NCBI RefSeq assembly: GCF_040183065.1
Contig: NC_091122.1
Location: forward strand, 159,179,455-159,243,454
DNA: 64,000 nt
Direction of reading: 5' to 3'
Source: Periplaneta americana
Taxonomy: Eukaryota > Arthropoda > Insecta > Blattodea > Blattidae
In this document: one piece after another, positions 1 to 64,000 of the stretch
How the letters are laid out: every line of letters begins with the position of its first letter
Numbering within the stretch: position 1 is the first letter of the stretch
The notes under the pieces: generated by a model
What the model saw: only the letters and a program-made list of their open reading frames with translations
What the model was told of the DNA's origin: nothing
Databases searched by the model: none
Translations under genes and position numbers: made by a program

Positions 1-66
1 GGGATCGAACCCGCAACCTTGGGCATAGTAGGCCAGCGGTATACCAACTCGCCAACCAGGTCGACT
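1..66 (-). repeat. tRNA-like SINE head fragment at window edge
   Basis: On the minus strand this holds a B-box-like GGTTCGATCCC and a rough tRNA-like half. It is cut by the window edge, so the family cannot be assigned. It reads as a SINE promoter region rather than a tRNA gene because no full cloverleaf is visible. Confidence 0.45.
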
Positions 67-195
67 TCTATATGGATGACAACATATGGGCCTAAGATGT
101 GTAGTCTTGTTCAGACCGAATTCCGAACAACTAAAATCAAGATAATGGAGAAAATGTGTATGATGTTATCTCCATAATCGAAAAGTAGGCCTAAA

Positions 196-565
196 TTAGG
201 CCAATGTAGCAATGGCATCGCATAAAGCGATAATACAGTGTATCTCTAAAAAAAGTGTTAACATTTCTATGGGTACCGATTCACACTTAAATACACCAAC
301 TTCACAATTTCTCCACTTTTTCACCATCGTGTTCAACACATGTAAGGAACCTTTCCCATATGCTTGTGGAATTTCTGCAATTACGTCCGTTATTCTCTCC
401 CGTCGATCGTCAACATTACGTGGTTTAGTTGCATGTACACGGCCCTTCAGCAAACCCTACAGCCAAAAATCGCGGGGAGTAAGATCTGGTGAACGTGCTG
501 GTCATTGCCTTGGTCATCCTCCACCAAATTATCTTCGTTTAAATCTTTCGTTAAGATATGTTCGG
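196..565 (-). pseudogene. mariner-like transposase C-terminal remnant
   Basis: Read on the minus strand, the region begins with WPARSPDLTPRDFWL, the conserved block near the third catalytic Asp of Tc1/mariner (IS630-type) transposases. An in-frame stop follows, then a frame with KPRNVDDRRERITDVIAEIP, the usual C-terminal helix of these proteins. The stop and the missing N-terminal two thirds show a dead copy. No terminal inverted repeats were found around it. Family membership is recognised from motifs; the exact clade is not known. Confidence 0.7.
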
Positions 566-881
566 ACATTCCGAGTAAAGTGCGGAAGAGCACCATCCAA
601 GATTTTTCATATTTTATTTCAAGTTTAAGCCTTTATTATCTTTCAATTAATTACAAGGCAGACAAATAGCTTTACATAGGCCTAATTATTACTGAATCAA
701 GCAAAATTTTTATTACTGCCCTTAAACGTGATTTAAGATATTCCGAAGCAGATTTAGGCCGATTAATTTTAATTTTTTCTCTTTAAAGTCTTTGAATTAT
801 CAGTATTACGCATGGGAATTTCTTAGAGCATTACACCCCGAAACTAACGGCAATGGATCTCATAATGTTACATTACTGAGT

Positions 882-1796
882 TCCTTACTTACTTACTTAC
901 AAATGGCTTTTAAGTAACCCGAAGGTTCATTGCCGCCCTCACATAAGCCCGCCACCGGTCCCCATCCTGTGCAAGATTAATCCAGTCTCTATCATCATAT
1001 CCCACCTCCCTCAAATCCATTTTAATATTATCCTCCCATCTACGTCTCGGCCTCCCCAAAGGTCTTTTTCCCTCCGGTCTCCCAACTAACACTCTATATG
1101 CATTTCTGGATTCGCCCATACGTGCTACATGCCCTGCCCATCTCAAACGTCTGGATTTAATGCTCCTAATTATGTCAGGTGAAGATACAATGCGTGCAGT
1201 TCTGCGTTGTGCAACTTTCTCCATTCTCCTGTAACTTCATCCTGCTTAGCCCCAAATATTTTCCTAAGCACCTTATCTCAAACATCCTTAACCTATGTTC
1301 CTCTCTGAGTGAGAGTCCAATTTTCACAACTATACAGAACAACCGGTAATATAACTGTTTTATAAATTCTAACTTTCAGATTTTTTGACAGCAGACTAGG
1401 TGATAAAAGCTTCTCAACCGAATAATAACACGCGTTTCCCATATTTACTCTGCGTTTAATTTCCTCCCGAGTGTCATTTATATTTGTTACTGTTGCTCCA
1501 AGATATTTGAATTTTTCCACCCCTTCGAAGGATAGATGTCCAATTTTTATATTTCCATTTCGTACAATATTCTGGTTACGAGACATAGTCATATACTTTG
1601 TCTTTTGGGGATTTACTTCCAAACCTATCTCTTTACTTGCTTCCAGTAAAATTTCCGTGCTTTCCCTAATCGTTTGTAGATTTTCTCCTAACATATTCAC
1701 GTCATCCGCATAGACAAGAAGCTGATGTAACCCGTTCAATTCCAAACTCTGCCTGTTATCCTGAACTTTCCTAATGGCATATTCTAAAGCATATTC
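882..1796 (-). mobile_element. RTE-like LINE 3' fragment (copy A)
   Basis: A 5'-truncated non-LTR retrotransposon on the minus strand. In order it encodes the YADD reverse-transcriptase motif, the KTKYM region, a [10 protein letters not shown] block and the C-terminal [20 protein letters not shown] and [15 protein letters not shown] blocks, broken by frameshifts near 1225-1300. The 3' end is a short (GTAA)n tail, seen here as TTAC repeats at 884-900. The 8-base sequence TACTGAGT at 874-881 recurs at 1797-1804 as the target-site duplication, so both ends are fixed. The clade is assigned by motif resemblance to RTE/BovB-type elements. Confidence 0.8.
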
Positions 1797-1804
1797 TACT
1801 GAGT

Positions 1805-2146
1805 GCCTATTGAAGAAAATTCACTTCAGCATTCAACCATTTTAAATATTTTGCCAGAAAGGTGTCTTTCTTAGTTCAGCAAAAATTCCATATGTTTCTT
1901 AAATTATTTATAAAATAACAAACAGATTTTTTAATTCCCTTAAAAACGCCCTCTGAACACACTCCTGTTTATAATCTAGTCAAAACATACTCATATATAG
2001 ATTCTGAAGAATTTTTCTCCTCGAGCATTAATTCAACTAACTGTTTACCAGTCACAGCTTTTGCTAGCAGTCGTCTAAAATAAAACAATTTATTTAAAAA
2101 AGGCGCGCGTTTGCCGTTAAACCGCAACATTGGATTTAAACCCTAA
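1805..2146. other. AT-rich stretch, nothing recognised
   Basis: AT-rich sequence between LINE copy A and a small inverted-repeat element. No exon of the acyl-CoA ligase, tRNA-like block or terminal repeat was seen. Confidence 0.4.
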
Positions 2147-2335
2147 GGGTGCTTTCACAGACATTTTGCTAGCCTGCGCTATGAGCGCGCTAAACTAGCC
2201 CCGGCTATCGACTGATTACTTGTACAGCATTCATATCAGATCATATCGCTAACATTAGTTTATGAATACGAAACACGTTAGTTCGCTGATCATCCACCGG
2301 AAGCCCGCGCTAAGAATGTCTATGAATATGGCCCC
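2147..2335. mobile_element. small inverted-repeat MITE
   Basis: The left end GGGTGCTTTCACAGACATT pairs imperfectly with a right end ending in AATGTCTATGAATATGGCCC, followed inward by GC-rich CTAGC/GCGCT arms. CCTAA lies at both edges (2142-2146 and 2334-2338). The element is 189 bp with no coding capacity. The superfamily is unknown; the terminus is hAT-like at best. Confidence 0.5.
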
Positions 2336-2895
2336 TAAATGTTTTGTATTTTGGTCAAAAAATTCCGTACGAGTAAGCGCCGATTTTTTAAATCTCTGTA
2401 TGAAAATTAACTTCATGACTGAAAAATTCAATTTTCAATTCAGTAATTTCGAAAATTATTATTACAATAATTAATTATACTTTATATAAACCTTTGGGCA
2501 GACTTTCCAAGTGGAATTTAAAAAATACTTTGCTTAAGTACAACGATCTTCCCTCGCATCGCTTCAACGCACAACTGGGTGCAGACGCCACCGGTGTTTA
2601 ACACTAATCAACTTCCGCTACGTATTTACTGTTCTTAATCTTTACGAATCCCTTTCTGCATTGCGGATATCTGAAGTGCAGACATCTGGTTACAGTGTAG
2701 AAACACAAACTTCAGTGAGTTCGAAAAATATTTATTTTCCAGCTAGATTGAGATGCAATGCAATGTTTTATTAATTTTAAATGTCTTTGTATGTCTACCT
2801 AGATAAGATAAAATGACCAATTTAGTGTTGATATGAACTGAATATTGCAAAGAAAGTGAACCTCAATTGAAATATGTATTTCTTTTTCCTGTCAG

Positions 2896-3051
2896 AACAT
2901 GATAGGATACTTCAACCGTCCTGATGTGACTGCTGAAACTATTGATGCAGATGGCTGGCTACACACAGGAGACACGGGATATTATGATGATGAAGGGAAA
3001 CTCTACATTGTTGATAGAACTAAAGAGTTAATCAAAGTCAAAGGATTCCAG
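2896..3051 (+). CDS. copy 1 penultimate coding exon
   Basis: 52 codons in phase 0, bounded by an acceptor in TTTTTCCTGTCAG and a donor CAG/GTAATT. It carries [13 protein letters not shown] and [11 protein letters not shown], which are ANL core motifs of the hinge region. It corresponds to exon 7 of copy 2 (46107-46262), and the intron sequence just before the acceptor is also similar between the copies (TTGCAAAGAAAGTGA versus ATGCAAAGAAAGTGA), which points to a fairly recent duplication. Confidence 0.9.
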
Positions 3052-6000
3052 GTAATTCGGCGACTGAATATTTTAAATGAAACTTCACGTTCACACAGAG
3101 TGAATCACGAAGTTTCACCGCTACTTGAGGAGGGCCTTCCTGAGATCAAATGGAGCAAACAAAGTAAATAAAAAGATAGGTCTGACTTATAATTAAGCCG
3201 TTATAGGTTATTGAAAATTTGAAAGTAGAGACAAAACTTTATATCTTCACTATAGGAAACTGTTCTCAAGCTTGTAACATTTTGTCTGTTGTAAACTTCA
3301 TTCTGCTTATCAAGATATTTTCAAACCTGTCTCCTCCTGCCTCCAAACACTTGGTCGCTCGCTTATGAATCGCGAGCGTCGCATTCCTAAACTTATCCGG
3401 GCTGTTTCTGCGGCGTCCAGAAAGTGCACAATTGGACGAAGTTACGCATAAATACGCATCATTGTATAAATGTACAAAGGAATATTTCATATTTGAAATT
3501 GGAGTGATATTTTAAGCATTAGACTACCTTAATGGTCGACTTCTGAAATCGATTGTACATAGGAATCACTTGTATGTAGTTATGTGGTAATATCACAGTC
3601 TAGTATATACAGTCGCGAAGCTTGGGGTGATTTTTTGCATTTCTCGCGATAGTTGCTAGCCGCTTGGAGCGCTGTGTGTACTAGGAACAATAGACTGTGT
3701 CACTGGCATCGTGATCTAATACAGGCCGTAAGGCAGACCATGTGACTCGCTTAACCCGATCACGAAGGGCGGCGTTTCAACCATATAAATTAATTGGAAT
3801 GCATAAAAAATAACATATATTTCTCTAAAATGTAGTGTAATTGCATTTATGAAATTTAAAACAATGATTAGGAGGCATTTCAGACATAATTCCTTGCGAG
3901 TTAAAGTGTAATATTATTTTTGGTGTGAAAATTACGTTGTTCGTATGTGTAATAGACCTACCTGCCTCTATTTCGATTCAATATTGCGAAATTATTGTAC
4001 ATTCATTTATGCACGATTCAATAATTTTCAGTTGCACCGCACGAATATTTAGATATGTTGAAATTATAGGTTATGTTTACTGTCCCAGTTGCCCCTTTCT
4101 GTCTAATTTTAGTGGTCTCCAATGCCCTGCCATTCATATGGAAATATTATAGGTTATGTTTACTATATCTTGTATTCCTAAATTCGCAATTACACATTAT
4201 AATTAAGAATAATGTCATGTATGATACTTCGCACATTCAATTTGTCTGTATTTTAATACTACAATTGAGTATTGAATTATTGTATTTATCTACTACCTAA
4301 GAGACGAAGTAACAATCGTACGTACACTAATTTCATAAGAGTGGTATGATAAATTTTCTGTCTTTATCAAGGAAGGTAGCTGTGCTATATTAAAATCACA
4401 ATATAAATTCTTTTTTTATTAAACCTCAAAATAGCTTCCATTCTAAACTTAAAATGTTGATGCGCAAAGATTATGTTAACATGTAAAATTCTCTTCACAT
4501 TAAAATAACACAGTTTTGTAATTATTTCTGAAACATATTATGCAACAAGAACTAAACGGAACTTATGGACACATTACACTAAATAAAACTTAGCTATGAT
4601 ACGCAATAAAGTTATAATATAATAATTCACTGAGCTACATACACTGAAATAGAAAACCCGAACATATATTATGGCCTGGTCTAGATCGAAAAGGCATTGA
4701 CTGTGCCGTATTTCGCATTGTTGTGAAAAGTTGTGTAAACTGTGAAATGTTCGTTATCGGTTGTAATAACTGTAAATGGCTAAAATACAATAATTTGAGT
4801 AATAATATGGGACAAGGAGACGTTTGTAGCACTGTAAATTCTAAGAAAAAGAGGTCAGAGTTACCCTTCCGAGAGATCCAGGAAGATGAGTTTATAAAAT
4901 ATAATACATACTTTATGAAAATAATATATAAACCTTATGTATTTCGTATTTCAATAGTGGAAGGAAGGTGTTAATTTTTCAAAAGAACAAGATATCAAAA
5001 GTACAATACATTTTATCGTCTGTTAGGGAGAGTCCGTGATGAGGCGATAGTAGCGATCCTGGTAGCTAGCAACTATCTATGGATGCATATTTCAACTGTC
5101 TATGTTTGCATATTTAGTAAGTATTGAGCTTCGCAACTATATATACTAAGCTGTGGTAATATGATGAACATGTAGAGTTTGATATGTTTAAATAAGATAT
5201 GTTGACCAGCTCTATTGATATTATCGTATAATGGTCGATTGCTGAAATCGATTGTACACAGTAATTAGTTGTATGCAGCTACGAGGTAATAAACATTTAG
5301 AATTTGATACGTTTAAATAAGGTATAAGTTAACCAGTTCTATCGGTTCTCTCGTGTTAATGGTCGGCTGCTGAAATAGATTGTACACAGAAATCAGTCTT
5401 ATGTAGTTACGTGGTAATACCACAGTCTACTATATACAGTCGCGAAGCTCAATATGTAGTAAAAATGCAAACATGGGTAGTTGCCCACCACTAGGATCGC
5501 TACTATCGCCTCATCATCGCAGCTCTCTCTCCTAACAGACTACACTTTCGTTGTCTTGTTCTTTTGGGAAAAATTAACACCTTCCTTCCATTATTGAAAT
5601 ATTAAATGCATAAAGTTAATTTATTATTTTAATGAAGTATATTAAATTCCACCATAAACTCGAAGATACCTGCAAGAAATAAGTTAATATAATTTTTGTT
5701 TGTGTAAAACGAACTGAAATTTACTATAATAGCTTCACTCATTCAAGATTATAGCGATAATTAACTATGAAACCAATAAATATTAATTTGCATTTCCCTT
5801 TACAACAATAATAGGCCTAATGGAAATATGAATTAATGGAGTAACTTACGTGTACCGGTACTTGTAGTGTAGGCTTACGTAGTTAACAAAGTGGGATGAC
5901 GTTAAGCAATAATAATCACACCAGAATTGGAAATAAAACGTGATCAATAAATTTTATTGTAATAGGCTTTTTCTACGTCTCTAGTAAAGCAACAAATAAA

Positions 6001-8349
6001 AATAACAACAAAATTAACAGCTATGATTAAAAACGTCCTTTGAAAAAAAAAGTAGGCCTAAGCAATAATAATCCCACCAAAATTGAAAATAAAACGTGAT
6101 CAATAAATTTCATTAAAACAAACTTAATTTTTCTACGTCTTTAGTAAAATAACACATAAAAATAATAACAAAATTAATAGCTACAATTAAAAATATATCC
6201 TCTGAAAAAAAAGTAGACCTAACCTTTATTTCTCTGGACAGAAGTGACAGAACTTTAACCGGTATCTAATGTCCTTTCGGTTAGACTGAAAAATTTCATT
6301 GTGAAATTTAAGGATATAATGTATTCTAACAGTCACAAAGAACTTCAAAATTAAGAGTTTTGTTTCTGCACAGCATTCTTGTGGAAACCCAGGAACCTTT
6401 CTGAATCTTTCGGAAATCGGAAAAAGGATAACTCTGGCCTTTTTCTCTTACTGTTGCTACAATTTATAGCAGTACAATGTCTCCTCCTTGTCCCATATTA
6501 TTATTCAAATTATTATATTTTAGCCATTAACATTTTCATTACAACCAATAACGAACGTTTCACAAGCATCAATGTGAAATACGCAACGAGCTAGCACTCG
6601 ATAGAAATACGACACAGTCCAAAGTCGACCATGGACAGTCTATTGTTTCTAGTTGCTAACCGCTTGGAGCGCTTTATCACGAGATTTGCAAAATAACACC
6701 CCAAGCTTCGCGACTGTATATAGTAGACTGTGGTAATACGATAAACGTTCAGAATTTGATACGTTGAAGTAAGAGTCAGTCGTATATAGTTACGTGGTAA
6801 TAAGATAAACATTTAGAATTTCATAAACTTCAGTAAAATATATATGTTAACCAGTTTTCGTGTTAATGAACGATTGGCAAAATCGGTTGTACACGGGAAT
6901 CACTCGTATGTAGTTTCGTGATAATATGACAAATATTTAGAATTTGATACGTTTAAGCAAGACATAAGTTAACTAGTTCTATAGGTACTCTCGTATTAAG
7001 CCAGTTATTTCAACTGCGTAACCAATGACGTCGTTTCCTCTCTTGGAGGTGATCTGGTAGAGCACGTGAGGGAATGTAATGTTGTCTCCAATATTGAAAC
7101 ACCTCTATTCCTTCTACTGCCACTCCCCTACTTTGCTATTTCACCTATGCTTTCTCTCTCGAAGAGCACGAGAGCAGAGAAGTGTGATGTCACAGAACCA
7201 GTAATTGGAAATGTCTGCCCTAAGCAGAAAACACTAACGTTCAATATAGAAATGGATATATTTTTTAAATGTCATTGTGAAATATAATTTTGCTACAATT
7301 TTCACCAGTGGATAGTATACACAGATACTGACATAAAATAAAGATTACTTAATAAACTTTTTAGTACTTTTGAGTCGTAAGAGATAACTCTACAAATACT
7401 CACAGATCATTATTTTGTGGTGTGTATAATTGCATATAACGCAATACTTCACAAAATAATCATAATCACAATTTTTTTGCAATGGTCATCCAATCTTAAC
7501 TTGGTAGTCTAATTATTAAAGTTCTGCTATAACTACTATGAAAATAAAACTTATCTCAAATTAAATATCTGTTGCTTCCTTATGTACTGTAAAAGATATC
7601 ACTGCTTATTATCTAGATCTATTATATACGTATTTTTTTTATTTCGAATAAATTTTTATTCAGCTTCCTCCAAGTGAAGGCTGCCTAGAAGACAAAGTTT
7701 ACCATAAAATTGTTATAATGGAAAAAAAGAAAACAATGGAGAAGAAAAAGAATAAGAAACAGCACAATTAGAAATAATTGGAAAAGACTAAATAAAACAT
7801 CATTAATTCCAGAAGAAACATAAAATTTCCTACTATATATTAGCTATTGGGTGATCACAGTCGTCTATTTGCAAGACCCAACTTAAGTGCGCAGATCGCC
7901 ATAGCAAAGAGATCAATCTATATAACTGTAGAGATGGTTTCTTAGGATTTTTATAGATCCAATAGGACAATAATGAAAAATTAATCAATTTCTAATACAC
8001 AATAAGGTAAGTTAGCAATTTTCCAGTTTTGTATATTACGAGTATAAGGAAAAATAATTTAAAATGTGTATTTTTATAGGTAGCCCCAGCGGAACTTGAG
8101 GAGATCTTGAGAAGTCATCCCCAAATAGAAGACGCGGCTGTTATTGGCATTCCTGATGAGAGGGCGGGAGAGATTCCTAAAGCTTTTGTTGTTCCAAAAG
8201 GAAAAATTTCAGAAGAAGATGTAAAGAAATTTGTGGCAGAGAAAGTATCGGAGTACAAACACCTAAAAGGAGGAGTGGAATTTATCTCAAGCATTCCTAA
8301 GAGCCAAACAGGCAAGATCCTACGAAGATTGCTCAAAGAACAGCGTTAA
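2896..8349 (+). CDS. acyl-CoA synthetase (4CL/luciferase-like), copy 1, 3' part
   Basis: The last two coding exons of an ANL-superfamily acyl-CoA ligase: 2896-3051 and 8080-8349, separated by a 5.0-kb intron; earlier exons must lie left of the window. Enzymes of this family activate a carboxylic acid with ATP to an acyl-adenylate and transfer it to CoA; the substrate cannot be read here. Exon 1 of this pair has GWLHTGD and the [11 protein letters not shown] hinge, and the last exon has the SQTGKILRR catalytic-lysine motif and ends KEQR before TAA. The exons match copy 2 at identical boundaries (43/52 and 77/88 residues), so this is a tandem paralogue. The reading frame is intact in the visible part. 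The C-terminus lacks an SKL-type peroxisomal signal. Confidence 0.88.
3594..5154 (+). mobile_element. P-like transposon, non-autonomous (copy iii)
   Basis: The termini are imperfect inverted repeats: CACAGTCTAGTATATACAGT at the left and the complement of that motif ending AGCTGT at the right. The 8-base target duplication GGTAATAT is at 3586-3593 and 5155-5162. Near 4819-4890 on the + strand, a degraded copy of the THAP-like segment seen in the 5421 element is recognisable ([11 protein letters not shown]). No intact transposase remains. Assignment to the P superfamily is inference from the THAP relic, 8-bp duplication and CA-starting repeats of the family. Confidence 0.68.
5421..6731 (-). mobile_element. 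P-like transposon, non-autonomous (copy i)
   Basis: Almost perfect ~29-bp inverted repeats, starting CACAGTCTACTATATACAGT and continuing CGCGAAGCT, bound 1311 bp. The 8-bp duplication GGTAATAC is at 5413-5420 and 6732-6739. Inside are two adjacent ~150-bp direct repeats (about 5905-6055 and 6060-6215, both with AAAACGTGATCAATAAAT) and, on the minus strand, a THAP-like coding relic. Copy ii at 23267-24219 is a shorter relative in the opposite orientation. Confidence 0.75.
6351..6479 (-). pseudogene. THAP-domain-like transposase relic
   Basis: Read on the minus strand from 6479, the frame gives [18 protein letters not shown] followed by [11 protein letters not shown] and stops at 6351. This is the start of a THAP zinc finger: the first two Cys (C-x4-C), then the basic stretch and the FxFPKD motif. 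The later Cys and His of the C2CH signature are missing, so the domain is broken. THAP domains are the DNA-binding part of P-element transposases, which fits the surrounding terminal repeats. Confidence 0.65.
7006..8079. other. end of copy 1 last intron, no recognised feature
   Basis: AT-rich intron sequence between the satellite and the final exon of copy 1. A segment around 7660-7690 (CAGCTTCCTCCAAGTGAAGG) resembles one at 32050-32075 and may be an old interspersed repeat. No coding region is supported. Confidence 0.4.
8080..8349 (+). CDS. copy 1 terminal coding exon
   Basis: An acceptor in TTTTTATAG precedes 89 codons and TAA. It starts [14 protein letters not shown], includes the GIPDE and [10 protein letters not shown] blocks of the ANL C-terminal lid domain, and ends with [17 protein letters not shown], containing the lysine used in adenylation. 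It aligns without gaps to the last exon of copy 2 except for one extra C-terminal Arg. Confidence 0.92.
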   Translation, partial: VAPAELEEILRSHPQIEDAAVIGIPDERAGEIPKAFVVPKGKISEEDVKKFVAEKVSEYKHLKGGVEFISSIPKSQTGKILRRLLKEQR

Positions 8350-8520
8350 CCACATCTGACACCTAGCATCTGGATGCTTCACTTTTTGTTGCGAATCGTG
8401 AAGACGCTGAATTTTGTTCCTTTCAATGAGAAAAGATTTACGAACTAGAAGAAGTACTTTAAGGCCTTGTCATATATAATTTCTAGACACCCGCGCTCAT
8501 GCGCGAACTCTCACGAACTA

Positions 8521-8526
8521 AATAAA
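8521..8526 (+). terminator. candidate polyadenylation signal of copy 1
   Basis: AATAAA, 172 bases after the stop codon of copy 1. It is the first canonical hexamer noticed downstream. Use is inferred, since AATAAA occurs by chance in AT-rich DNA. Confidence 0.5.
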
Positions 8527-8529
8527 GAA

Positions 8530-9720
8530 GACAAAAATTCCGGATTTATCGTTATTTGGTATCACCGCAGCACAAGTATTCTTAGCATTTAGAAACTATA
8601 GTGATGCATACATCAATATTATTTTTATGTTTCATCATAATGAAACTATCATTGTTCTGAAGTATTCTCATGTGCTACAGGAAATTAGTAGTTTTTTTTG
8701 TTTTGTTTTGCTTTCTACGGGTTAAATTGCATGTGAACTGAGAAAGTTAAACATTTCAAATCTTTTTGCACGACATAAAAAGGCATATTCTACTCAACGT
8801 CAAAAATCACTAGATATCAGCATAAAAATGTTGTGGATTTTTCTTGATATGTACGCCCTACTTTCATACCAATTATATTATGTATTTTCTTTGAGGAAAG
8901 CATTCCATTTTTTCCTAGTATCAATTAATGTAAAACAATGGATATTTATTTATATATTTCGCAGGTTATTAAACGTTTTCATTCTCTCCTGAACCTAGTT
9001 TGCTATGAATACATGGTGGAAGTGAAATAACCTTGAAAATTTTCAGAACGAATAGCTCATGTCGTATATAATAAAAAAACTATAATATGATACTGGTGGA
9101 AAGTTAAGTTTTTTCAGAAAAAAAAGTTTAACAACCTCTTATTTGGTTCGTTGAACTCTTACATGTGTGTGTTAGCGGCGATGTTGTCGGACTGCTGAAA
9201 CTTCAAACTTTATTTTCTAATTAACCGTGCATTTAATCACAAAACGTAATATAGATTTTCTATTCATTTAAGTGCACCCTATCGTCCCCTTCAATCTGCA
9301 AAGTTATTTCATTTCTACTCTGTGTATACCTTCACTGTCCCGATTTTAATGCCCTCCCAACTTTCCTTTGTCAATTCCTTTATCTCTGCAATCCATTGAT
9401 TCCTTTTAAAATTAAATTTAGGCGTCCTTGTTTCGTTCAGTCTCACGCTATAGCGTCTTGCCTGCACTCCCGTTACAGAATGAGCGCTGGCATGAGTTCT
9501 CGTGGGGAAGGAATTTTCTCATGATTTTCGGGCCGGTGTATGAGACCAGTGCCCACCCATCATTGTTATGAATTAGGGAGCTATGATAAATAGAGAAATC
9601 AGGTTTCAAAAATCAGCCATAATGGCATGGGGGATCATTGTGGTAACTACACGATAGCTCTGTTCTGGTTGGATGATCGATTGTTCATCTCTGCTGAGGT
9701 AAGTATAAACGTGAGGACAG
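8530..9720. other. intergenic stretch, no gene recognised
   Basis: AT-rich sequence after copy 1. Around 9420-9560 the composition becomes more GC-rich and may be older repeat material leading into the Jockey-like LINE. No frame with a recognisable domain was found before about 9725. Confidence 0.35.
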
Positions 9721-10694
9721 CAGCCGTCTGGGGCTGTCGTGTGGGCAAATCGGATGGCAATAAGCTTTATCGCCACTCCCTTAGGAGTGACTATGTTGTT
9801 TCTGCCCCGAGTACACCCACGCCTATCCCAGACAATGCTAACCATCAACCAGACATTTCAGATATTACATTATTCAAAAATATAAATTTTCATACCAAAA
9901 TTTCGGTACATGACTCGTTAAAAAATTCAGATCATAAACCTGTTATCATTACGTTTCGAGCGCAACTACAATTATCCCCTCCAAAAACTGTGCTACTCTA
10001 CAAAGCAGCCGACTGGGAACTCTTTCGCGATAAGTTGGACGCTCTTACAGATGACTTGGTTCCTACATCATCTGTTAAGATCGAAGAAGCTGCTAAAATG
10101 CTAACGAATGCTATACAGGAATCTATGTCGGTAATTCCAACGAAAACTATTATTCCGGGGAAATTAGAGCTTCCACATGATACCTTAAAATTAATCAGGG
10201 AAAGAAATGACTGTCGACGTGCCTGGCAAAGAACGCGGGACCCTCGCCTAAGACCAAGGATGAATCGTTTAAAAAGGGACATTTCTCAGAAAATAAACGA
10301 TCAGATCATCCAAGCCTGGACTCAAAAAGTTAGTAATTTAGATACCGACAATATGAGCGAAGTGTGGAAAATTACAAAGTTCTTCACTAAGCCATATAGT
10401 GACATCCCTCCCATCCAGCACAATGGGACAACATGCAATAGTCCAGAGGAGAAAGCAACTATTTTCGCGGAAGTCCTCGAGAACTCCTTCCATGACAGAC
10501 AAATATATGACAAAATAACACAAGACACAACTACGTACCTACGAAACGTGGACCTCAACAATAACGACGCACTACTGATCCGTCCTGCTAGTGTTGACGA
10601 GATAAAATGGCAAGTTAGACACTTGCCAAATAAAAAAGCTCCTGGCACCGATGGCATACAAGCTGAAGTATTGAAACAATTATCACAAAAATCG

Positions 10695-11272
10695 TTTAAA
10701 AGGTAGCTCATTAATATAGATTTGGAAAAGTATCGGTGCCAGAATGCTGCCCTGAGGCACTCCAGCGTTAATACCTCGCGACGTGGAGTGCACGTCATTC
10801 AGTTTAACCTGGAACGTTCTGCCCCGAATATAATTGTCCAACAGCTTCACTAGGCGGCAATTTAAATTATTGTTAATTAATTTGTATATCAAGCCCGCAT
10901 GCCATACTCTGTCAAAGGCTTGTGTATAATCTAGGAATATAGCCGCTACTGTTCGATTTAAATTGAATGCAGTGGTAATGAATTCCGTTGTGCGCAGCAA
11001 TTGCTGTGTGCATGAATGACCTGAACGGAATCCAAACTGTTCGTTTCGGATGATATCATTGTTTCCGATTTCGGATTTCAATCTTTTTTGTATGATCTTT
11101 TCCGCAACTTTACCTAAAACATTTAGTAAACTAATGGGTCGATAATTAGGTGGATCAGATTTATTCTTTCCTGGCTTAGGAATTTGAATAATATACGAGT
11201 GTTTCCAAATGTTAGGAAAATAGCCTATCCGAAAGATAGCGTTTATGATGCTTGTAAGCAATTTAATCAAAA
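10695..11272 (-). pseudogene. inverted RT core segment of the Jockey-like LINE
   Basis: About 578 bp read on the minus strand and encode RT blocks that normally lie between the NKKAPG and YADD blocks: LTSIINAIFRIGYFPNIWK, the PKPGKNKSDPPNYRPISLLN segment, FGFRSGHSCTQQLL, DYTQAFDRVWH and GVPQGSILAPILFQIYINEL. The frame is open throughout. Short AAAC/GTTT matches lie at the two junctions. The inversion may have happened in the genome or arisen in assembly. Confidence 0.75.
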
Positions 11273-11874
11273 CTTCAACAATAGCATTCTAGCGCTATAC
11301 GCGGACGATTCGGCTTTTCTCACGGCATCGTGGAAGCCAACTGTTGCCATTAACAGGCTACAAGGTCACCTACGTGACATTGAAGCATGGCTCCTCAGAT
11401 GGAGAATCAAATTAAATATTTCCAAAACACAAGCAATTTTATATAGCAGAAGAAATAAATTCAATAGACCGGGAATAAATCATACAAACTTAGCCATAAA
11501 TGGATCACAAATCGAGTGGAAAACTTCAGTAAAATATCTCTGAGTAACACTAGACAGACGGCTTACGTTTCTTCAACACGTACAACAGAAACTCAGACTT
11601 GCCAATTCTAGAATGGTGGAGCTATACCCAATTTTAAATAAAAGCAGACATTTAAACATACATGCAGCCTTAATTTTGTATAAAACATTAATCAGATCAG
11701 TAATATTATATGCTTGTCCTGCTTGGGGACACGCACCTATTACAGTTCTTAAAAAATTACAGGTTTTCCAAAACAAACTTTTAAGATTCATTACAGGACT
11801 ACCTAGAGTTACACCAGTTAGATTGATTCATACAGAACTAGAAATTTGCACAATTCAAGAATATATCTCAAACC

Positions 11875-12053
11875 GTTGCGGGTTCGATCCCGGGCCAGGT
11901 CGATGGCATTTAAGTGTGCTTAAATGCGACAGGCTCATGTCAGTAGAGATTTACTGGCATGTAAAAGAACTCTTGCGGGACAAAATTCCGGCACATCCGG
12001 CGACGCTGATATAACCTCTGCAGTTGCGAGCGTCGTTAAATAAAAAACATAAC
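11875..12053 (+). mobile_element. 5'-truncated tRNA-derived SINE in the LINE
   Basis: The segment starts inside the tRNA head (GTTGCGGGTTCGATCCCGGG), has a body with GCATTTAAGTGTGCTTAAAT and ends GTCGTTAAATAAAAAACATA. The 12-base sequence ATATCTCAAACC flanks it at 11863-11874 and 12054-12065, a clear target-site duplication. Removing one copy and the insert restores the LINE frame around EYISNQAF. Confidence 0.8.
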
Positions 12054-12395
12054 ATATCTCAAACCAAGCCTTCTGCACGTACGCCAAGTCGTACAACAGC
12101 AACAACCCACTAATCTCTTCCCTGGGAACTAAAACCCTGCTTTAGATAAGCACAAATGACCTAAGAGCGTACTCCACCCTCTAGCTTCGAACGACAACGT
12201 ACAAGACGAACACCAACTTGAACAATAAACAACCACTTGACTCTACACACAGACATAAATCTATAAATGTACTAATAAGGTTATTTCTCTGTTTCAGGGT
12301 CATCACGTTATTGGCTGCATAGATGCTTTGTATTCTTTGTAAATAATTATTATGTATTTTAATATTTCAGTACTTTAAATAATGATTAAAAGACA

Positions 12396-12600
12396 ACCTC
12401 CCACCTCAACATATTCATGACCCCATTGTAGACAATTGGCTTGTCGTCAGCACGACATCTCATCCTGCTCAAGGTTTTTCCGTGGTTTCCCTTGAATAAT
12501 AAGACAAATGTCGGGATGAGCCCTAAAGAAATGGCCCACGGACCACTTCCCTTCCCCCACTCTTTCTCTTCTATTGCCAAAAAGAACTTGCTAATTTCTT
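12396..12600. repeat. possible SINE-type tail segment
   Basis: Contains AAGGTTTTTCCGTGGTTTCC followed by ACAAATGTCGGGATGAGCCC and AAATGGCCCACGG, a layout that resembles the conserved body of some insect SINEs. No tRNA-like head or duplication was found nearby, so the call is tentative. The open frame across it on the minus strand is not supported as a gene. Confidence 0.35.
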
Positions 12601-12989
12601 AGATAACCTGTACTATGATAATAGGGGAAAATAATTATACTGTAAGTTCACAGGGCTAACGGCTTCGAAGCTGGGTACCTGGTTCTAATGAAGTGCACTG
12701 GAAGCAATTTAAAACTTGGGGGCATGAGATAGTTACTCTGCCAGCCATAAAAATTCACTTCAACTAAATCCCCAAGGTAAAAAAAAAAGCCTGGTCGGTT
12801 GACCATTCATGGCTGTAGCGCCACAGATTTAATTTAATTCGTTTCGTTCTTCCTGGTGGATATCAGATCGTAATTCCTTTTGCTATTCCAGACTCTTCAT
12901 TCTTTGAACATGTCCATACAATTTGCGGTGGCACCATTAAATTATTGACCAGCCATGATTGCCTCTATATCCACAACCCTCCCTTGCTC

Positions 12990-13006
12990 GGTTGGTTGGT
13001 TGGTTG

Positions 13007-13068
<62 letters not shown>
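12990..13068. repeat. (GGTT)n/(AGTT)n tetranucleotide microsatellite
   Basis: Four or more GGTT units run into a long uninterrupted GTTA tract, about 79 bp in all. The unit changes by one base partway along. Confidence 0.95.
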
Positions 13069-14477
13069 GGGGTTTAATGTTTGTAAGAATTTGTGACTTA
13101 AGTATGTCACGTCATATGGACGGGGCTTTTTTTGGCTGATATGCAGATTTCTATGTAATCTGCTGGTACACTGATGTTTTTGTTTTTAAGAGCCCATTCA
13201 AATGTGGAAAGGATGCAATCTGCTTCCGTTTGGGTGTGTTCAAACTAAAAGAACTTTTGTTCTATAACAATGTTGCCTTTCCAAAGATGGTTACAACTGT
13301 TTGAAGATATCTAGAACAATACAAAACCCATTTTCGTATTGCAGAAAACGTAAATCAAATAAACTAATAAAATTAGTAATAAAATATGTAGCGGCAATCA
13401 TCATGAAAAATATTTGCTAAGTACCGAAATGCACCGAAAAAACTACTAATCTCAGTACCTAGAAGATTAAAAAATTGAAATCTAAAACGAACTGAACTTC
13501 TAATTACTTTGACACTAAAGAGTAATTGAACAATCATAATTATACACCCCTCTACAATATTTCAGTCATTAAAAGCTTGAATAACAGCAATAAACACCCA
13601 AAACTTGTTTGACTACACAAGGATACGCGCAAAGGTCGAACACACTATCCACACTAACAGTCGCTATGGATTTTACTAAACATCTTTAGTAAATTCATCT
13701 AATCCTCATTTCAGTTTGGTTGATAGGCTTTCCCCTCTACTCACACTCTTTACCGTCCGTGAAGGGGAAGATGCTACTGTCCATCTTACTAACGTTCGAC
13801 TAATTGACTTTGAACATAGTGAAAATTCTTACTACTCAAAATGTTTGCCGGTAATCTATATTTCGAGAGTTTATACTAAGCGTTTATTATTGCATTTTAT
13901 TATTGTTTATATCAACTGGCACATTAAAAAGCTACTGATAGCAGAAGATAAATGTTTTTTCACCGCTAGTTGCTACACTATAGCATACACAAAGGTACAA
14001 TCTACACTGTCACTCCCCCCGACTTCATAATACAAACTAACATTCCTTAATTAAATTATTAGTTGAAAATATTGTAAGAACGGCATTAAAATATACTCAG
14101 ACATGTAATTGTTAAACATCTGTGTCACTGTATTTTATATCCACTTATGTACTTTATTTAATATTGTATTATCTTGTGTGTAGAACTTGGGGGATGCAGG
14201 TATAAGAGGTAACAGCTACCGTTCTGTTACTGAAGGGACTTAGGGCAAGTAGAAGGGGAAAGAAATGCCTTCGCTTCCTCTCAACTTGTATGAAATGTCG
14301 TTTAGCTAGCAGTGCATGATTCTGTACAGATTGTTGTGCACGTTACTGCGGAATCCCGGCCATTAGTCACTCAGCTGAGTGCGCTCCTTGTATAATGGCA
14401 GTTGACTTGAAATATAAACGTCAACGTATATGTCTAACTTGGAGTCAGGCCAATGAAGGGAAACACTATAGGAGGAG
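13069..14477. other. intergenic, no supported gene
   Basis: Mixed AT-rich sequence. A 104-codon open frame at 13716-14030 has no recognisable motif and a composition expected from chance. No repeats with clear ends were found. Confidence 0.35.
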
Positions 14478-14600
14478 AGTTCGAGCCGGTGCTCTGGATT
14501 GAATTCGGCGTAGCTCAGTGGTCAGAGCGCTTGGTACGTAGAACCAAGGACGCGGGTTCGATCCCCGGCGCCGGAGCGAATTTTTTTCCTCAAATATTAA
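14478..14600 (+). mobile_element. tRNA-headed SINE (leader type)
   Basis: An A-box region GGCGTAGCTCAGTGG and B-box GGGTTCGATCCCC sit in a nearly complete cloverleaf; TTCGGCG and CGCCGGA can pair as an acceptor stem. A leader GCCGGTGCTCTGGATTGA precedes the tRNA part, and the same kind of leader occurs in the copy at 63262-63375. A T-rich tract follows. It is judged a SINE rather than a working tRNA gene because the leader and tail are shared with other dispersed copies. Confidence 0.6.
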
Positions 14601-14822
14601 TAGTCGCTATGGAGTTAGCAGCGAGCTTTGAACGAAGTGGATTTGGCTGTTTTACTCATCACGCGTTTATGTACGCTTACGAGTTGAATTGTGCATAGCT
14701 ATTTTTCCTACACGATTCTCGTTCCCTTTCGAAAGGTACTAAAATGTAATTTTAAACAAAAAATGGATTTAGCAGGTTTACACTCTAAGCCGACGATATA
14801 TAACATCTTCTGCTGTGAAATA

Positions 14823-15079
14823 ATTGAAGCGTCGGCTGGAACAACGTTGTAAGTTACAAAATTCTCATTCGGCGTGTTTCCGTGTAATCATGTTGTATGT
14901 CGTGTTACCTTGCTATACTCTTTCGCTTGCAACTGTCCATCAATGCAGTGCGTGAAATTTGTCTACTCAAAAGTTTGATACTCTATAAGAACAACGTTGT
15001 ACGTATACACATTCTTGCAGCTCCTGTAAATTTTACCAAATGTAACTTATAACGTTGTTCCAGCCAACGCTTCAATTGT
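14823..15079. mobile_element. 257-bp MITE with 35-bp inverted repeats
   Basis: AATTGAAGCGTCGGCTGGAA at the left is matched in reverse complement at the right (about 14823-14858 and 15045-15079, two mismatches). There is no coding capacity. AATT at the tips could be part of the repeat or a short duplication. Confidence 0.75.
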
Positions 15080-15290
15080 ATTGCATTTATTAAAACTGTG
15101 TAAACAAAAGTATAAAGAGTTGTTGCATCTCGACATCATAATTGTCATTTTGTTCACACTTGTCTTCTTGTTGATCCTACTTGTACAGCATATAGGCCTA
15201 AACTGCAGCCAGATAGCACGCGAAAGTATCAAAGGTCATTCGAGCGCTATTTCTTATAGAACTGATATAGTTCCACACACAACAAATATA

Positions 15291-16052
15291 CAGGGTGTAT
15301 TTAAATTGATGTCAAATATTTCGGGGACATGTTCCTAGCACCAAAACATTACAAAAAGTTCATATGAACATTGGTCTCAAAATAATTTATTTCAAAGTTA
15401 CAAGACAAAATTTAATGTTACAAGACAAAATTTAATGTTACAAAAATTGCTCGGAGTGGCTTCCTCCTGCTTCGATGTGTCTCCTAAACCTGCGTTACAT
15501 GCTCTGGCGTACTCTGTTGAAAATTTCTGGAGTGTTTCGTATTTCGTGAAATCCAGTTTGGATACGCTCTCAGAATATCAACATTAAGTACAGGAGTCGC
15601 ATAAACCAGGGACTTTAATGTCCCCAGAAGAAGAAATCCATTGGAATCAAATCAGGCGATCGAGCAGGCCATGCAATGAATCCCCTTAGACCAATACATC
15701 TTTGGGGAAATCGATCATTAAAAAATTACGAACTACCAGACTGAAATGAGCTGGAGCAGCATCGTGTTAAAACACATTCGTTGGATGACGTCCAGAAGCA
15801 CATCATCAATTAAATGATGCAAATCATTTCGTTCTGTTCACTCACAGAATACATTCTCTTCTGATTTCTTTCCTCTACAAAATACAAACAAACAAAGAAC
15901 CATCAAACAATCAGCGGTCAATGAACGGACAAATCCTTTAATAACTCCCTAACGAATGGTTTTCAGACCCATGTTCTTATCAACTTTTTTAATTGTTTTG
16001 ATGTTAGGAACACGTCCCCGAAATATTTGACACCAATTTAGATACACCCTGT
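15291..16052 (-). mobile_element. mariner-like element with transposase relic
   Basis: Inverted repeats ACAGGGTGTATTTAAATTG at the left and the matching complement at the right (ending TACACCCTGT) extend inward through a TCAAATATTTCGGGGAC block. The tips sit next to TA. On the minus strand a broken frame encodes FIAWPARSPDLIPMDFFFWG, the block around the third catalytic residue of mariner-type transposases. The N-terminal part is gone. A short direct repeat, ACAAGACAAAATTTAATGTT, is tandemly duplicated at 15401-15440. Confidence 0.75.
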
Positions 16053-16175
16053 ATATCATATACCCTATTACACATTTTGACTTATTTTTGTCATCATTAT
16101 ATGTCTTCTTCATATCCTGTCACGCATGTTTCATTTCGAAACGAATCACATAATAATTCATACTTTACATGATAC

Positions 16176-16357
16176 CACAGTCTAGTATATACAGTCGCGA
16201 AGCTCAATACGTAGTAAATATGCAAACATTAGGTAGTTGCTCACCACTAGGACCGCTAATATCGCCACATTACAGGCAATGCAAAATAGAACCGTCACAG
16301 TCTATTGTTTCTAGCACTCTCAAAACTCAAGCTTCGTGACTGTATATAGTAGACTGT
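16176..16357. mobile_element. minimal P-like MITE (copy iv)
   Basis: Only 182 bp, with the same termini as the large P-like copies (CACAGTCTAGTATATACAGT at left, complement at right). It is flanked by CATGATAC (16168-16175) and GATGATAC (16358-16365), a 7/8 match consistent with an 8-bp duplication. The interior keeps the subterminal GGTAGTTGCTCACCACTAGG block. Confidence 0.7.
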
Positions 16358-16394
16358 GATGATACCAGTAATTTGTTATATATGAGAGTCGTAC

Positions 16395-17675
16395 CATAAG
16401 TCATGGCAACCATGTTATATCTCCTGAATATGTGGCAACACGGTTAGTCCAGTATATAGGTTTGAAAACCTATCTTACACTCTACGCAATTCCACCACCA
16501 GGTGTTATCTGTGTGTATTGTTGGCTAGTTAACAGCACATGCGAAGGAAGTTATTGTGCTGGCGGCCTGCTCCTCCATGATAACGCTACAGCCACATCGG
16601 AGCTCGTGTCAGCAATCTTTTACAGGGAGGTCTTAGAACATCCTCTCTACTCGCCCGATCTCACTCCATGCGACTTTCATCTCATTCCGCAAATGAAGAA
16701 GCCGTTGCAATGTAGCGCTTTGCAAACAAAGAGGACATCTTAACAGCGTCTCGACAGGTGGTAGGCCTACACATTGATGAATCACATATAGCCTACGGCA
16801 TTTAACACCTTCTTCATCATTGAAAAGACATATGTAAGCTTTGGGAGATGATTTTGAAGTAATTTTACTTGAAGCAAGTAAAGCGATTGGCTTGGAAGTA
16901 AATCCCGAAAAGACAAAGTATATGATTATGTCTCGTGACCAGAATATTGTACAAAATGGAAATATAAAAATTGGAGATTTATCCTTCGAAGAGATGGAAA
17001 AATTAAAATATCTTGGAGAAACAGTAACGACACTCGGGAGGAAATTAAACGTACAATAAATATGAGAAATGCTGTTATTATTCGGTTGAGAAGCTTTTGT
17101 CATCTAGTCTGCTGTCAAAAAATTTGAAAGTTAGAATTTATAAAACAGTTATATTACCGGTTACTCTGTAAGGTTGTGAAATTTGGGCTCCCACTTTGAG
17201 AGAGGAACAGAGATTAAGGGTGTTTGAGAATAAGGTTCTTATGAAAATATTTGACGCTAAGAAGGATGAAGTTACAGGAGAATGGAGAAAGTTATACAAC
17301 TCAGAACTGCACGCATTCTATTCTTCATCTGACGTAATTAGGAACATTAAATCCAGACGTTTAAGGTAGGCAGGGCATGTAGCACGTATGGATGAATCCA
17401 GAAATGCATATAGAGTGTTAGTTGGAAGACCGGAGGGAAAAAGACCATTGGGGAGGCCGAGACATAGATGGAAGGATAATATTAAAATGGATTTGAGGGA
17501 AGTGGGATATGAAGGTAGAGACTGGATTAATCGCCCCCTGTTCATTGGCTCCTGTGCCCTGGGCCCATTTGGTGCGAGCATTGCGAAGCGTATTCCAGTG
17601 ACTATAAAACGCATATAGCGGATTTTAAATGCTGCAGTTTTATCGGCCGATATAACACAGTTGCCATGACTTATG
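16395..17675 (+). mobile_element. mariner-like element carrying an RTE-like fragment
   Basis: 26-bp inverted repeats: CATAAGTCATGGCAAC at 16395 and its complement ending 17675, continued inward by a near match ending TTATATC. A + strand frame at 16432-16743 contains LLHDNATATSELV and LEHPLYSPDLTPCDFHLIPQ, two catalytic-core motifs of mariner transposases. An RTE-like LINE fragment occupies about 16855-17534. A TA duplication is not obvious at the edges. Confidence 0.65.
16855..17534 (+). mobile_element. RTE-like LINE fragment (copy B)
   Basis: Encodes LLEASKAIGLEVNPEKTKYM, then [22 protein letters not shown] and [20 protein letters not shown], with several frameshifts and stops. The 3' end is cut after GYEGRDWIN without the usual tetranucleotide tail, so both ends are truncated. 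It is in the opposite orientation to the neighbouring copy C. Confidence 0.75.
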
Positions 17676-17698
17676 AAATAATCCTCATGTGTGTGTAT

Positions 17699-18633
17699 TT
17701 ACTTACTTACTTACAAATGGCTTTTAAGGAACCCGGAGGGTTAATTGCCGCCCTCACATAAGCCCGCCATCGGTCCCTATCCTGTGCAAGATTAACCCAG
17801 TCTCTATCATCTTATCTCACCTCTCTCAAATCCATTTTTATATTATCTTCCCATCTACATCTCGGCCTCCCCAAAGGTATTTTTCCTTTCGGCCTTCCAA
17901 CCAACAATCTATATGCATTTCTGGATTCGCCCATACGTGCTACATGCCCTGCCCATCTCAAACGTCTGGATTTAATGTTCCTAATTACGTTAGATGAAGA
18001 ATAGAATGCAGTTCTACGTTGTGCAAGTTTCTCCATTCTCCTGTAACTTCATCCCTCTTAACTCCAATTATTTTCTAAGCACTTATTCTCAAACACCCTT
18101 AACCTCTGTTCCTTTCTCAAAGTGATAGTCCAAGTTTCACAACCATATAATATAACTGTTTTATAAATTCCAACTTTCAGGTTTTTTGAGAGCAGACTAG
18201 ATGACAAAAGCTTCTCAACCGAATAATAACAGGCATTTCCCATACTTATTTTATGTTTAATTTCCTCCCGAGTGTAATTGGTTTGCTACTGTTATTCCAA
18301 GATATTTGAACTTATTCATCTTTTCAAAGCATAAATTTCTAAGTTTTATTTTTCCATTTCGTATTCTGGTCACGAGACATAATCATGTACTTTGTATTTT
18401 CGGGATTTACTTCCAAACCTGTCTCTTTACTTGCTTCAAGTAAAATTCTCGTGTTTTCCTTAATAGTTTGTGGATTTTCTCCTAACATATTCACGTCATC
18501 CGCATAGACAAGTAGCTGATGTAACCCGTTCCATTCCAAACCCTCTCTGATATCCTGGACTTTCCTAATGGCATATTCTAGAGCAAAGTTGAAAAGTACA
18601 GGTGACAGTGCATCTCCTTGCCTTAGTCCTCAG
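17699..18633 (-). mobile_element. RTE-like LINE 3' fragment (copy C)
   Basis: Minus-strand 5'-truncated copy with the TTAC-repeat 3' tail at 17699-17713 and a broken frame through [27 protein letters not shown] and RPKGKIPLGRPRCRWEDNIK. The 9-base sequence TGTGTGTAT at 17690-17698 and 18634-18642 is the target duplication. Confidence 0.8.
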
Positions 18634-18819
18634 TGTGTGTATATATAATCACTATCATGGCGGTGTCATAACTGCTATCAAGTAAATTTGAAGCCCCAAC
18701 ATATTTCATGTTATAAGTTAATTATGTTGTGCAATTTTTTATGGACATAAACTATTTTTATCATCATACCACTGTCATTATAACATGTCATATATAATGA
18801 TACCGTAACATATTGCATT

Positions 18820-18990
18820 ACTTGGTATTGAAGTTGTAGCTTTTGGAACTACATTCTGAAAGTACGCCATTGAGACACTCACGAGCTTCAGAGTGGTATT
18901 GTGGAGCTGCTCTATCTTGCTGGTACAGGTAAACATAAGAATCTCCATTAAATTTTGGCATTAACCACGATTTACTCGTGTCATGATAGG
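18820..18990 (-). pseudogene. mariner-like transposase fragment (second Asp region)
   Basis: The minus-strand frame contains YVYLYQQDRAAPQYHSEARE, matching the QQDGAPPH-type motif around the second catalytic Asp. It probably belongs with the fragment at 19662-19860 on the same strand, the two being separated by a MITE at 19023-19615. Confidence 0.55.
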
Positions 18991-19022
18991 ATATGCAAGT
19001 GACTGTAGGGCCTAACCATATA

Positions 19023-19615
19023 CTGGGTGTTCAGTTCAAAATGTGTCTTGGCTCGCTGTATGCCGTCATGTGGCTAGCTGATGAGCCTAGAGAATTCAAT
19101 CTTCCTACACTTCCGCAGCTCAGGTGTATAATCTAAGAGGCAGAGAAGTTGGCTAGCAAGTACGGCGTTCATTCTGAAGAGTACGTGCCGATACGTACGG
19201 TAACGCCGGTAGTGGCAGGAATGTGAACTGTTTGGAAATGCGTACTGTCGGGATATGGGGAGAGGGTTAAGACGATTACTTACGTATTTGTTGACATTAA
19301 CTTCGACGGTCAACATGGACACGGAGCATTTGATTTGTGTTGTGGAATGTTACCGTACGCAACCGATGATAACAAATACCCTGCGTACGACTTGCCGGCG
19401 CAAAACACAATTCGAAAGAGGTTATGGTAGCACACAGACCGTACAGACCGCCATCTGTTGCTACGACGTTCAAGTTATACCGTACACGTTCTCAAGTTCA
19501 GATTGAAGAACGCCTTAAATAATAGGCAACTTCTCTAACATATAAGCTGAAACTCGCTTCAAATCGGTGACCCAACAACAGTGACGTCATGACACACTTT
19601 GAAATGAACACCCAG
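19023..19615 (+). mobile_element. TA-flanked MITE, copy 1 (593 bp)
   Basis: Termini CTGGGTGTTCAGTTCAAAAT and the complement GAACACCCAG, flanked by TA on both sides (19021-19022, 19616-19617), the Tc1/mariner duplication. A second, inverted copy is at 26891-27497. Both contain a conserved stretch with [13 protein letters not shown] and, in another frame, [12 protein letters not shown], which resembles the N-terminal helix-turn-helix of mariner-like transposases. That points to origin by internal deletion. Confidence 0.75.
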
Positions 19616-19661
19616 TAGTTTGCGATGTGACATGGTACAAAAGACATTCAACTACAGTGAA

Positions 19662-19860
19662 TCACGTTGATATAGTATGTGGATTCTTAGTGTCCAAAAT
19701 TCGGAAATTGTGATGGTTCAGCTTTCCACTTAGGACTACATAGAATGTTGCCTCATCGCTGAATATAAAACGCTTCATAAATCCAATTTCCTCCACAAAA
19801 TTCTGCGAACTCCAGGCGAAGCGATGTCTATCTTTTTCATTGGAGTATGTGAGTTTGTGA
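19662..19860 (-). pseudogene. mariner-like transposase fragment (first Asp region)
   Basis: The minus-strand frame reads GFMKRFIFSDEATFYVVLSG followed by KLNHHNFRI, matching the FSDEATFHVSGKVNRHN-type motif around the first catalytic Asp. A small insertion of two residues and loss of flanks show decay. Confidence 0.65.
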
Positions 19861-19955
19861 TAAAATAGCAATGTACATGATGTGAGGGGTGATAATATTG
19901 GTGATTCTGAACAAAAAAAGTATATATGAACATATGGCCTGTTCTTAACAGTATC

Positions 19956-20192
19956 GTCCACACCTGTAGAGTAACAGTCAGCGCGTCTGGCCGCGAAACT
20001 AGGTGGCCCGGGTTCGAATCCCGGTCGGGGCAAGTTACCTGGTTGAGGTTTTTTCCGGGGTTTTCCCTCAACCCAATAGGAGCGAATGCTGGGTAACTTT
20101 CGGTGCTGGACCGGCATTATCACCTTCATATCATTCAGACGCTAAATAACCTAGATGTTGATAGAGTCGTAAAATAACCCAATAAAATAAAA
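19956..20192 (+). mobile_element. tRNA-derived SINE, family A (copy 1)
   Basis: A head with GTAGAGTAACAGTCAGCGCG and GGGTTCGAATCCCGG is followed by CAAGTTACCTGGTTGAGGTT, the CCGGGGTTTTCCCTCAACCC body, and an AATAAAATAAAA tail. The 11-base duplication TTAACAGTATC is at 19945-19955 and 20193-20203. Three more copies are in the window. Confidence 0.9.
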
Positions 20193-20324
20193 TTAACAGT
20201 ATCTGACATATAGTTGTTTGAAAATCATGGGCGTCAGTCTCATGTCCTTCATCAGCACTCACATGCGGATTCAACCAAAACGACATTAAGTTGTAGTATT
20301 GTCTTTATTGGTCATTTCAATGCA

Positions 20325-20560
20325 CAATGGGCGTTGGATCGGCCGCGGTAGTCATTTCTTGGCCACCGAGGTCACCCGACCTTACTCTATTGGATTACTC
20401 TGTGTGGGGTTGGCTTAAGAGCGAATTGGAAACACGGCAGGACTTTACATGCTTGTGCTCTAGTAAAGGAATGTCCGAATCAGTTTGGATGACCAACACA
20501 TCAACTGTCTACAAGAGCTGCAATGTGCATTGAAGTTGACGGTGGAGTTTTTGAACATGT
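20325..20560 (+). pseudogene. mariner-like transposase fragment (third Asp region), inverted
   Basis: The + strand frame has ISWPPRSPDLTLLDYSVWGW followed by LKSELET, the block containing the third catalytic residue. The first and second Asp fragments nearby (18820-19860) are on the minus strand, so either this is another element or the locus was rearranged. Confidence 0.6.
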
Positions 20561-20872
20561 TCTATAAAGAAAAGTACACAATTAAACCCCCTCTACAAAA
20601 ACGTTGTTCCCCTACTGCGCATCGCAAGTGTCTTGACAAATGTCTAACGTTCACTGCATAAATGGCAGTATAGTAGGCGTACGGTGAATGTAAAATATAA
20701 TGGAGCATATCATGACAACACTGGAACTTAATTTTAATGGTTTGCACTATCGAAACATTTGAACAAATTGTTTGCCATGGCACTGATTACAACTGAATTT
20801 CAAAATTAATAATCTGATAATAAATATACAACAGAAGTTTTATACATATATGTGCAAACAATAATTTACACC

Positions 20873-21129
20873 GTCCACACCTGTGGAGTAACGGTTAGCG
20901 CGTCTAGAGACGAAACCAGGTGGCCCGGGTTCGATTCCCGGCCGAGGCAAGTTACCTGGTTGAGGTTTTCTCCGGGGTTTTCCCTCAACCTATTATGAGC
21001 AAATGCTGGGTAACTTTCGGTGCTGGACCCATGACTCATTTCACCGGCATTATCACCTTCATCTCATTCAGACGCTAAATAACCTAAGATGTTGATAAAG
21101 CGTCGTAAAATAACCTAATAAAATAAAAA
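20873..21129 (+). mobile_element. tRNA-derived SINE, family A (copy 2)
   Basis: Full-length relative of the copy at 19956, with GTGGAGTAACGGTTAGCGCG and GGGTTCGATTCCCGG in the head and an A-rich tail. The 13-base duplication AATAATTTACACC flanks it at 20860-20872 and 21130-21142. Confidence 0.9.
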
Positions 21130-21233
21130 AATAATTTACACCTCTTTATTGAAATAATTACTATTACAATGAAAAAAAAATATAATGAATTCTAAGAATA
21201 TGTTACTATTCCGTACACAAAAATAATCATTTC

Positions 21234-22888
21234 CATGGGTGGGCAACTCGTACTCCCGAGGCGCTAAAAACCTTGGCACAAAAAAGCACACACCGAGGCA
21301 GCCGCTGCAGTTACAAGCTGTGTGTAGTTTCGTTACAGAAGCAGTTCACTGCCATGGTGCGCTGTAGCGGCTGGTGCAGATGATCGTGATATCTAGGCCT
21401 ACTCCATGATTTGTATTTCAAAATTATGCATGGTACAATAATTAGGCGTACAGTAGTTTTAGACACCTATAACTAAATACACAAAACTGAAATTCCATTA
21501 TTGCCAAACTTTGTAAATTATAATACGTTATTATTTAGTGCTGAAAACATAAATTAAACACAACCCTTTCAAGATACAACAAATATATTTGCAGCACTTA
21601 TTACACTGTTTGTTAATATTAGTTATTATTTGTCTCCATTGAAACATAGAAAGTAATCAGAGTTTACAAGTATTTATAGAATAAAGAGATTTCAAAAAAG
21701 TATTACATTCCTAAATAATCACAAAATCAAGGAAGTAATTTTATACATATAACAGAAAATGAAATAAACTTACTCCTGAACTCCTTCTGTACATTTAGAC
21801 GTTTGGCATCTTTTTCTTGCTGTCAGAGCATTAAAATCTGGCTCAAGTTAGAAAACAGCCACTAAATTGTCGTCTGTGACCCAGGATCGCCAAACAGTTT
21901 TGTTGTTGGTCATCGTAGTGAAAAACTGCTCGCACACATATGTGGAACCAAACATGGCTGCTAGGCGGGAGGCAAGCAAGCATAGATTTGAAAATTATGA
22001 CTTAGGCAGCATTACGAACAGTTCGATTCCTGATTTCGCCGAAACTCTGAGCGGCGTGCTGTTCTGCAGATTTTCAATTCTAATTCCAAATTTTCAGGAG
22101 CTTCTATCTGCTGAAACCCAAAGGGATTGCAGAATAATCTCCATTCCTTGTCCATTGTCGCTATCTCTCCAAATCTACCAGTGAATTCTGTTAAGAGGTA
22201 TTGAATAAGGGTTTTATATTTGATAAGCTGACTTTCTTCATCGCTCTTGAAAACAGTTTCTAGTGAAGGAAAGTGGTGAATGTTGTTTATTTTCTACTTG
22301 ATACTGCCATTCTTAACTTACCTACAAATGCTCTCAGATGGTCAATCATATTTATGATCAAGTTATCTTTTCCTTGTACATGCACGTTCAGATCATTAAG
22401 ATGTGTACAAATGTCCGTAAAAAAAAACAAGATCAGAAATCCATGCTGGGTCTGTTTGTTGTGGAATTTCTATACTTACCTTCGCTTATCGTAAAAATAT
22501 CTATTTCTTCCTTGAGCATGAAAAACCTGTATAACATGGCACCCCTGCTAAGCTATCTTACTTTAGTGTAATGAATGAGATCATGATAATCACTGTCAAT
22601 ATTCTTAAGAAATTTGTGACGCGTAAGAAAGTGTAGACGAAGATATAAGATACACAGCTTTACCTTTCTTCTTAACAAAAAGTACTTGTTTTCCCATTCG
22701 TCACTAAAGGGAAAATATTTAAACGAATTACACTGTGATTCACTCATTACGAGCCGCCACTCACTGTAGACGCAAGCGAACCAACAACCACTCGTCTTGC
22801 AAGGCCCACGTACACTGCAGCTAGCACAGAGTTCGTTCTACCTGACTGAGTTTGTTCACAGTTTGAGAGCACGAGTTGCCCACCCATG
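21234..22888 (-). mobile_element. hAT element, internally deleted
   Basis: Inverted repeats CATGGGTGGGCAACTCGT(A/G)CTC at both ends, flanked by ATCATTTC and ATCATTAC (7/8 match), as expected of an 8-bp hAT duplication. On the minus strand, 22747-22650 gives FSDEWENKYF, the usual start of a BED-type finger in this transposase group. Then 22250-22080 gives LLTEFTGRFGEIATMDKEWR with LFCNPFG, and 21963-21900 gives AAMFGSTYVCEQFFTTM, the hAT C-terminal dimerisation motif. The middle of the transposase is missing and frames are broken. Confidence 0.78.
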
Positions 22889-23266
22889 ATCATTACCAAA
22901 TTCCAAAATAAACAACTGCAGTGTAGATATTGGAGGCATTTGTTTCCTGGTGCGTCTCTATGACTGAACAGGATCACAATGAACTCATCGACATAAAATA
23001 TACCTACGTAACAAGGTTCGCTTCTACGTCAGAACTCACAGAGGTCTTGTAACCTGCTTGTGCCTTTGACTGACGTCATTAACGTACCAGGAGAAACTAC
23101 TCCATCCAATGTAGCTCTTGTGACAAACATGCGAAGCCTAGTTACGGTTGTAAGATCTGTATGCAATAGTAACTACAAAAACATCAGCGACTTTATTTCA
23201 ACCTTCTCTATACCTGCATGAGGAAAGTGGTCAAGCAGCTTCTTTAAGGCTCTATTGAGGTAAAAC

Positions 23267-24219
23267 TACAGTCTACTATATACAGTCGCGAAGCTTGAGG
23301 TGATTTTTTGCAAATCTCGTGATAAAGCGCTCCAAGCGGTTAGCAACTAGAAACAATAGACTGTCCACGGTTGACTTTGGACTGTGTCGTATTTCCATCG
23401 AGTGCTAGCTCGTTGCGTATTTCACATTGATGCTTGTGAAATGTACGTTATTGGTTGTAATGAAAATGTTAATGGCTAAAATACAATAATTGGAATAATA
23501 ATATTTTACTAGAGACGTAGAAAAATTAAGTTTGTTTTAATGAAATTTACTGATCACGTTTTATTTTCAATTCTGGTGGGATTATTATTGCTTAGGCCTA
23601 CTTTTTTTTTTCAAAGGATATGCTTTTAATTATAGCTGTTAATTTTGTTGTTATTTTTATTTGTTACTTTACTAGAGACGTAGAAAAAGTCTGTTACAAT
23701 AAAAATTATTGATCACGTTTTATTTCCAATTCTGGTGTGATTTTATTGCTTAACCTCATCCCACTTTGTTAACTACGTAAGCCTACACTACAAGTACCGG
23801 TACGCGTAAGTTACTCCATTAATTGTTGTAAAGGGAAATGCAAATTGATATTTATTGGTTTCATAGTTAATTATCGCTATAATCTTGAATGAGTGAAGCG
23901 ATTATAGTAAATTTCAGTTCGTTTTGCACATACAAAAATTATATTACTTATTTCTTGCAGATATCTTCGAGTTTATGGTGGAATTTAATATACTTAATTA
24001 AAATAATAAATTAACTTTATGCATTTAATATTTCAATAATGGAAGGAAGGTGTTAATTTTTCCAAAAGAACACGACAACGAAAGTGTAACATATTTTGTC
24101 GTCTGCTAGGAGAGAGATCTGCGATGATGAGGCGATAGTAGCGATCCTAGTGGTGGGCAACTACCCATGTTTGCATTTTTACTACATATTGAGCTTCGCG
24201 ACTGTATATAGTAGACTGT
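23267..24219 (+). mobile_element. P-like transposon, non-autonomous (copy ii)
   Basis: The terminus TACAGTCTACTATATACAGT at left and its complement at right bound 953 bp; the 8-bp duplication GGTAAAAC is at 23259-23266 and 24220-24227. The interior is the reverse complement of parts of copy i, including two of the AAACGTGATCA-type direct repeats, but the THAP segment has been deleted. It ends 355 bp before the start codon of acyl-CoA ligase copy 2. Confidence 0.75.
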
Positions 24220-24220
24220 G

Positions 24221-24574
24221 GTAAAACCTTCTCTATTCGTGAAACGCACTATAGGCAGGTGCGCGTGATCTGCAATATTTAAAAACAATGGTGCTGGTTT
24301 TTCCTTCAAGTGAGGTCAAAGTCAGGTTCAGTCCGTATCCTGTGGCGCTTCCCACGTGAAGCAAAAAAGTTAACATTCAAATCAAACGAAACGTTTTTCT
24401 TTAAGACACAACACCACATTTCGTAACGAATAATTAAGATGAATAAATGTTTTTGAAAAGCGTAGAGCAATGTCTTTTTTTTTTTTTATTTATTTATCTT
24501 TACTGACACTCTTCGTCTACAGTTCTTGTCATTTATTAGAGGATATTTTATCCATCAGATTGCAGTGGCAGAAC
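24221..24574 (+). promoter_or_regulatory. presumed upstream/5' UTR region of copy 2
   Basis: Only 355 bp separate the P-like element from the start codon. A T-rich tract ending TCGTCTACAG at 24513-24522 could be a 3' splice site for an upstream non-coding exon, in which case the 5' UTR of the coding exon begins at 24523. No TATA box or initiator was identified with confidence. Confidence 0.35.
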
Positions 24575-24769
24575 ATGCATTGTCCAAGAAGTCTTCTGAG
24601 ATGTGGACTGCAGCTCTTGAGAAGATACGAGAATCGTCGACTTCTGAGTCTGTCACCGGCCGTCACACAAATCGTCAAGTCGGCATACCCTGACGTCCCT
24701 GTGCCAACTGTGTCCCTTCCAGAGTGCGTGTGGAGCAGAATCGACGAGTGGCCGGATAAAGTTGCGTTC
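24575..24769 (+). CDS. copy 2 exon 1 (residues 1-65)
   Basis: The ATG at 24575 opens [20 protein letters not shown], an Arg-rich amphipathic-type leader, and the exon ends WPDKVAF at a GTAAGT donor (phase 0). The frame stays open 105 bases further upstream, but that stretch is poly-T-derived and probably intron or UTR, so the internal ATG is preferred. Confidence 0.82.
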
Positions 24770-27700
24770 GTAAGTGCAAAACACGAATTTACACAAGGTA
24801 GAAACTGAGATTTGCAGTATATGGTAATCAATAAACCGCGGGAGTGCGGGCCCTTTACCATCAAGTTAAGTATGACTGGAGCGTTCCGTGGCGAGTGTAC
24901 TGAACTCTCAGGTAAGCAACTCACTGTGCGTGCTTCAGACGTACAGTCTTGAGTATATGAATTGCATACATACAATAATCATACATTTCGTACTTATCTA
25001 ATTGATGCGATGTCGACGGAATCTTTGTCTTTACAAGAAGGAATTACAATGTACAATTATGTACCCTACATACGTAGATTGTCAAAGGAGAAACTTCTGC
25101 GTTTATTAGTTAGAATATGTTTATACTGCGAAAATCTTCTTTCGACATCACATGAGGTTAATGGAGAGTATGTGAAAAGATTTACATTGTCATTTAAGTT
25201 TTTGTCGTGTTTTTCCACCAAACTGTTCAACACTGCATAGCCTTTATTTTTTTTATTACACTATGTATTTTGTCATTTACCTTATCAGGATACAATCCTT
25301 GGGGTACCTTATTAATTCTTTCTCAATTTAATACACTCGGACATTTGTAGACCAGACGTTTCCAGTTGAGTTATAACTTGTGGGAAGTTTCCGTAATTGG
25401 TCTTTATGAATTGTAGATTTTGGTGCATATTTTCTGAAATCAGGGATTTTGCTGTTGTAATGGCAGCTGAATCTTCGCCATCTAATGCATGAATAACTAA
25501 TTTGACTTTATTGTAATGTTCTGCGAAATTTAAGGCAACTTCAAGCCAGGTGCCCCATCTTGTAACTACGGATTGAGGTGGAAGGGGGATATCTGGTGCA
25601 ATTTCTCGAAATTTTTATTTTCTTGAAGTTGTTTTGAGAATTTTTTTTCACAGACGCTATAAAACAGTCCATATCGCTATATAAAACACGAATTGCTTCA
25701 GCAATTCTATACAGTCCTTGCTCCAGGCAAGTTAAATGCACCATGTTGGAATACCGCTCTTTAAGTTGTTTTGCTGCCTTAATAATATATGGAGCTGCAT
25801 CAATGACGAAAAGAAGTACATGATCATATTTAATCCCTTACGGCCATAAGCCTTATTAAAGAACTTGGACAATAGTTGCACGGTTTACCATTTGCAATTT
25901 TTCTGAATTTAGCACAAAATTTTTCCCTACATAGTTCTCGGAAAGTATACCGACCACCACATTTGCCACATATCTACCACTTACGTCTGTAGACTCATAA
26001 AATGAAACCCATATACTTTCTGATCGTTCACACTTCCTCGAATTTTGGCAATCGTATTCTGGAACGAAATTGGTAAATATTCTTTACGTATTGTTGCTTC
26101 TCCTGGAATATGTTAATTTGTTTATTTTTCCAGAAATTATCTAAAGTGGGGATTGTCCAAAGTTCTGAATGGAATGTTTGTGTGCATCCACGAGTCACAT
26201 AAGACTATATCGAATATTGTGATCGACTATTTGAACTCGATTGGTTCTTGTTTGAATTACGTTCAACATTTTCCTTGAGTGCTTTACTGTTGCAGTGTCT
26301 TTCAAAATAGTATTTCATAGTTCGTAGTAATCTGAAATGACACACGACACATACAACACTTTCTCCTTCTATAATAGCCTAAATATATCGCGTTCGAATT
26401 GTTCCACTAAATTATTTAGTATTGCACTTCGTGAGTGAGTTGTTTTAGGCATTGTAATATGTGTCATTTCACACACGCAGTATGACAGTTAAACACACTC
26501 TGAATGTTTCGGGTTCGATGCACGGAACAGTACGGCGAAAGGCGAGAGAGACTTACGTCATACTCACTCTATACCCGTCTGCATAGTCAACTGTAATCGC
26601 CGTATTAGGGCCCGCAGTCCCGCGGTCTAGTAATCAATATTACTCGAAACACCTTATGAATTCAGTTTCATTTAATTTCATATTATTGATAGTTGTTTAG
26701 TCAACTGTCCGGAGACAGGTTTGAAGCTCATGAGCAAGAGCGCAAATGAGGTGCGCATTGAGAGAATACAAGTTTGCTACACAGAGTACTTTAATGACGT
26801 CACGAGTGTGGGTGGAGTGTATTTCTTATGTACACTGACTTTACGCTCACAACTCTCTGGTACTGGACGTGATTTCGTAGCATTTATTTACTGGGTGTTC
26901 ATTTCAAAGTATGTCATGACGTCATTGTTTTGAGTCAGCGATTTGAAGCGAGTGTCAGCTTTTATGTCAGAGAAGTTGCCTATTATTCAAGGCGTTCAAT
27001 CTGAACTTGAGAACGTGTACGATATAGCTTGAACGTCGTAGCAACAGATGGCGGCCTGTACGGTCTGTGTGCTACCATAACCTCTTTCGAATTGTGTTTT
27101 GCGCCGGCAAGTCGTACGCAGGGTATTTGTTATCATCGGTTGCGTACGGTAACATTCCACAACACAAATCAAATGCTCCGTGTCCATGTTGACCGTCGAA
27201 GTTAATGTCAACAAATACGTAAGTAATCGTCTTAACCCTCTCACCATATACCGACAGTAAGAAAAAAACTTACCTCAGTACGTGTTTCCAAACAGTTCAC
27301 ATTCCTGCCACTACTGGAGTTACCGTACGTATCGGTACGTACTCTTCAGAATGAACGCCGTACTTACTAGGCAACTTCTCTGGCACATAGGTAATACGCC
27401 TCTGCGGAAGTGTAGGAAGATTGAATCCTCTAGGCTCATCGGCTAGCCACATGACGGCATACAGCGAGCCATGACACACTTTGAACTGAACACGCAGTAC
27501 TATTCTTCGACAGGAACATTTTTCACATTCATCAAGCCGTCTTCACTTTTTTATTCGTACATCGGCACTACTTCCCACGTAATTATTCTCGTTCTTCCGT
27601 ACGGTACTTCTTTACTTCATTTCGTAGCATTTATTTACCTTCATAGCAAAACATCGGTAAGATATGCCAAAAGCAAATAAGTTCCGGTAAATGAAGCTGA

Positions 27701-28599
27701 TGTTATTTAGTGAAGAGTTCGAACTTCAACACTTCTCTACGGACAATTTTATCGAGAGGGGAATATTTTTATTATACTAGGGCTGGGGACGGAGCGGTTC
27801 AGTTCGGAGCAGTTACTGTGAATTCATTACTCGGTTGAACCGAGTACAGTACCGAGTACAAATTTGTGGCGGCAGATTTAAAATTTAGATAGATTGAGTA
27901 GATTTTAGAACGTACTTTGAAAGTGAAACCAACCGTGTTTTAAAAGCGTTGTAGTAAAACGCTTTCGCTTTGCCAATTGACGAGAAAAAAGTGCTTCTCT
28001 TCATTGCAAAATGGCGGTTGCAAATTTCATTTGCGTGATTACAACTATTTGCGGATTTATTTTGTATGAAAGGCCTATTTAACTTTCAGACGAAATAAAA
28101 TTAATATAACAATTTATAATACTAACAGCTAATAAATTAACATTTGAGGTAAACGTTAAATGCTGCAGCTAAGTAAAAAAGAAGATAGAAAGAAACGGGC
28201 TCCATGAAGCGCTGCCTAAAACACTTAAAAATAACACACAGAATTATTTACTATTACGGAAAGTGGATAAAATAATCAATAAAACGTGGAATCTTAAACT
28301 GAAGAACATAATGTTTATTTATTTTATAACATTACTAGCCTTCAATACAACCATGTTCTGTTTGGTGAAGAGTAGGAAATTAAAGTAATTAGGTAACATA
28401 ATTCGTAGAAATAAAGACAAATAAAATGATGACTGATGAGGTAACACAAATGATTTGTGATTTGTGGATTTGTGACAAATCCAATAAACACGAATAGAAG
28501 AAAAATATAATGCACTTCTTTTTTTTTAACATATTTTAATATTAATCAAACACTGTAATATGATGATGATAACAATAACAATAATAATAATAATAATAG

Positions 28600-28631
<32 letters not shown>

Positions 28632-31600
28632 GTATGTATAGTAATATGTTCAGACTGTCAATGTTCATTAGGTCCACTTGACAGGTCATATAATAGGATG
28701 AAGTCCTCTTCAATACTAGAGGCCTTTCAGCCCGCCTTGGGGATAAGGAAATAATTTGTCCTGCAGCAGAAAATATTTAAATACAGCAGTACCTACGTTG
28801 TTGTCTGCTAGAATTAAGTAAAACACGTGAACTCTGTTTGAATGTTTGAGCTGACCGGTAACGGCTACGGTTAACCGAGTAACTTCGGTGCTCCGCTGCC
28901 AAGCACATAAACCGATAGAACCGAGTAACTCAACAGTTCTACTCGCTCCGTCCCCAGCTCTATATTATACCCGTATGTCTAGTTTCCTTAATCTATACTA
29001 ATAATAAATCTGTAGCCAAAATTCTGTAGTGTTCGGGAAAAGTGACACAAGTCAGTTTCCACAAACCTTTTTTGATAATTTATTGACAACTTACGGAACA
29101 TCTGCTCGCTTGGAAAAACATACATAGGTATTCCTCCCATTACAATAATTCATACAGAAAAAATCAAATCGACATATACCAGTGTAAGTTGTCAAAAAAA
29201 TGAAGTAGGATTCATAGCTCAAAAGTTTTCATGTCCCTCAGCGACGTTGAAAGAGTTAGCGTTTCAATGAACAACCAAGTACATATCTGCAACTAGTTCG
29301 AAAAATACTGTTCACTATGAATTGAAAATGCACTGTGATGGCCTGAGTTCGTTTCGTAGGGAGAGACGGAAAAATACTGTGCCTATGATCACGAACCGGA
29401 TTGTACACTAACGCACAGGCAAACAAAACTCAATGCGCCACCTCACTCCATCTGTACTCCGTTGCACTTGTAGCTTCACTTCATTCCTAAGTTGTCTCTT
29501 ATCCTAACCTGATAATCAGACTTCAGATGTATAGATTCCGCCATAATTCACTGAAGGGTTCTCGAATCGGATAGTAATTCTCGATTACGGGCTGACTGTG
29601 TAAGGTTTATTATTGAAAATAAAGTTTTATGGATCACACTGAAGAAGTACAATACATGCTTACTGAATACAAGAAACAGTACAAGAATATAAATTTAAGA
29701 GAACAGAAAAATAAGATAAAACAGTGCACTATCTGCAACTATATTTATAAACAATTTAATGTGCAATAGACTATACAGGATAAACAAAAGTGTGGACTAT
29801 TGCTTTTAACTTCATCGCTTTTAGTTTCATTAAAAATGTTAAGGGGAGTTTGTAGTTCCATATCTTACAATGTTAAATTTCTCAATTTGGGTACACTTTT
29901 CTCAGAAGTTATGAAAGATACAAATGTATAAAAAATTAGGGCATATGTGACATACGTTTATGTATAGGACCGGCTAAATAAATTTAAAATTCCACTGAGC
30001 GGTTGGCAAAAAACCTTGATAACATTTTTGCATTAAGAATGATTGCAAATTATTTTTTATTTTTGCTGAAGATAGAAATAAACTTAATTTTTTTAACTTA
30101 CTGTATAAAATGCCATCACATTGATATTGTATATTAATTTCAGCCTTCTGGGTATAATACTTTCCGAGAAAAGTGTACCAATGTCACAAAGAATAAGAAA
30201 GTGCGGAAAAATGGTGTCAAAGTTTCCATAGCTTGTAATGTTAAAATTCCTCAATTTTGGGTGCACTTTTCCCAGAAGTGATAAAAGATACAAATGTAGA
30301 AAAATAGGGCATATGTAACATACTTTTATGTATACACCCGGGTAAATAAATTTAAAATTCCGCTGAGGGGTTGGGAAGAAAAATTTTTTCATTGATAACA
30401 TTTTTTGCATTAAGAATTACAACAATATTTTTGCTGAAGATAGGGCTAAAACAGACAATTAGAAGAAATAAAATCATATTATCATTTTACACATATTAAA
30501 CTACCGAAAAACGATAAAAACCAAAATTTCATTTTTTTTTGTCAGAGTTGGTGTTGGAGAGGTGGAGAAGTTCAAATATCTTGGAGCAACAGTAACAAAT
30601 ATAAATGATACTCGGGAGGAAATTAAACACAGAATAAATATGGGAAATGCCTGTTATTATTCGATTGAGAAGCTTTTATCATCCAGTCTGCTGTCAAAAA
30701 ATCTGAAAGTTAGAATTTATAAAACAGTTATATTACCGGTTGTTCTTTATGGTTGTGAAACTTGGATTCTCACTTTGAGAGAGGAACATAGGTTAAGAGT
30801 GTTTGAGAATAAGGTGTTTAGGAAAATATTTGGGGCTAAGAGGGATGAAGTTACAGGAGAATGGAGAAAGTTACACAACGCAGAACTGCACGCATTGTAT
30901 TCTTCATCTGACATAATTAGGAACATTAAATTCAGACGTGTGACGTGTGCAGGGCATGTAGCACGTATGGGCGAATCCAGAAATGCATATAGAGTGTTAG
31001 TTGGGAGGCCGGAGGGAAAAAGACCTTTAGGGAGGCCGAGACGTAGATGGGAAGATAATATTAAAATTGATTTGAGGGAGGTGGGATATGATGATGATAG
31101 AGAATGGATTAATATTGCTCAGGATAGGGACCAATGGCGGGCTTATGTGAGGGCGGCAATGAACCTCCGGGTTCCTTAAAAGCCATTAAGTAAGTAAGTT
31201 GGTGTACAGTCTCCCCTTATAGACCTACATGATCCTGCAGTTGGTTCTGACGAATTTCAGCACGCTGTTCTGACTGAATAAAAGCTTTAGAAATATCAAA
31301 ATAACTTAATATATAGCTTAAACAGTGCGATTTATTGGCATGTAATATATATTTTTTTCAAATAACATATTTCAAGTGATCCCTTCGGTATCTTATGATT
31401 TGGTGCAATCCTAACCGAAAATTTTTCATGACACGTTACAATAATCCTGAGGTCTCTGCCTGTATCCTGTTCATCAGATCCTGAATACAGTGTGGTCTGG
31501 TTTGAAACACCCTTTCTTTGAGGTATTCCCACAGAAAAAAATCAGCAGCTGTAAGGTCTGGGGATAAAGCTGGCCAGCTGATATCGCCAAATCAAGAAAT

Positions 31601-34600
31601 TAAGCGCTCAGGGAAAAGATTTCTCAACAATTGCATTATGTCTGTTACATTAAGACCCGTACCCCCATCAATTTTCACGAAACTGTCCTGTATCTGCCTA
31701 CGCTTAGATAACGTTAATTATGCATTTAATTCTCAGGAATGCATCGTCACAGGGCGACACTACACGTATGCAGAAGCGCGAGAACTCTCTGGACGATTCG
31801 CAGCATCGCTGTACAGAATTGGTCTGCAACCCGGCAATACATTGGCCATTATAATGCCCAACTCCGCTGAATGGCCTATCGTCTTCTTGGGAGCCCTCGA
31901 AGCGGGGATTGTAGTCACCACAGTCAACCCAGTTTACACAGCTGGTTTGTATAGTCAAACAGTGAAAAATCTTTCTTAAACACCGAAAATGCTTAAAAAT
32001 AAGATTCACGGTAACATATTGTATTCATTTCTATTTCTATTTATATTTATAAAGCTTCCTCAAATTAGAGGCTGCCATTATATAAAGAACAAATAGATGA
32101 TGAAAGATAACAGAGTGAGAAAAATGACAAACAAGTAAACAAACAAACAAACAATGGCAATTAACAGAATAAGCTAACAAGGAGAAGAATGATAATGGCG
32201 CATCAGTTTTTTCAGTGCACTGAATTAGAGTCCATACAGGTGGTTCCGTAAGAGTTTGACTGACTCTCTAATTATGAGGAGGGCCAGTTCATTTAGAAAA
32301 GATTTGTGCAATCCTTAGGTCTTACAGAATTGAGAAGAGAAGTTAGGTATCGTTCCTCTTGCTCCAAACATCAATCCCGTGACACTGATATCGTGAAGTT
32401 GGTATTTATCTTTATAATAAATCTTCATTTCATTCTCTATTAGGATTGACAGAAATCAAAATTCTGTGCGTAGTCATTATCCACAACGACGACGTTAAAC
32501 TTTTCGAGGGAGGGGGAACTTCTTTTTTCGAAAACTATGAACTTCCCACCGATATGGTTTTAGACTTCTTTGTTATACTATTCAGTATGATCAATTCCGA
32601 CTGAAAATCTGCAGAGCTATTTCACTTCCACTCTGTACATTTCTTAAGAAACTTCTTTAAGCAAGGTACGAGTAGAACGCTGTGAAACAAAATTCTGTGA
32701 TGGACGTTTTAAGTGGGCTTTGCGCGTTATAACCCGTCTGAAAAATCATTGCAGACGGCAGGTAGAGTAAGCTTGAACATAAACATGCGATCGATACTGC
32801 ATTACGTCACCCTGTTCTGACGTACTACGCACAGCGCTGCAGTAAAGAAATGCCTCAGTTCAGTTCGTTCAGTCTGCTAGTCGGTATCGGAAGTGTGTGT
32901 GTACACAAGAGCGAATGGAAACTCCGCCGAGACACTCGTCACGCGAAGTCTTACACTCGCAAAGCAGAAAGATTGTATACAATGTGCTAAAATTTTGTAA
33001 AGAAGAGAAAAAGGAAGGTCTTATCATTCCATTAACGAACGCTGTGAAAAGAACAGCAACGGCGGTGGGGAAGAGTGAAAGAACAATACGTACTATAGCT
33101 AAGGAGGTGAGGAAGCAAAGCGCATTGGAGGACAATTTTCAACTCCTGGTAAAAGCCGCCCACATCCAAAGAAAATTGTACTCGATGATTTTGAAAAACT
33201 GTGTCATCCGCAGAACTTTTTTGGAGTTTTATGAGAAGAGTAAAGAAATTCCGACTCTACGCAAGCTTCTGAATGCTGTTAAGAAAAAGATACATTCTGG
33301 AGGCTGTCAGTTTTGAAACAAATGACCGCACAATCAATAAGCGAAATCAGCAAATAAGTCTGGACAAAATGCTGTCAACCTGTTAAACATACCGAAGACG
33401 AATATTGGTGTCGTGACGTGTTAATGGAAGAGGAAGTAGAAAGGGTAGTAATAAATATAGGCATTGTGATTAGTGATGAAGAGTGTAAAGAAGATGAGAT
33501 GGATTATGATAGGCCAGGTAGGAGCACATACACAGCAGACGAAGGCAATCCAACTGATAGTGCAGATGAAATTGAGACCTCTGCCACGGGCATACATGTA
33601 CTTCTGGAATAAAGTATGTTTATATACCGTACATGACAGAAAAAGTAAATTCAACTATGGTATTGGTAATTGTATTTATGTTCATAACAGCTGTTGATGT
33701 TTTTATTGTCAGACTGTCCAAACATTTCTCCAGCTGACTCGCCACGCATCGAGACTGAGCGGATCGCATTCGCGACACACGAGCGCCCTCATCTGAAAAC
33801 TGCAATGTTTCATCAGACGGGTTATACTGCTACGAGATTGTTTACAAATAAAGCTGATCATGTTTGCGGTTTTCCACTAATTTGCACAAATTAGCCCATG
33901 AATTACTCTGGCAGTGGGGCTGTCAATAAGAAGTGCGGCTTCTGTATAGCATTGTGACGTTATATAGTCTAAAACAGTAAATGAAGTTACATTGCTGAGA
34001 ATTTTTTTCTAGAAAACATACCGAAATCCGGGGTTACACGAACGAGAGCGTGACATGAAAGAAAGTGTGCAAGAAAGTATGAGCCAAAAGCAGAAAAGGG
34101 TAGACTGGAAGAAGTGCGAGAATGCAGGGCAAGGGAAAAAAATATATATATCTGCAGTTCAGTTACAAAGTGTCAACGATTTAGTGAACGTTCTTACACT
34201 ATAAATAATCAACGAGCAACCATGGAATGTAAAGCCTGATCCACCTGGTGTCAGTGATTTAGAAACAAATCGTAGTTTACCACGCAAGGACTTTAAAGGG
34301 AATAAAAGTGCTCATCAAATATTTGAAAAGCAATTTACGAGTATAATCAATTAATTTGGTTTTGCGTGCTTCATCTCTCATATCTTATTTTTGCTTTTAT
34401 AAACAAATTGTAGCCACCGGCGTAGCTCTGACGGCTAAGGCGCTTGCCTGCCGGTCCGGAGTTGCGCACGGGCGCGAGTACGATTCCAGCTTGGGCTGAT
34501 TACCTGATTGGGTTTTACCAGAGGTTTTCCCCAGCCGTAAGGCAAATATCAGGTAATCTATGGCGAATCCTCGACCTCATATCGCCTAAATACCACCTCG

Positions 34601-35560
34601 CTATCACCAATACCATCGACGCTAAATAACCTCGTAGTTGATACAGCGTCGTTAAATAACCAAGCAAAATAAATAAACAAATTGTTTCCTGTTCAAATTC
34701 TAAAGAGCACTGATATGAGTATAAAAATTTGAAATTTAACGTTAATTTATCGCCTCTCATTTCACTAACATTAAAAAAATTAATACAAATTTAAACAGCT
34801 AAAGAAGTTTCACTTCCGCCAGGCGTAGAGGCTACACCAGACATTTCCAATTCCTGGCTCTGTGACGCCACACGTCTCTGAACTCGAGTTCTTTGAGAGG
34901 GGAAGCATGTGTAAGAGGGAAATGTAAGGGGCGTGGCATTGGAAGGGATGGAGATGTTTAAATAGGGGAGGTGCCCTCCCTCACGTGCTCTTTCAGTTCT
35001 ACTCCGAGTGAGTAAAACGCGCTCCGACGTCACAGGTTGGCCAGTTGGAAATGACTGGGTTACACACTCATTTTCTTACGTAATTATACAATAACTTTTA
35101 TATTTACTCCGTATGAGATATCAAAATCTGTCAAGAAGGTTGGTGAATGAAAAGTGTGTTTTATATTTCATCTTTCTATGTAAAGAACCGTACTGGAGAA
35201 TAGTAGCCCTTCATGGATCCGAAACCGACACGCCTATAATTTTACTTGTGTCGCCCGAAGAACATAGAATTTTACAATAGGATAGCAATAACATTTAAAA
35301 TAAAACAATAAAGAATGACAGGCTACAGGCCTACATAGTGCAGGTCATTTATATCATTCTTAAGAAACAAAAATGTTCCTATATATGATAGGCCTATATA
35401 TTAAGAGAGTTGTGTGTATGTGTGTGTGTATTTATTCACACTGCAATGGGTATATACCCGGTGGCAGTGGTAACTAATTACACTCAATAATGACAATAAT
35501 AAACTTGTTAATTACAAATACAGTTAATAATAATACCAATAATTAATACTAACAATAATT

Positions 35561-35651
<91 letters not shown>

Positions 35652-38600
35652 GGGAATATCCTAAATTAAATGAAGCACGATCACTTAAAATAACATTTAA
35701 AATAAGTCTAATTTGTATCTTAAACCTAAGTTCGAACCAAAACCCACGAGTATGATAATGTTCATATCTGCACAAGCTACCTTTCCACATTACACTCATT
35801 TCGCTGTCAACTCACTCACTGCACTGGAACTACGACACATTTCACTGATTCTATCCTGATTTCACTAACACTTCAAAAACATTTCACTGTTCAAATACTT
35901 TGCACTGCCACTATAAACTATAAAGCTTCACTGACAGGAACACGTTTCACTTACACAACAAACTTCACTGACACAACACACTTCACTGACACGACATAAT
36001 TCTTCACTGATACAACACTTCAATAACAAAATATAATTTACACCCTTTACATACTGTCTATAATTACCGTCTATTAGTAAAGCCCTTAAGCCTATTTTAA
36101 ATATATTTTTGGTTGTTGGTAAAGCCTTTAGTAAGTCTGCAGGTGAAGCATTCCAGTCCCTGATAGTACGATTGAGAAAAGAAAACTTTCCAGTGTCCGT
36201 CCTCTGTCTTCTTTCCCTCAATTTATTTTTGTTTGTTTCAGATGAAATGTCACACCAGCTTCGAGACTCGGGGGCAAAAGCGGTTGTGACAATCTCTATG
36301 AATCATTCAAAAGTAATTAAAGCTTTCAATATGGTCGCTGGCAAGAGTAAACCTCTTGTTATCATAGCACCAGGATTCGAACAGAGGTCTCAGTTACCGG
36401 ATGGAGCTATAGACCTGATGGAGTTGCTGCAGGACGGCATAGATACTTCGAATGTCCGTTTCTCTGGAAATATTGACGATATGGCAATACTTCCGTATTC
36501 TAGTGGAACAACAGGACTGCCCAAAGGCGTTATGCTCAGTCAAAGGCACTTAGCTGTTGGCTGTGAACAACAGAACAATCGCACAGAAATATGTTTAACT
36601 CAGCCTGCTGTCGGTAAGTATTTATTTCTTGAGAATTAGTCCAACTAACCACTTCGGTAGCTCAGTACTAGAGTGCTAGCCTATCATTACAGGGACACGA
36701 ATTTGATCCCAGCTTTAAATGGAATGATACTTAGGTGAATGAGAGTTTTTTTTGCCGTTTTCTTCAACTCTTTTATTTTCACATTACCCTTTCCGTCGTT
36801 ACATTAAAAAAGTTTCAGGGTAAGGTTACGATCTTCGGTGATGCCGAGTGGAGACTAGCAGACTTCTATATGAATATTCACGAAAGAGCTCCCACGTGGA
36901 TGGGGACGCCCGGTGATTAGAAATAGTTCTATTCCTAGTACTGTCGATGGGTCGATGGGTGCTGAATGGTGTCACTCGAAAAAAATACATTATTATAGTC
37001 TCTTAACGAAATACTTTTTCTCTGGATTTGTATTATCTAGTAGTCGTTGTCAATGGCCTGTTTCTGTTCGTAAATGGAAAAGATACCTGTAAGGTTTGAA
37101 TAATTTCAAGGGAAAAATTGTTCCGGGGCCGGGTATCGATCCCGGGACCTCTGGTTGAACGTACCAGCGCTCCGCCAACTGAGCTACCCGGGAACTCCAC
37201 CCGACACCGTCTCAACCCTTCCCTTTATATCCACACAACTCGCGTGGGCTGACGAAACGCCAGAGACCCACATCGAGTGCACACAATCTCTGTGTGACTT
37301 GGAATTGTGGTTTTCTGTTAACGTACACAGTGACGTATATATTATGCAAATCTAGTCTTTCAGATGAAGCTCCCTGTAAAGCATATTTGAATAATTTCAA
37401 GGGAAAAATTGTTCCGGGGTCGGGTATCGATCCCGGGACCTCTGGTTGAACGTACCAGCGTTCTGCCAACTGAGCTACCCGGGAACTCCACCCGTCACCG
37501 TCTCAACCCTTCCCTTTATATCCACACAACTCACGTGGGCTGACGAAACGCCAGAGACCCACATCGAGTGCACACAATCTCTGTGTGACTTCCGGCCCCG
37601 GAACAATTTTTCCCTTGAAATTATTCAAATCTGCTTTACAGGGAGCTTCACCTGAAAGACTAGATTTGCATACCTGTAAGGTTCTTCACATGCTGAGGGA
37701 CATATGGGCTCATTGCAGTTTTGTTTTTAGAAACCATCGGTACCTTGAGAACTTTCATTTTGATCGAAGGAAACAAACAAAAAAATATCAGTACACAAAA
37801 ATATGCAGTTCAAATAAAAACCATGTATGCTGCAGTAATAGCACTTTTTAAAAAAAAAAAAAAACCTTTTGTAAAATTTAGAAAATGTTGATCTATTTTT
37901 CTGCATATGCTTTTCTTATGTGCATGTTACAGGGTCACATCAAGACATCACTCCAGTGTTAATGCCCTATTATCACATATATGGAATGTGTGTATTGATG
38001 CTGAGCAATATGTGCCATGGTGCGAAGTTGGTTACAATACCCAAATTTGAACCGAAGACCTTTGTAAAACTACTTGAGAAATACGATGTAAGTATCGTGC
38101 TTGTAGCTCAGTTTCAAAAAGGTCTGAATTCCAAAATGGACAAAAATGATTTCAAGGTAAGATTTTCGAAGTGGAATAATTTCACTTTTTTTCTGTCACC
38201 AACAATTTAGCATCCCTCCATTATTCATAGACTAATTTGAATCTCTTACTTTACAACGCAGTATCATATGTAAGAATATGTACCGTCAATGGATTTGATT
38301 TTAGTGAGGTAAATTTTGACGAAATGATTTGAAGAATTATAAGGTTTTTGGCTGGAGGAAACATTAACAAAAATTCAGCTAGGTAATCACCCAAAGAGAA
38401 ATTAGAATCCACCTCTATGTTGTGATCCCTACTCGTTAAATCACGCCAGAAGTTTTAATATTAGTGTTCATACCGAAGAAATACTCGCAACGGTGTTCTG
38501 GTGGCTAGAGCGCTAGACTTATAATCCTGTTGACTCGGGTTCGATCCCGGTGTACCCCCGATTTATAATTTGTGTTGGCCAAGCCCGCGGTCCAGGTAAT

Positions 38601-40798
38601 ACGGGTGTTTTCTCCGGGAGCTCCGGTTACCCTTTGGCATCCAAACAACTCCATAATCATCTCATCTCATCCGGCTGCCGGTCATTTAGGCACATTATGA
38701 ATCATTTGGGCACAATTTCAATTCGGTTTAAATTTAATGTCAATTGGGCACACAAATGAATTTGGCAACACAGCAATTGGAAATGTGAGACGAAATGAAA
38801 CTACGCTTGAGGATACTGTGTGCCGAAATGACTGCCAGTGAGGACGGCTTGTACTTATATCTACCTAAGTTTTGGATCTGGAGGTAAATGTGTACGAACC
38901 TAAACCCACAGGTAAATCCTCTCGTGTATGGGCGAAAAGTATTAAGACTCTTGACCTTAAGGTTAAGTCTTCAGAATTCAGCACCTAGTTCAATTTTTCC
39001 GAGTGTAGCGCTCTCCAAATTAAGCAGAAGAAAAAGTAACAAACGATATTGAAAGCACAGGGTTGAGATTATTACTATTTAATACGAGAAAAATTCGTAC
39101 CGGCACCGGGAATCGAACCCAGGACCTCTCAGCTCTGCGCGCTGAGCGCTCTTTCCAACTGAGCTATGCCGGGACACGATCCACGGCGCCGGCCGAACCC
39201 CTCTCGTAATGCTTTTTACGGCCTTACTACCTGCATTTGAGACGATACAAGTCATATATGCAGGAGCGCATATTTAAATGACTTTATGGCCATATTCAAC
39301 ATCAGTTTGTGACAACTGCTAACAGTTAATACATCACATATTCATTTGTATGAGGTCTGGCCCACATATTGGCTACTTCATAGTAGTCGTGTACTATTCA
39401 ATGAGGTGAGGGAGACCTCATACAAAATGAATATGTGATGTATTAACTGTTAGCAGTTGTCACAAACTGATGTTGAATATGGCCATAAAGTCATTTAAAT
39501 ATGCGCCCCTGCATATATGACGTGTATCGTCTCAAGTGCAGGTAGTAAGGCCGTAAAAAGCATTACGAGAGGGGTTCGGCCGGCGCCGTGGATCGTGTCC
39601 ACGGAAAGAGCGCTCAGCGCGCAGAGCTAAGAGGTCCTGAGTTCGATTCCCGGTGCCGATACGAATTTTTCTCGTATTAAATAGTAATAATACATATTGG
39701 CTACTTCATAGTAGTCATGTACTATTCTATGAGGTGGGCGAGACCTCATACAAAATGAATATGTGATGTACAGGGTTGAGATTTCGTCACTGGTTTTAAG
39801 CACTTTTCTGTAGCGAAATAGCGGCAAGTACAAATTTCAGAAAGTAATCTGACGCATTTCTATTAGAATTTACAGAAATGTTTAAATAATTTCCATGCTT
39901 TTGGACAATTAAAAGCAAAGATTATTGGAATACAATGCTAAATAAGACGAATATTCGCAACATGTCACCAAGAGGTAAGTTTTATATTATACTATAATAA
40001 GTTGAATATAATGTTTAATGAAAGAATAGTGATCGAATTTCTCCCTGGGAAATAATTGATTTCAACGACTTCTTGGTGCTGAGACATGCCTCCCGGAGGT
40101 AAATCTATACAAATAAGTCATCGATTAATCTTTGCATACGGGTTCCTTAGGAAACGTGTCTTCCGTCCAAAGGACGGGGGCTCGTTCCTTTTTGTATGTT
40201 GCGTGCTGACCAAGCGACCAGGGAAGTTCACAATGTATGCTTGTTTAATATGTGACTGAAAGAGATTGCAACTCCTCGCCACATTATTACAAAAGAGGGA
40301 ATTCAATCCATAATTTTCTGACCAATGTTAAGTCTTTCACTGCAAACCCAGCTTTCTCTAATCTTCACTCTATCTCTCTACGACGAGAACACCATAGGAG
40401 TTTTTAAAATTCATTCTGAAGATAAGTATAGTCAATGTCATTCTGAAATTGTTATGAATGCTGGCATATCAGACAACTTATTATAAAGAAATTTTCTCAC
40501 GCGAAAGTAGGCCTATTGTAAGTTTGTGTGTGTTTCATATAGAGATTTCCATTGCATTATATAAGTAACAATATGATTTGCAGTAACATACATCTGCATT
40601 GTTTAGGTTTACAATATGCCTAAGAACTGATACCTCGTATCTATAAATTTTCAGGTGAATCAGAAAACTGTTTTAAAAATTAAGTTATCTCAAAAAAGGC
40701 AAACTTTTTGTGCATGTTTCAGCTTTGCAATATCTTCTATTCGAGAACAAAATATTAGAACTGTCCAATTTAGTGAACATAATAACATAGTTATTCTA

Positions 40799-40851
<53 letters not shown>

Positions 40852-41087
40852 TAATAATAATTTTATCAACATTTAGGTTATTTAGCGTCTGAATGATATG
40901 AAGGTGATAATGCCGGTGAAATGAGTCCGGGGTCCAGCACCGAAAGTTACCCAGCATTTGCTCGTATTGGGTTGAGGGAAAACCCCGGAAAAAACCTCAA
41001 CCAGGTAACTTGCCCCGACCGGGATTCGAACCCGGGCCACCTGGTTTCGCGGCCAGACGCGCTAACCGTTACTCCACAGGTGTGGAC

Positions 41088-41161
<74 letters not shown>

Positions 41162-44100
41162 TGTTAAATTAAACGACCATTTTTGTAGATACGAGGTATC
41201 ACTTCTTAGCCATCGATGACGAGATATTTTAATACATTGCTTTTCATTTGCAGGTAAATTCTATATACTTGGTACCACCAATCTTACTGTTCATAGCCTC
41301 TCAGCCCGCCTTGAAGGCAGAACATCTCCGATCTCTGAGGTGCGTTGTAAGTGGTGCTGCACCTTTGGGAAAACTCGATATCGAACGTTTCTTAGAAAAG
41401 ACATCAACATCAGTTACCGTCATTCAAGGTAACGTCCACTTCTATCAGTAATATGAGTTTTTCACTGAATAACAGAAAATTTGCATATTTAATAGGGGTG
41501 GGTGAAATTTCTAACGTTTTAGTTTTTGAGCTAGTTGGTTCATTTTTGGCACACATATTCCACACATGATATATACATGCCACAAATTTGCATGTATGTC
41601 ACCTATTTATTTTCTGAGTTATGCCTCTTGTCTAAAAAAGTTGAGGCATATCGCTGGCTCAATATTACAAGGTTCTATGTCTATATCAGAAATATTACTA
41701 CATACACCCTTGTAACACTTAGCCAGGGATATATTCATAATCTATATCCTCGTACAATCTTTAAACATATAACTTAAAAAATATAGTATCTTTGATGTGC
41801 CTACAAAAGAACTAAGCATTCATATTTTAGAAATATATCCTTAGAATAGAAAAATAAATATTATTTTATCAAAAAATTTTTTGTGATTTTCTAGTACCTA
41901 TTGTTAAACAAATTATTTTTTAATTTAAACAGTAATTAACATATAAAAATCTGATATTCTAATTTCTTAACCATACTTTATAGAACATGCAGTAAAAATT
42001 TGATGTTCCTAGCAAAAAAATTTTGAGCCTTTACACTTCGAACCTGACGAAATGTGTTGAAAAAAGTATGAGAAAACAGCTTGTAAAATTTTCATGAAAT
42101 TGAAGTCCAAGGATGCAGCCATTTATATATTGCGTAATTTTTATTTGTACATTGAATATTACATTTTCTTTGGCAGTGCGTAAAATGAATATCAGTTCCT
42201 AAAGTGATTACATACTTTTTTTACGCACCAGTGTTTTAAAGACTCACTTTACGCACTGATAACAGTGGGTAAAATGCAACTTTGCACACTATCATAGAAA
42301 AAATAATTTTATTGTAGGATACGCTTTGACGGAGACGACAGGTATCGGGGCACATATGGAAAAGGATGCTACCAACTGCGAATCAGTGGGAGGACCTACC
42401 CCTAACACACAGATGAAGATTTTGCATCCCGAAACTGGAGCTGCTTTGGGACATCAAGAAGTGGGTGAAATCTGCATTCGAGGACCGCAGGTGATAGCCT
42501 ATTGGCAAAAACATTCAAATAGGAATTATTAATGTTTGTTTAATAACACAACATATAATAGTAATATACGTTACAAGAGCGGTATGTTGATGTTTTCATG
42601 TTCGAGGAAAAGATTGAAAAAGCGAAACGTAGTTGAGCTTTTTTAATTTCCGAGAACATGAAAACAAACATACCGCTCGTGTATCGTACATTATTTTGTG
42701 TGAAGATCGTTTATTACATACCTGAAAGACGAATTTCTAATTAGTTGCAATGAAATCTCCATGTTGGGTTCTGTTTAATGACGGCAACTTCGGAAAACCA
42801 AAATATCTTTCTTCAACATTGTTGCTATAAAATGTTTTCTGTGTTTACTATACTCCAGCAGGCCGTGATATACGTCTGTCTTTTTTTTCCCCCCAGTCTA
42901 TAAATGCGAACTTAAAACAAACGGTAAGGTTATGTAATGATTTATTTTTTCATTTTAATATTTTAACAATATTATTTATATAACATATTGCAGTAATAAC
43001 ATCGGCATCTGGAATCTTGTTGATTTTTTCACGGCTTCCTTAATGTTACTTGTATCAGGAATGCAATAAGTTTCGTGGAGTAGTAGACTTTACTTAATTT
43101 TTGCAAATATTTAAAAACAATAATTAACATTGCAATTTAGGTGAAATTGCAGTGGTAAGTTTCCAATTTATAATTATTACTATGTTAAACGTCTCTAAAA
43201 ATAATATGTTAAAAGCAGTAAAATGAATGTCGCGCTTAAGCGGTAAGAAGAGGGAAATTGTTATGTGTGTTACGTTGGGAATACTGAATGTGGTATTTCA
43301 CACTTACCGCGTATTGGTTCTGTGCGGAAAACAAGCAAATACGCACGATCTCGCACAAAAATATAATGTATGTTTGTTCTAATAGCAATTCGAGGACCTA
43401 TCAAATAATGGAAGAAAAGTGGATAGAGTCAAATATGCGTATAACTAACAACAATATAATCGTATTGCAGTTAATGTGAAAGGATAAGTAAACATCCTGA
43501 TCTAACGATATGTATATCCCTGTCATTTCTTACAAAATCGTTTATTTTTGGAAACGTCCCAATGAAACTTATGTAAGAGATTCCATAGCCATTCAAAAGC
43601 TGATTCTTTCGCAATTTTCCTTGCTGGTACAAATGTCATAACAACGAAGGAAAATCGTAGCTCCGTCTTCATAGCGGCCGCAGAGAAAAAAAGGTCGTTC
43701 CCATTAAAGTTACTGATTCTTGGAGTGCAAATATGTTTTATTGGAAACTTTCCCCATTAGAGAATTGCCATGTGGACAAAGTATACGCTAACAGTTTGTG
43801 CGAAAGCATAAAAGAAAATTAACATTGCACATATAAGCCTTACTGAAAACCAATAACAAGAGCGTTACAAAGATTTATAAAACTATAGAAATATAAAAAT
43901 TTACAACTGTAAGTTATAGCAATGGTTTCTTAGAATAACTATACGAGTAGATAATTTAATACCTAACAACACAAGACAGTTCAATTTACGAATTTCTAGA
44001 TTATGTGTTTGCCAAAATAATTTTACAAATTGAGGAATACTTACTTCCTCTGGCTCCTATCATAAGGCCTATTGCTTCAATTTCTCTAAGTTTATATTTT

Positions 44101-44417
44101 TCTAAATAATAGGGAAATGGTAGGCTCGTAAATGCTTTTTAAGTCAGCTGTACTATACTAGTCACATTTCGATTGTCATTTTAGTTTCGAATTGACTTGC
44201 TAAAGTTTGTTTTACGCACTAAAGTTTCTTTGTCGCACTCTTTCCTAAAGTGGAAATATTCAAAACAAAGACTTTTAAACTCCTCATTAATTACTGTAAA
44301 TATTGATAACACGGTTATTCAAGTTAGAAATAAGAGCATTTGGAAATGTAACATCCCATTTTATTCTTCTTGCCGGACTTCAATATGAGCAACTTTTTCC
44401 TTTACAGACTCAGTATA

Positions 44418-44464
<47 letters not shown>

Positions 44465-45171
44465 CTTCCGGGCTGGTGTTACAAACTTTCAGGAGTGATG
44501 GCGAAGGGTAAATGTATCAATTTGAGATAAGAAACCATGGTCTGAAAATGACTGAGTCGAAAGTTATAAGCAAAAATAGTTGTGTGGAAATGGAATTGTA
44601 ATTTGGCACCACGTGCCCTCCTTCCCTTAACCTTTGGAACAGTCGTGGAAAGATGGTATGGGCCGGATGTCTCCTACGTGGGTACTTGTTCCGACACAAT
44701 CTGTGAGCTTGTCTACTGTTCCCATTGGCTCATCCGTATTCGAAAATCAGGTCTGCATATTCCGCTCTCGTGTACTCCTCCATTTCACTAGGACTGATCG
44801 ACTGGACACTGCAACTTGTACACATACACTGCTGTCTACAGACGTGCATAATATCAGGACCGACCGTGTCCGTTACACACTACGCTATCTGCATTCCTTT
44901 TTCCTGTCCTCACCCCTCAGACAGCGCACTGAATGGAATACTGTAAATAGACAACGTAAACAACGTCAGATAAATACAGTATGTGTAAGATGTACAGATA
45001 AATGCACATAAATAAGGTGTACAGAGGAATGAAATTATTTCATTTCCACAGAACTATTTCGCTTATAACTTTCGACTCAGTAATTTCCGGACCAGGGTTC
45101 CTGATCTCAAATTGATACATGTGCCCTTCCTCATCATCCCTGAAAGTTTGTAACACTAGCCCGGAAACTCC

Positions 45172-45237
<66 letters not shown>

Positions 45238-46895
45238 GTGTGTGTGTGTGTGTGTAAACATAGGTAATAAATTGAAAAAAAGAAACAAAAGGGCATGAAA
45301 AATTACACTTGCCATTAATGTGACACCATGTGATTAATCAGGATTTGACAGCATTTTTAACACTGTTATCATATCACAATGTCATCCCTCAGAGATGTTG
45401 GTAGAGGAAACTGCTTCGAAATTCTTCGAAAATAGCTGGTATAGTCCCTCGAGCACTTATGAGAAAGCCGAATACCTCAAAGTGAATTAAAGAATATTTC
45501 AACTTGAAATTGTTGACTGTAGGCTCATAGATCAACTTCTTCTCATGGTGGACCGCTGCTGACTGATGGCATCCCACTTCAAAACAATGATGCCCTGTTT
45601 AGTGTCAGCATTGTACGCTAAAATATCCACTCATCTCGTTGATCCATTTTCAGCTAAACAGGAGATTTCTTCTTCTACTATCCAACCCTTATTTCTTAAT
45701 GCGGCAGCAATTTTGGATCTTATAAGATGATGTCTAGTGTTCCTCAAGAACAATCCCTGTTCACAGAATCCCAAGACGTGTGGTAAAGTTTCGATCTCTG
45801 GGCAGTCATGCCTGCACCGCGTATCGTCAAGAGATCTGACGGAACGAAAAGTTGCTAAATTTGCAGTCATTTTCAGGCTAGATATCCATTCACTAGTCCA
45901 AAGCCCTTTCTTGCTAGCAATCCAACTGTTGGCGGCTGTTACTTCGCTGTACATCTCAACACCTTTTCCCCGTCCTGAAAGACCTTCCATGTTTCATATT
46001 CACAACATTTGATAACTCGTCCAAACAATCGATTTAGTATTAATGTGGATTCAATAATGCAAAGAAAGTGAGCTCCAATCGAAACACTGATTTCTTTTTC
46101 TGTCAGGTCATGAAAGGATACTTCAACCGTCCTGATGCGACTGCTGAAACTATTGATGGAGAAGGATGGGTACACACAGGAGACACGGGATATTATGACG
46201 AGCAAGGAAAATTCTACATTGTTGACAGAACTAAAGAGTTAATAAAAGTCAAAGGATTCCAGGTAATTCATCAAGTTATTAAAATGAAACGTGGCATTAC
46301 TATTGTTTCAACAGTGTTAATCCACAAATCTGTAACTATGTATTTAAAAAAAAATGTTAACTTAATGGATTGAATATGCTTCTTTTAGGAACATTATCAC
46401 TTTGAGAATTTATTACTGTCAAAGACTATGAAGATCTTTATTCTTCATCCCATTATAAGTCGGTTATTACGAAATGATATAGACACATATAGACAATTTG
46501 ACTGCACTGCAAATAAAAAATTCTTAAGAAGAAAACAATTCAAGTTTACTGCGAATAATTATTGATAGGGACTGTACTTTGTCAACAGGGCGTACGGATA
46601 TAAGGTTAGCTGTTCATAGACTATATTGACGTGATGTCATATTTGACGCATCTCCTTTGTGCTGAAGTTGACATTCTATTCATGATTCAAAGCTAGACCT
46701 CATAGACTGTTTACAATGCCTTATAGTAATAAAGACTGATACTACGATGATGTTTTCTACAATTTAAATTATTTCTTCATTTATTTAATTCACTTATTTT
46801 CACTAGCAGAGTTAAGGTCATGAGGCCTTCTCTTCCACTCAACCAGTATAAAAATGTACAGCAAATATAGAAGTACAGCAGCACAGAAAACAATG

Positions 46896-46963
<68 letters not shown>

Positions 46964-49900
46964 GCAAAATGTAGATGTGTTTAGTTACATGTAATTCCAA
47001 GAGTTAAACAATTACAATTTACCGTTAAATAAGACAGTTTGTATAAAAAAATTATATTTCATAACGAAGGACGATAATAGTAATATACGTTACAAGAGCG
47101 GTATGTTGACGTTTTCATGGTCGAGGAAAAGATTGAAAAAGCGAAACGTAGTTGAGCTTTTTTAATTTCCGAGAACATGAAAACAAACATACCGCTCTGT
47201 ATCATACATTATTTTGTGCGAAGATCGTTTATTACATACCTGAAAGACGAATTTCTAATTAGTTGCAATGAAATCTCCATCTTGGTTTCTGTTTAATGAC
47301 GGCAACTTCGGAAAACCAAAATATCTTTCTTCAACATTGTTGCTATAAAATGTTTTCCGTGTTTACTATACTCCAGCAGGCCATGATATACGTCTGTCTT
47401 CCCCCCCAATCTATAAATGTGAACTTAAAACAAACGGTAAGGTTATGTAATGCTTTATTTTTCATTTTAATATTTTAACAATATTATTTATATAACATAT
47501 TGCAGTAATAACATCGGCATCTGGAATCTTGTTGATTTTTTCACGGCTTCCTTAATGTTACTTGTATCAGGAATGCAATAAGTTTCGTGGAGTAGTAGAC
47601 TTTACTTAATTTTTGCAAATATTTAAAAACAATAATTAACATTGCAATTTAGGTGAAATTGCAGTGGTAAGTTTCCAATTTATAATTATTACTATGTTAA
47701 ACGTCTCTAAAAATAATATGTTAAAAGCAGTAAAATGAATGTCGCGCTTAAGCGGTAAGAAGAGGGAAATTGTTATGTGTGTTACGTTGGGAATACTGAA
47801 TGTGGTATTTCACACTTACCGCGTTTTGGTTCTGTGCGGAAAACAAGCAAATATGCACGATCTCGCACAAAATTATTGATAGGTATATGAAAAATAAAAA
47901 TCACATTCCACAAAAGTTATATTTGAAGAAAGATCATATTCTAGAGGCGAAAAGCAGTCTTTTGGCAGTCGGCTTTTGAAAGTAGCCAATGTTTGAAGCC
48001 CCTTTATACAGTATTGTACACTATTTACAAAATAAGTAGGTTTCAGTATTATGAAAGAAAATTCCTTTCATTACAATACACAGCACTGTACATAATAGTG
48101 TAAATAATGTTTGGTCAATGTAGGGTCACATTCTTTATTATAATGTAAATAGTAAAAATAGCGTATTATAGTTTACATAATTTAAATAATATAAATTGTA
48201 AATATTAGTGTAATTGTTAAAAAGATATATGTTTCGTTCTCCTCAACTTGACAAAACAGGATTAGCGTGAGCGGAGAGAAGTAGGCCTACTTCACTTGCT
48301 AAATGAACGAACTCATCCGGTACAGTAAAAACTCCAGTAATACTTAACCTTGTAGCCCCCTAGGACAAAGTACGGTCCTTAATTATTACGAGTACGCTGC
48401 ATTTAAAATAATTTTTATAATGTCTATCTTTGTCATTTCAAAACGGCTATTTAATTTACATTTTCTCCAGTAACTTTTGAGTTACGTATTCATATACAGG
48501 GACGTCATTTTATTTTTACTTCAATGTTTATTGTACCTGAGTTTTTGAATGTACTTCACTCCACCCCTTCTACTAATGAAGTTCCAACTGTCCTCCACAC
48601 AGAACCAAGGCCGCATATAGTACGCAGTACTGAGTTAGTGGGTATAGTACGTTCCAGAAATATGTTCGCGTTTTCCAGTGATGAAAGGGCTTTCAATATT
48701 GAATCATATTTTTCACAGATACTGTTGTCCGTTTGCCTACGTCGCATCCCGACTTCCTCCACGTGCTTCTGCACGCCCCACTGTAAAGGCTAGTGGCTGG
48801 GAGTCTTAGCTTCTTTCTGAAAACATCAATTTCTGTTAGCAATTGGACGTCTACGTAATATTATACAACTATTTAAAATAACTTAAATAAAAGGGCCTTG
48901 TTAAGTTATTAACTGTCACGTGATTTCCTCCCTTTCTACGATCCTGCGACATAACCACTTGGACGGATAGGAGATAGCATGTCTGAGTAATTTTATCTGT
49001 GCGGGTCGGGCAGAAGTGAAGATTAAATTTACAGTACGTAAGGTACTCTTTTATAGAATAGATACAGAATTATTTCAGCATGAGTTACTACTGTAGTACA
49101 AGGACGAAACTCGTAATTGGAATTAGATACAATAGTCTATAGTGCGATAATATGCACAAAAGAACTGAAGCCAGTATCGAAATGAACGGCCACCATTTTC
49201 AAAAATGTGTTTAAATATCCATATTATGATTATTTTTCAATTTAACTTCATTCTTTACATTGTACGCTAATGTGCTGCATAGTGAATACATTCGCATGGA
49301 TAACTCAGTTCGTTAATAAAAACATTTATTGTTAATACTGTACTGTATTTTGATTAAATAGAAACCCAATGAAAATTATCAAACTCAAAATTGCGATATT
49401 TCCTAGTTTATGTAATTGGATGTACCACTTTTCTTCTCTCCTATAACTAGTAAAGTGATTTGTTTGTATTTTACGCCAGTATCATCGAACTCCAGTCTTG
49501 GAAGTGGGTAGCAAACGGTGTTTCCGGTTCTCCACCCCAAAGGTATAGCGAGGTTAATATTAAAAATGTTAGTAAAAATAAAATGATGTCCCTGTATAAT
49601 AAAGAGTGAATACTAAATACTGTCACCGAATACCAGAGCATAACAGACCACACCAAAACATGCATAAATGAAATAAAAACTAACACCCTATCTTGCAATT
49701 TTTCTCAAATGTCCAATGGGGCGAGTGTTATTTCTGTGGGAAACGGTCCTGTATACTCCGAATGCCATTTGCCCAATTTGACAGGAGGCTGAGTGAATCC
49801 CTGGGTCCTTCTGGAAGTATTGGCAACAATAAAATCCCCGTCATCTGGGATTGAATCCAGGACCTTCCAGCCCTTAGCCAGTTGTTCCCCTTCTAACTGA

Positions 49901-50208
49901 GCTACCCGGTCTCGAAAACATTAAAACATGTATCATTACAGGTAGCACCAGCGGAGCTTGAGGAGATCTTGAGAAGTCATCCCCATATAGAAGACGCAGC
50001 TGTTGTTGGCATTCCTGATGAAAGGTCAGGAGAGATTCCTAAAGCCTTTGTTGTTCCAAAAATCAAGATTTCAGAAGAGGAAGTGAAGAAATACGTGGCA
50101 GAGAAGGTGTCGGATTATAAACACCTAAAAGGAGAAGTGGAATTTATCTCAGACATTCCTAAAAGCCCATCAGGCAAGATCCTACGAAGATTGCTCAAAG
50201 AACAGTGA
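24575..50208 (+). CDS. acyl-CoA synthetase (4CL/luciferase-like), copy 2, complete
   Basis: Coding exons: 24575-24769, 31737-31944, 36242-36613, 37933-38087, 41254-41428, 42318-42490, 46107-46262 and 49942-50208, totalling 1698 nt plus stop, 566 residues, the usual size for the family. It should activate a carboxylate to an acyl-adenylate and then a CoA thioester. Visible motifs: P-loop [10 protein letters not shown] at residues 221-230, PYYHIYG near 270-276, SGAAPLG from 343, YALTETTG from 370, GEICIRG in exon 6, GWVHTGD ending at D452, the [11 protein letters not shown] hinge from 466, and catalytic lysine 557 in SGKILRR. Residues 1-25 are Arg/Leu-rich with a single acidic residue, like a mitochondrial presequence. 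The protein ends KEQ, without a peroxisomal PTS1. The substrate is unknown; luciferase activity is not implied. Confidence 0.92.
24834..26629 (-). mobile_element. hAT-like element in intron 1
   Basis: Termini ACCGCGGGAGTGCGGGCCCT and the complement near 26605-26625. The 10-base sequence GTAATCAATA occurs just outside both ends (24824-24833 and 26630-26639). On the minus strand, broken frames show features of one insect hAT-type transposase family: [18 protein letters not shown], a short [14 protein letters not shown]-like segment, [20 protein letters not shown] and a TRWGTWLE-like block around 25560. It starts 64 bp after the exon 1 donor. The superfamily is inferred from coding motifs; the duplication length is unusual for hAT. 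Confidence 0.65.
26891..27497 (-). mobile_element. TA-flanked MITE, copy 2 (607 bp, inverted)
   Basis: Same family as 19023-19615 in the opposite orientation. TA flanks both ends (26889-26890, 27498-27499). The conserved 83-codon frame of copy 1 is present almost unchanged on the minus strand, with an insertion of about 14 bp near 27260. Confidence 0.75.
27778..28962. mobile_element. non-autonomous hAT element in intron 1
   Basis: Termini TAGGGCTGGGGACGGAGCG and its complement CGCTCCGTCCCCAGCTCTA bound 1185 bp, with a perfect 8-bp duplication TATTATAC at 27770-27777 and 28963-28970. Subterminal sequences repeat GGTTGAACCGAGTA-type motifs in both orientations, possible transposase-binding sites. 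The interior is AT-rich and non-coding and includes an AAT tract at about 28573-28632. Confidence 0.82.
28971..30544. repeat. intron stretch with a ~365-bp-spaced duplication
   Basis: Two diverged direct copies at about 29851-30085 and 30217-30440 share TCTTACAATGTTAAATTTCT-like, AGGGCATATGTGACATAC-like and AATAAATTTAAAATTCC blocks. The left edge TTAAGGGGAGTTTGTAG near 29839 resembles the TTAAGGGGAGAGG end of the MITE at 54644, so this may be the left part of a related element cut by the LINE at 30554. Confidence 0.5.
30554..31196 (+). mobile_element. RTE-like LINE 3' fragment (copy D)
   Basis: The best-preserved copy: an uninterrupted frame of about 205 codons runs from [11 protein letters not shown] through [20 protein letters not shown] and [18 protein letters not shown] to RRWEDNIK and the usual C-terminal [12 protein letters not shown], then a short GTAA-repeat tail. 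The 9-bp duplication AGTTGGTGT is at 30545-30553 and 31197-31205. The intact frame suggests a young insertion, though it is only the 3' end. Confidence 0.85.
31330..31640 (-). pseudogene. mariner-like transposase C-terminal remnant in intron 1
   Basis: The minus-strand frame contains [20 protein letters not shown], then [19 protein letters not shown] and [13 protein letters not shown], which fits the tail of a mariner-type transposase after the third catalytic Asp (WGYLK-RVF-like). It lies just ahead of exon 2. Confidence 0.55.
31737..31944 (+). CDS. copy 2 exon 2 (residues 66-134 and first base of 135)
   Basis: Acceptor TTAATTCTCAG, donor CTG/GTTTGT (phase 1). It encodes [20 protein letters not shown], then [17 protein letters not shown] and [15 protein letters not shown], standard N-terminal ANL blocks. 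Joining to exon 3 gives NPVYTADEMSHQL, in line with the family motif NPxYTxxEhxHQL. Confidence 0.9.
31945..32727. other. intron 2, first part, little recognised
   Basis: AT-rich intron. CTTCCTCAAATTAGAGGCTG at about 32049 resembles a segment at 7668 and is probably an old interspersed repeat. No coding content is supported. Confidence 0.35.
32728..33827 (+). mobile_element. Tc1/mariner-type element, catalytic core deleted
   Basis: The TATAACCCGTCTGA-type terminus at left pairs with TCAGACGGGTTATA at right; TA abuts both ends. A + strand frame from 32897 encodes [11 protein letters not shown]-like sequence and [17 protein letters not shown], a helix-turn-helix. It shifts frame around 33140-33210 ([19 protein letters not shown] then [20 protein letters not shown]). 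A C-terminal tail [19 protein letters not shown] begins near 33440. The DDE region that should lie between is absent. Confidence 0.68.
33828..34398. other. intron 2, nothing recognised
   Basis: AT-rich intron sequence between two mobile elements. No repeat ends or coding motifs were found. Confidence 0.35.
34412..34672 (+). mobile_element. tRNA-derived SINE, family B (copy 1)
   Basis: The head GGCGTAGCTCTGACGGCTAA leads to a body with GCTTGGGCTGATTACCTGAT and CAGAGGTTTTCCCCAGCCGT, ending GTCGTTAAATAACCAAGCAA. A 13-base duplication, ATAAACAAATTGT, flanks it at 34399-34411 and 34673-34685. A minus-strand relative is at 60990-61244. Confidence 0.88.
34686..35563. other. intron 2, nothing recognised
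   Basis: Contains a moderately GC-rich block at 34800-35060 without a recognisable domain and AT-rich sequence elsewhere. Confidence 0.3.
35564..36225 (-). mobile_element. LINE 3' fragment abutting exon 3
   Basis: The minus-strand frame at its right end reads [20 protein letters not shown], then [20 protein letters not shown], the C-terminal end typical of several non-LTR retrotransposon ORF2 proteins. The 3' end runs to an AAT-rich tail at 35564-35651. Within it, 35925-36020 is a degenerate minisatellite with a CACTGACACAACA-like unit. The fragment ends about 17 bp before the exon 3 acceptor. Confidence 0.65.
36242..36613 (+). CDS. copy 2 exon 3 (residues 135-259)
   Basis: Acceptor in TTTGTTTCAG, donor GTCG/GTAAGT (phase 1 to phase 1). 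It carries [17 protein letters not shown] and the ATP-binding P-loop [17 protein letters not shown], the most diagnostic motif of the ANL superfamily. Confidence 0.93.
36650..36725 (+). repeat. tRNA-like SINE fragment in intron 3
   Basis: TTCGGTAGCTCAGTACTAGA followed by a degraded B box (GAATTTGATCCCAGC). The spacing fits a tRNA-derived SINE head; the body was not identified. Confidence 0.5.
37097..37669 (-). mobile_element. tRNA-headed composite retroposon with inverted tail (intron 3)
   Basis: Two direct copies of a minus-strand tRNA-like unit (37097-37310 and 37387-37590, each with GGGTATCGATCCCGGGACCT and GCCAACTGAGCTACCCGGGA) are followed at 37591-37669 by an inverted copy of the junction region 37345-37425. 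The whole insert is bounded by the 14-base duplication ATACCTGTAAGGTT (37083-37096 and 37670-37683). A partner of similar design lies at 39071-39769. Confidence 0.72.
37933..38087 (+). CDS. copy 2 exon 4 (residues 259-310)
   Basis: Acceptor CATGTTACAG, donor GAT/GTAAGT. It encodes [20 protein letters not shown] through [15 protein letters not shown]. The frame stays open to about 38208, but the strong donor at 38088 makes EKYD join [13 protein letters not shown] of exon 5, which matches the family, so the longer form is rejected. Confidence 0.88.
38489..38665 (+). mobile_element. tRNA-derived SINE, family D
   Basis: The head TGGTGGCTAGAGCGCTAGAC with B box GGGTTCGATCCCGG is followed by a body containing CCAAGCCCGCGGTCCAGGTA and TCTCCGGGAGCTCCGGTTAC and an ATCATCTCATCTCATCC end. 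No duplication was pinned down. It differs in body from families A and B. Confidence 0.65.
38669..38842. mobile_element. possible small inverted-repeat element
   Basis: CTGCCGGTCATTTAGGCACA near 38669 pairs imperfectly with TGTGTGCCGAAATGACTGCC near 38820-38840. The interior repeats ATTTGGGCACA-like motifs. The ends are uncertain. Confidence 0.4.
39071..39769. mobile_element. palindromic tRNA-headed retroposon (intron 4)
   Basis: Two near-identical ~290-bp arms in inverted orientation (39071-39360 and 39413-39695) enclose a ~52-bp spacer; the spacer and the start of the right arm recur directly at 39696-39769. Each arm ends outward in a tRNA-like head; the left arm keeps both boxes (complement of GAGCTATGCCGGGA region), while the right arm has lost about 13 bp spanning the A box. 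The insert is bounded by ACAGGGTTGAGATT at 39057-39070 and 39770-39783, a 14-base target duplication. Confidence 0.78.
40797..40860. repeat. (AAT)n microsatellite
   Basis: Uninterrupted AAT/TAA units left of SINE family A copy 3; a second tract of the same unit lies immediately on its other side. Confidence 0.95.
40862..41088 (-). mobile_element. tRNA-derived SINE, family A (copy 3)
   Basis: Minus-strand copy: complement of the body (CGAAAGTTACCCAGCATTTG, GGGTTGAGGGAAAACCCCGG) and head (GCTAACCGTTACTCCACAGG). AAT tracts on both sides suggest insertion into a microsatellite, which hides the duplication. Confidence 0.88.
41089..41160. repeat. (AAT)n microsatellite
   Basis: Second AAT tract, continuing the one left of the SINE; together they look like one array split by the insertion. 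Confidence 0.95.
41254..41428 (+). CDS. copy 2 exon 5 (residues 311-369)
   Basis: Acceptor TTTCATTTGCAG, donor CAAG/GTAACG. It encodes [20 protein letters not shown] and [14 protein letters not shown], the conserved GAAPLG block of the adenylation domain. Confidence 0.92.
42318..42490 (+). CDS. copy 2 exon 6 (residues 369-426)
   Basis: Acceptor TTATTGTAG, donor CCGCAG/GTGATA. It encodes [10 protein letters not shown], the family's GYGxTE adenine-binding block, and ends [13 protein letters not shown] in phase 0. Confidence 0.92.
42556..43362. repeat. unclassified repeat X, copy 1 (intron 6)
   Basis: An ~807-bp unit starting TAATAGTAATATACG and ending ATCTCGCACAAAA. Near its left end a ~25-bp stem (AGAGCGGTATGTTGATGTTT with its complement about 80 bp later) forms a hairpin. 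It is nearly identical to 47075-47872 and related to 52567-54287. No terminal inverted repeat over the full length, LTR signature or coding frame was identified. Confidence 0.7.
43363..44421. other. intron 6, nothing recognised
   Basis: AT-rich intron sequence without identifiable repeat ends or coding motifs. Confidence 0.35.
44422..44460. repeat. (TA)n microsatellite
   Basis: Pure alternating AT, directly next to the inverted-repeat element; a second (TA)n tract borders the other end. Confidence 0.95.
44461..45173. mobile_element. ~710-bp element with ~130-bp inverted repeats inside (TA)n
   Basis: Left arm from TTCCGGGCTGGTGTTACAAA to TTGTGTGGAAATG (44467-44591) pairs with the right arm 45046-45168 as a diverged inverted repeat. 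The interior has no recognisable protein. TA repeats directly on both sides fit integration at TA, so a Tc1/mariner-like MITE is plausible; this is inference. Confidence 0.65.
45174..45255. repeat. (TA)n then (TG)n microsatellite
   Basis: About 60 bp of TA followed by a short TG run (45237-45255). Confidence 0.95.
45300..45990 (-). mobile_element. R2-like LINE 3' fragment (endonuclease-like domain)
   Basis: The minus-strand frame includes [56 protein letters not shown] and [12 protein letters not shown], then after a stop [16 protein letters not shown]. The CxxxC...H...C finger followed by an RH-rich helix and a PD-(D/E)xK-like segment is the C-terminal region of LINEs with a restriction-like endonuclease (R2 type). 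Several stops mark it as dead. It lies in intron 6, antisense to the gene. Confidence 0.7.
46107..46262 (+). CDS. copy 2 exon 7 (residues 427-478)
   Basis: Acceptor TTTTTCTGTCAG, donor CCAG/GTAATT, 52 codons in phase 0. It holds GYFNRPD, GWVHTGD and [13 protein letters not shown], including the hinge between the N- and C-terminal domains. Counterpart of 2896-3051. Confidence 0.93.
46907..46964. repeat. (AAT)n microsatellite
   Basis: Follows a segment (GGCCTTCTCTTCCACTCAAC at 46825) that could be the 3' end of an old retroelement for which the AAT run would be the tail. Confidence 0.9.
47075..47872. repeat. unclassified repeat X, copy 2 (intron 7)
   Basis: Nearly identical to 42556-43362 across the whole length, with only scattered single-base and short indel differences, so the two are recent. 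The sequence ATTTTGTGCGAAGATCG near 47211 is the reverse complement of the end region GATCTCGCACAAAAT with one change, giving an internal inverted repeat. Confidence 0.72.
47873..48494. other. intron 7, nothing recognised
   Basis: AT-rich intron sequence with no identifiable element. Confidence 0.35.
48495..49596 (-). mobile_element. TA-flanked transposon remnant with 25-bp inverted repeats
   Basis: TACAGGGACGTCATTTTATT at 48495 is matched in reverse complement at the right end (one mismatch across 25 bp), and TA lies at both tips. On the minus strand a frame of about 85 codons ([20 protein letters not shown] onwards) ends close to the left repeat, as a C-terminal transposase tail would. The protein family is not recognised, so the superfamily is uncertain. 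Confidence 0.65.
49845..49915 (-). repeat. tRNA-like SINE head just upstream of exon 8
   Basis: The complement of TAACTGAGCTACCCGGTCTC (A box) and GGGATTGAATCCAGGACCTT (B box) lies in a tRNA-sized block. It ends about 27 bp before the exon 8 splice acceptor, leaving only ATTAAAACATGTATCATTAC as host sequence before AG. Confidence 0.6.
49942..50208 (+). CDS. copy 2 exon 8 (residues 479-566, stop)
   Basis: Acceptor ATCATTACAG, then 88 codons and TGA. It carries the lid domain [14 protein letters not shown] to the catalytic-lysine motif [13 protein letters not shown]. Counterpart of 8080-8349. Confidence 0.93.
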   Translation, partial: VAPAELEEILRSHPHIEDAAVVGIPDERSGEIPKAFVVPKIKISEEEVKKYVAEKVSDYKHLKGEVEFISDIPKSPSGKILRRLLKEQ

Positions 50209-50449
50209 TGACCATGTCTCAAACACCTTTGTATATTTTACAGTATAAATTTTTGCATTAATATTACTTCACAGATAAAGAAATCTTATCTTTTGTCTCA
50301 TAATCAGTGTTCTATATAAGTGTGTAGGAATCCGTGTGATAATTGTGTTCAGACAGAACCATAATTCATTGGTGTACGATTAATGAATTTATTTTGTAAA
50401 AACTGCATGTAAATGATTACTTTTGTAACCTCTGACGTTTGTACAGTGC

Positions 50450-50455
50450 AATAAA
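50450..50455 (+). terminator. candidate polyadenylation signal of copy 2
   Basis: AATAAA in GTGCAATAAACG, 242 bases after the stop codon; no earlier canonical hexamer was noticed in the 3' flank. Confidence 0.6.
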
Positions 50456-50736
50456 CGAATGAAATAGGCTAATGATGCTATGGCTCAGTAATTTATGCAG
50501 GGTGTTAGGAGTGTGTGTGCAAATGCACTGTATTTTGATATTTGTTCAAGAAAAGTGTATGTAAAACAACGCCCTATTTACTTTTTCCTGTGCTATAATA
50601 GTTTTTCCATAAATGTGTCACGTGTTTTAGGACCTGTTTTATGAATGATCGTACTATGAAACATCTGTCAGACTATACGCAAGTCTTTCCATCGTATGTA
50701 GTCCCGCATAAACATACTTTCTAAGTCAGTAAGGCC

Positions 50737-50986
50737 GGTAGCATATTGCACCGAACATTTTTTCTCTGACATGACGGTTTTGCCTCCGACATTTTGATGT
50801 GACGGTGATTACACGTATTATTACGAGGTTCCAGCATACTACATCGGACATTCCACCCCAAGACGGGACATTCGTCCGATGCAGTATGCTTTAGTCTCAT
50901 AAAAATGCGTGTAATCACCGTCACATCGAACGATCCAAGATAAAACCGTCCTGTCCAAGACAGAATGTCCGATGCAGCTTGCTGCC
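50737..50986. mobile_element. 250-bp foldback element
   Basis: GGTAGCATATTGCACCGAAC at left pairs with the complement of GAATGTCCGATGCAGCTTGC at right, and the inner arms GATGTGACGGTGATTACACG (50799) and CGTGTAATCACCGTCACATC (50907) are perfect complements. No coding content. Confidence 0.75.
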
Positions 50987-51749
50987 TGTTTAAAGGGTCA
51001 TTAACCTTGCAGGAAGCTCACTTGACGTAATGGACGGATTCACTGATACTGAATTAGCCAATATTCATATTTTAATGTATGGATCAGCAAGAGAATCTAC
51101 AATCGTAGCGAGGGAGCTCTATTAACTACGATTTCCAAATCGCGGGATTCCAAACAGATTGATGTTCACTGCTGGGCATCAAAGAATCGATCTCTCCCTC
51201 CTTGCACCGAGGTTTATGGTCCTCAGAGTGGCGTTGTTTCCTTCGTAATGTGACAGAACGTTTCTAAAAGAAATTTCTAAAGGAAAATAATATTCTGGGG
51301 AAATTCCACAGATAGTAACCGTATATTCCTACTACAAAAATGAGTAATTAGAATAATAGTAGGTGCCAAATCTAGGGAATCGTGTATGACTATTTTCAAA
51401 AAAATTACAAATAATGCCCATGGTTTGTCAGTATATTTTTTCATTAATAATCTTCCTCGTATGTAATCGTGAAAACTTTGTAACTAATTCAATAGTTCAT
51501 AGCATAAATACGCGTCAAAAATGACTTTCATACTCCATCGGTAAGACTATCGTGCTATTAAAAAGGAGTGCGTTATATGGCAGTAAAAATGTTTAATAGC
51601 CTACTTATCGATATAAAAAATGAAACAAAACATAAGATTAAAGAAGTACCTAATTTCTCACGCCTTCTATTCTGTAAGTGAATTCATGACATTCAACAAC
51701 GCTTCATGAAATTGATACTAAAACTTTGTGTTGTACTAGTAGACTATAT
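50987..51749. other. downstream flank, nothing recognised
   Basis: Mixed sequence with no identifiable gene or element. Confidence 0.35.
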
Positions 51750-51906
51750 TTTAAACCTCTTCTGTATATATTTAAACTAGATTATGACTATAAATTAAGA
51801 CTTAATAGTAATATTAAGTTTTTGACTTGTTCCATATTCTAGCTGTGAACCAATGTATGAATACCATGGAACGTTAATAAATACAATACAATACAATGCA
51901 ATACAA
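51750..51906 (+). repeat. probable LINE 3' end with (AATAC)n tail
   Basis: ACTTGTTCCATATTCTAGCT, ATGAATACCATGGAACGTTA and then several AATAC units ending near 51906. The arrangement of a non-coding 3' end plus a short tandem tail is typical of non-LTR elements; no ORF remains. Confidence 0.5.
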
Positions 51907-52566
51907 TGATATGGGTAAAATTACAGGTAGAATTGTGAGTGTGTTGTGTAACATTTTCCTATCAAACTACGGTATAAGAAGCGGAACGACTCATTATCAT
52001 TGCAGAAGGTAGACGCAACAAGAAAACTGAAAAGGTTGAAATAACATTTACAAGGTTAGTGAGTAAACGTTGTAATTTCCATTACAGTAATATAATATTT
52101 AGGATAATGTAGATCAACACCTACCTATTCTCTAATTTATTAACAATACATATGTACTTTTACCTGTTTATTTTGTGTCTCATTAACAATAAATGGGAAA
52201 GGAATGCTGCTAGTAGCAATAATTTAACACAAAATCAGACTATCTAGGATTCGTGACGTCACGATCTCTGTCAAAAGAGGGAAAGCATTTTCGTCTGTAG
52301 TAGAGTACGCAGTGTAACCTACGTGTAAGGATACATCCTGAGTTCAGTCCTTGGAAGGTCAAGCACATTTGGGAATTAATATTGGTTGGCTGTACGTTCA
52401 AGGTCTACAGTATGTCATAAATAAACCAAGGTTAGCGACGATAAGGCGTAGTCCCCACTGTCTCCCTGGACTTACTGTTCATCGAGTGAGTTGTATTTAC
52501 GATCAGTGTATATATTTAGGTAAGTACTGTATTTTTATCAAACAATACACATTACATAGGGACATG

Positions 52567-54038
52567 TAATAGTAATATGCGTTACAAGAGCGGTATGTTG
52601 AAGTTTTCATGTTCGAGGAAAAGTTTGAAAAAGCGAAACGTAGTTGAGCTTTTTTAATTTCCGAGAACTGAAAGAAAACTTACCGCTCGTGTATCGTACA
52701 TTATTTTGTGAGAATATCGTTTATTACATACCTGAAAGAGGAATTTCTAATTAGTTGCAATGAAATCTCCATCTTGGTTTCTGTTCAATGACGGCAAATT
52801 TGCAAAACAAAAATATCTATCTTCAACATTGTTGCCTTAAAATGTTTTCTGTGTTTACTATACTCCAGCAGGCCGTGATATACGTCTGTCCCCCCCCCCC
52901 AGACTATAAATGCGAACTTAAAACAAACGGTAAGGTTATGTAATGATTTAGAGTTCACTTAATTTTTGCAAATATTTAAAAACAATAATTAACAGTGCAA
53001 TTTAGGTGAAATTGCAGCGGTAAGTTTCCAATTTATAATTATTATATTCAACTTCTCTAAAAATAATATGCTAAAAGCCTAAAGCAGTAAAATCAATATG
53101 TCACTTAAGCGGTAAGAAGAGGGAAGAGGTTATGTGTGTTAGGTTGGGAATACTGAATGTGGAATTTTAGACTTTCCGCGGATTGGTTTTGTGCGGAAAC
53201 CAAGCAGTGGCGGTGCGTCAATAAGAGCACAAGAGCACGTGAACACCTTGTTTCCATTAATGCACGACTAGTTTTATTATTTGATACCGTATTGACGTAG
53301 TGGGGATGTATAATATCAGAATCGAGTATTTTAAACTTCCCGCATCTTGCATAAACTTCTTATGTAAACTTGGCAACATCCGTTCACGTACAAGCCGTGC
53401 TCTTTTCGAGATGGTTACAGGAATTTCACGCATGCGCGGGAGAAAATTGTTTTTAGCTGGCCGCTTATGACTCGTCAAGAGCACAAAGCGTTAAGTGAAC
53501 ATGATGAGTATCTATCCTACAGATGTCAGGTGCATCGGTGCCTATCGTTCACGTGCTATATCTCGAGGAGGAAATTTAAAAGCCTGTAGATGTCAGCATC
53601 TGACTGTAGGAACGTTTACTTTACGTAGATGTGTCTGTACAGTGCTGCTACGAGAGTGTAGTTTGTGAATTACTATACTTCAGTGTCGGCATAACAGCAT
53701 AGTTTGGCTTTCAAACACGTGCTGGCTGACTATGGTGGTGGTATGAATTTAAGTATCTGTATGGTAATGTATAATATTTAAGAATAATATTTACTGGCAT
53801 GTATTTATAGTAATCTATGCGAATGGGATTACAGTACTGGTATAGGCTATAGTGTATCAGTGTGTTGTGAATCAAAATATATTACTGAACACACGCGTTT
53901 GTAAATAACGGGACTGTGGTATGTATTCATTATTAACAAACGTAAACAATGAACACTGTTCAATTAAATTTGGAACAGTAAAGAACTGGGTAAACTGGGT
54001 AAAGTACCAGGAAAAATTGGAAATAGAAAAATTGAGTT

Positions 54039-54101
<63 letters not shown>

Positions 54102-54287
54102 GTCGATTTGAATTTATATACGGTTATTTTCGATAGTGAAACATTGGAATCATGACATTTCATATTAGACTAAACGTACAATTTCAAATTCTTTTCGATT
54201 TTTGAACCACAAAATTGTAAACACACATAATATTTTATCACGAGCCGCCACTGAAACCAAGCAAATGCGCACGATCTCGCACAAATT
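52567..54287. repeat. unclassified repeat X, copy 3, split by a hAT MITE
   Basis: The left part (52567-53204) and right part (54254-54287, CAAATGCGCACGATCTCGCA) are contiguous in copies 1 and 2; a hAT MITE has inserted between them. This copy is more diverged and lacks about 170 bp relative to the others after 52950. Confidence 0.7.
53205..54253. mobile_element. hAT MITE, copy 1 (1049 bp)
   Basis: Termini CAGTGGCGGTGCGTC and the complement of CAGTGGCGGCTCGTG, with a perfect 8-bp duplication AAACCAAG (53197-53204 and 54254-54261). The target sequence is known from repeat X copies without the insert. An ATT microsatellite lies at 54037-54100. A second copy with nested insertions is at 56534-59634. 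Confidence 0.85.
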
Positions 54288-54639
54288 TATTTATTGAAAT
54301 CTTCTGAATCTTCCATCGTGTTCTCTTGTTTTCAGTAAATTTAATAGTAAGAATTAAGAGTACAAATCAGCTTCCGTGTGATGCAGCGTGACTTGGAAAG
54401 ACGAAGCTAACAACGCTTGCAATTTCTTACTTTCGTTGAAAATCTAAATTACTTAACCATTAGCTGTTAGTCCTCCGGTGAGTATCGAGAAGAGGTACCT
54501 TCATCTGTAACTCAAGCTGAACCGGGTTTGATTCCTGACAAGAAGTGGAGAATAAATTATTTACTTCGAGCTGGAATTAGGTATGTGTCTTTTACTTGTG
54601 TCTGTGTTGAGTTGCCTTAAGTTGTCCCATTACGTTCGG
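54288..54639. other. flank between elements, nothing recognised
   Basis: No coding or repeat signal seen. Confidence 0.3.
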
Positions 54640-54643
54640 TTAA

Positions 54644-55507
54644 GGGGAGAGGATGGTATTTTTTAAAACTTCTTTCCTATTTGGTGTAAAATATTAATTT
54701 TTTGTATGTAGAGAGCTCATAGCTGTGGAAACTCAACCAAATAAAAATATAAAAAAAAATTATTTGGGGGCCCAAATTAAAAAAAAAATACCCAATGCAG
54801 GATTGTACTAAATCCGATATATCTAAACCGTTTTTAAAGATAGATTCAAACAGTTTTTTGCAATGTATTTGCAAAAGCATGTTCTACAAACTGTCTGTAA
54901 CAGAATTTTTATATTAGTCCTTACGTTTGTAAAATAAACAATTAAAATATAATAACTATTTTCTGATTTCCTTTCTTGCACACAAACGGACGTATTTTTT
55001 AAATGAAATCAATTAACAAAATTCTGTTATAGAGAAAATTTCCTAATAGTCTAAAGAATGTGTGTTCTAAATTTCATGCATGTATCTTTAATAGTTCAGA
55101 AATTATATCCATTTTTGTCTGGCAATGTAGAAAAAAATGAAGTTACTGGAAAACGATAAAAGCGGGCGTGTGATTTAAAAATCCATAGCGCAGGAAGTTT
55201 AAAAATGACGTCTCAACATCCGATAAGGGCACAAATACCCTCACAATGTTATGCAATGCATTCCACACATATCAAAGGGTATTTTAAAGATTTTTTTTTA
55301 ATTTAATTTACCGGAAACAACAATAAAAAGTGGGCGAGTGATTTAAAAATCCATAACGCAGGAAGTTTAAAAATGGCGACTCAACATCCGATAAGGGTAC
55401 AAATATCCACAAAATGTTGTGCTATGCATTCCACATATATCACAGAGTATTTTAAAGATTTTTTTTTAATTTACTCATTTTTCATCAAAAAATACCATCC
55501 TCTCCCC
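54644..55507. mobile_element. TTAA-flanked MITE (piggyBac-type)
   Basis: GGGGAGAGGATGGTATTTTT at left and its complement at right are bounded by TTAA at 54640-54643 and 55508-55511, the piggyBac target and duplication. Inside are two direct ~160-bp repeats (about 55148-55305 and 55313-55470, both with GTGATTTAAAAATCCATA). There is no transposase. Confidence 0.78.
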
Positions 55508-55607
55508 TTAAGCTACCGCACGAGCAAGCAGTCTCGCCACATTAAGACCAGAATTGAAAGGACGTTCTGAACAAACACTGATACCATAGAGTAGGTCTAT
55601 ATGATAT

Positions 55608-55650
<43 letters not shown>

Positions 55651-55785
55651 TATAACAATAATAATAATCATCATCATCATCCTGTCAAGTACTAGTCCCA
55701 AAAGAACTGTTACGGCCTGAAAAAGCGATTTTCTTGCCATCTTTTTAGAGGCCAAGTGACCGCTTCCCATTTGGACGATACTTAC

Positions 55786-55851
<66 letters not shown>

Positions 55852-55990
55852 TAACAATAATAATAATAATAATCATCATCATCATCCTGTCAAGTACTAG
55901 TCCCAAAAGAACTGTTACAGCCTGAAAAAGCGATTTTCTTGCCATCTTTTTAGAGGTCGACCAAGTGACCGCTTTCCATTTGGACGATAC

Positions 55991-56061
<71 letters not shown>

Positions 56062-56062
56062 T
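55608..56062. repeat. tandem ~195-bp units with (AAT)n spacers
   Basis: AAT tracts at about 55608-55670, 55787-55850 and 55993-56062 alternate with two copies of a block containing CATCATCATCCTGTCAAGTA and CTGAAAAAGCGATTTTCTTG. The blocks are about 198 bp apart and almost identical. Confidence 0.88.
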
Positions 56063-56533
56063 TCGAACATGAAATACTTTCTGAAACAGTACCTACATGT
56101 AGCCTGTACCTAGATCAAATATACCCAGATAGCTCGGCCTTATAGGTTTAGACAGTAACAACTTATGACAGGTTTACTATGCTGCCATCTAGTTGTACAT
56201 AAGGAGTCACGTCATAACTGCCATTTGAATTGCATTAGCGATTGTACTGCCATCTCGTGTTCGTTTAGGGCGGACGGGTGGCGATCCTGGCGGTTGTTCT
56301 CTTCAAAGTGCTGCCGATAGGAATGAGCCATCTGTTACATATATGATCTAGGATGTATATCATGAATTTATTGTGATCATATTTTCAACGGTAGACATAG
56401 CGGGTACTGGATATGCCCTGAGCGATTGTGCATGCTCAAGCTTAGAGAAATAAAATTCAGGACTGGAGCTATAGTCCGGATCAGCTTACTTAATACCGTA
56501 AGGGTGAAACCTAATCACTTTCCCCACATTACT
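56063..56533. other. flank, nothing recognised
   Basis: No supported gene or element. Confidence 0.3.
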
Positions 56534-56599
56534 CAGTGGTGGCTAGTGATAAAATATTACGTGTGTTCACAATTTTCTGTTCCAAAACCGAAGAGAATG

Positions 56600-58686
56600 T
56601 TGTTGTTGTTGTTGTTTTCTAATGCCAGGCGTTTGACAATAAAGTCATTTGACCTCTTGCACTCCAAAATTTTTCAAAGATATTATCATGACCAGCCAAT
56701 GAAGCACAGATTTTGAGGTGTTCCGAATTCATTTCTTGGTTTGAGTTGCACAATGGGCAGTTAGGGGACTGATATATTCCAATTCTATGCAGGTGTTTAG
56801 CCAAACAATCATGGCCTGTTGCCAATCTAAATGCAGCTACAGACGATTTTCGTGGTAAATCGGGAATTAACTGTGGATTTTGATGCAGAGAGTTCCATTT
56901 TTTCCCTTGGAATTGTGTTATCAAATTTTGTTTGTTGAAGTCTAAGTATGTAGATTTAATAAATCTCTTCACAGAGTAATACGTAGATTTAGTAACAGGT
57001 CTGTAAGTAGCAGTGCTGCCCTTCTTTGCTAAAGCATCCGCATTCTCGTTTCCCAGGATTCCACAATGGGATGGTATCCATTGGAATACAATTCTTTTAT
57101 TGAGTGATATTAATTGAGAGAGCATTTTAGTTATTTCTGCTGTTTGAGATGAAGGTGTGTGTTTAGAGACGATTGACAGAATAGCTGCTTTGGAGTCTGA
57201 CAATATAACTGCATTCTTAAATTTATTGATGTGGCATAGAAGATTCCTGAGACATTCACTTATTGCAATGATTTCACCATCAAAACTTGTTGTTCCATAT
57301 CCAAGTGATCTATAAAGTGAGAAGAGACAGCACGTAACACCTGCACCGGCACCTTGTTCTCTGGAGATCAAGGATCCGTCGGTGTATAAATGAAGCCAGT
57401 TTTGTGGAGGATACCTGATATTAATTGTCTCTAAAGACAATTATTTCAGTATTTCAGTGTTTACTTCTGATTTCAGTAATTCTTCTGTTAAATTTAGATT
57501 ATATTCTATATTTAATAGAGTTAAAAGGTTTGGTTTAATTTGTAAGTTTTCTTTTAATTCTTGAACAATGGATATGAAACTTTTTTTTGAGTTTTCAATC
57601 TACAGAGAGGACTGTATGAATGCCAATTGTTTCCTGGTAATCTGATAAGTTTTTCATATTGAATCAGTGCTTTTTCTTCTATTGTCATTTTGATACTGTT
57701 TTTTATTAGGTTATTTTACGACGCTTTATCAACATCTTAGGTTATTTAGCGTCTGAATGAGATGAAGGTGATAATGCCGGTGAAATGGGTCCGGGGTCCA
57801 ACACCGAAAGTTACCCAGCATTTGCTCATATTGGGTTGAGGGAAAACCCCGGAAAAAACATCAACCAGGTAACTTGCCCCGACCGGGAATCGAACCCGGG
57901 CCACCTGGTTTCGCGGCTAGACGCTCTAACCGTTACTGCACAGGTGTGGACTTGATACTGTTAATATTAGTGAGGAATCTCATAGAATCTATTGGAGTTG
58001 TCTTGATTCCACCAGTAATGAGTCTGAGAGCTTGGTTTTGAACATATTCTATGTCGTTTATGAAAGGTGAAGTAATTAAAATTTCTCCGCAGTATGTCAG
58101 CACTGGCTGTATAAACATTTTTTATGTAGTGTTCAAAGTATTCCTAGAGCGTCCCCATTTCTTTCCTGCTAGTCTTTTTAGAAGGGAGAATCTTTTACGA
58201 GCTTTTTCAGAAATGTATTTCAAATGGTTGCTCCATGTTAACTTATTATCGAAAATAAGTCCAAGATATTTGGATTCATAAGTCCTAGGAAGGTGTTGGC
58301 CATTGTATTGGATATTGAATTCCCTTTCTTTTTTTCCGAGTGAAAATATTTGGTAGTTACTTTTGCTTAAATTGAATGTCATCAAATTTGATGTATTCCA
58401 TTCATGTAGTTGATTGAGAGCCTTAAGAGCAGAATTTTGAATTTTGTCTCTATGTCTGGTAGATCCGGAAGTCCACAAAACTATATCATCTGCAAATAGT
58501 GCTGTTGTCATGTTTGATTCCTCTAATAGGGAGGGTAAGTCATTTATATAAATATTGAATAAAGTTGTGCTGAGGACAGCGCCTTGAGGTAGACCTCGAT
58601 ATGTTTGTCTGTAACTAGAAAGAGAATTATTGAATTTAGTGGCAATGAATCTTTGACTAAGGAATTCTGATATCCATCTGAACATG
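56600..58686 (-). mobile_element. I-type LINE (RT plus RNase H), 5'-truncated
   Basis: The minus strand encodes RT blocks (YRGLPQGAVLSTTLFNIYIN, ALFADDIVLW, YLGLIFDNKLTWSNHL), then an RNase H domain (LHLYTDGSLISREQG, the E of FDGEIIAISEC, ILSDSKAAI, IPSHCGILGNENADALAKKG) and a C-terminal CPLCNSNQEMNSEHLKIC finger. The RNase H places it in the I group. It ends in a CAA-repeat tail. GAGAATGT at 56592-56599 and 58687-58694 is the duplication. Stops and a SINE at 57701 interrupt it. Confidence 0.8.
57701..57951 (-). mobile_element. tRNA-derived SINE, family A (copy 4), inside the LINE
   Basis: Minus-strand full-length copy with the head at the right end (GCTCTAACCGTTACTGCACA) and tail at the left. 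The 11-base TTGATACTGTT duplication is at 57690-57700 and 57952-57962. Confidence 0.9.
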
Positions 58687-58766
58687 GAGAATGTAAAATC
58701 GTACGTTTAATATGAAATGTCATGATTCCAATGTTTCATTATCGAAAAACAGTGTATAAATTCAAA

Positions 58767-58803
<37 letters not shown>

Positions 58804-59642
58804 CAATATTTTTATTTTTAACTTTTCCTGGTAAGTTAGTTTACCCAGTTCTTTACTGTTCAAAATTGCTTGAACAGACTTCATTGTTTACATTTGATGA
58901 AAATTAATGCATACCACAGTACCGTTATTTACAAAAGCGTGTGTTCAGTAATATATTTTGGTTCACAGCATAATGATACACTATGACCTATACCACTAGA
59001 CCTTCTGTAATCCTATTCGCATAGACTGATTACTATAAATACATGCCAGTAAATATTATAGACTACCATACAGATGCTTAAATTCACACCACTGTCACAA
59101 TCAGCCAGCAGTGTTTGAAAGCTACACTATGCTATTATGCTAATATTGAAGTATAGTAATTCACAAACTACACACTCGTAGCAGCACTGTACACACACCC
59201 ATACAAACTAAACATTTCGGCAATGAGAAATACTGACACCTACAGGCTAATATACAGACTATTAAATTTTTCTACCTCGAGATACAGCACATGAACGATA
59301 GGTATCGATGCATCTGACATCTGTAGGATAGATTCACTGTTCACTTAACGCTTTGTGCTCTTGGCGAGTCATTAGCGCCCAGCTAAAGGCAATTTTGTCT
59401 CGCGCATGCGTGCAATTCCTGTAATCTCCTTGAAAAGAGCACGGCTTGTATGTGAACACACGTTGCCAAGTTTACACAAGAAGTTTACGCAAGATGTGGA
59501 AAATTTAAAATACTCGATTCTGATATTATACATCCCCACTACGTCAATACGGTATTAAATAATAAAACTAGTCTTGCATCCATGGAAACAAGGTCTTCAC
59601 GTGCTTTTGTGCTCTTATTGACGCACCGCCACTGTCATTACT

Positions 59643-60246
59643 ACATATGCTAGTGGACTGTGGTGATTTTCTAGTTTGAAGGTTGAATTTTCTTTTGCTA
59701 ACTTCGTTTCGAATTTCGATACTGAGAAATACTACAGCTGGTAGTGATTTTCTAACTGTTATGTTGGCAGGAGGAACAGCATTCTATTAATTTTTTCACT
59801 CCATTCACCTAATACAAATTTTATAGGCTTACAATACGGTTAGGTTAGCTATGAGATTGGGAAATATAGATGGTGGAGGTAGATATGTTTAAAAAAATGT
59901 ATAACGTAGGGTATTCAAACTTTTTTGCTTGCGTACCCCCAAAATACAATTGTTTTATTTGCGTACTCTCAAACTGCATTGCAATTATATAAGAAATAAC
60001 AAAAGACTAAGATTTATGTTGAGTGCAAATTAAACCTCGTGCTACCAAGAGGGATAATGGGATTACCCCACAAACAAATTTTCAGTATTATTTTTATTTT
60101 TCTTCACATTTCTTTTTGAAATTCCATGTATTTGTCCGTTATATGTCAACTAACAATTTGAATTAACAATAACATAAGTAATTAGTCCAATTTAAGATGT
60201 AATTCACATTATTTGAGGTGATCTTGTTACTTCCATTGGTAGCCTG
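59643..60246. other. flank, nothing recognised
   Basis: AT-rich; a GTATTCAAACTTTTTTGCTT segment near 59912 resembles a transposon end but no partner was found. Confidence 0.3.
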
Positions 60247-60688
60247 TGTCATGACCAGGATCGGTCCTGGACACAGAAACGCATGAAATTCTGAACGCAT
60301 GGAAGATATAGCTGTATTTGTCGAGTGGAGTGGGAGATGGAGCGCGTCGTTACTTCGTCTCTCAACATGTAAACAGTCCGTCACAGTACGGCACAAAATA
60401 TATTTCACCCTGTACAGATGCAGTATATACAGTACATTCCTAGTGTAGACAATAAATGTCTACCATTAAAGTATTAACGTGAGTTGTAACCTTCAATCAG
60501 GTGTCCCTACGCCGAAGCCTGTTACACGTACCGCAGCCAAGCAGCAATACACACAACGGTAATGTACATTACGGACCTACCTGTGCTGTTGCAGTCATTC
60601 CACACAGGTCATGACGTCATTTATACTTCATGTACTCTAACCTCATACTGGTTACTCTGTGTCCCTAGACCGAAGCCTGGTCATGACA
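60247..60688. mobile_element. 442-bp MITE with ~30-bp inverted repeats
   Basis: TGTCATGACCAGGATCGGTC and its complement (ending GGTCATGACA) bound the element, followed inward by GACACAG/CTGTGTC. CGGTC/GACCG and GGTCATGAC motifs also occur internally. The target duplication was not resolved. Confidence 0.7.
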
Positions 60689-60989
60689 ATTCCAGGACAT
60701 AAAATTCATGTCTACGTTTTTCTGCCTCCAAATTGTTTTATTTTGTGTTATTTATAACAATTTTTATATTGTTATTTATATCATGATGATCTTTTGTTCG
60801 TAATTTTTCATTTTTTTTTATTTCTGTGTGTCAATGTTTTCCTGGAAGTCATTTTGTTAGAAATAATTAGGGCCTAGTATTAATTTATATTTTTTCGAGA
60901 TGCTCATTCTAGTATAGATGGTGTTCGAATACAGTAGTAGTCTATTTGAATTTTAACAAGTAACTAAAATTATATTTATTAGTTTTTTA

Positions 60990-61244
60990 CTTGGTTATTT
61001 AACTATGCTGTATCAACTACTTGGTTATTTAGTGTCAATGGTATTGGTGTGGGCGAAATGGTATTTGGCGAAATGAGGCCGAGGATTTACCATAGATTAT
61101 CTGACATTTGTTTTACAATTGGGGAAAACCTTGAAAAAAAAAAAAGAATCATATAAAATCAGCCCAAGCGGGAATCGAACCCACGCCCGAGCGCAACTCC
61201 GGGTCGGAAGGCAAGTTCCTTAGCCGGCTGAGCTACGCCGGTGG
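60990..61244 (-). mobile_element. tRNA-derived SINE, family B (copy 2)
   Basis: The complement of the tRNA head (GCTGAGCTACGCCGGTGGC at right) joins a body with TCAGCCCAAGCGGGAATCGA and a tail at left (CTTGGTTATTTAACTATGCT). It matches 34412-34672 in reverse orientation, with a longer A/T tract in the middle. Confidence 0.8.
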
Positions 61245-61896
61245 CGATTTATTATTTTCATATTTTTTATTTATTTTTAGAAACCAATTTTTATTTTATT
61301 TTATTATAAACAAATGATTTTGAAGTACTCTTGATTGTATATATGGCATTCTAGTATTTCATTCTCAATAACTGAAATGATTTCCAATTTATGTTATAGT
61401 ACCGTGACTTTCATTGCTTGTAAATGTTTTTTCCACCGTGTCAAAATTATGTAGCATTGAGGAGTTTATCTTGAAATGGAAGAAGACAAATTTAATTTAC
61501 TGTAGCCTATATGTTACCTTATAGCAGTGATGTCAAAGCAAGCGCACTTTTCTGACCTTGACGTCGTGAGCGAGCATCAAGCGATAAGTATGGAAAGAGG
61601 AAGGGTTGTGTATATGAATAAGCAGCCTGTTGGATTAAGAAAACAGTGGTGCACAAACTTCTAACGGAACGTGAAATTTTATGTCGTTATTTTCATATAG
61701 CTTCTTTCTGTTTGATATAATCTATATTGTCTGTAAAACAAAAGCACTAATACCAATTTCTTAATATTGAAGTTGTGTTTTAAACGTTAATAACATAATA
61801 AAGAGTTAAGAAGGAATATTTACATAAATTCCATAATAGTACAACTATACTGTACTAAATGTATGAAACACATCATTCATAAAGAAAGTGATATCC

Positions 61897-61931
<35 letters not shown>

Positions 61932-62386
61932 ACTGAGTACATGATAAGTTGAAATTGATATTGATGGTACCTTTAGCCTTATAAAAGTAATCAATAAACC
62001 AATCAAAACAATATTACAGTACAAAGAAAAGTTACCTAGGTGCTGTATATGTATTAAGTGTAACTAATATTCCATAACAAAACACTTATCGCATTATGCT
62101 TTTAAGGTAATAATGGTGAGCAACTTCCTATCATCAGAATATTAAATTATTTTATCCAAATGTGTTGAAGCTGTAGACCTGACATTTTTACAACACATGG
62201 GCACGTATCTTTTGCTTATGATGTAACAGTAGTTGCTTTGTTAATTCATTTCCTTACAAACAATTTCCATGAGAATGTTTTCAAAATTTTCAATACACTA
62301 TCTCCAGTAATACGTATTTACGGTATATTAGATTTACGAAAACATTCTGTAAGGCTACTAAATAAATAGACCTATATCTGAAAATT

Positions 62387-62390
<4 letters not shown>
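61245..62390. other. flank, with a 31-bp poly(A) run
   Basis: AT-rich sequence. A homopolymer A tract at 61898-61928 could be a retroposon tail, but no upstream body was recognised. Confidence 0.4.

Positions 62391-62444
<54 letters not shown>
62391..62444. repeat. (TA)n microsatellite
   Basis: 54 bp of pure TA followed by a short CACACATATATA run. Confidence 0.95.
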
Positions 62445-62454
<10 letters not shown>

Positions 62455-63261
62455 TATGAATGACACTGCGGGGGGCTAGGATAAGTTCCCCGCTACCCTT
62501 CAATATACCTTCGCCATAACTCTTCTATATTTTGCCTCAACCGTCATAAAGCAACGTTAATCCGTAACAAGTATCAGGGTTAACAGTAATGCCTACGAAA
62601 TGTAAGAGTAGTTCAAAAGTGGCATATGTAAACAGCTGGCGATTTCTACGCAATTACCATACGCCCGCTCCGGTATTCTGCACTTAAGTCTGCGAGGGGA
62701 AGTGACTGTAAATCTGACCTGGTTGACCTTCGAACTTCGACCGAATATGATGCGATAATGATTCTCTTCATCAACAAGCAAAATTATTCATTTGCCTATC
62801 GTGTGCAGTGTGAAATTTAAGAGTACTTGTACTTTATTGAAGACATTTATAATAAACATATTTATCTTGCAGCTTATGGTATATTAGGCTATAGTTTATT
62901 TGTGGAGGTAATAAATCCATACACCTACGTCACCACAGCTGGAACTACGGTTTCTGCATGATAATAATTTGCATACTCACGGACACACTATATATATATA
63001 TTATACTTGTTTCAGTCCTTGTAACAAATATTGGAAAGTGCAGTACATAGCCTCAAGATTCAAAGTTGTCACCCCCACATTTAAAAGTACGAACATTGCA
63101 GAAGATTTGGGAAAAAGAGATAAACAATTACCAACACACGAACTGATTGCTGGTCCGTGAAGAGTCGTGTGATTCTACGATTTGACAAGGTAAGTCTTCG
63201 TAAACATTAATTTTTTGGCCCCATAGAATTATCTGCTATAGTTACCATTAGTTATTAATGG
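62445..63261. other. flank, nothing recognised
   Basis: No supported gene or repeat family. Confidence 0.3.
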
Positions 63262-63375
63262 AGAAAAATTCGCTCCGGCGCCGGGAATCGAACAAGGAAC
63301 CCCCAGTTCCACGCACTGGGCGGTCTAACCACTGAGCTACGCCGAGGCTCAATCACTAGCACCGGATCGAATCTT
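63262..63375 (-). mobile_element. tRNA-headed SINE (leader type), second copy
   Basis: The complement of CGGCGTAGCTCAGTGGTTAG and GTTCGATTCCCGGCGCCGGA, with the leader GATCCGGTGCTAGTGATTGA upstream of the tRNA part, as in the copy at 14478. A further partial B box (CGGGTTCGATCTCCGGC) at 63443 is too short to classify. Confidence 0.6.
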
Positions 63376-63479
63376 TCTCCTTTGGTAATTTCCCTTAGTG
63401 GCCTCACTCCATGTTCGACATATATATTGACCCTAGGGGTCACGGGTTCGATCTCCGGCGCCGCACAGTGGTTCCAAAC

Positions 63480-64000
63480 TCAAATCTGACTGGACAAAAG
63501 GTATAAATGTTTGATCTTCAAAACAATATAAATACTGCAGTTCTATAATCCTAAATAGTCGTGTATCTACGATTGTATTCAGTTTTTCATAAAAATTATT
63601 GTGGTCTGCGCAGGAGCAGGTAGAAGTCAAGTGTTCAGCACAGACATACTCTTCTCGTTAGCATCGCCAGGCAAGTTACCTTCGGAACATTGATGTGTGA
63701 AGATATATTGCCAATCCCCTTCGAGTTTCGATGAATAAAACTACAGGTATTTCCCTACATATTTAGTGCATTTTGGAACTTTAACATTGTGTTATTTAGT
63801 TATAAAACTCATTAAAACACAGAGAAGTGTTCCATGAAAATTTTTAAAATTTTATTTGCTGTAGCAGACCCGCAAAAGCAAAGGCCACAAAAGGCCACTG
63901 TCAAAGCAGGTTCAGCGTTTACACTAGTCATTTAGGTATGTAATTATAAAGGTTTTATAACCAACTTCAACCACCTTCTCCTTTTATTTATATTTTAGTA
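63480..64000. other. right edge, nothing recognised
   Basis: AT-rich sequence up to the window edge; GGCCACAAAAGGCCACTGTC near 63882 has a small internal duplication only. Confidence 0.3.

Follow-up and report, generated by a model that had tools for sequence, protein, structure and literature searches.

An abundant family of internally deleted transposons in Periplaneta americana assigned to the P superfamily through a coding relative in the same genome

We investigated a 64,000-nt stretch of the Periplaneta americana genome (the window: NCBI RefSeq assembly GCF_040183065.1, contig NC_091122.1, positions 159,179,455 to 159,243,454), in which four short elements with matching inverted ends raise the question of which transposon superfamily they belong to and what could have moved them. 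The best explanation of the whole, in which we place very high confidence, is that the four are non-autonomous, internally deleted members of a single group of cut-and-paste elements of the P superfamily.

The elements, designated here by their first positions, lie at 3594..5155 (plus strand; a non-autonomous member of a divergent subfamily, within the 7-bp duplication GTAATAT), 5421..6732 (minus strand; a 1,312-bp internal-deletion derivative, duplication GTAATAC), 16176..16358 (no strand assigned; a 183-bp miniature class, duplication ATGATAC) and 23267..24220 (plus strand; a 954-bp class without exon 1, duplication GTAAAAC). All four share the 29-bp terminus CACAGTCTASTATATACAGTCGCGAAGCT. 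Its 27-bp core is present without mismatch at six of the eight window ends, the right ends of 16176 and 3594 deviating at 1 and 4 positions, respectively, and 23267 has T, not C, as its first base, its left end reading TACAG. The original prediction placed four elements with matching ends at these sites, and all were confirmed, with the symmetric ends CACAG..CTGTG putting each right edge one base farther out.

Internally, 5421 (minus) and 23267 (plus) are 92–96% identical over their main shared parts, and 16176 has ~95 bp in common with the 3' end of both. A tandem repeat with a period of 156 bp (2 copies; 5903..6222, minus strand) occupies part of 5421, and a 24-bp motif, AGCGCTCCAAGCGGTTAGCAACTA, is located at 6650..6673, 60–83 bp from the 5' end of this element, with a relative (19/24 identical) at 5478-5501, 58–81 bp from the 3' end; in 3594, the 5' motif is reversed in orientation. 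These subterminal motifs are putative transposase sites; the THAP site of Galileo, a P-superfamily element of Drosophila, is reported to be centred ~70 bp from the end (PMC3688188). The element 3594 further contains a decayed region that can be aligned with exon 1 of the full element described below (4807..4887, plus strand), the open frame of which gave no Pfam THAP match at E≤1, and a ~1-kb stretch that is private to it among the copies compared (3700..4698). This stretch is flanked by two GACTGTG repeats and is, tentatively, a possible nested insertion; the GACTGTG pair is a 7-bp match within a scanned stretch and could be due to chance.

Target-site duplications were compared, with the ends taken as symmetric, across 29 insertions, namely, the four window copies and 25 on contig C1, the latter comprising 20 pairs from the first 25 Mb, chosen for an exact match at both ends, together with L001-L004 and L008 (L005, whose second end could not be located, and L006/L007, which denote the L011 element again, were omitted). 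Perfect duplications of 5, 6, 7, 8, 9 and 10 bp numbered 0, 0, 21, 1, 0 and 0, respectively; all four window copies are perfect at 7 bp, and the single perfect 8-bp case is L015. The eight insertions imperfect at 7 bp match at 6 positions (L009, L025 and L008), 5 (L013) or 3 (L015, L018, L026 and L001). The duplication is 7 bp, instead of the 8 bp initially proposed (perfect at three elements and 7/8 at the fourth). An eighth base appears to be duplicated because the left copy is frequently preceded by a G identical to the last G of the element; no such G precedes the left copy at 16176, which explains the earlier reading of 7/8 there. When the 21 perfect cases are read on a single strand, their most frequent letters give the palindromic consensus RTAWTAY, and insertion duplicates 7 bp at a target of this type. 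Both 3594 and 5421 are held within a ~125-bp repeat, with unoccupied copies alongside (e.g., 6773-6842), so that the undoubled target is visible next to them. This tandem-like repeat extends over window positions 3529-7000, with units around 5228, 5356, 6773 and 6897, flanking the first two elements and interrupted by them.

The CA-starting ends, the 8-bp duplication as first read, and the 11 of 29 sites that can be read as perfect at 8 bp if the ends are taken as unequal would all suit hAT elements, with the THAP-like peptide of 5421 present by chance. Against such an identity stand the 21 of 29 insertions that fit 7 bp with equal ends, along with the nature of the encoded proteins. The THAP start predicted on the minus strand of 5421 scores above the Pfam cut-off (PF05485, 26 and 25.8 bits against 23.9), in an open frame at 6354..6497 (minus strand) that corresponds to profile positions 1-37 of 87, that is, only to exon 1 of a two-exon domain. 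Among 99 stop-to-stop pieces (at least 25 aa) from the four elements and their rims, there was no THAP match at E≤1 outside 5421; weak matches to eight further Pfam families in this set (best E 0.0024) were taken as chance. The second THAP exon is kept in L024 and L028, copies of another deletion class, where it follows TTTTACTTCTAG and reads CKKWLINSRRED...FCSLHF...WNAVPTLF. When exon 1 of L010 is joined to exon 2 of L024, the product covers the entire domain (PF05485 positions 1-87 of 87, 66.6 bits, E 3.6e-18) and matches THAP2 (E 2.7e-8) and THAP1 (E 7.3e-8) in the PDB. The family thereby displays the N-terminal C2CH THAP domain of the P superfamily, with the exons drawn from two copies.

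A full-length relative with the same termini, which the original prediction had proposed to seek, was found in the same assembly and encodes a P-type transposase. It was located by a pattern in which the end of exon 2 is not followed by the junction present in the miniatures; this pattern occurred at nine places (reversed control, 1), two of which, near C4:122.4 Mb, lie in the copy that was read in detail, L090 (fetched stretch C4:122402500-122409200, minus strand). The element is 4,770 bp long, carries both family ends, each deviating at 1 position of the 27-bp core, and is flanked by a perfect GTATTAC duplication. In order, it contains exon 1, a donor-like AG|GTGAGT, exon 2, a coiled-coil-like repeat region, with no Pfam family over the cut-off, and open frames of 345 and 354 aa, the exons being predicted from the sequence. 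All of the following Pfam matches exceed their cut-offs: PF21787 (TNP-like RNase H N; 108.9 bits), PF21788 (GTP-binding domain; 58.4), PF21789 (RNase H C; 39.4), PF12017 (P-element HTH; 26.2) and THAP exon 2 by itself (38.2). The match in the PDB is the Drosophila P transposase structure 6p5a (E 2.9e-16 and 2.5e-4), and D230, D303, E531, D339(2)H and D444 of this chain, counted on the printed chain numbers of the alignments, are aligned to D, D, E, D(2)H and D in L090; the roles of these residues in P transposase are described in PMC8230255. L090 thus has a P-type RNase H, including the GTP-binding insertion, as well as the D, D, E, D(2)H signature.

These domains, together with the match to 6p5a, bear out the assignment to the P superfamily even though the 8-bp duplication was wrong as a ground for it; the assignment stands because 7-bp duplications are known within the superfamily, as reported for Galileo (PMC4168063). 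We consider membership as firm as sequence can make it. L090 carries a P transposase, not a hAT one, which rules out a hAT identity, and, with the THAP score over the cut-off, we give chance resemblance within a hAT family practically no credence. The full element measures 4,770 bp, its inverted ends are 29 bp long, and its transposase gene would be interrupted by one intron or more: exon 1 would encode the first half of THAP and exon 2 the remainder, after which come the coiled-coil-like region, the HTH, the RNase H with its GTP-binding insertion, and the C-terminal part. In L090, the frame is interrupted at the boundary between exon 2 and the repeat region and again between the two long open frames, so the copy as assembled would not yield a single protein and is presumably inactive at present, with an assembly error as a possible cause of the interruption.

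Alignment to the full element suggests how the shorter copies arose, namely, by internal deletions that took most of the gene and spared both ends. The element 5421 aligns to positions 1-333 and 3306-4770, with fewer copies of the internal repeat, which implies a deletion of ~2.97 kb starting at the end of exon 1. The junction lies at 6395..6396 of the window (minus strand; within a base or two), where the end of exon 1, ..TCAGAAAGG, is joined to TTCCTGGG.., that is, position 333 to position 3306 of 4770; in the full element, TTCCTGGG.. is found ~2.97 kb downstream. The other classes are deleted differently: 23267 aligns to positions 2-232 and 4048-4770, L024 and L028 align to 1-175, 511-822 and the 3' part from ~4132, and the 183-bp class is in register with the full element only at the ends, over 33 and 95 bp, and over a 16-bp stretch between them.

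K2P distances between the full copy and the derivatives range from 0.038 (3' end) to 0.048 (5' end), compared with 0.028–0.029 on average among the derivatives and 0.043 among six copies of the 183-bp class. By sequence, the full copy and the derivatives would belong to the same age group, and, given that the full copy is somewhat farther from the derivatives than these are from one another, L090 need not be their actual source. The element 3594 is alignable only in the ends, the exon-1 region and the 3' part and is ~27% diverged (K2P ~0.26–0.27 from the other copies over its last, 3', 265 bp), so it derives from an older relative, not from L090.

The retention of exon 1 in part of the miniatures could mean that their half-THAP peptides act as repressors and are kept by selection, given that the frame from the ATG through exon 1 is open in nine of the 13 copies looked at. 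It is, however, broken in the other four, including the window copy, where an indel relative to other copies puts the THAP frame of 5421 out of frame with the ATG of the family; a fifth copy (L020) has no second cysteine, the peptide is without the second zinc-ligand pair, the commonest form stops 14 residues past exon 1, and divergence is ~3%. We regard selection for such repressors as very improbable, and prefer to view the miniatures as deletion remnants that would have been mobile through transposase made elsewhere, in trans.

To assess the abundance of the family, we searched the 3.23-Gb genome of the window (91 contigs) for the 27-mer core of the terminus, which produced 57,895 matches with at most 2 mismatches (28,855 and 29,040 on the two strands), compared with 0 for the reversed control genome-wide at the same threshold, excluding chance as the source of the shared terminus. 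With two such ends each, this corresponds to about 29,000 elements, a count that is incomplete for elements with one decayed end or with more mismatches. These results reveal a very abundant miniature family that can be assigned to the P superfamily and has a coding relative in the same genome.

Coding copies are far scarcer. The 345-aa frame of L090 gave one match at 100% identity, itself, among the best 117 of 2,519 first-look candidates that were scored; within this set, the next match by score was 59% identical, and the top identity of the remainder was 61%. Any close copy would be expected among the highest-ranked candidates, so, as far as the searches could see, there is one recognisable transposase-coding copy among the candidates scored. 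P transposases of other kinds are plentiful in the genome, as indicated by PF21787, for which all 150 scored matches, the best of 2,964 candidates, pass the cut-off. Paired family ends were absent at 30 RNase H loci and 30 THAP loci, each taken with 1.5 kb on either side and searched with at most 5 and at most 8 mismatches, a span within which more distant ends would be missed. Two longer loci were rejected as full copies. In L009, the long pair of ends reflects an expanded ~160-bp tandem repeat, and in L010, an element with a 1.7-kb insert; in neither was a transposase recognised among frames of at least 60 aa, which were inspected visually and compared with the family for similarity. L009 (306-3821; C1:8.86 Mb) is itself a family copy expanded to 3.5 kb, with ~17 copies of the ~160-bp internal repeat compared with 2 in 5421. 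With ~29,000 pairs of ends and a single recognisable coding copy, the frame of which is interrupted, the family seems to be nearing the end of its lifetime, and the ratio of one to tens of thousands offers a strong example of dependent elements that have outlived their source.

An alternative is that the window elements are moved by a different, still intact P family of this genome with slightly different ends. The nearest candidate is L091 (C2:108995800-109000600, minus strand), with an open frame of 865 aa from THAP exon 2 to the end. Its RNase H region is 59% identical to that of the window family, its THAP exon 1 is 76.7% identical over 30 residues, its 5' end reads CACAGTCTAAGACATACAGTCACGCAACT, and four places at 58–59% identity have stop-free frames of 472 to 865 aa. 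Conversely, this 5' end differs from that of the window family at 6 of 27 positions, L091 has a THAP-bearing miniature of its own, L067, and the sequence common to the window family and L090 extends inward from either end; we therefore consider mobilisation by L091 or a similar family improbable and retain a transposase of the L090 type as the likelier source of past activity in trans. The 3' end of L091 was not found within the fetched stretch. This second family of THAP-bearing miniatures is represented by L067 (2069-2400; C17:33.77 Mb), which has a 40-aa frame and the related ends CACAGTCTAATACTTACAGTCGCGCAACT; L067 is 88% identical to L091 over 331 bp, and its family has 3,679 first-look candidates genome-wide. 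L051 is a locus with a nested miniature. The loci L059-L088 carry multi-copy full-length THAP frames in one exon (such as CVPLCTSNRKKSGGTISFHEFPSDRERCEKWLK...AVPTIF) that belong to another repeat family.

We separately explored what excision of these elements leaves behind, searching for joined ends with the pattern CACAGTCTAS, 0-30 bases, STAGACTGTG, which is blind to footprints in which either end retains less than 10 bp. Genome-wide, it matches at 62 places (control, 1), and the results given here rest on 50 of the 62. Of these 50, 29 are 24–26 bp long, with 14 identical to CACAGTCTACTATATAGTAGACTGTG, and consist of the outer portions of the two ends, fused at TATATA. Flanks were fetched for 40 of the 50, including 26 of the 29; L100, L108, L111 and L113 share their flanks and count as one event, leaving 23 separate sites. 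A perfect 7-bp duplication surrounds 15 of the 23, a 6/7 match three, and neither five (L097, L103, L105, L114 and L120). Over all 40 fetched places, 23 are perfect and 33 match at 6 or more of 7 positions, compared with 364 of 7,791 combinations that reach 6 in a flank-swap control, a number to which sites with flanks in common contribute.

P transposase is reported to cut one strand 17 bp inside the end, producing 17-nt extensions (PMC7776569), and two 17-nt remnants annealed at TATATA would give a product of exactly 26 bp. Excision in the window family would follow the mode of P transposase, with cuts well within the ends and a stagger of perhaps 17 nt, and repair by joining at TATATA would leave footprints of 24–26 bp. 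The same product could be yielded by slippage deletions between the TATATA palindromes present in both ends. This possibility, which we consider unlikely though deserving of attention, draws on L119, which keeps 20 bp of one end, on L128 (44 bp), in which the join is TCGCGA-like (TCGTGA), and on 13 of the 50 products (eight of 42 bp and five of 46 bp) that appear to retain more than 17 bp of one end. Slippage should, however, use equally readily a second palindrome, TCGCGA, at end positions 20-25, outside the outer 17 bp, yet 29 of the 50 are 24–26 bp and only L128 is TCGCGA-like. Moreover, the 42- and 46-bp products reflect few events: of the eight fetched out of 13, seven fall into two shared-flank groups and may represent one or two events inside another repeat. 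The 24–26-bp remnants are likely, if not proven, to be excision footprints of P-type staggered cutting. A likely footprint of the sister P family was also observed in the L091 stretch (reverse complement, 947-976), ~235 bp before the element, where two outer 15-bp end halves are joined as a palindrome between CTTTTAC copies. Given the 23 joined-end sites, 18 of them within a 7-bp duplication matching at 6 or more of 7 positions, we lean slightly towards the conclusion that a P lineage with Galileo-like 7-bp duplications cuts with a long stagger, as Drosophila P does, and has one surviving coding copy for ~29,000 dependents. These natural joined ends offer material for testing the long-staggered cut of P transposase outside Drosophila.

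The family can be compared with several known P-type systems. It has in common with the Drosophila P element the transposase domains, the catalytic residues, the ~30-bp ends, an apparently spliced gene, internally deleted copies (non-autonomous deletions of 0.5–2.8 kb are reported in the fly; PMC7776569) and, as far as the footprints show, possibly the cut inside the ends. It differs in the 7-bp duplication, which falls within the 7–8 bp of the superfamily and outside the 8 bp of canonical P, in the intron that appears to split THAP, and in having tens of thousands of deleted copies. Galileo is described as having mostly 7-bp duplications with the consensus GTANTAC (PMC4168063), similar to those found here, and tandem-repeat growth inside some copies (PMC4168063), comparable to that in L009; in contrast to the very long ends and the lack of introns reported for Galileo (PMC3688188, PMC10990002), the window family has 29-bp ends and an apparent intron between exons 1 and 2. 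The P-MITEs of Anopheles gambiae are likewise miniature families linked to P masters in one genome, but their duplications are reported to be 8 bp long and their central region to bear no relation to that of the masters (PMC1562414), whereas the interiors of the 1–1.3-kb classes described here are the parent's own sequence. Zebrafish Pdre2 and human THAP9 combine THAP with a P-type transposase as well, and Pdre2, reported with 13-bp ends and 8-bp duplications (PMC7776569), also has internally deleted copies. The presence of the P superfamily is not new in itself, as one survey reports it among the DNA transposons of all arthropods covered (PMC6327564). The window family is named in no title or abstract of the literature searched, with most subscription journals and Repbase outside that search.

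The window contains several further features. AMP-binding domain pieces on the plus strand, at 31506-31979 (profile positions 13-83) and 36064-36639 (82-195), adjoin in the profile and are probably two exons of a host gene separated by a ~4-kb intron. Decayed retroelement pieces encoding reverse transcriptase and RNase H are located at 1293-1820, 10683-11543 and 56619-58706; in the second of these, reverse transcriptase frames lie on opposite strands (10683-11288, minus; 11130-11543, plus), indicating rearrangement. A 168-bp tandem repeat occupies 55158-55473 (1.9 copies, 90%).
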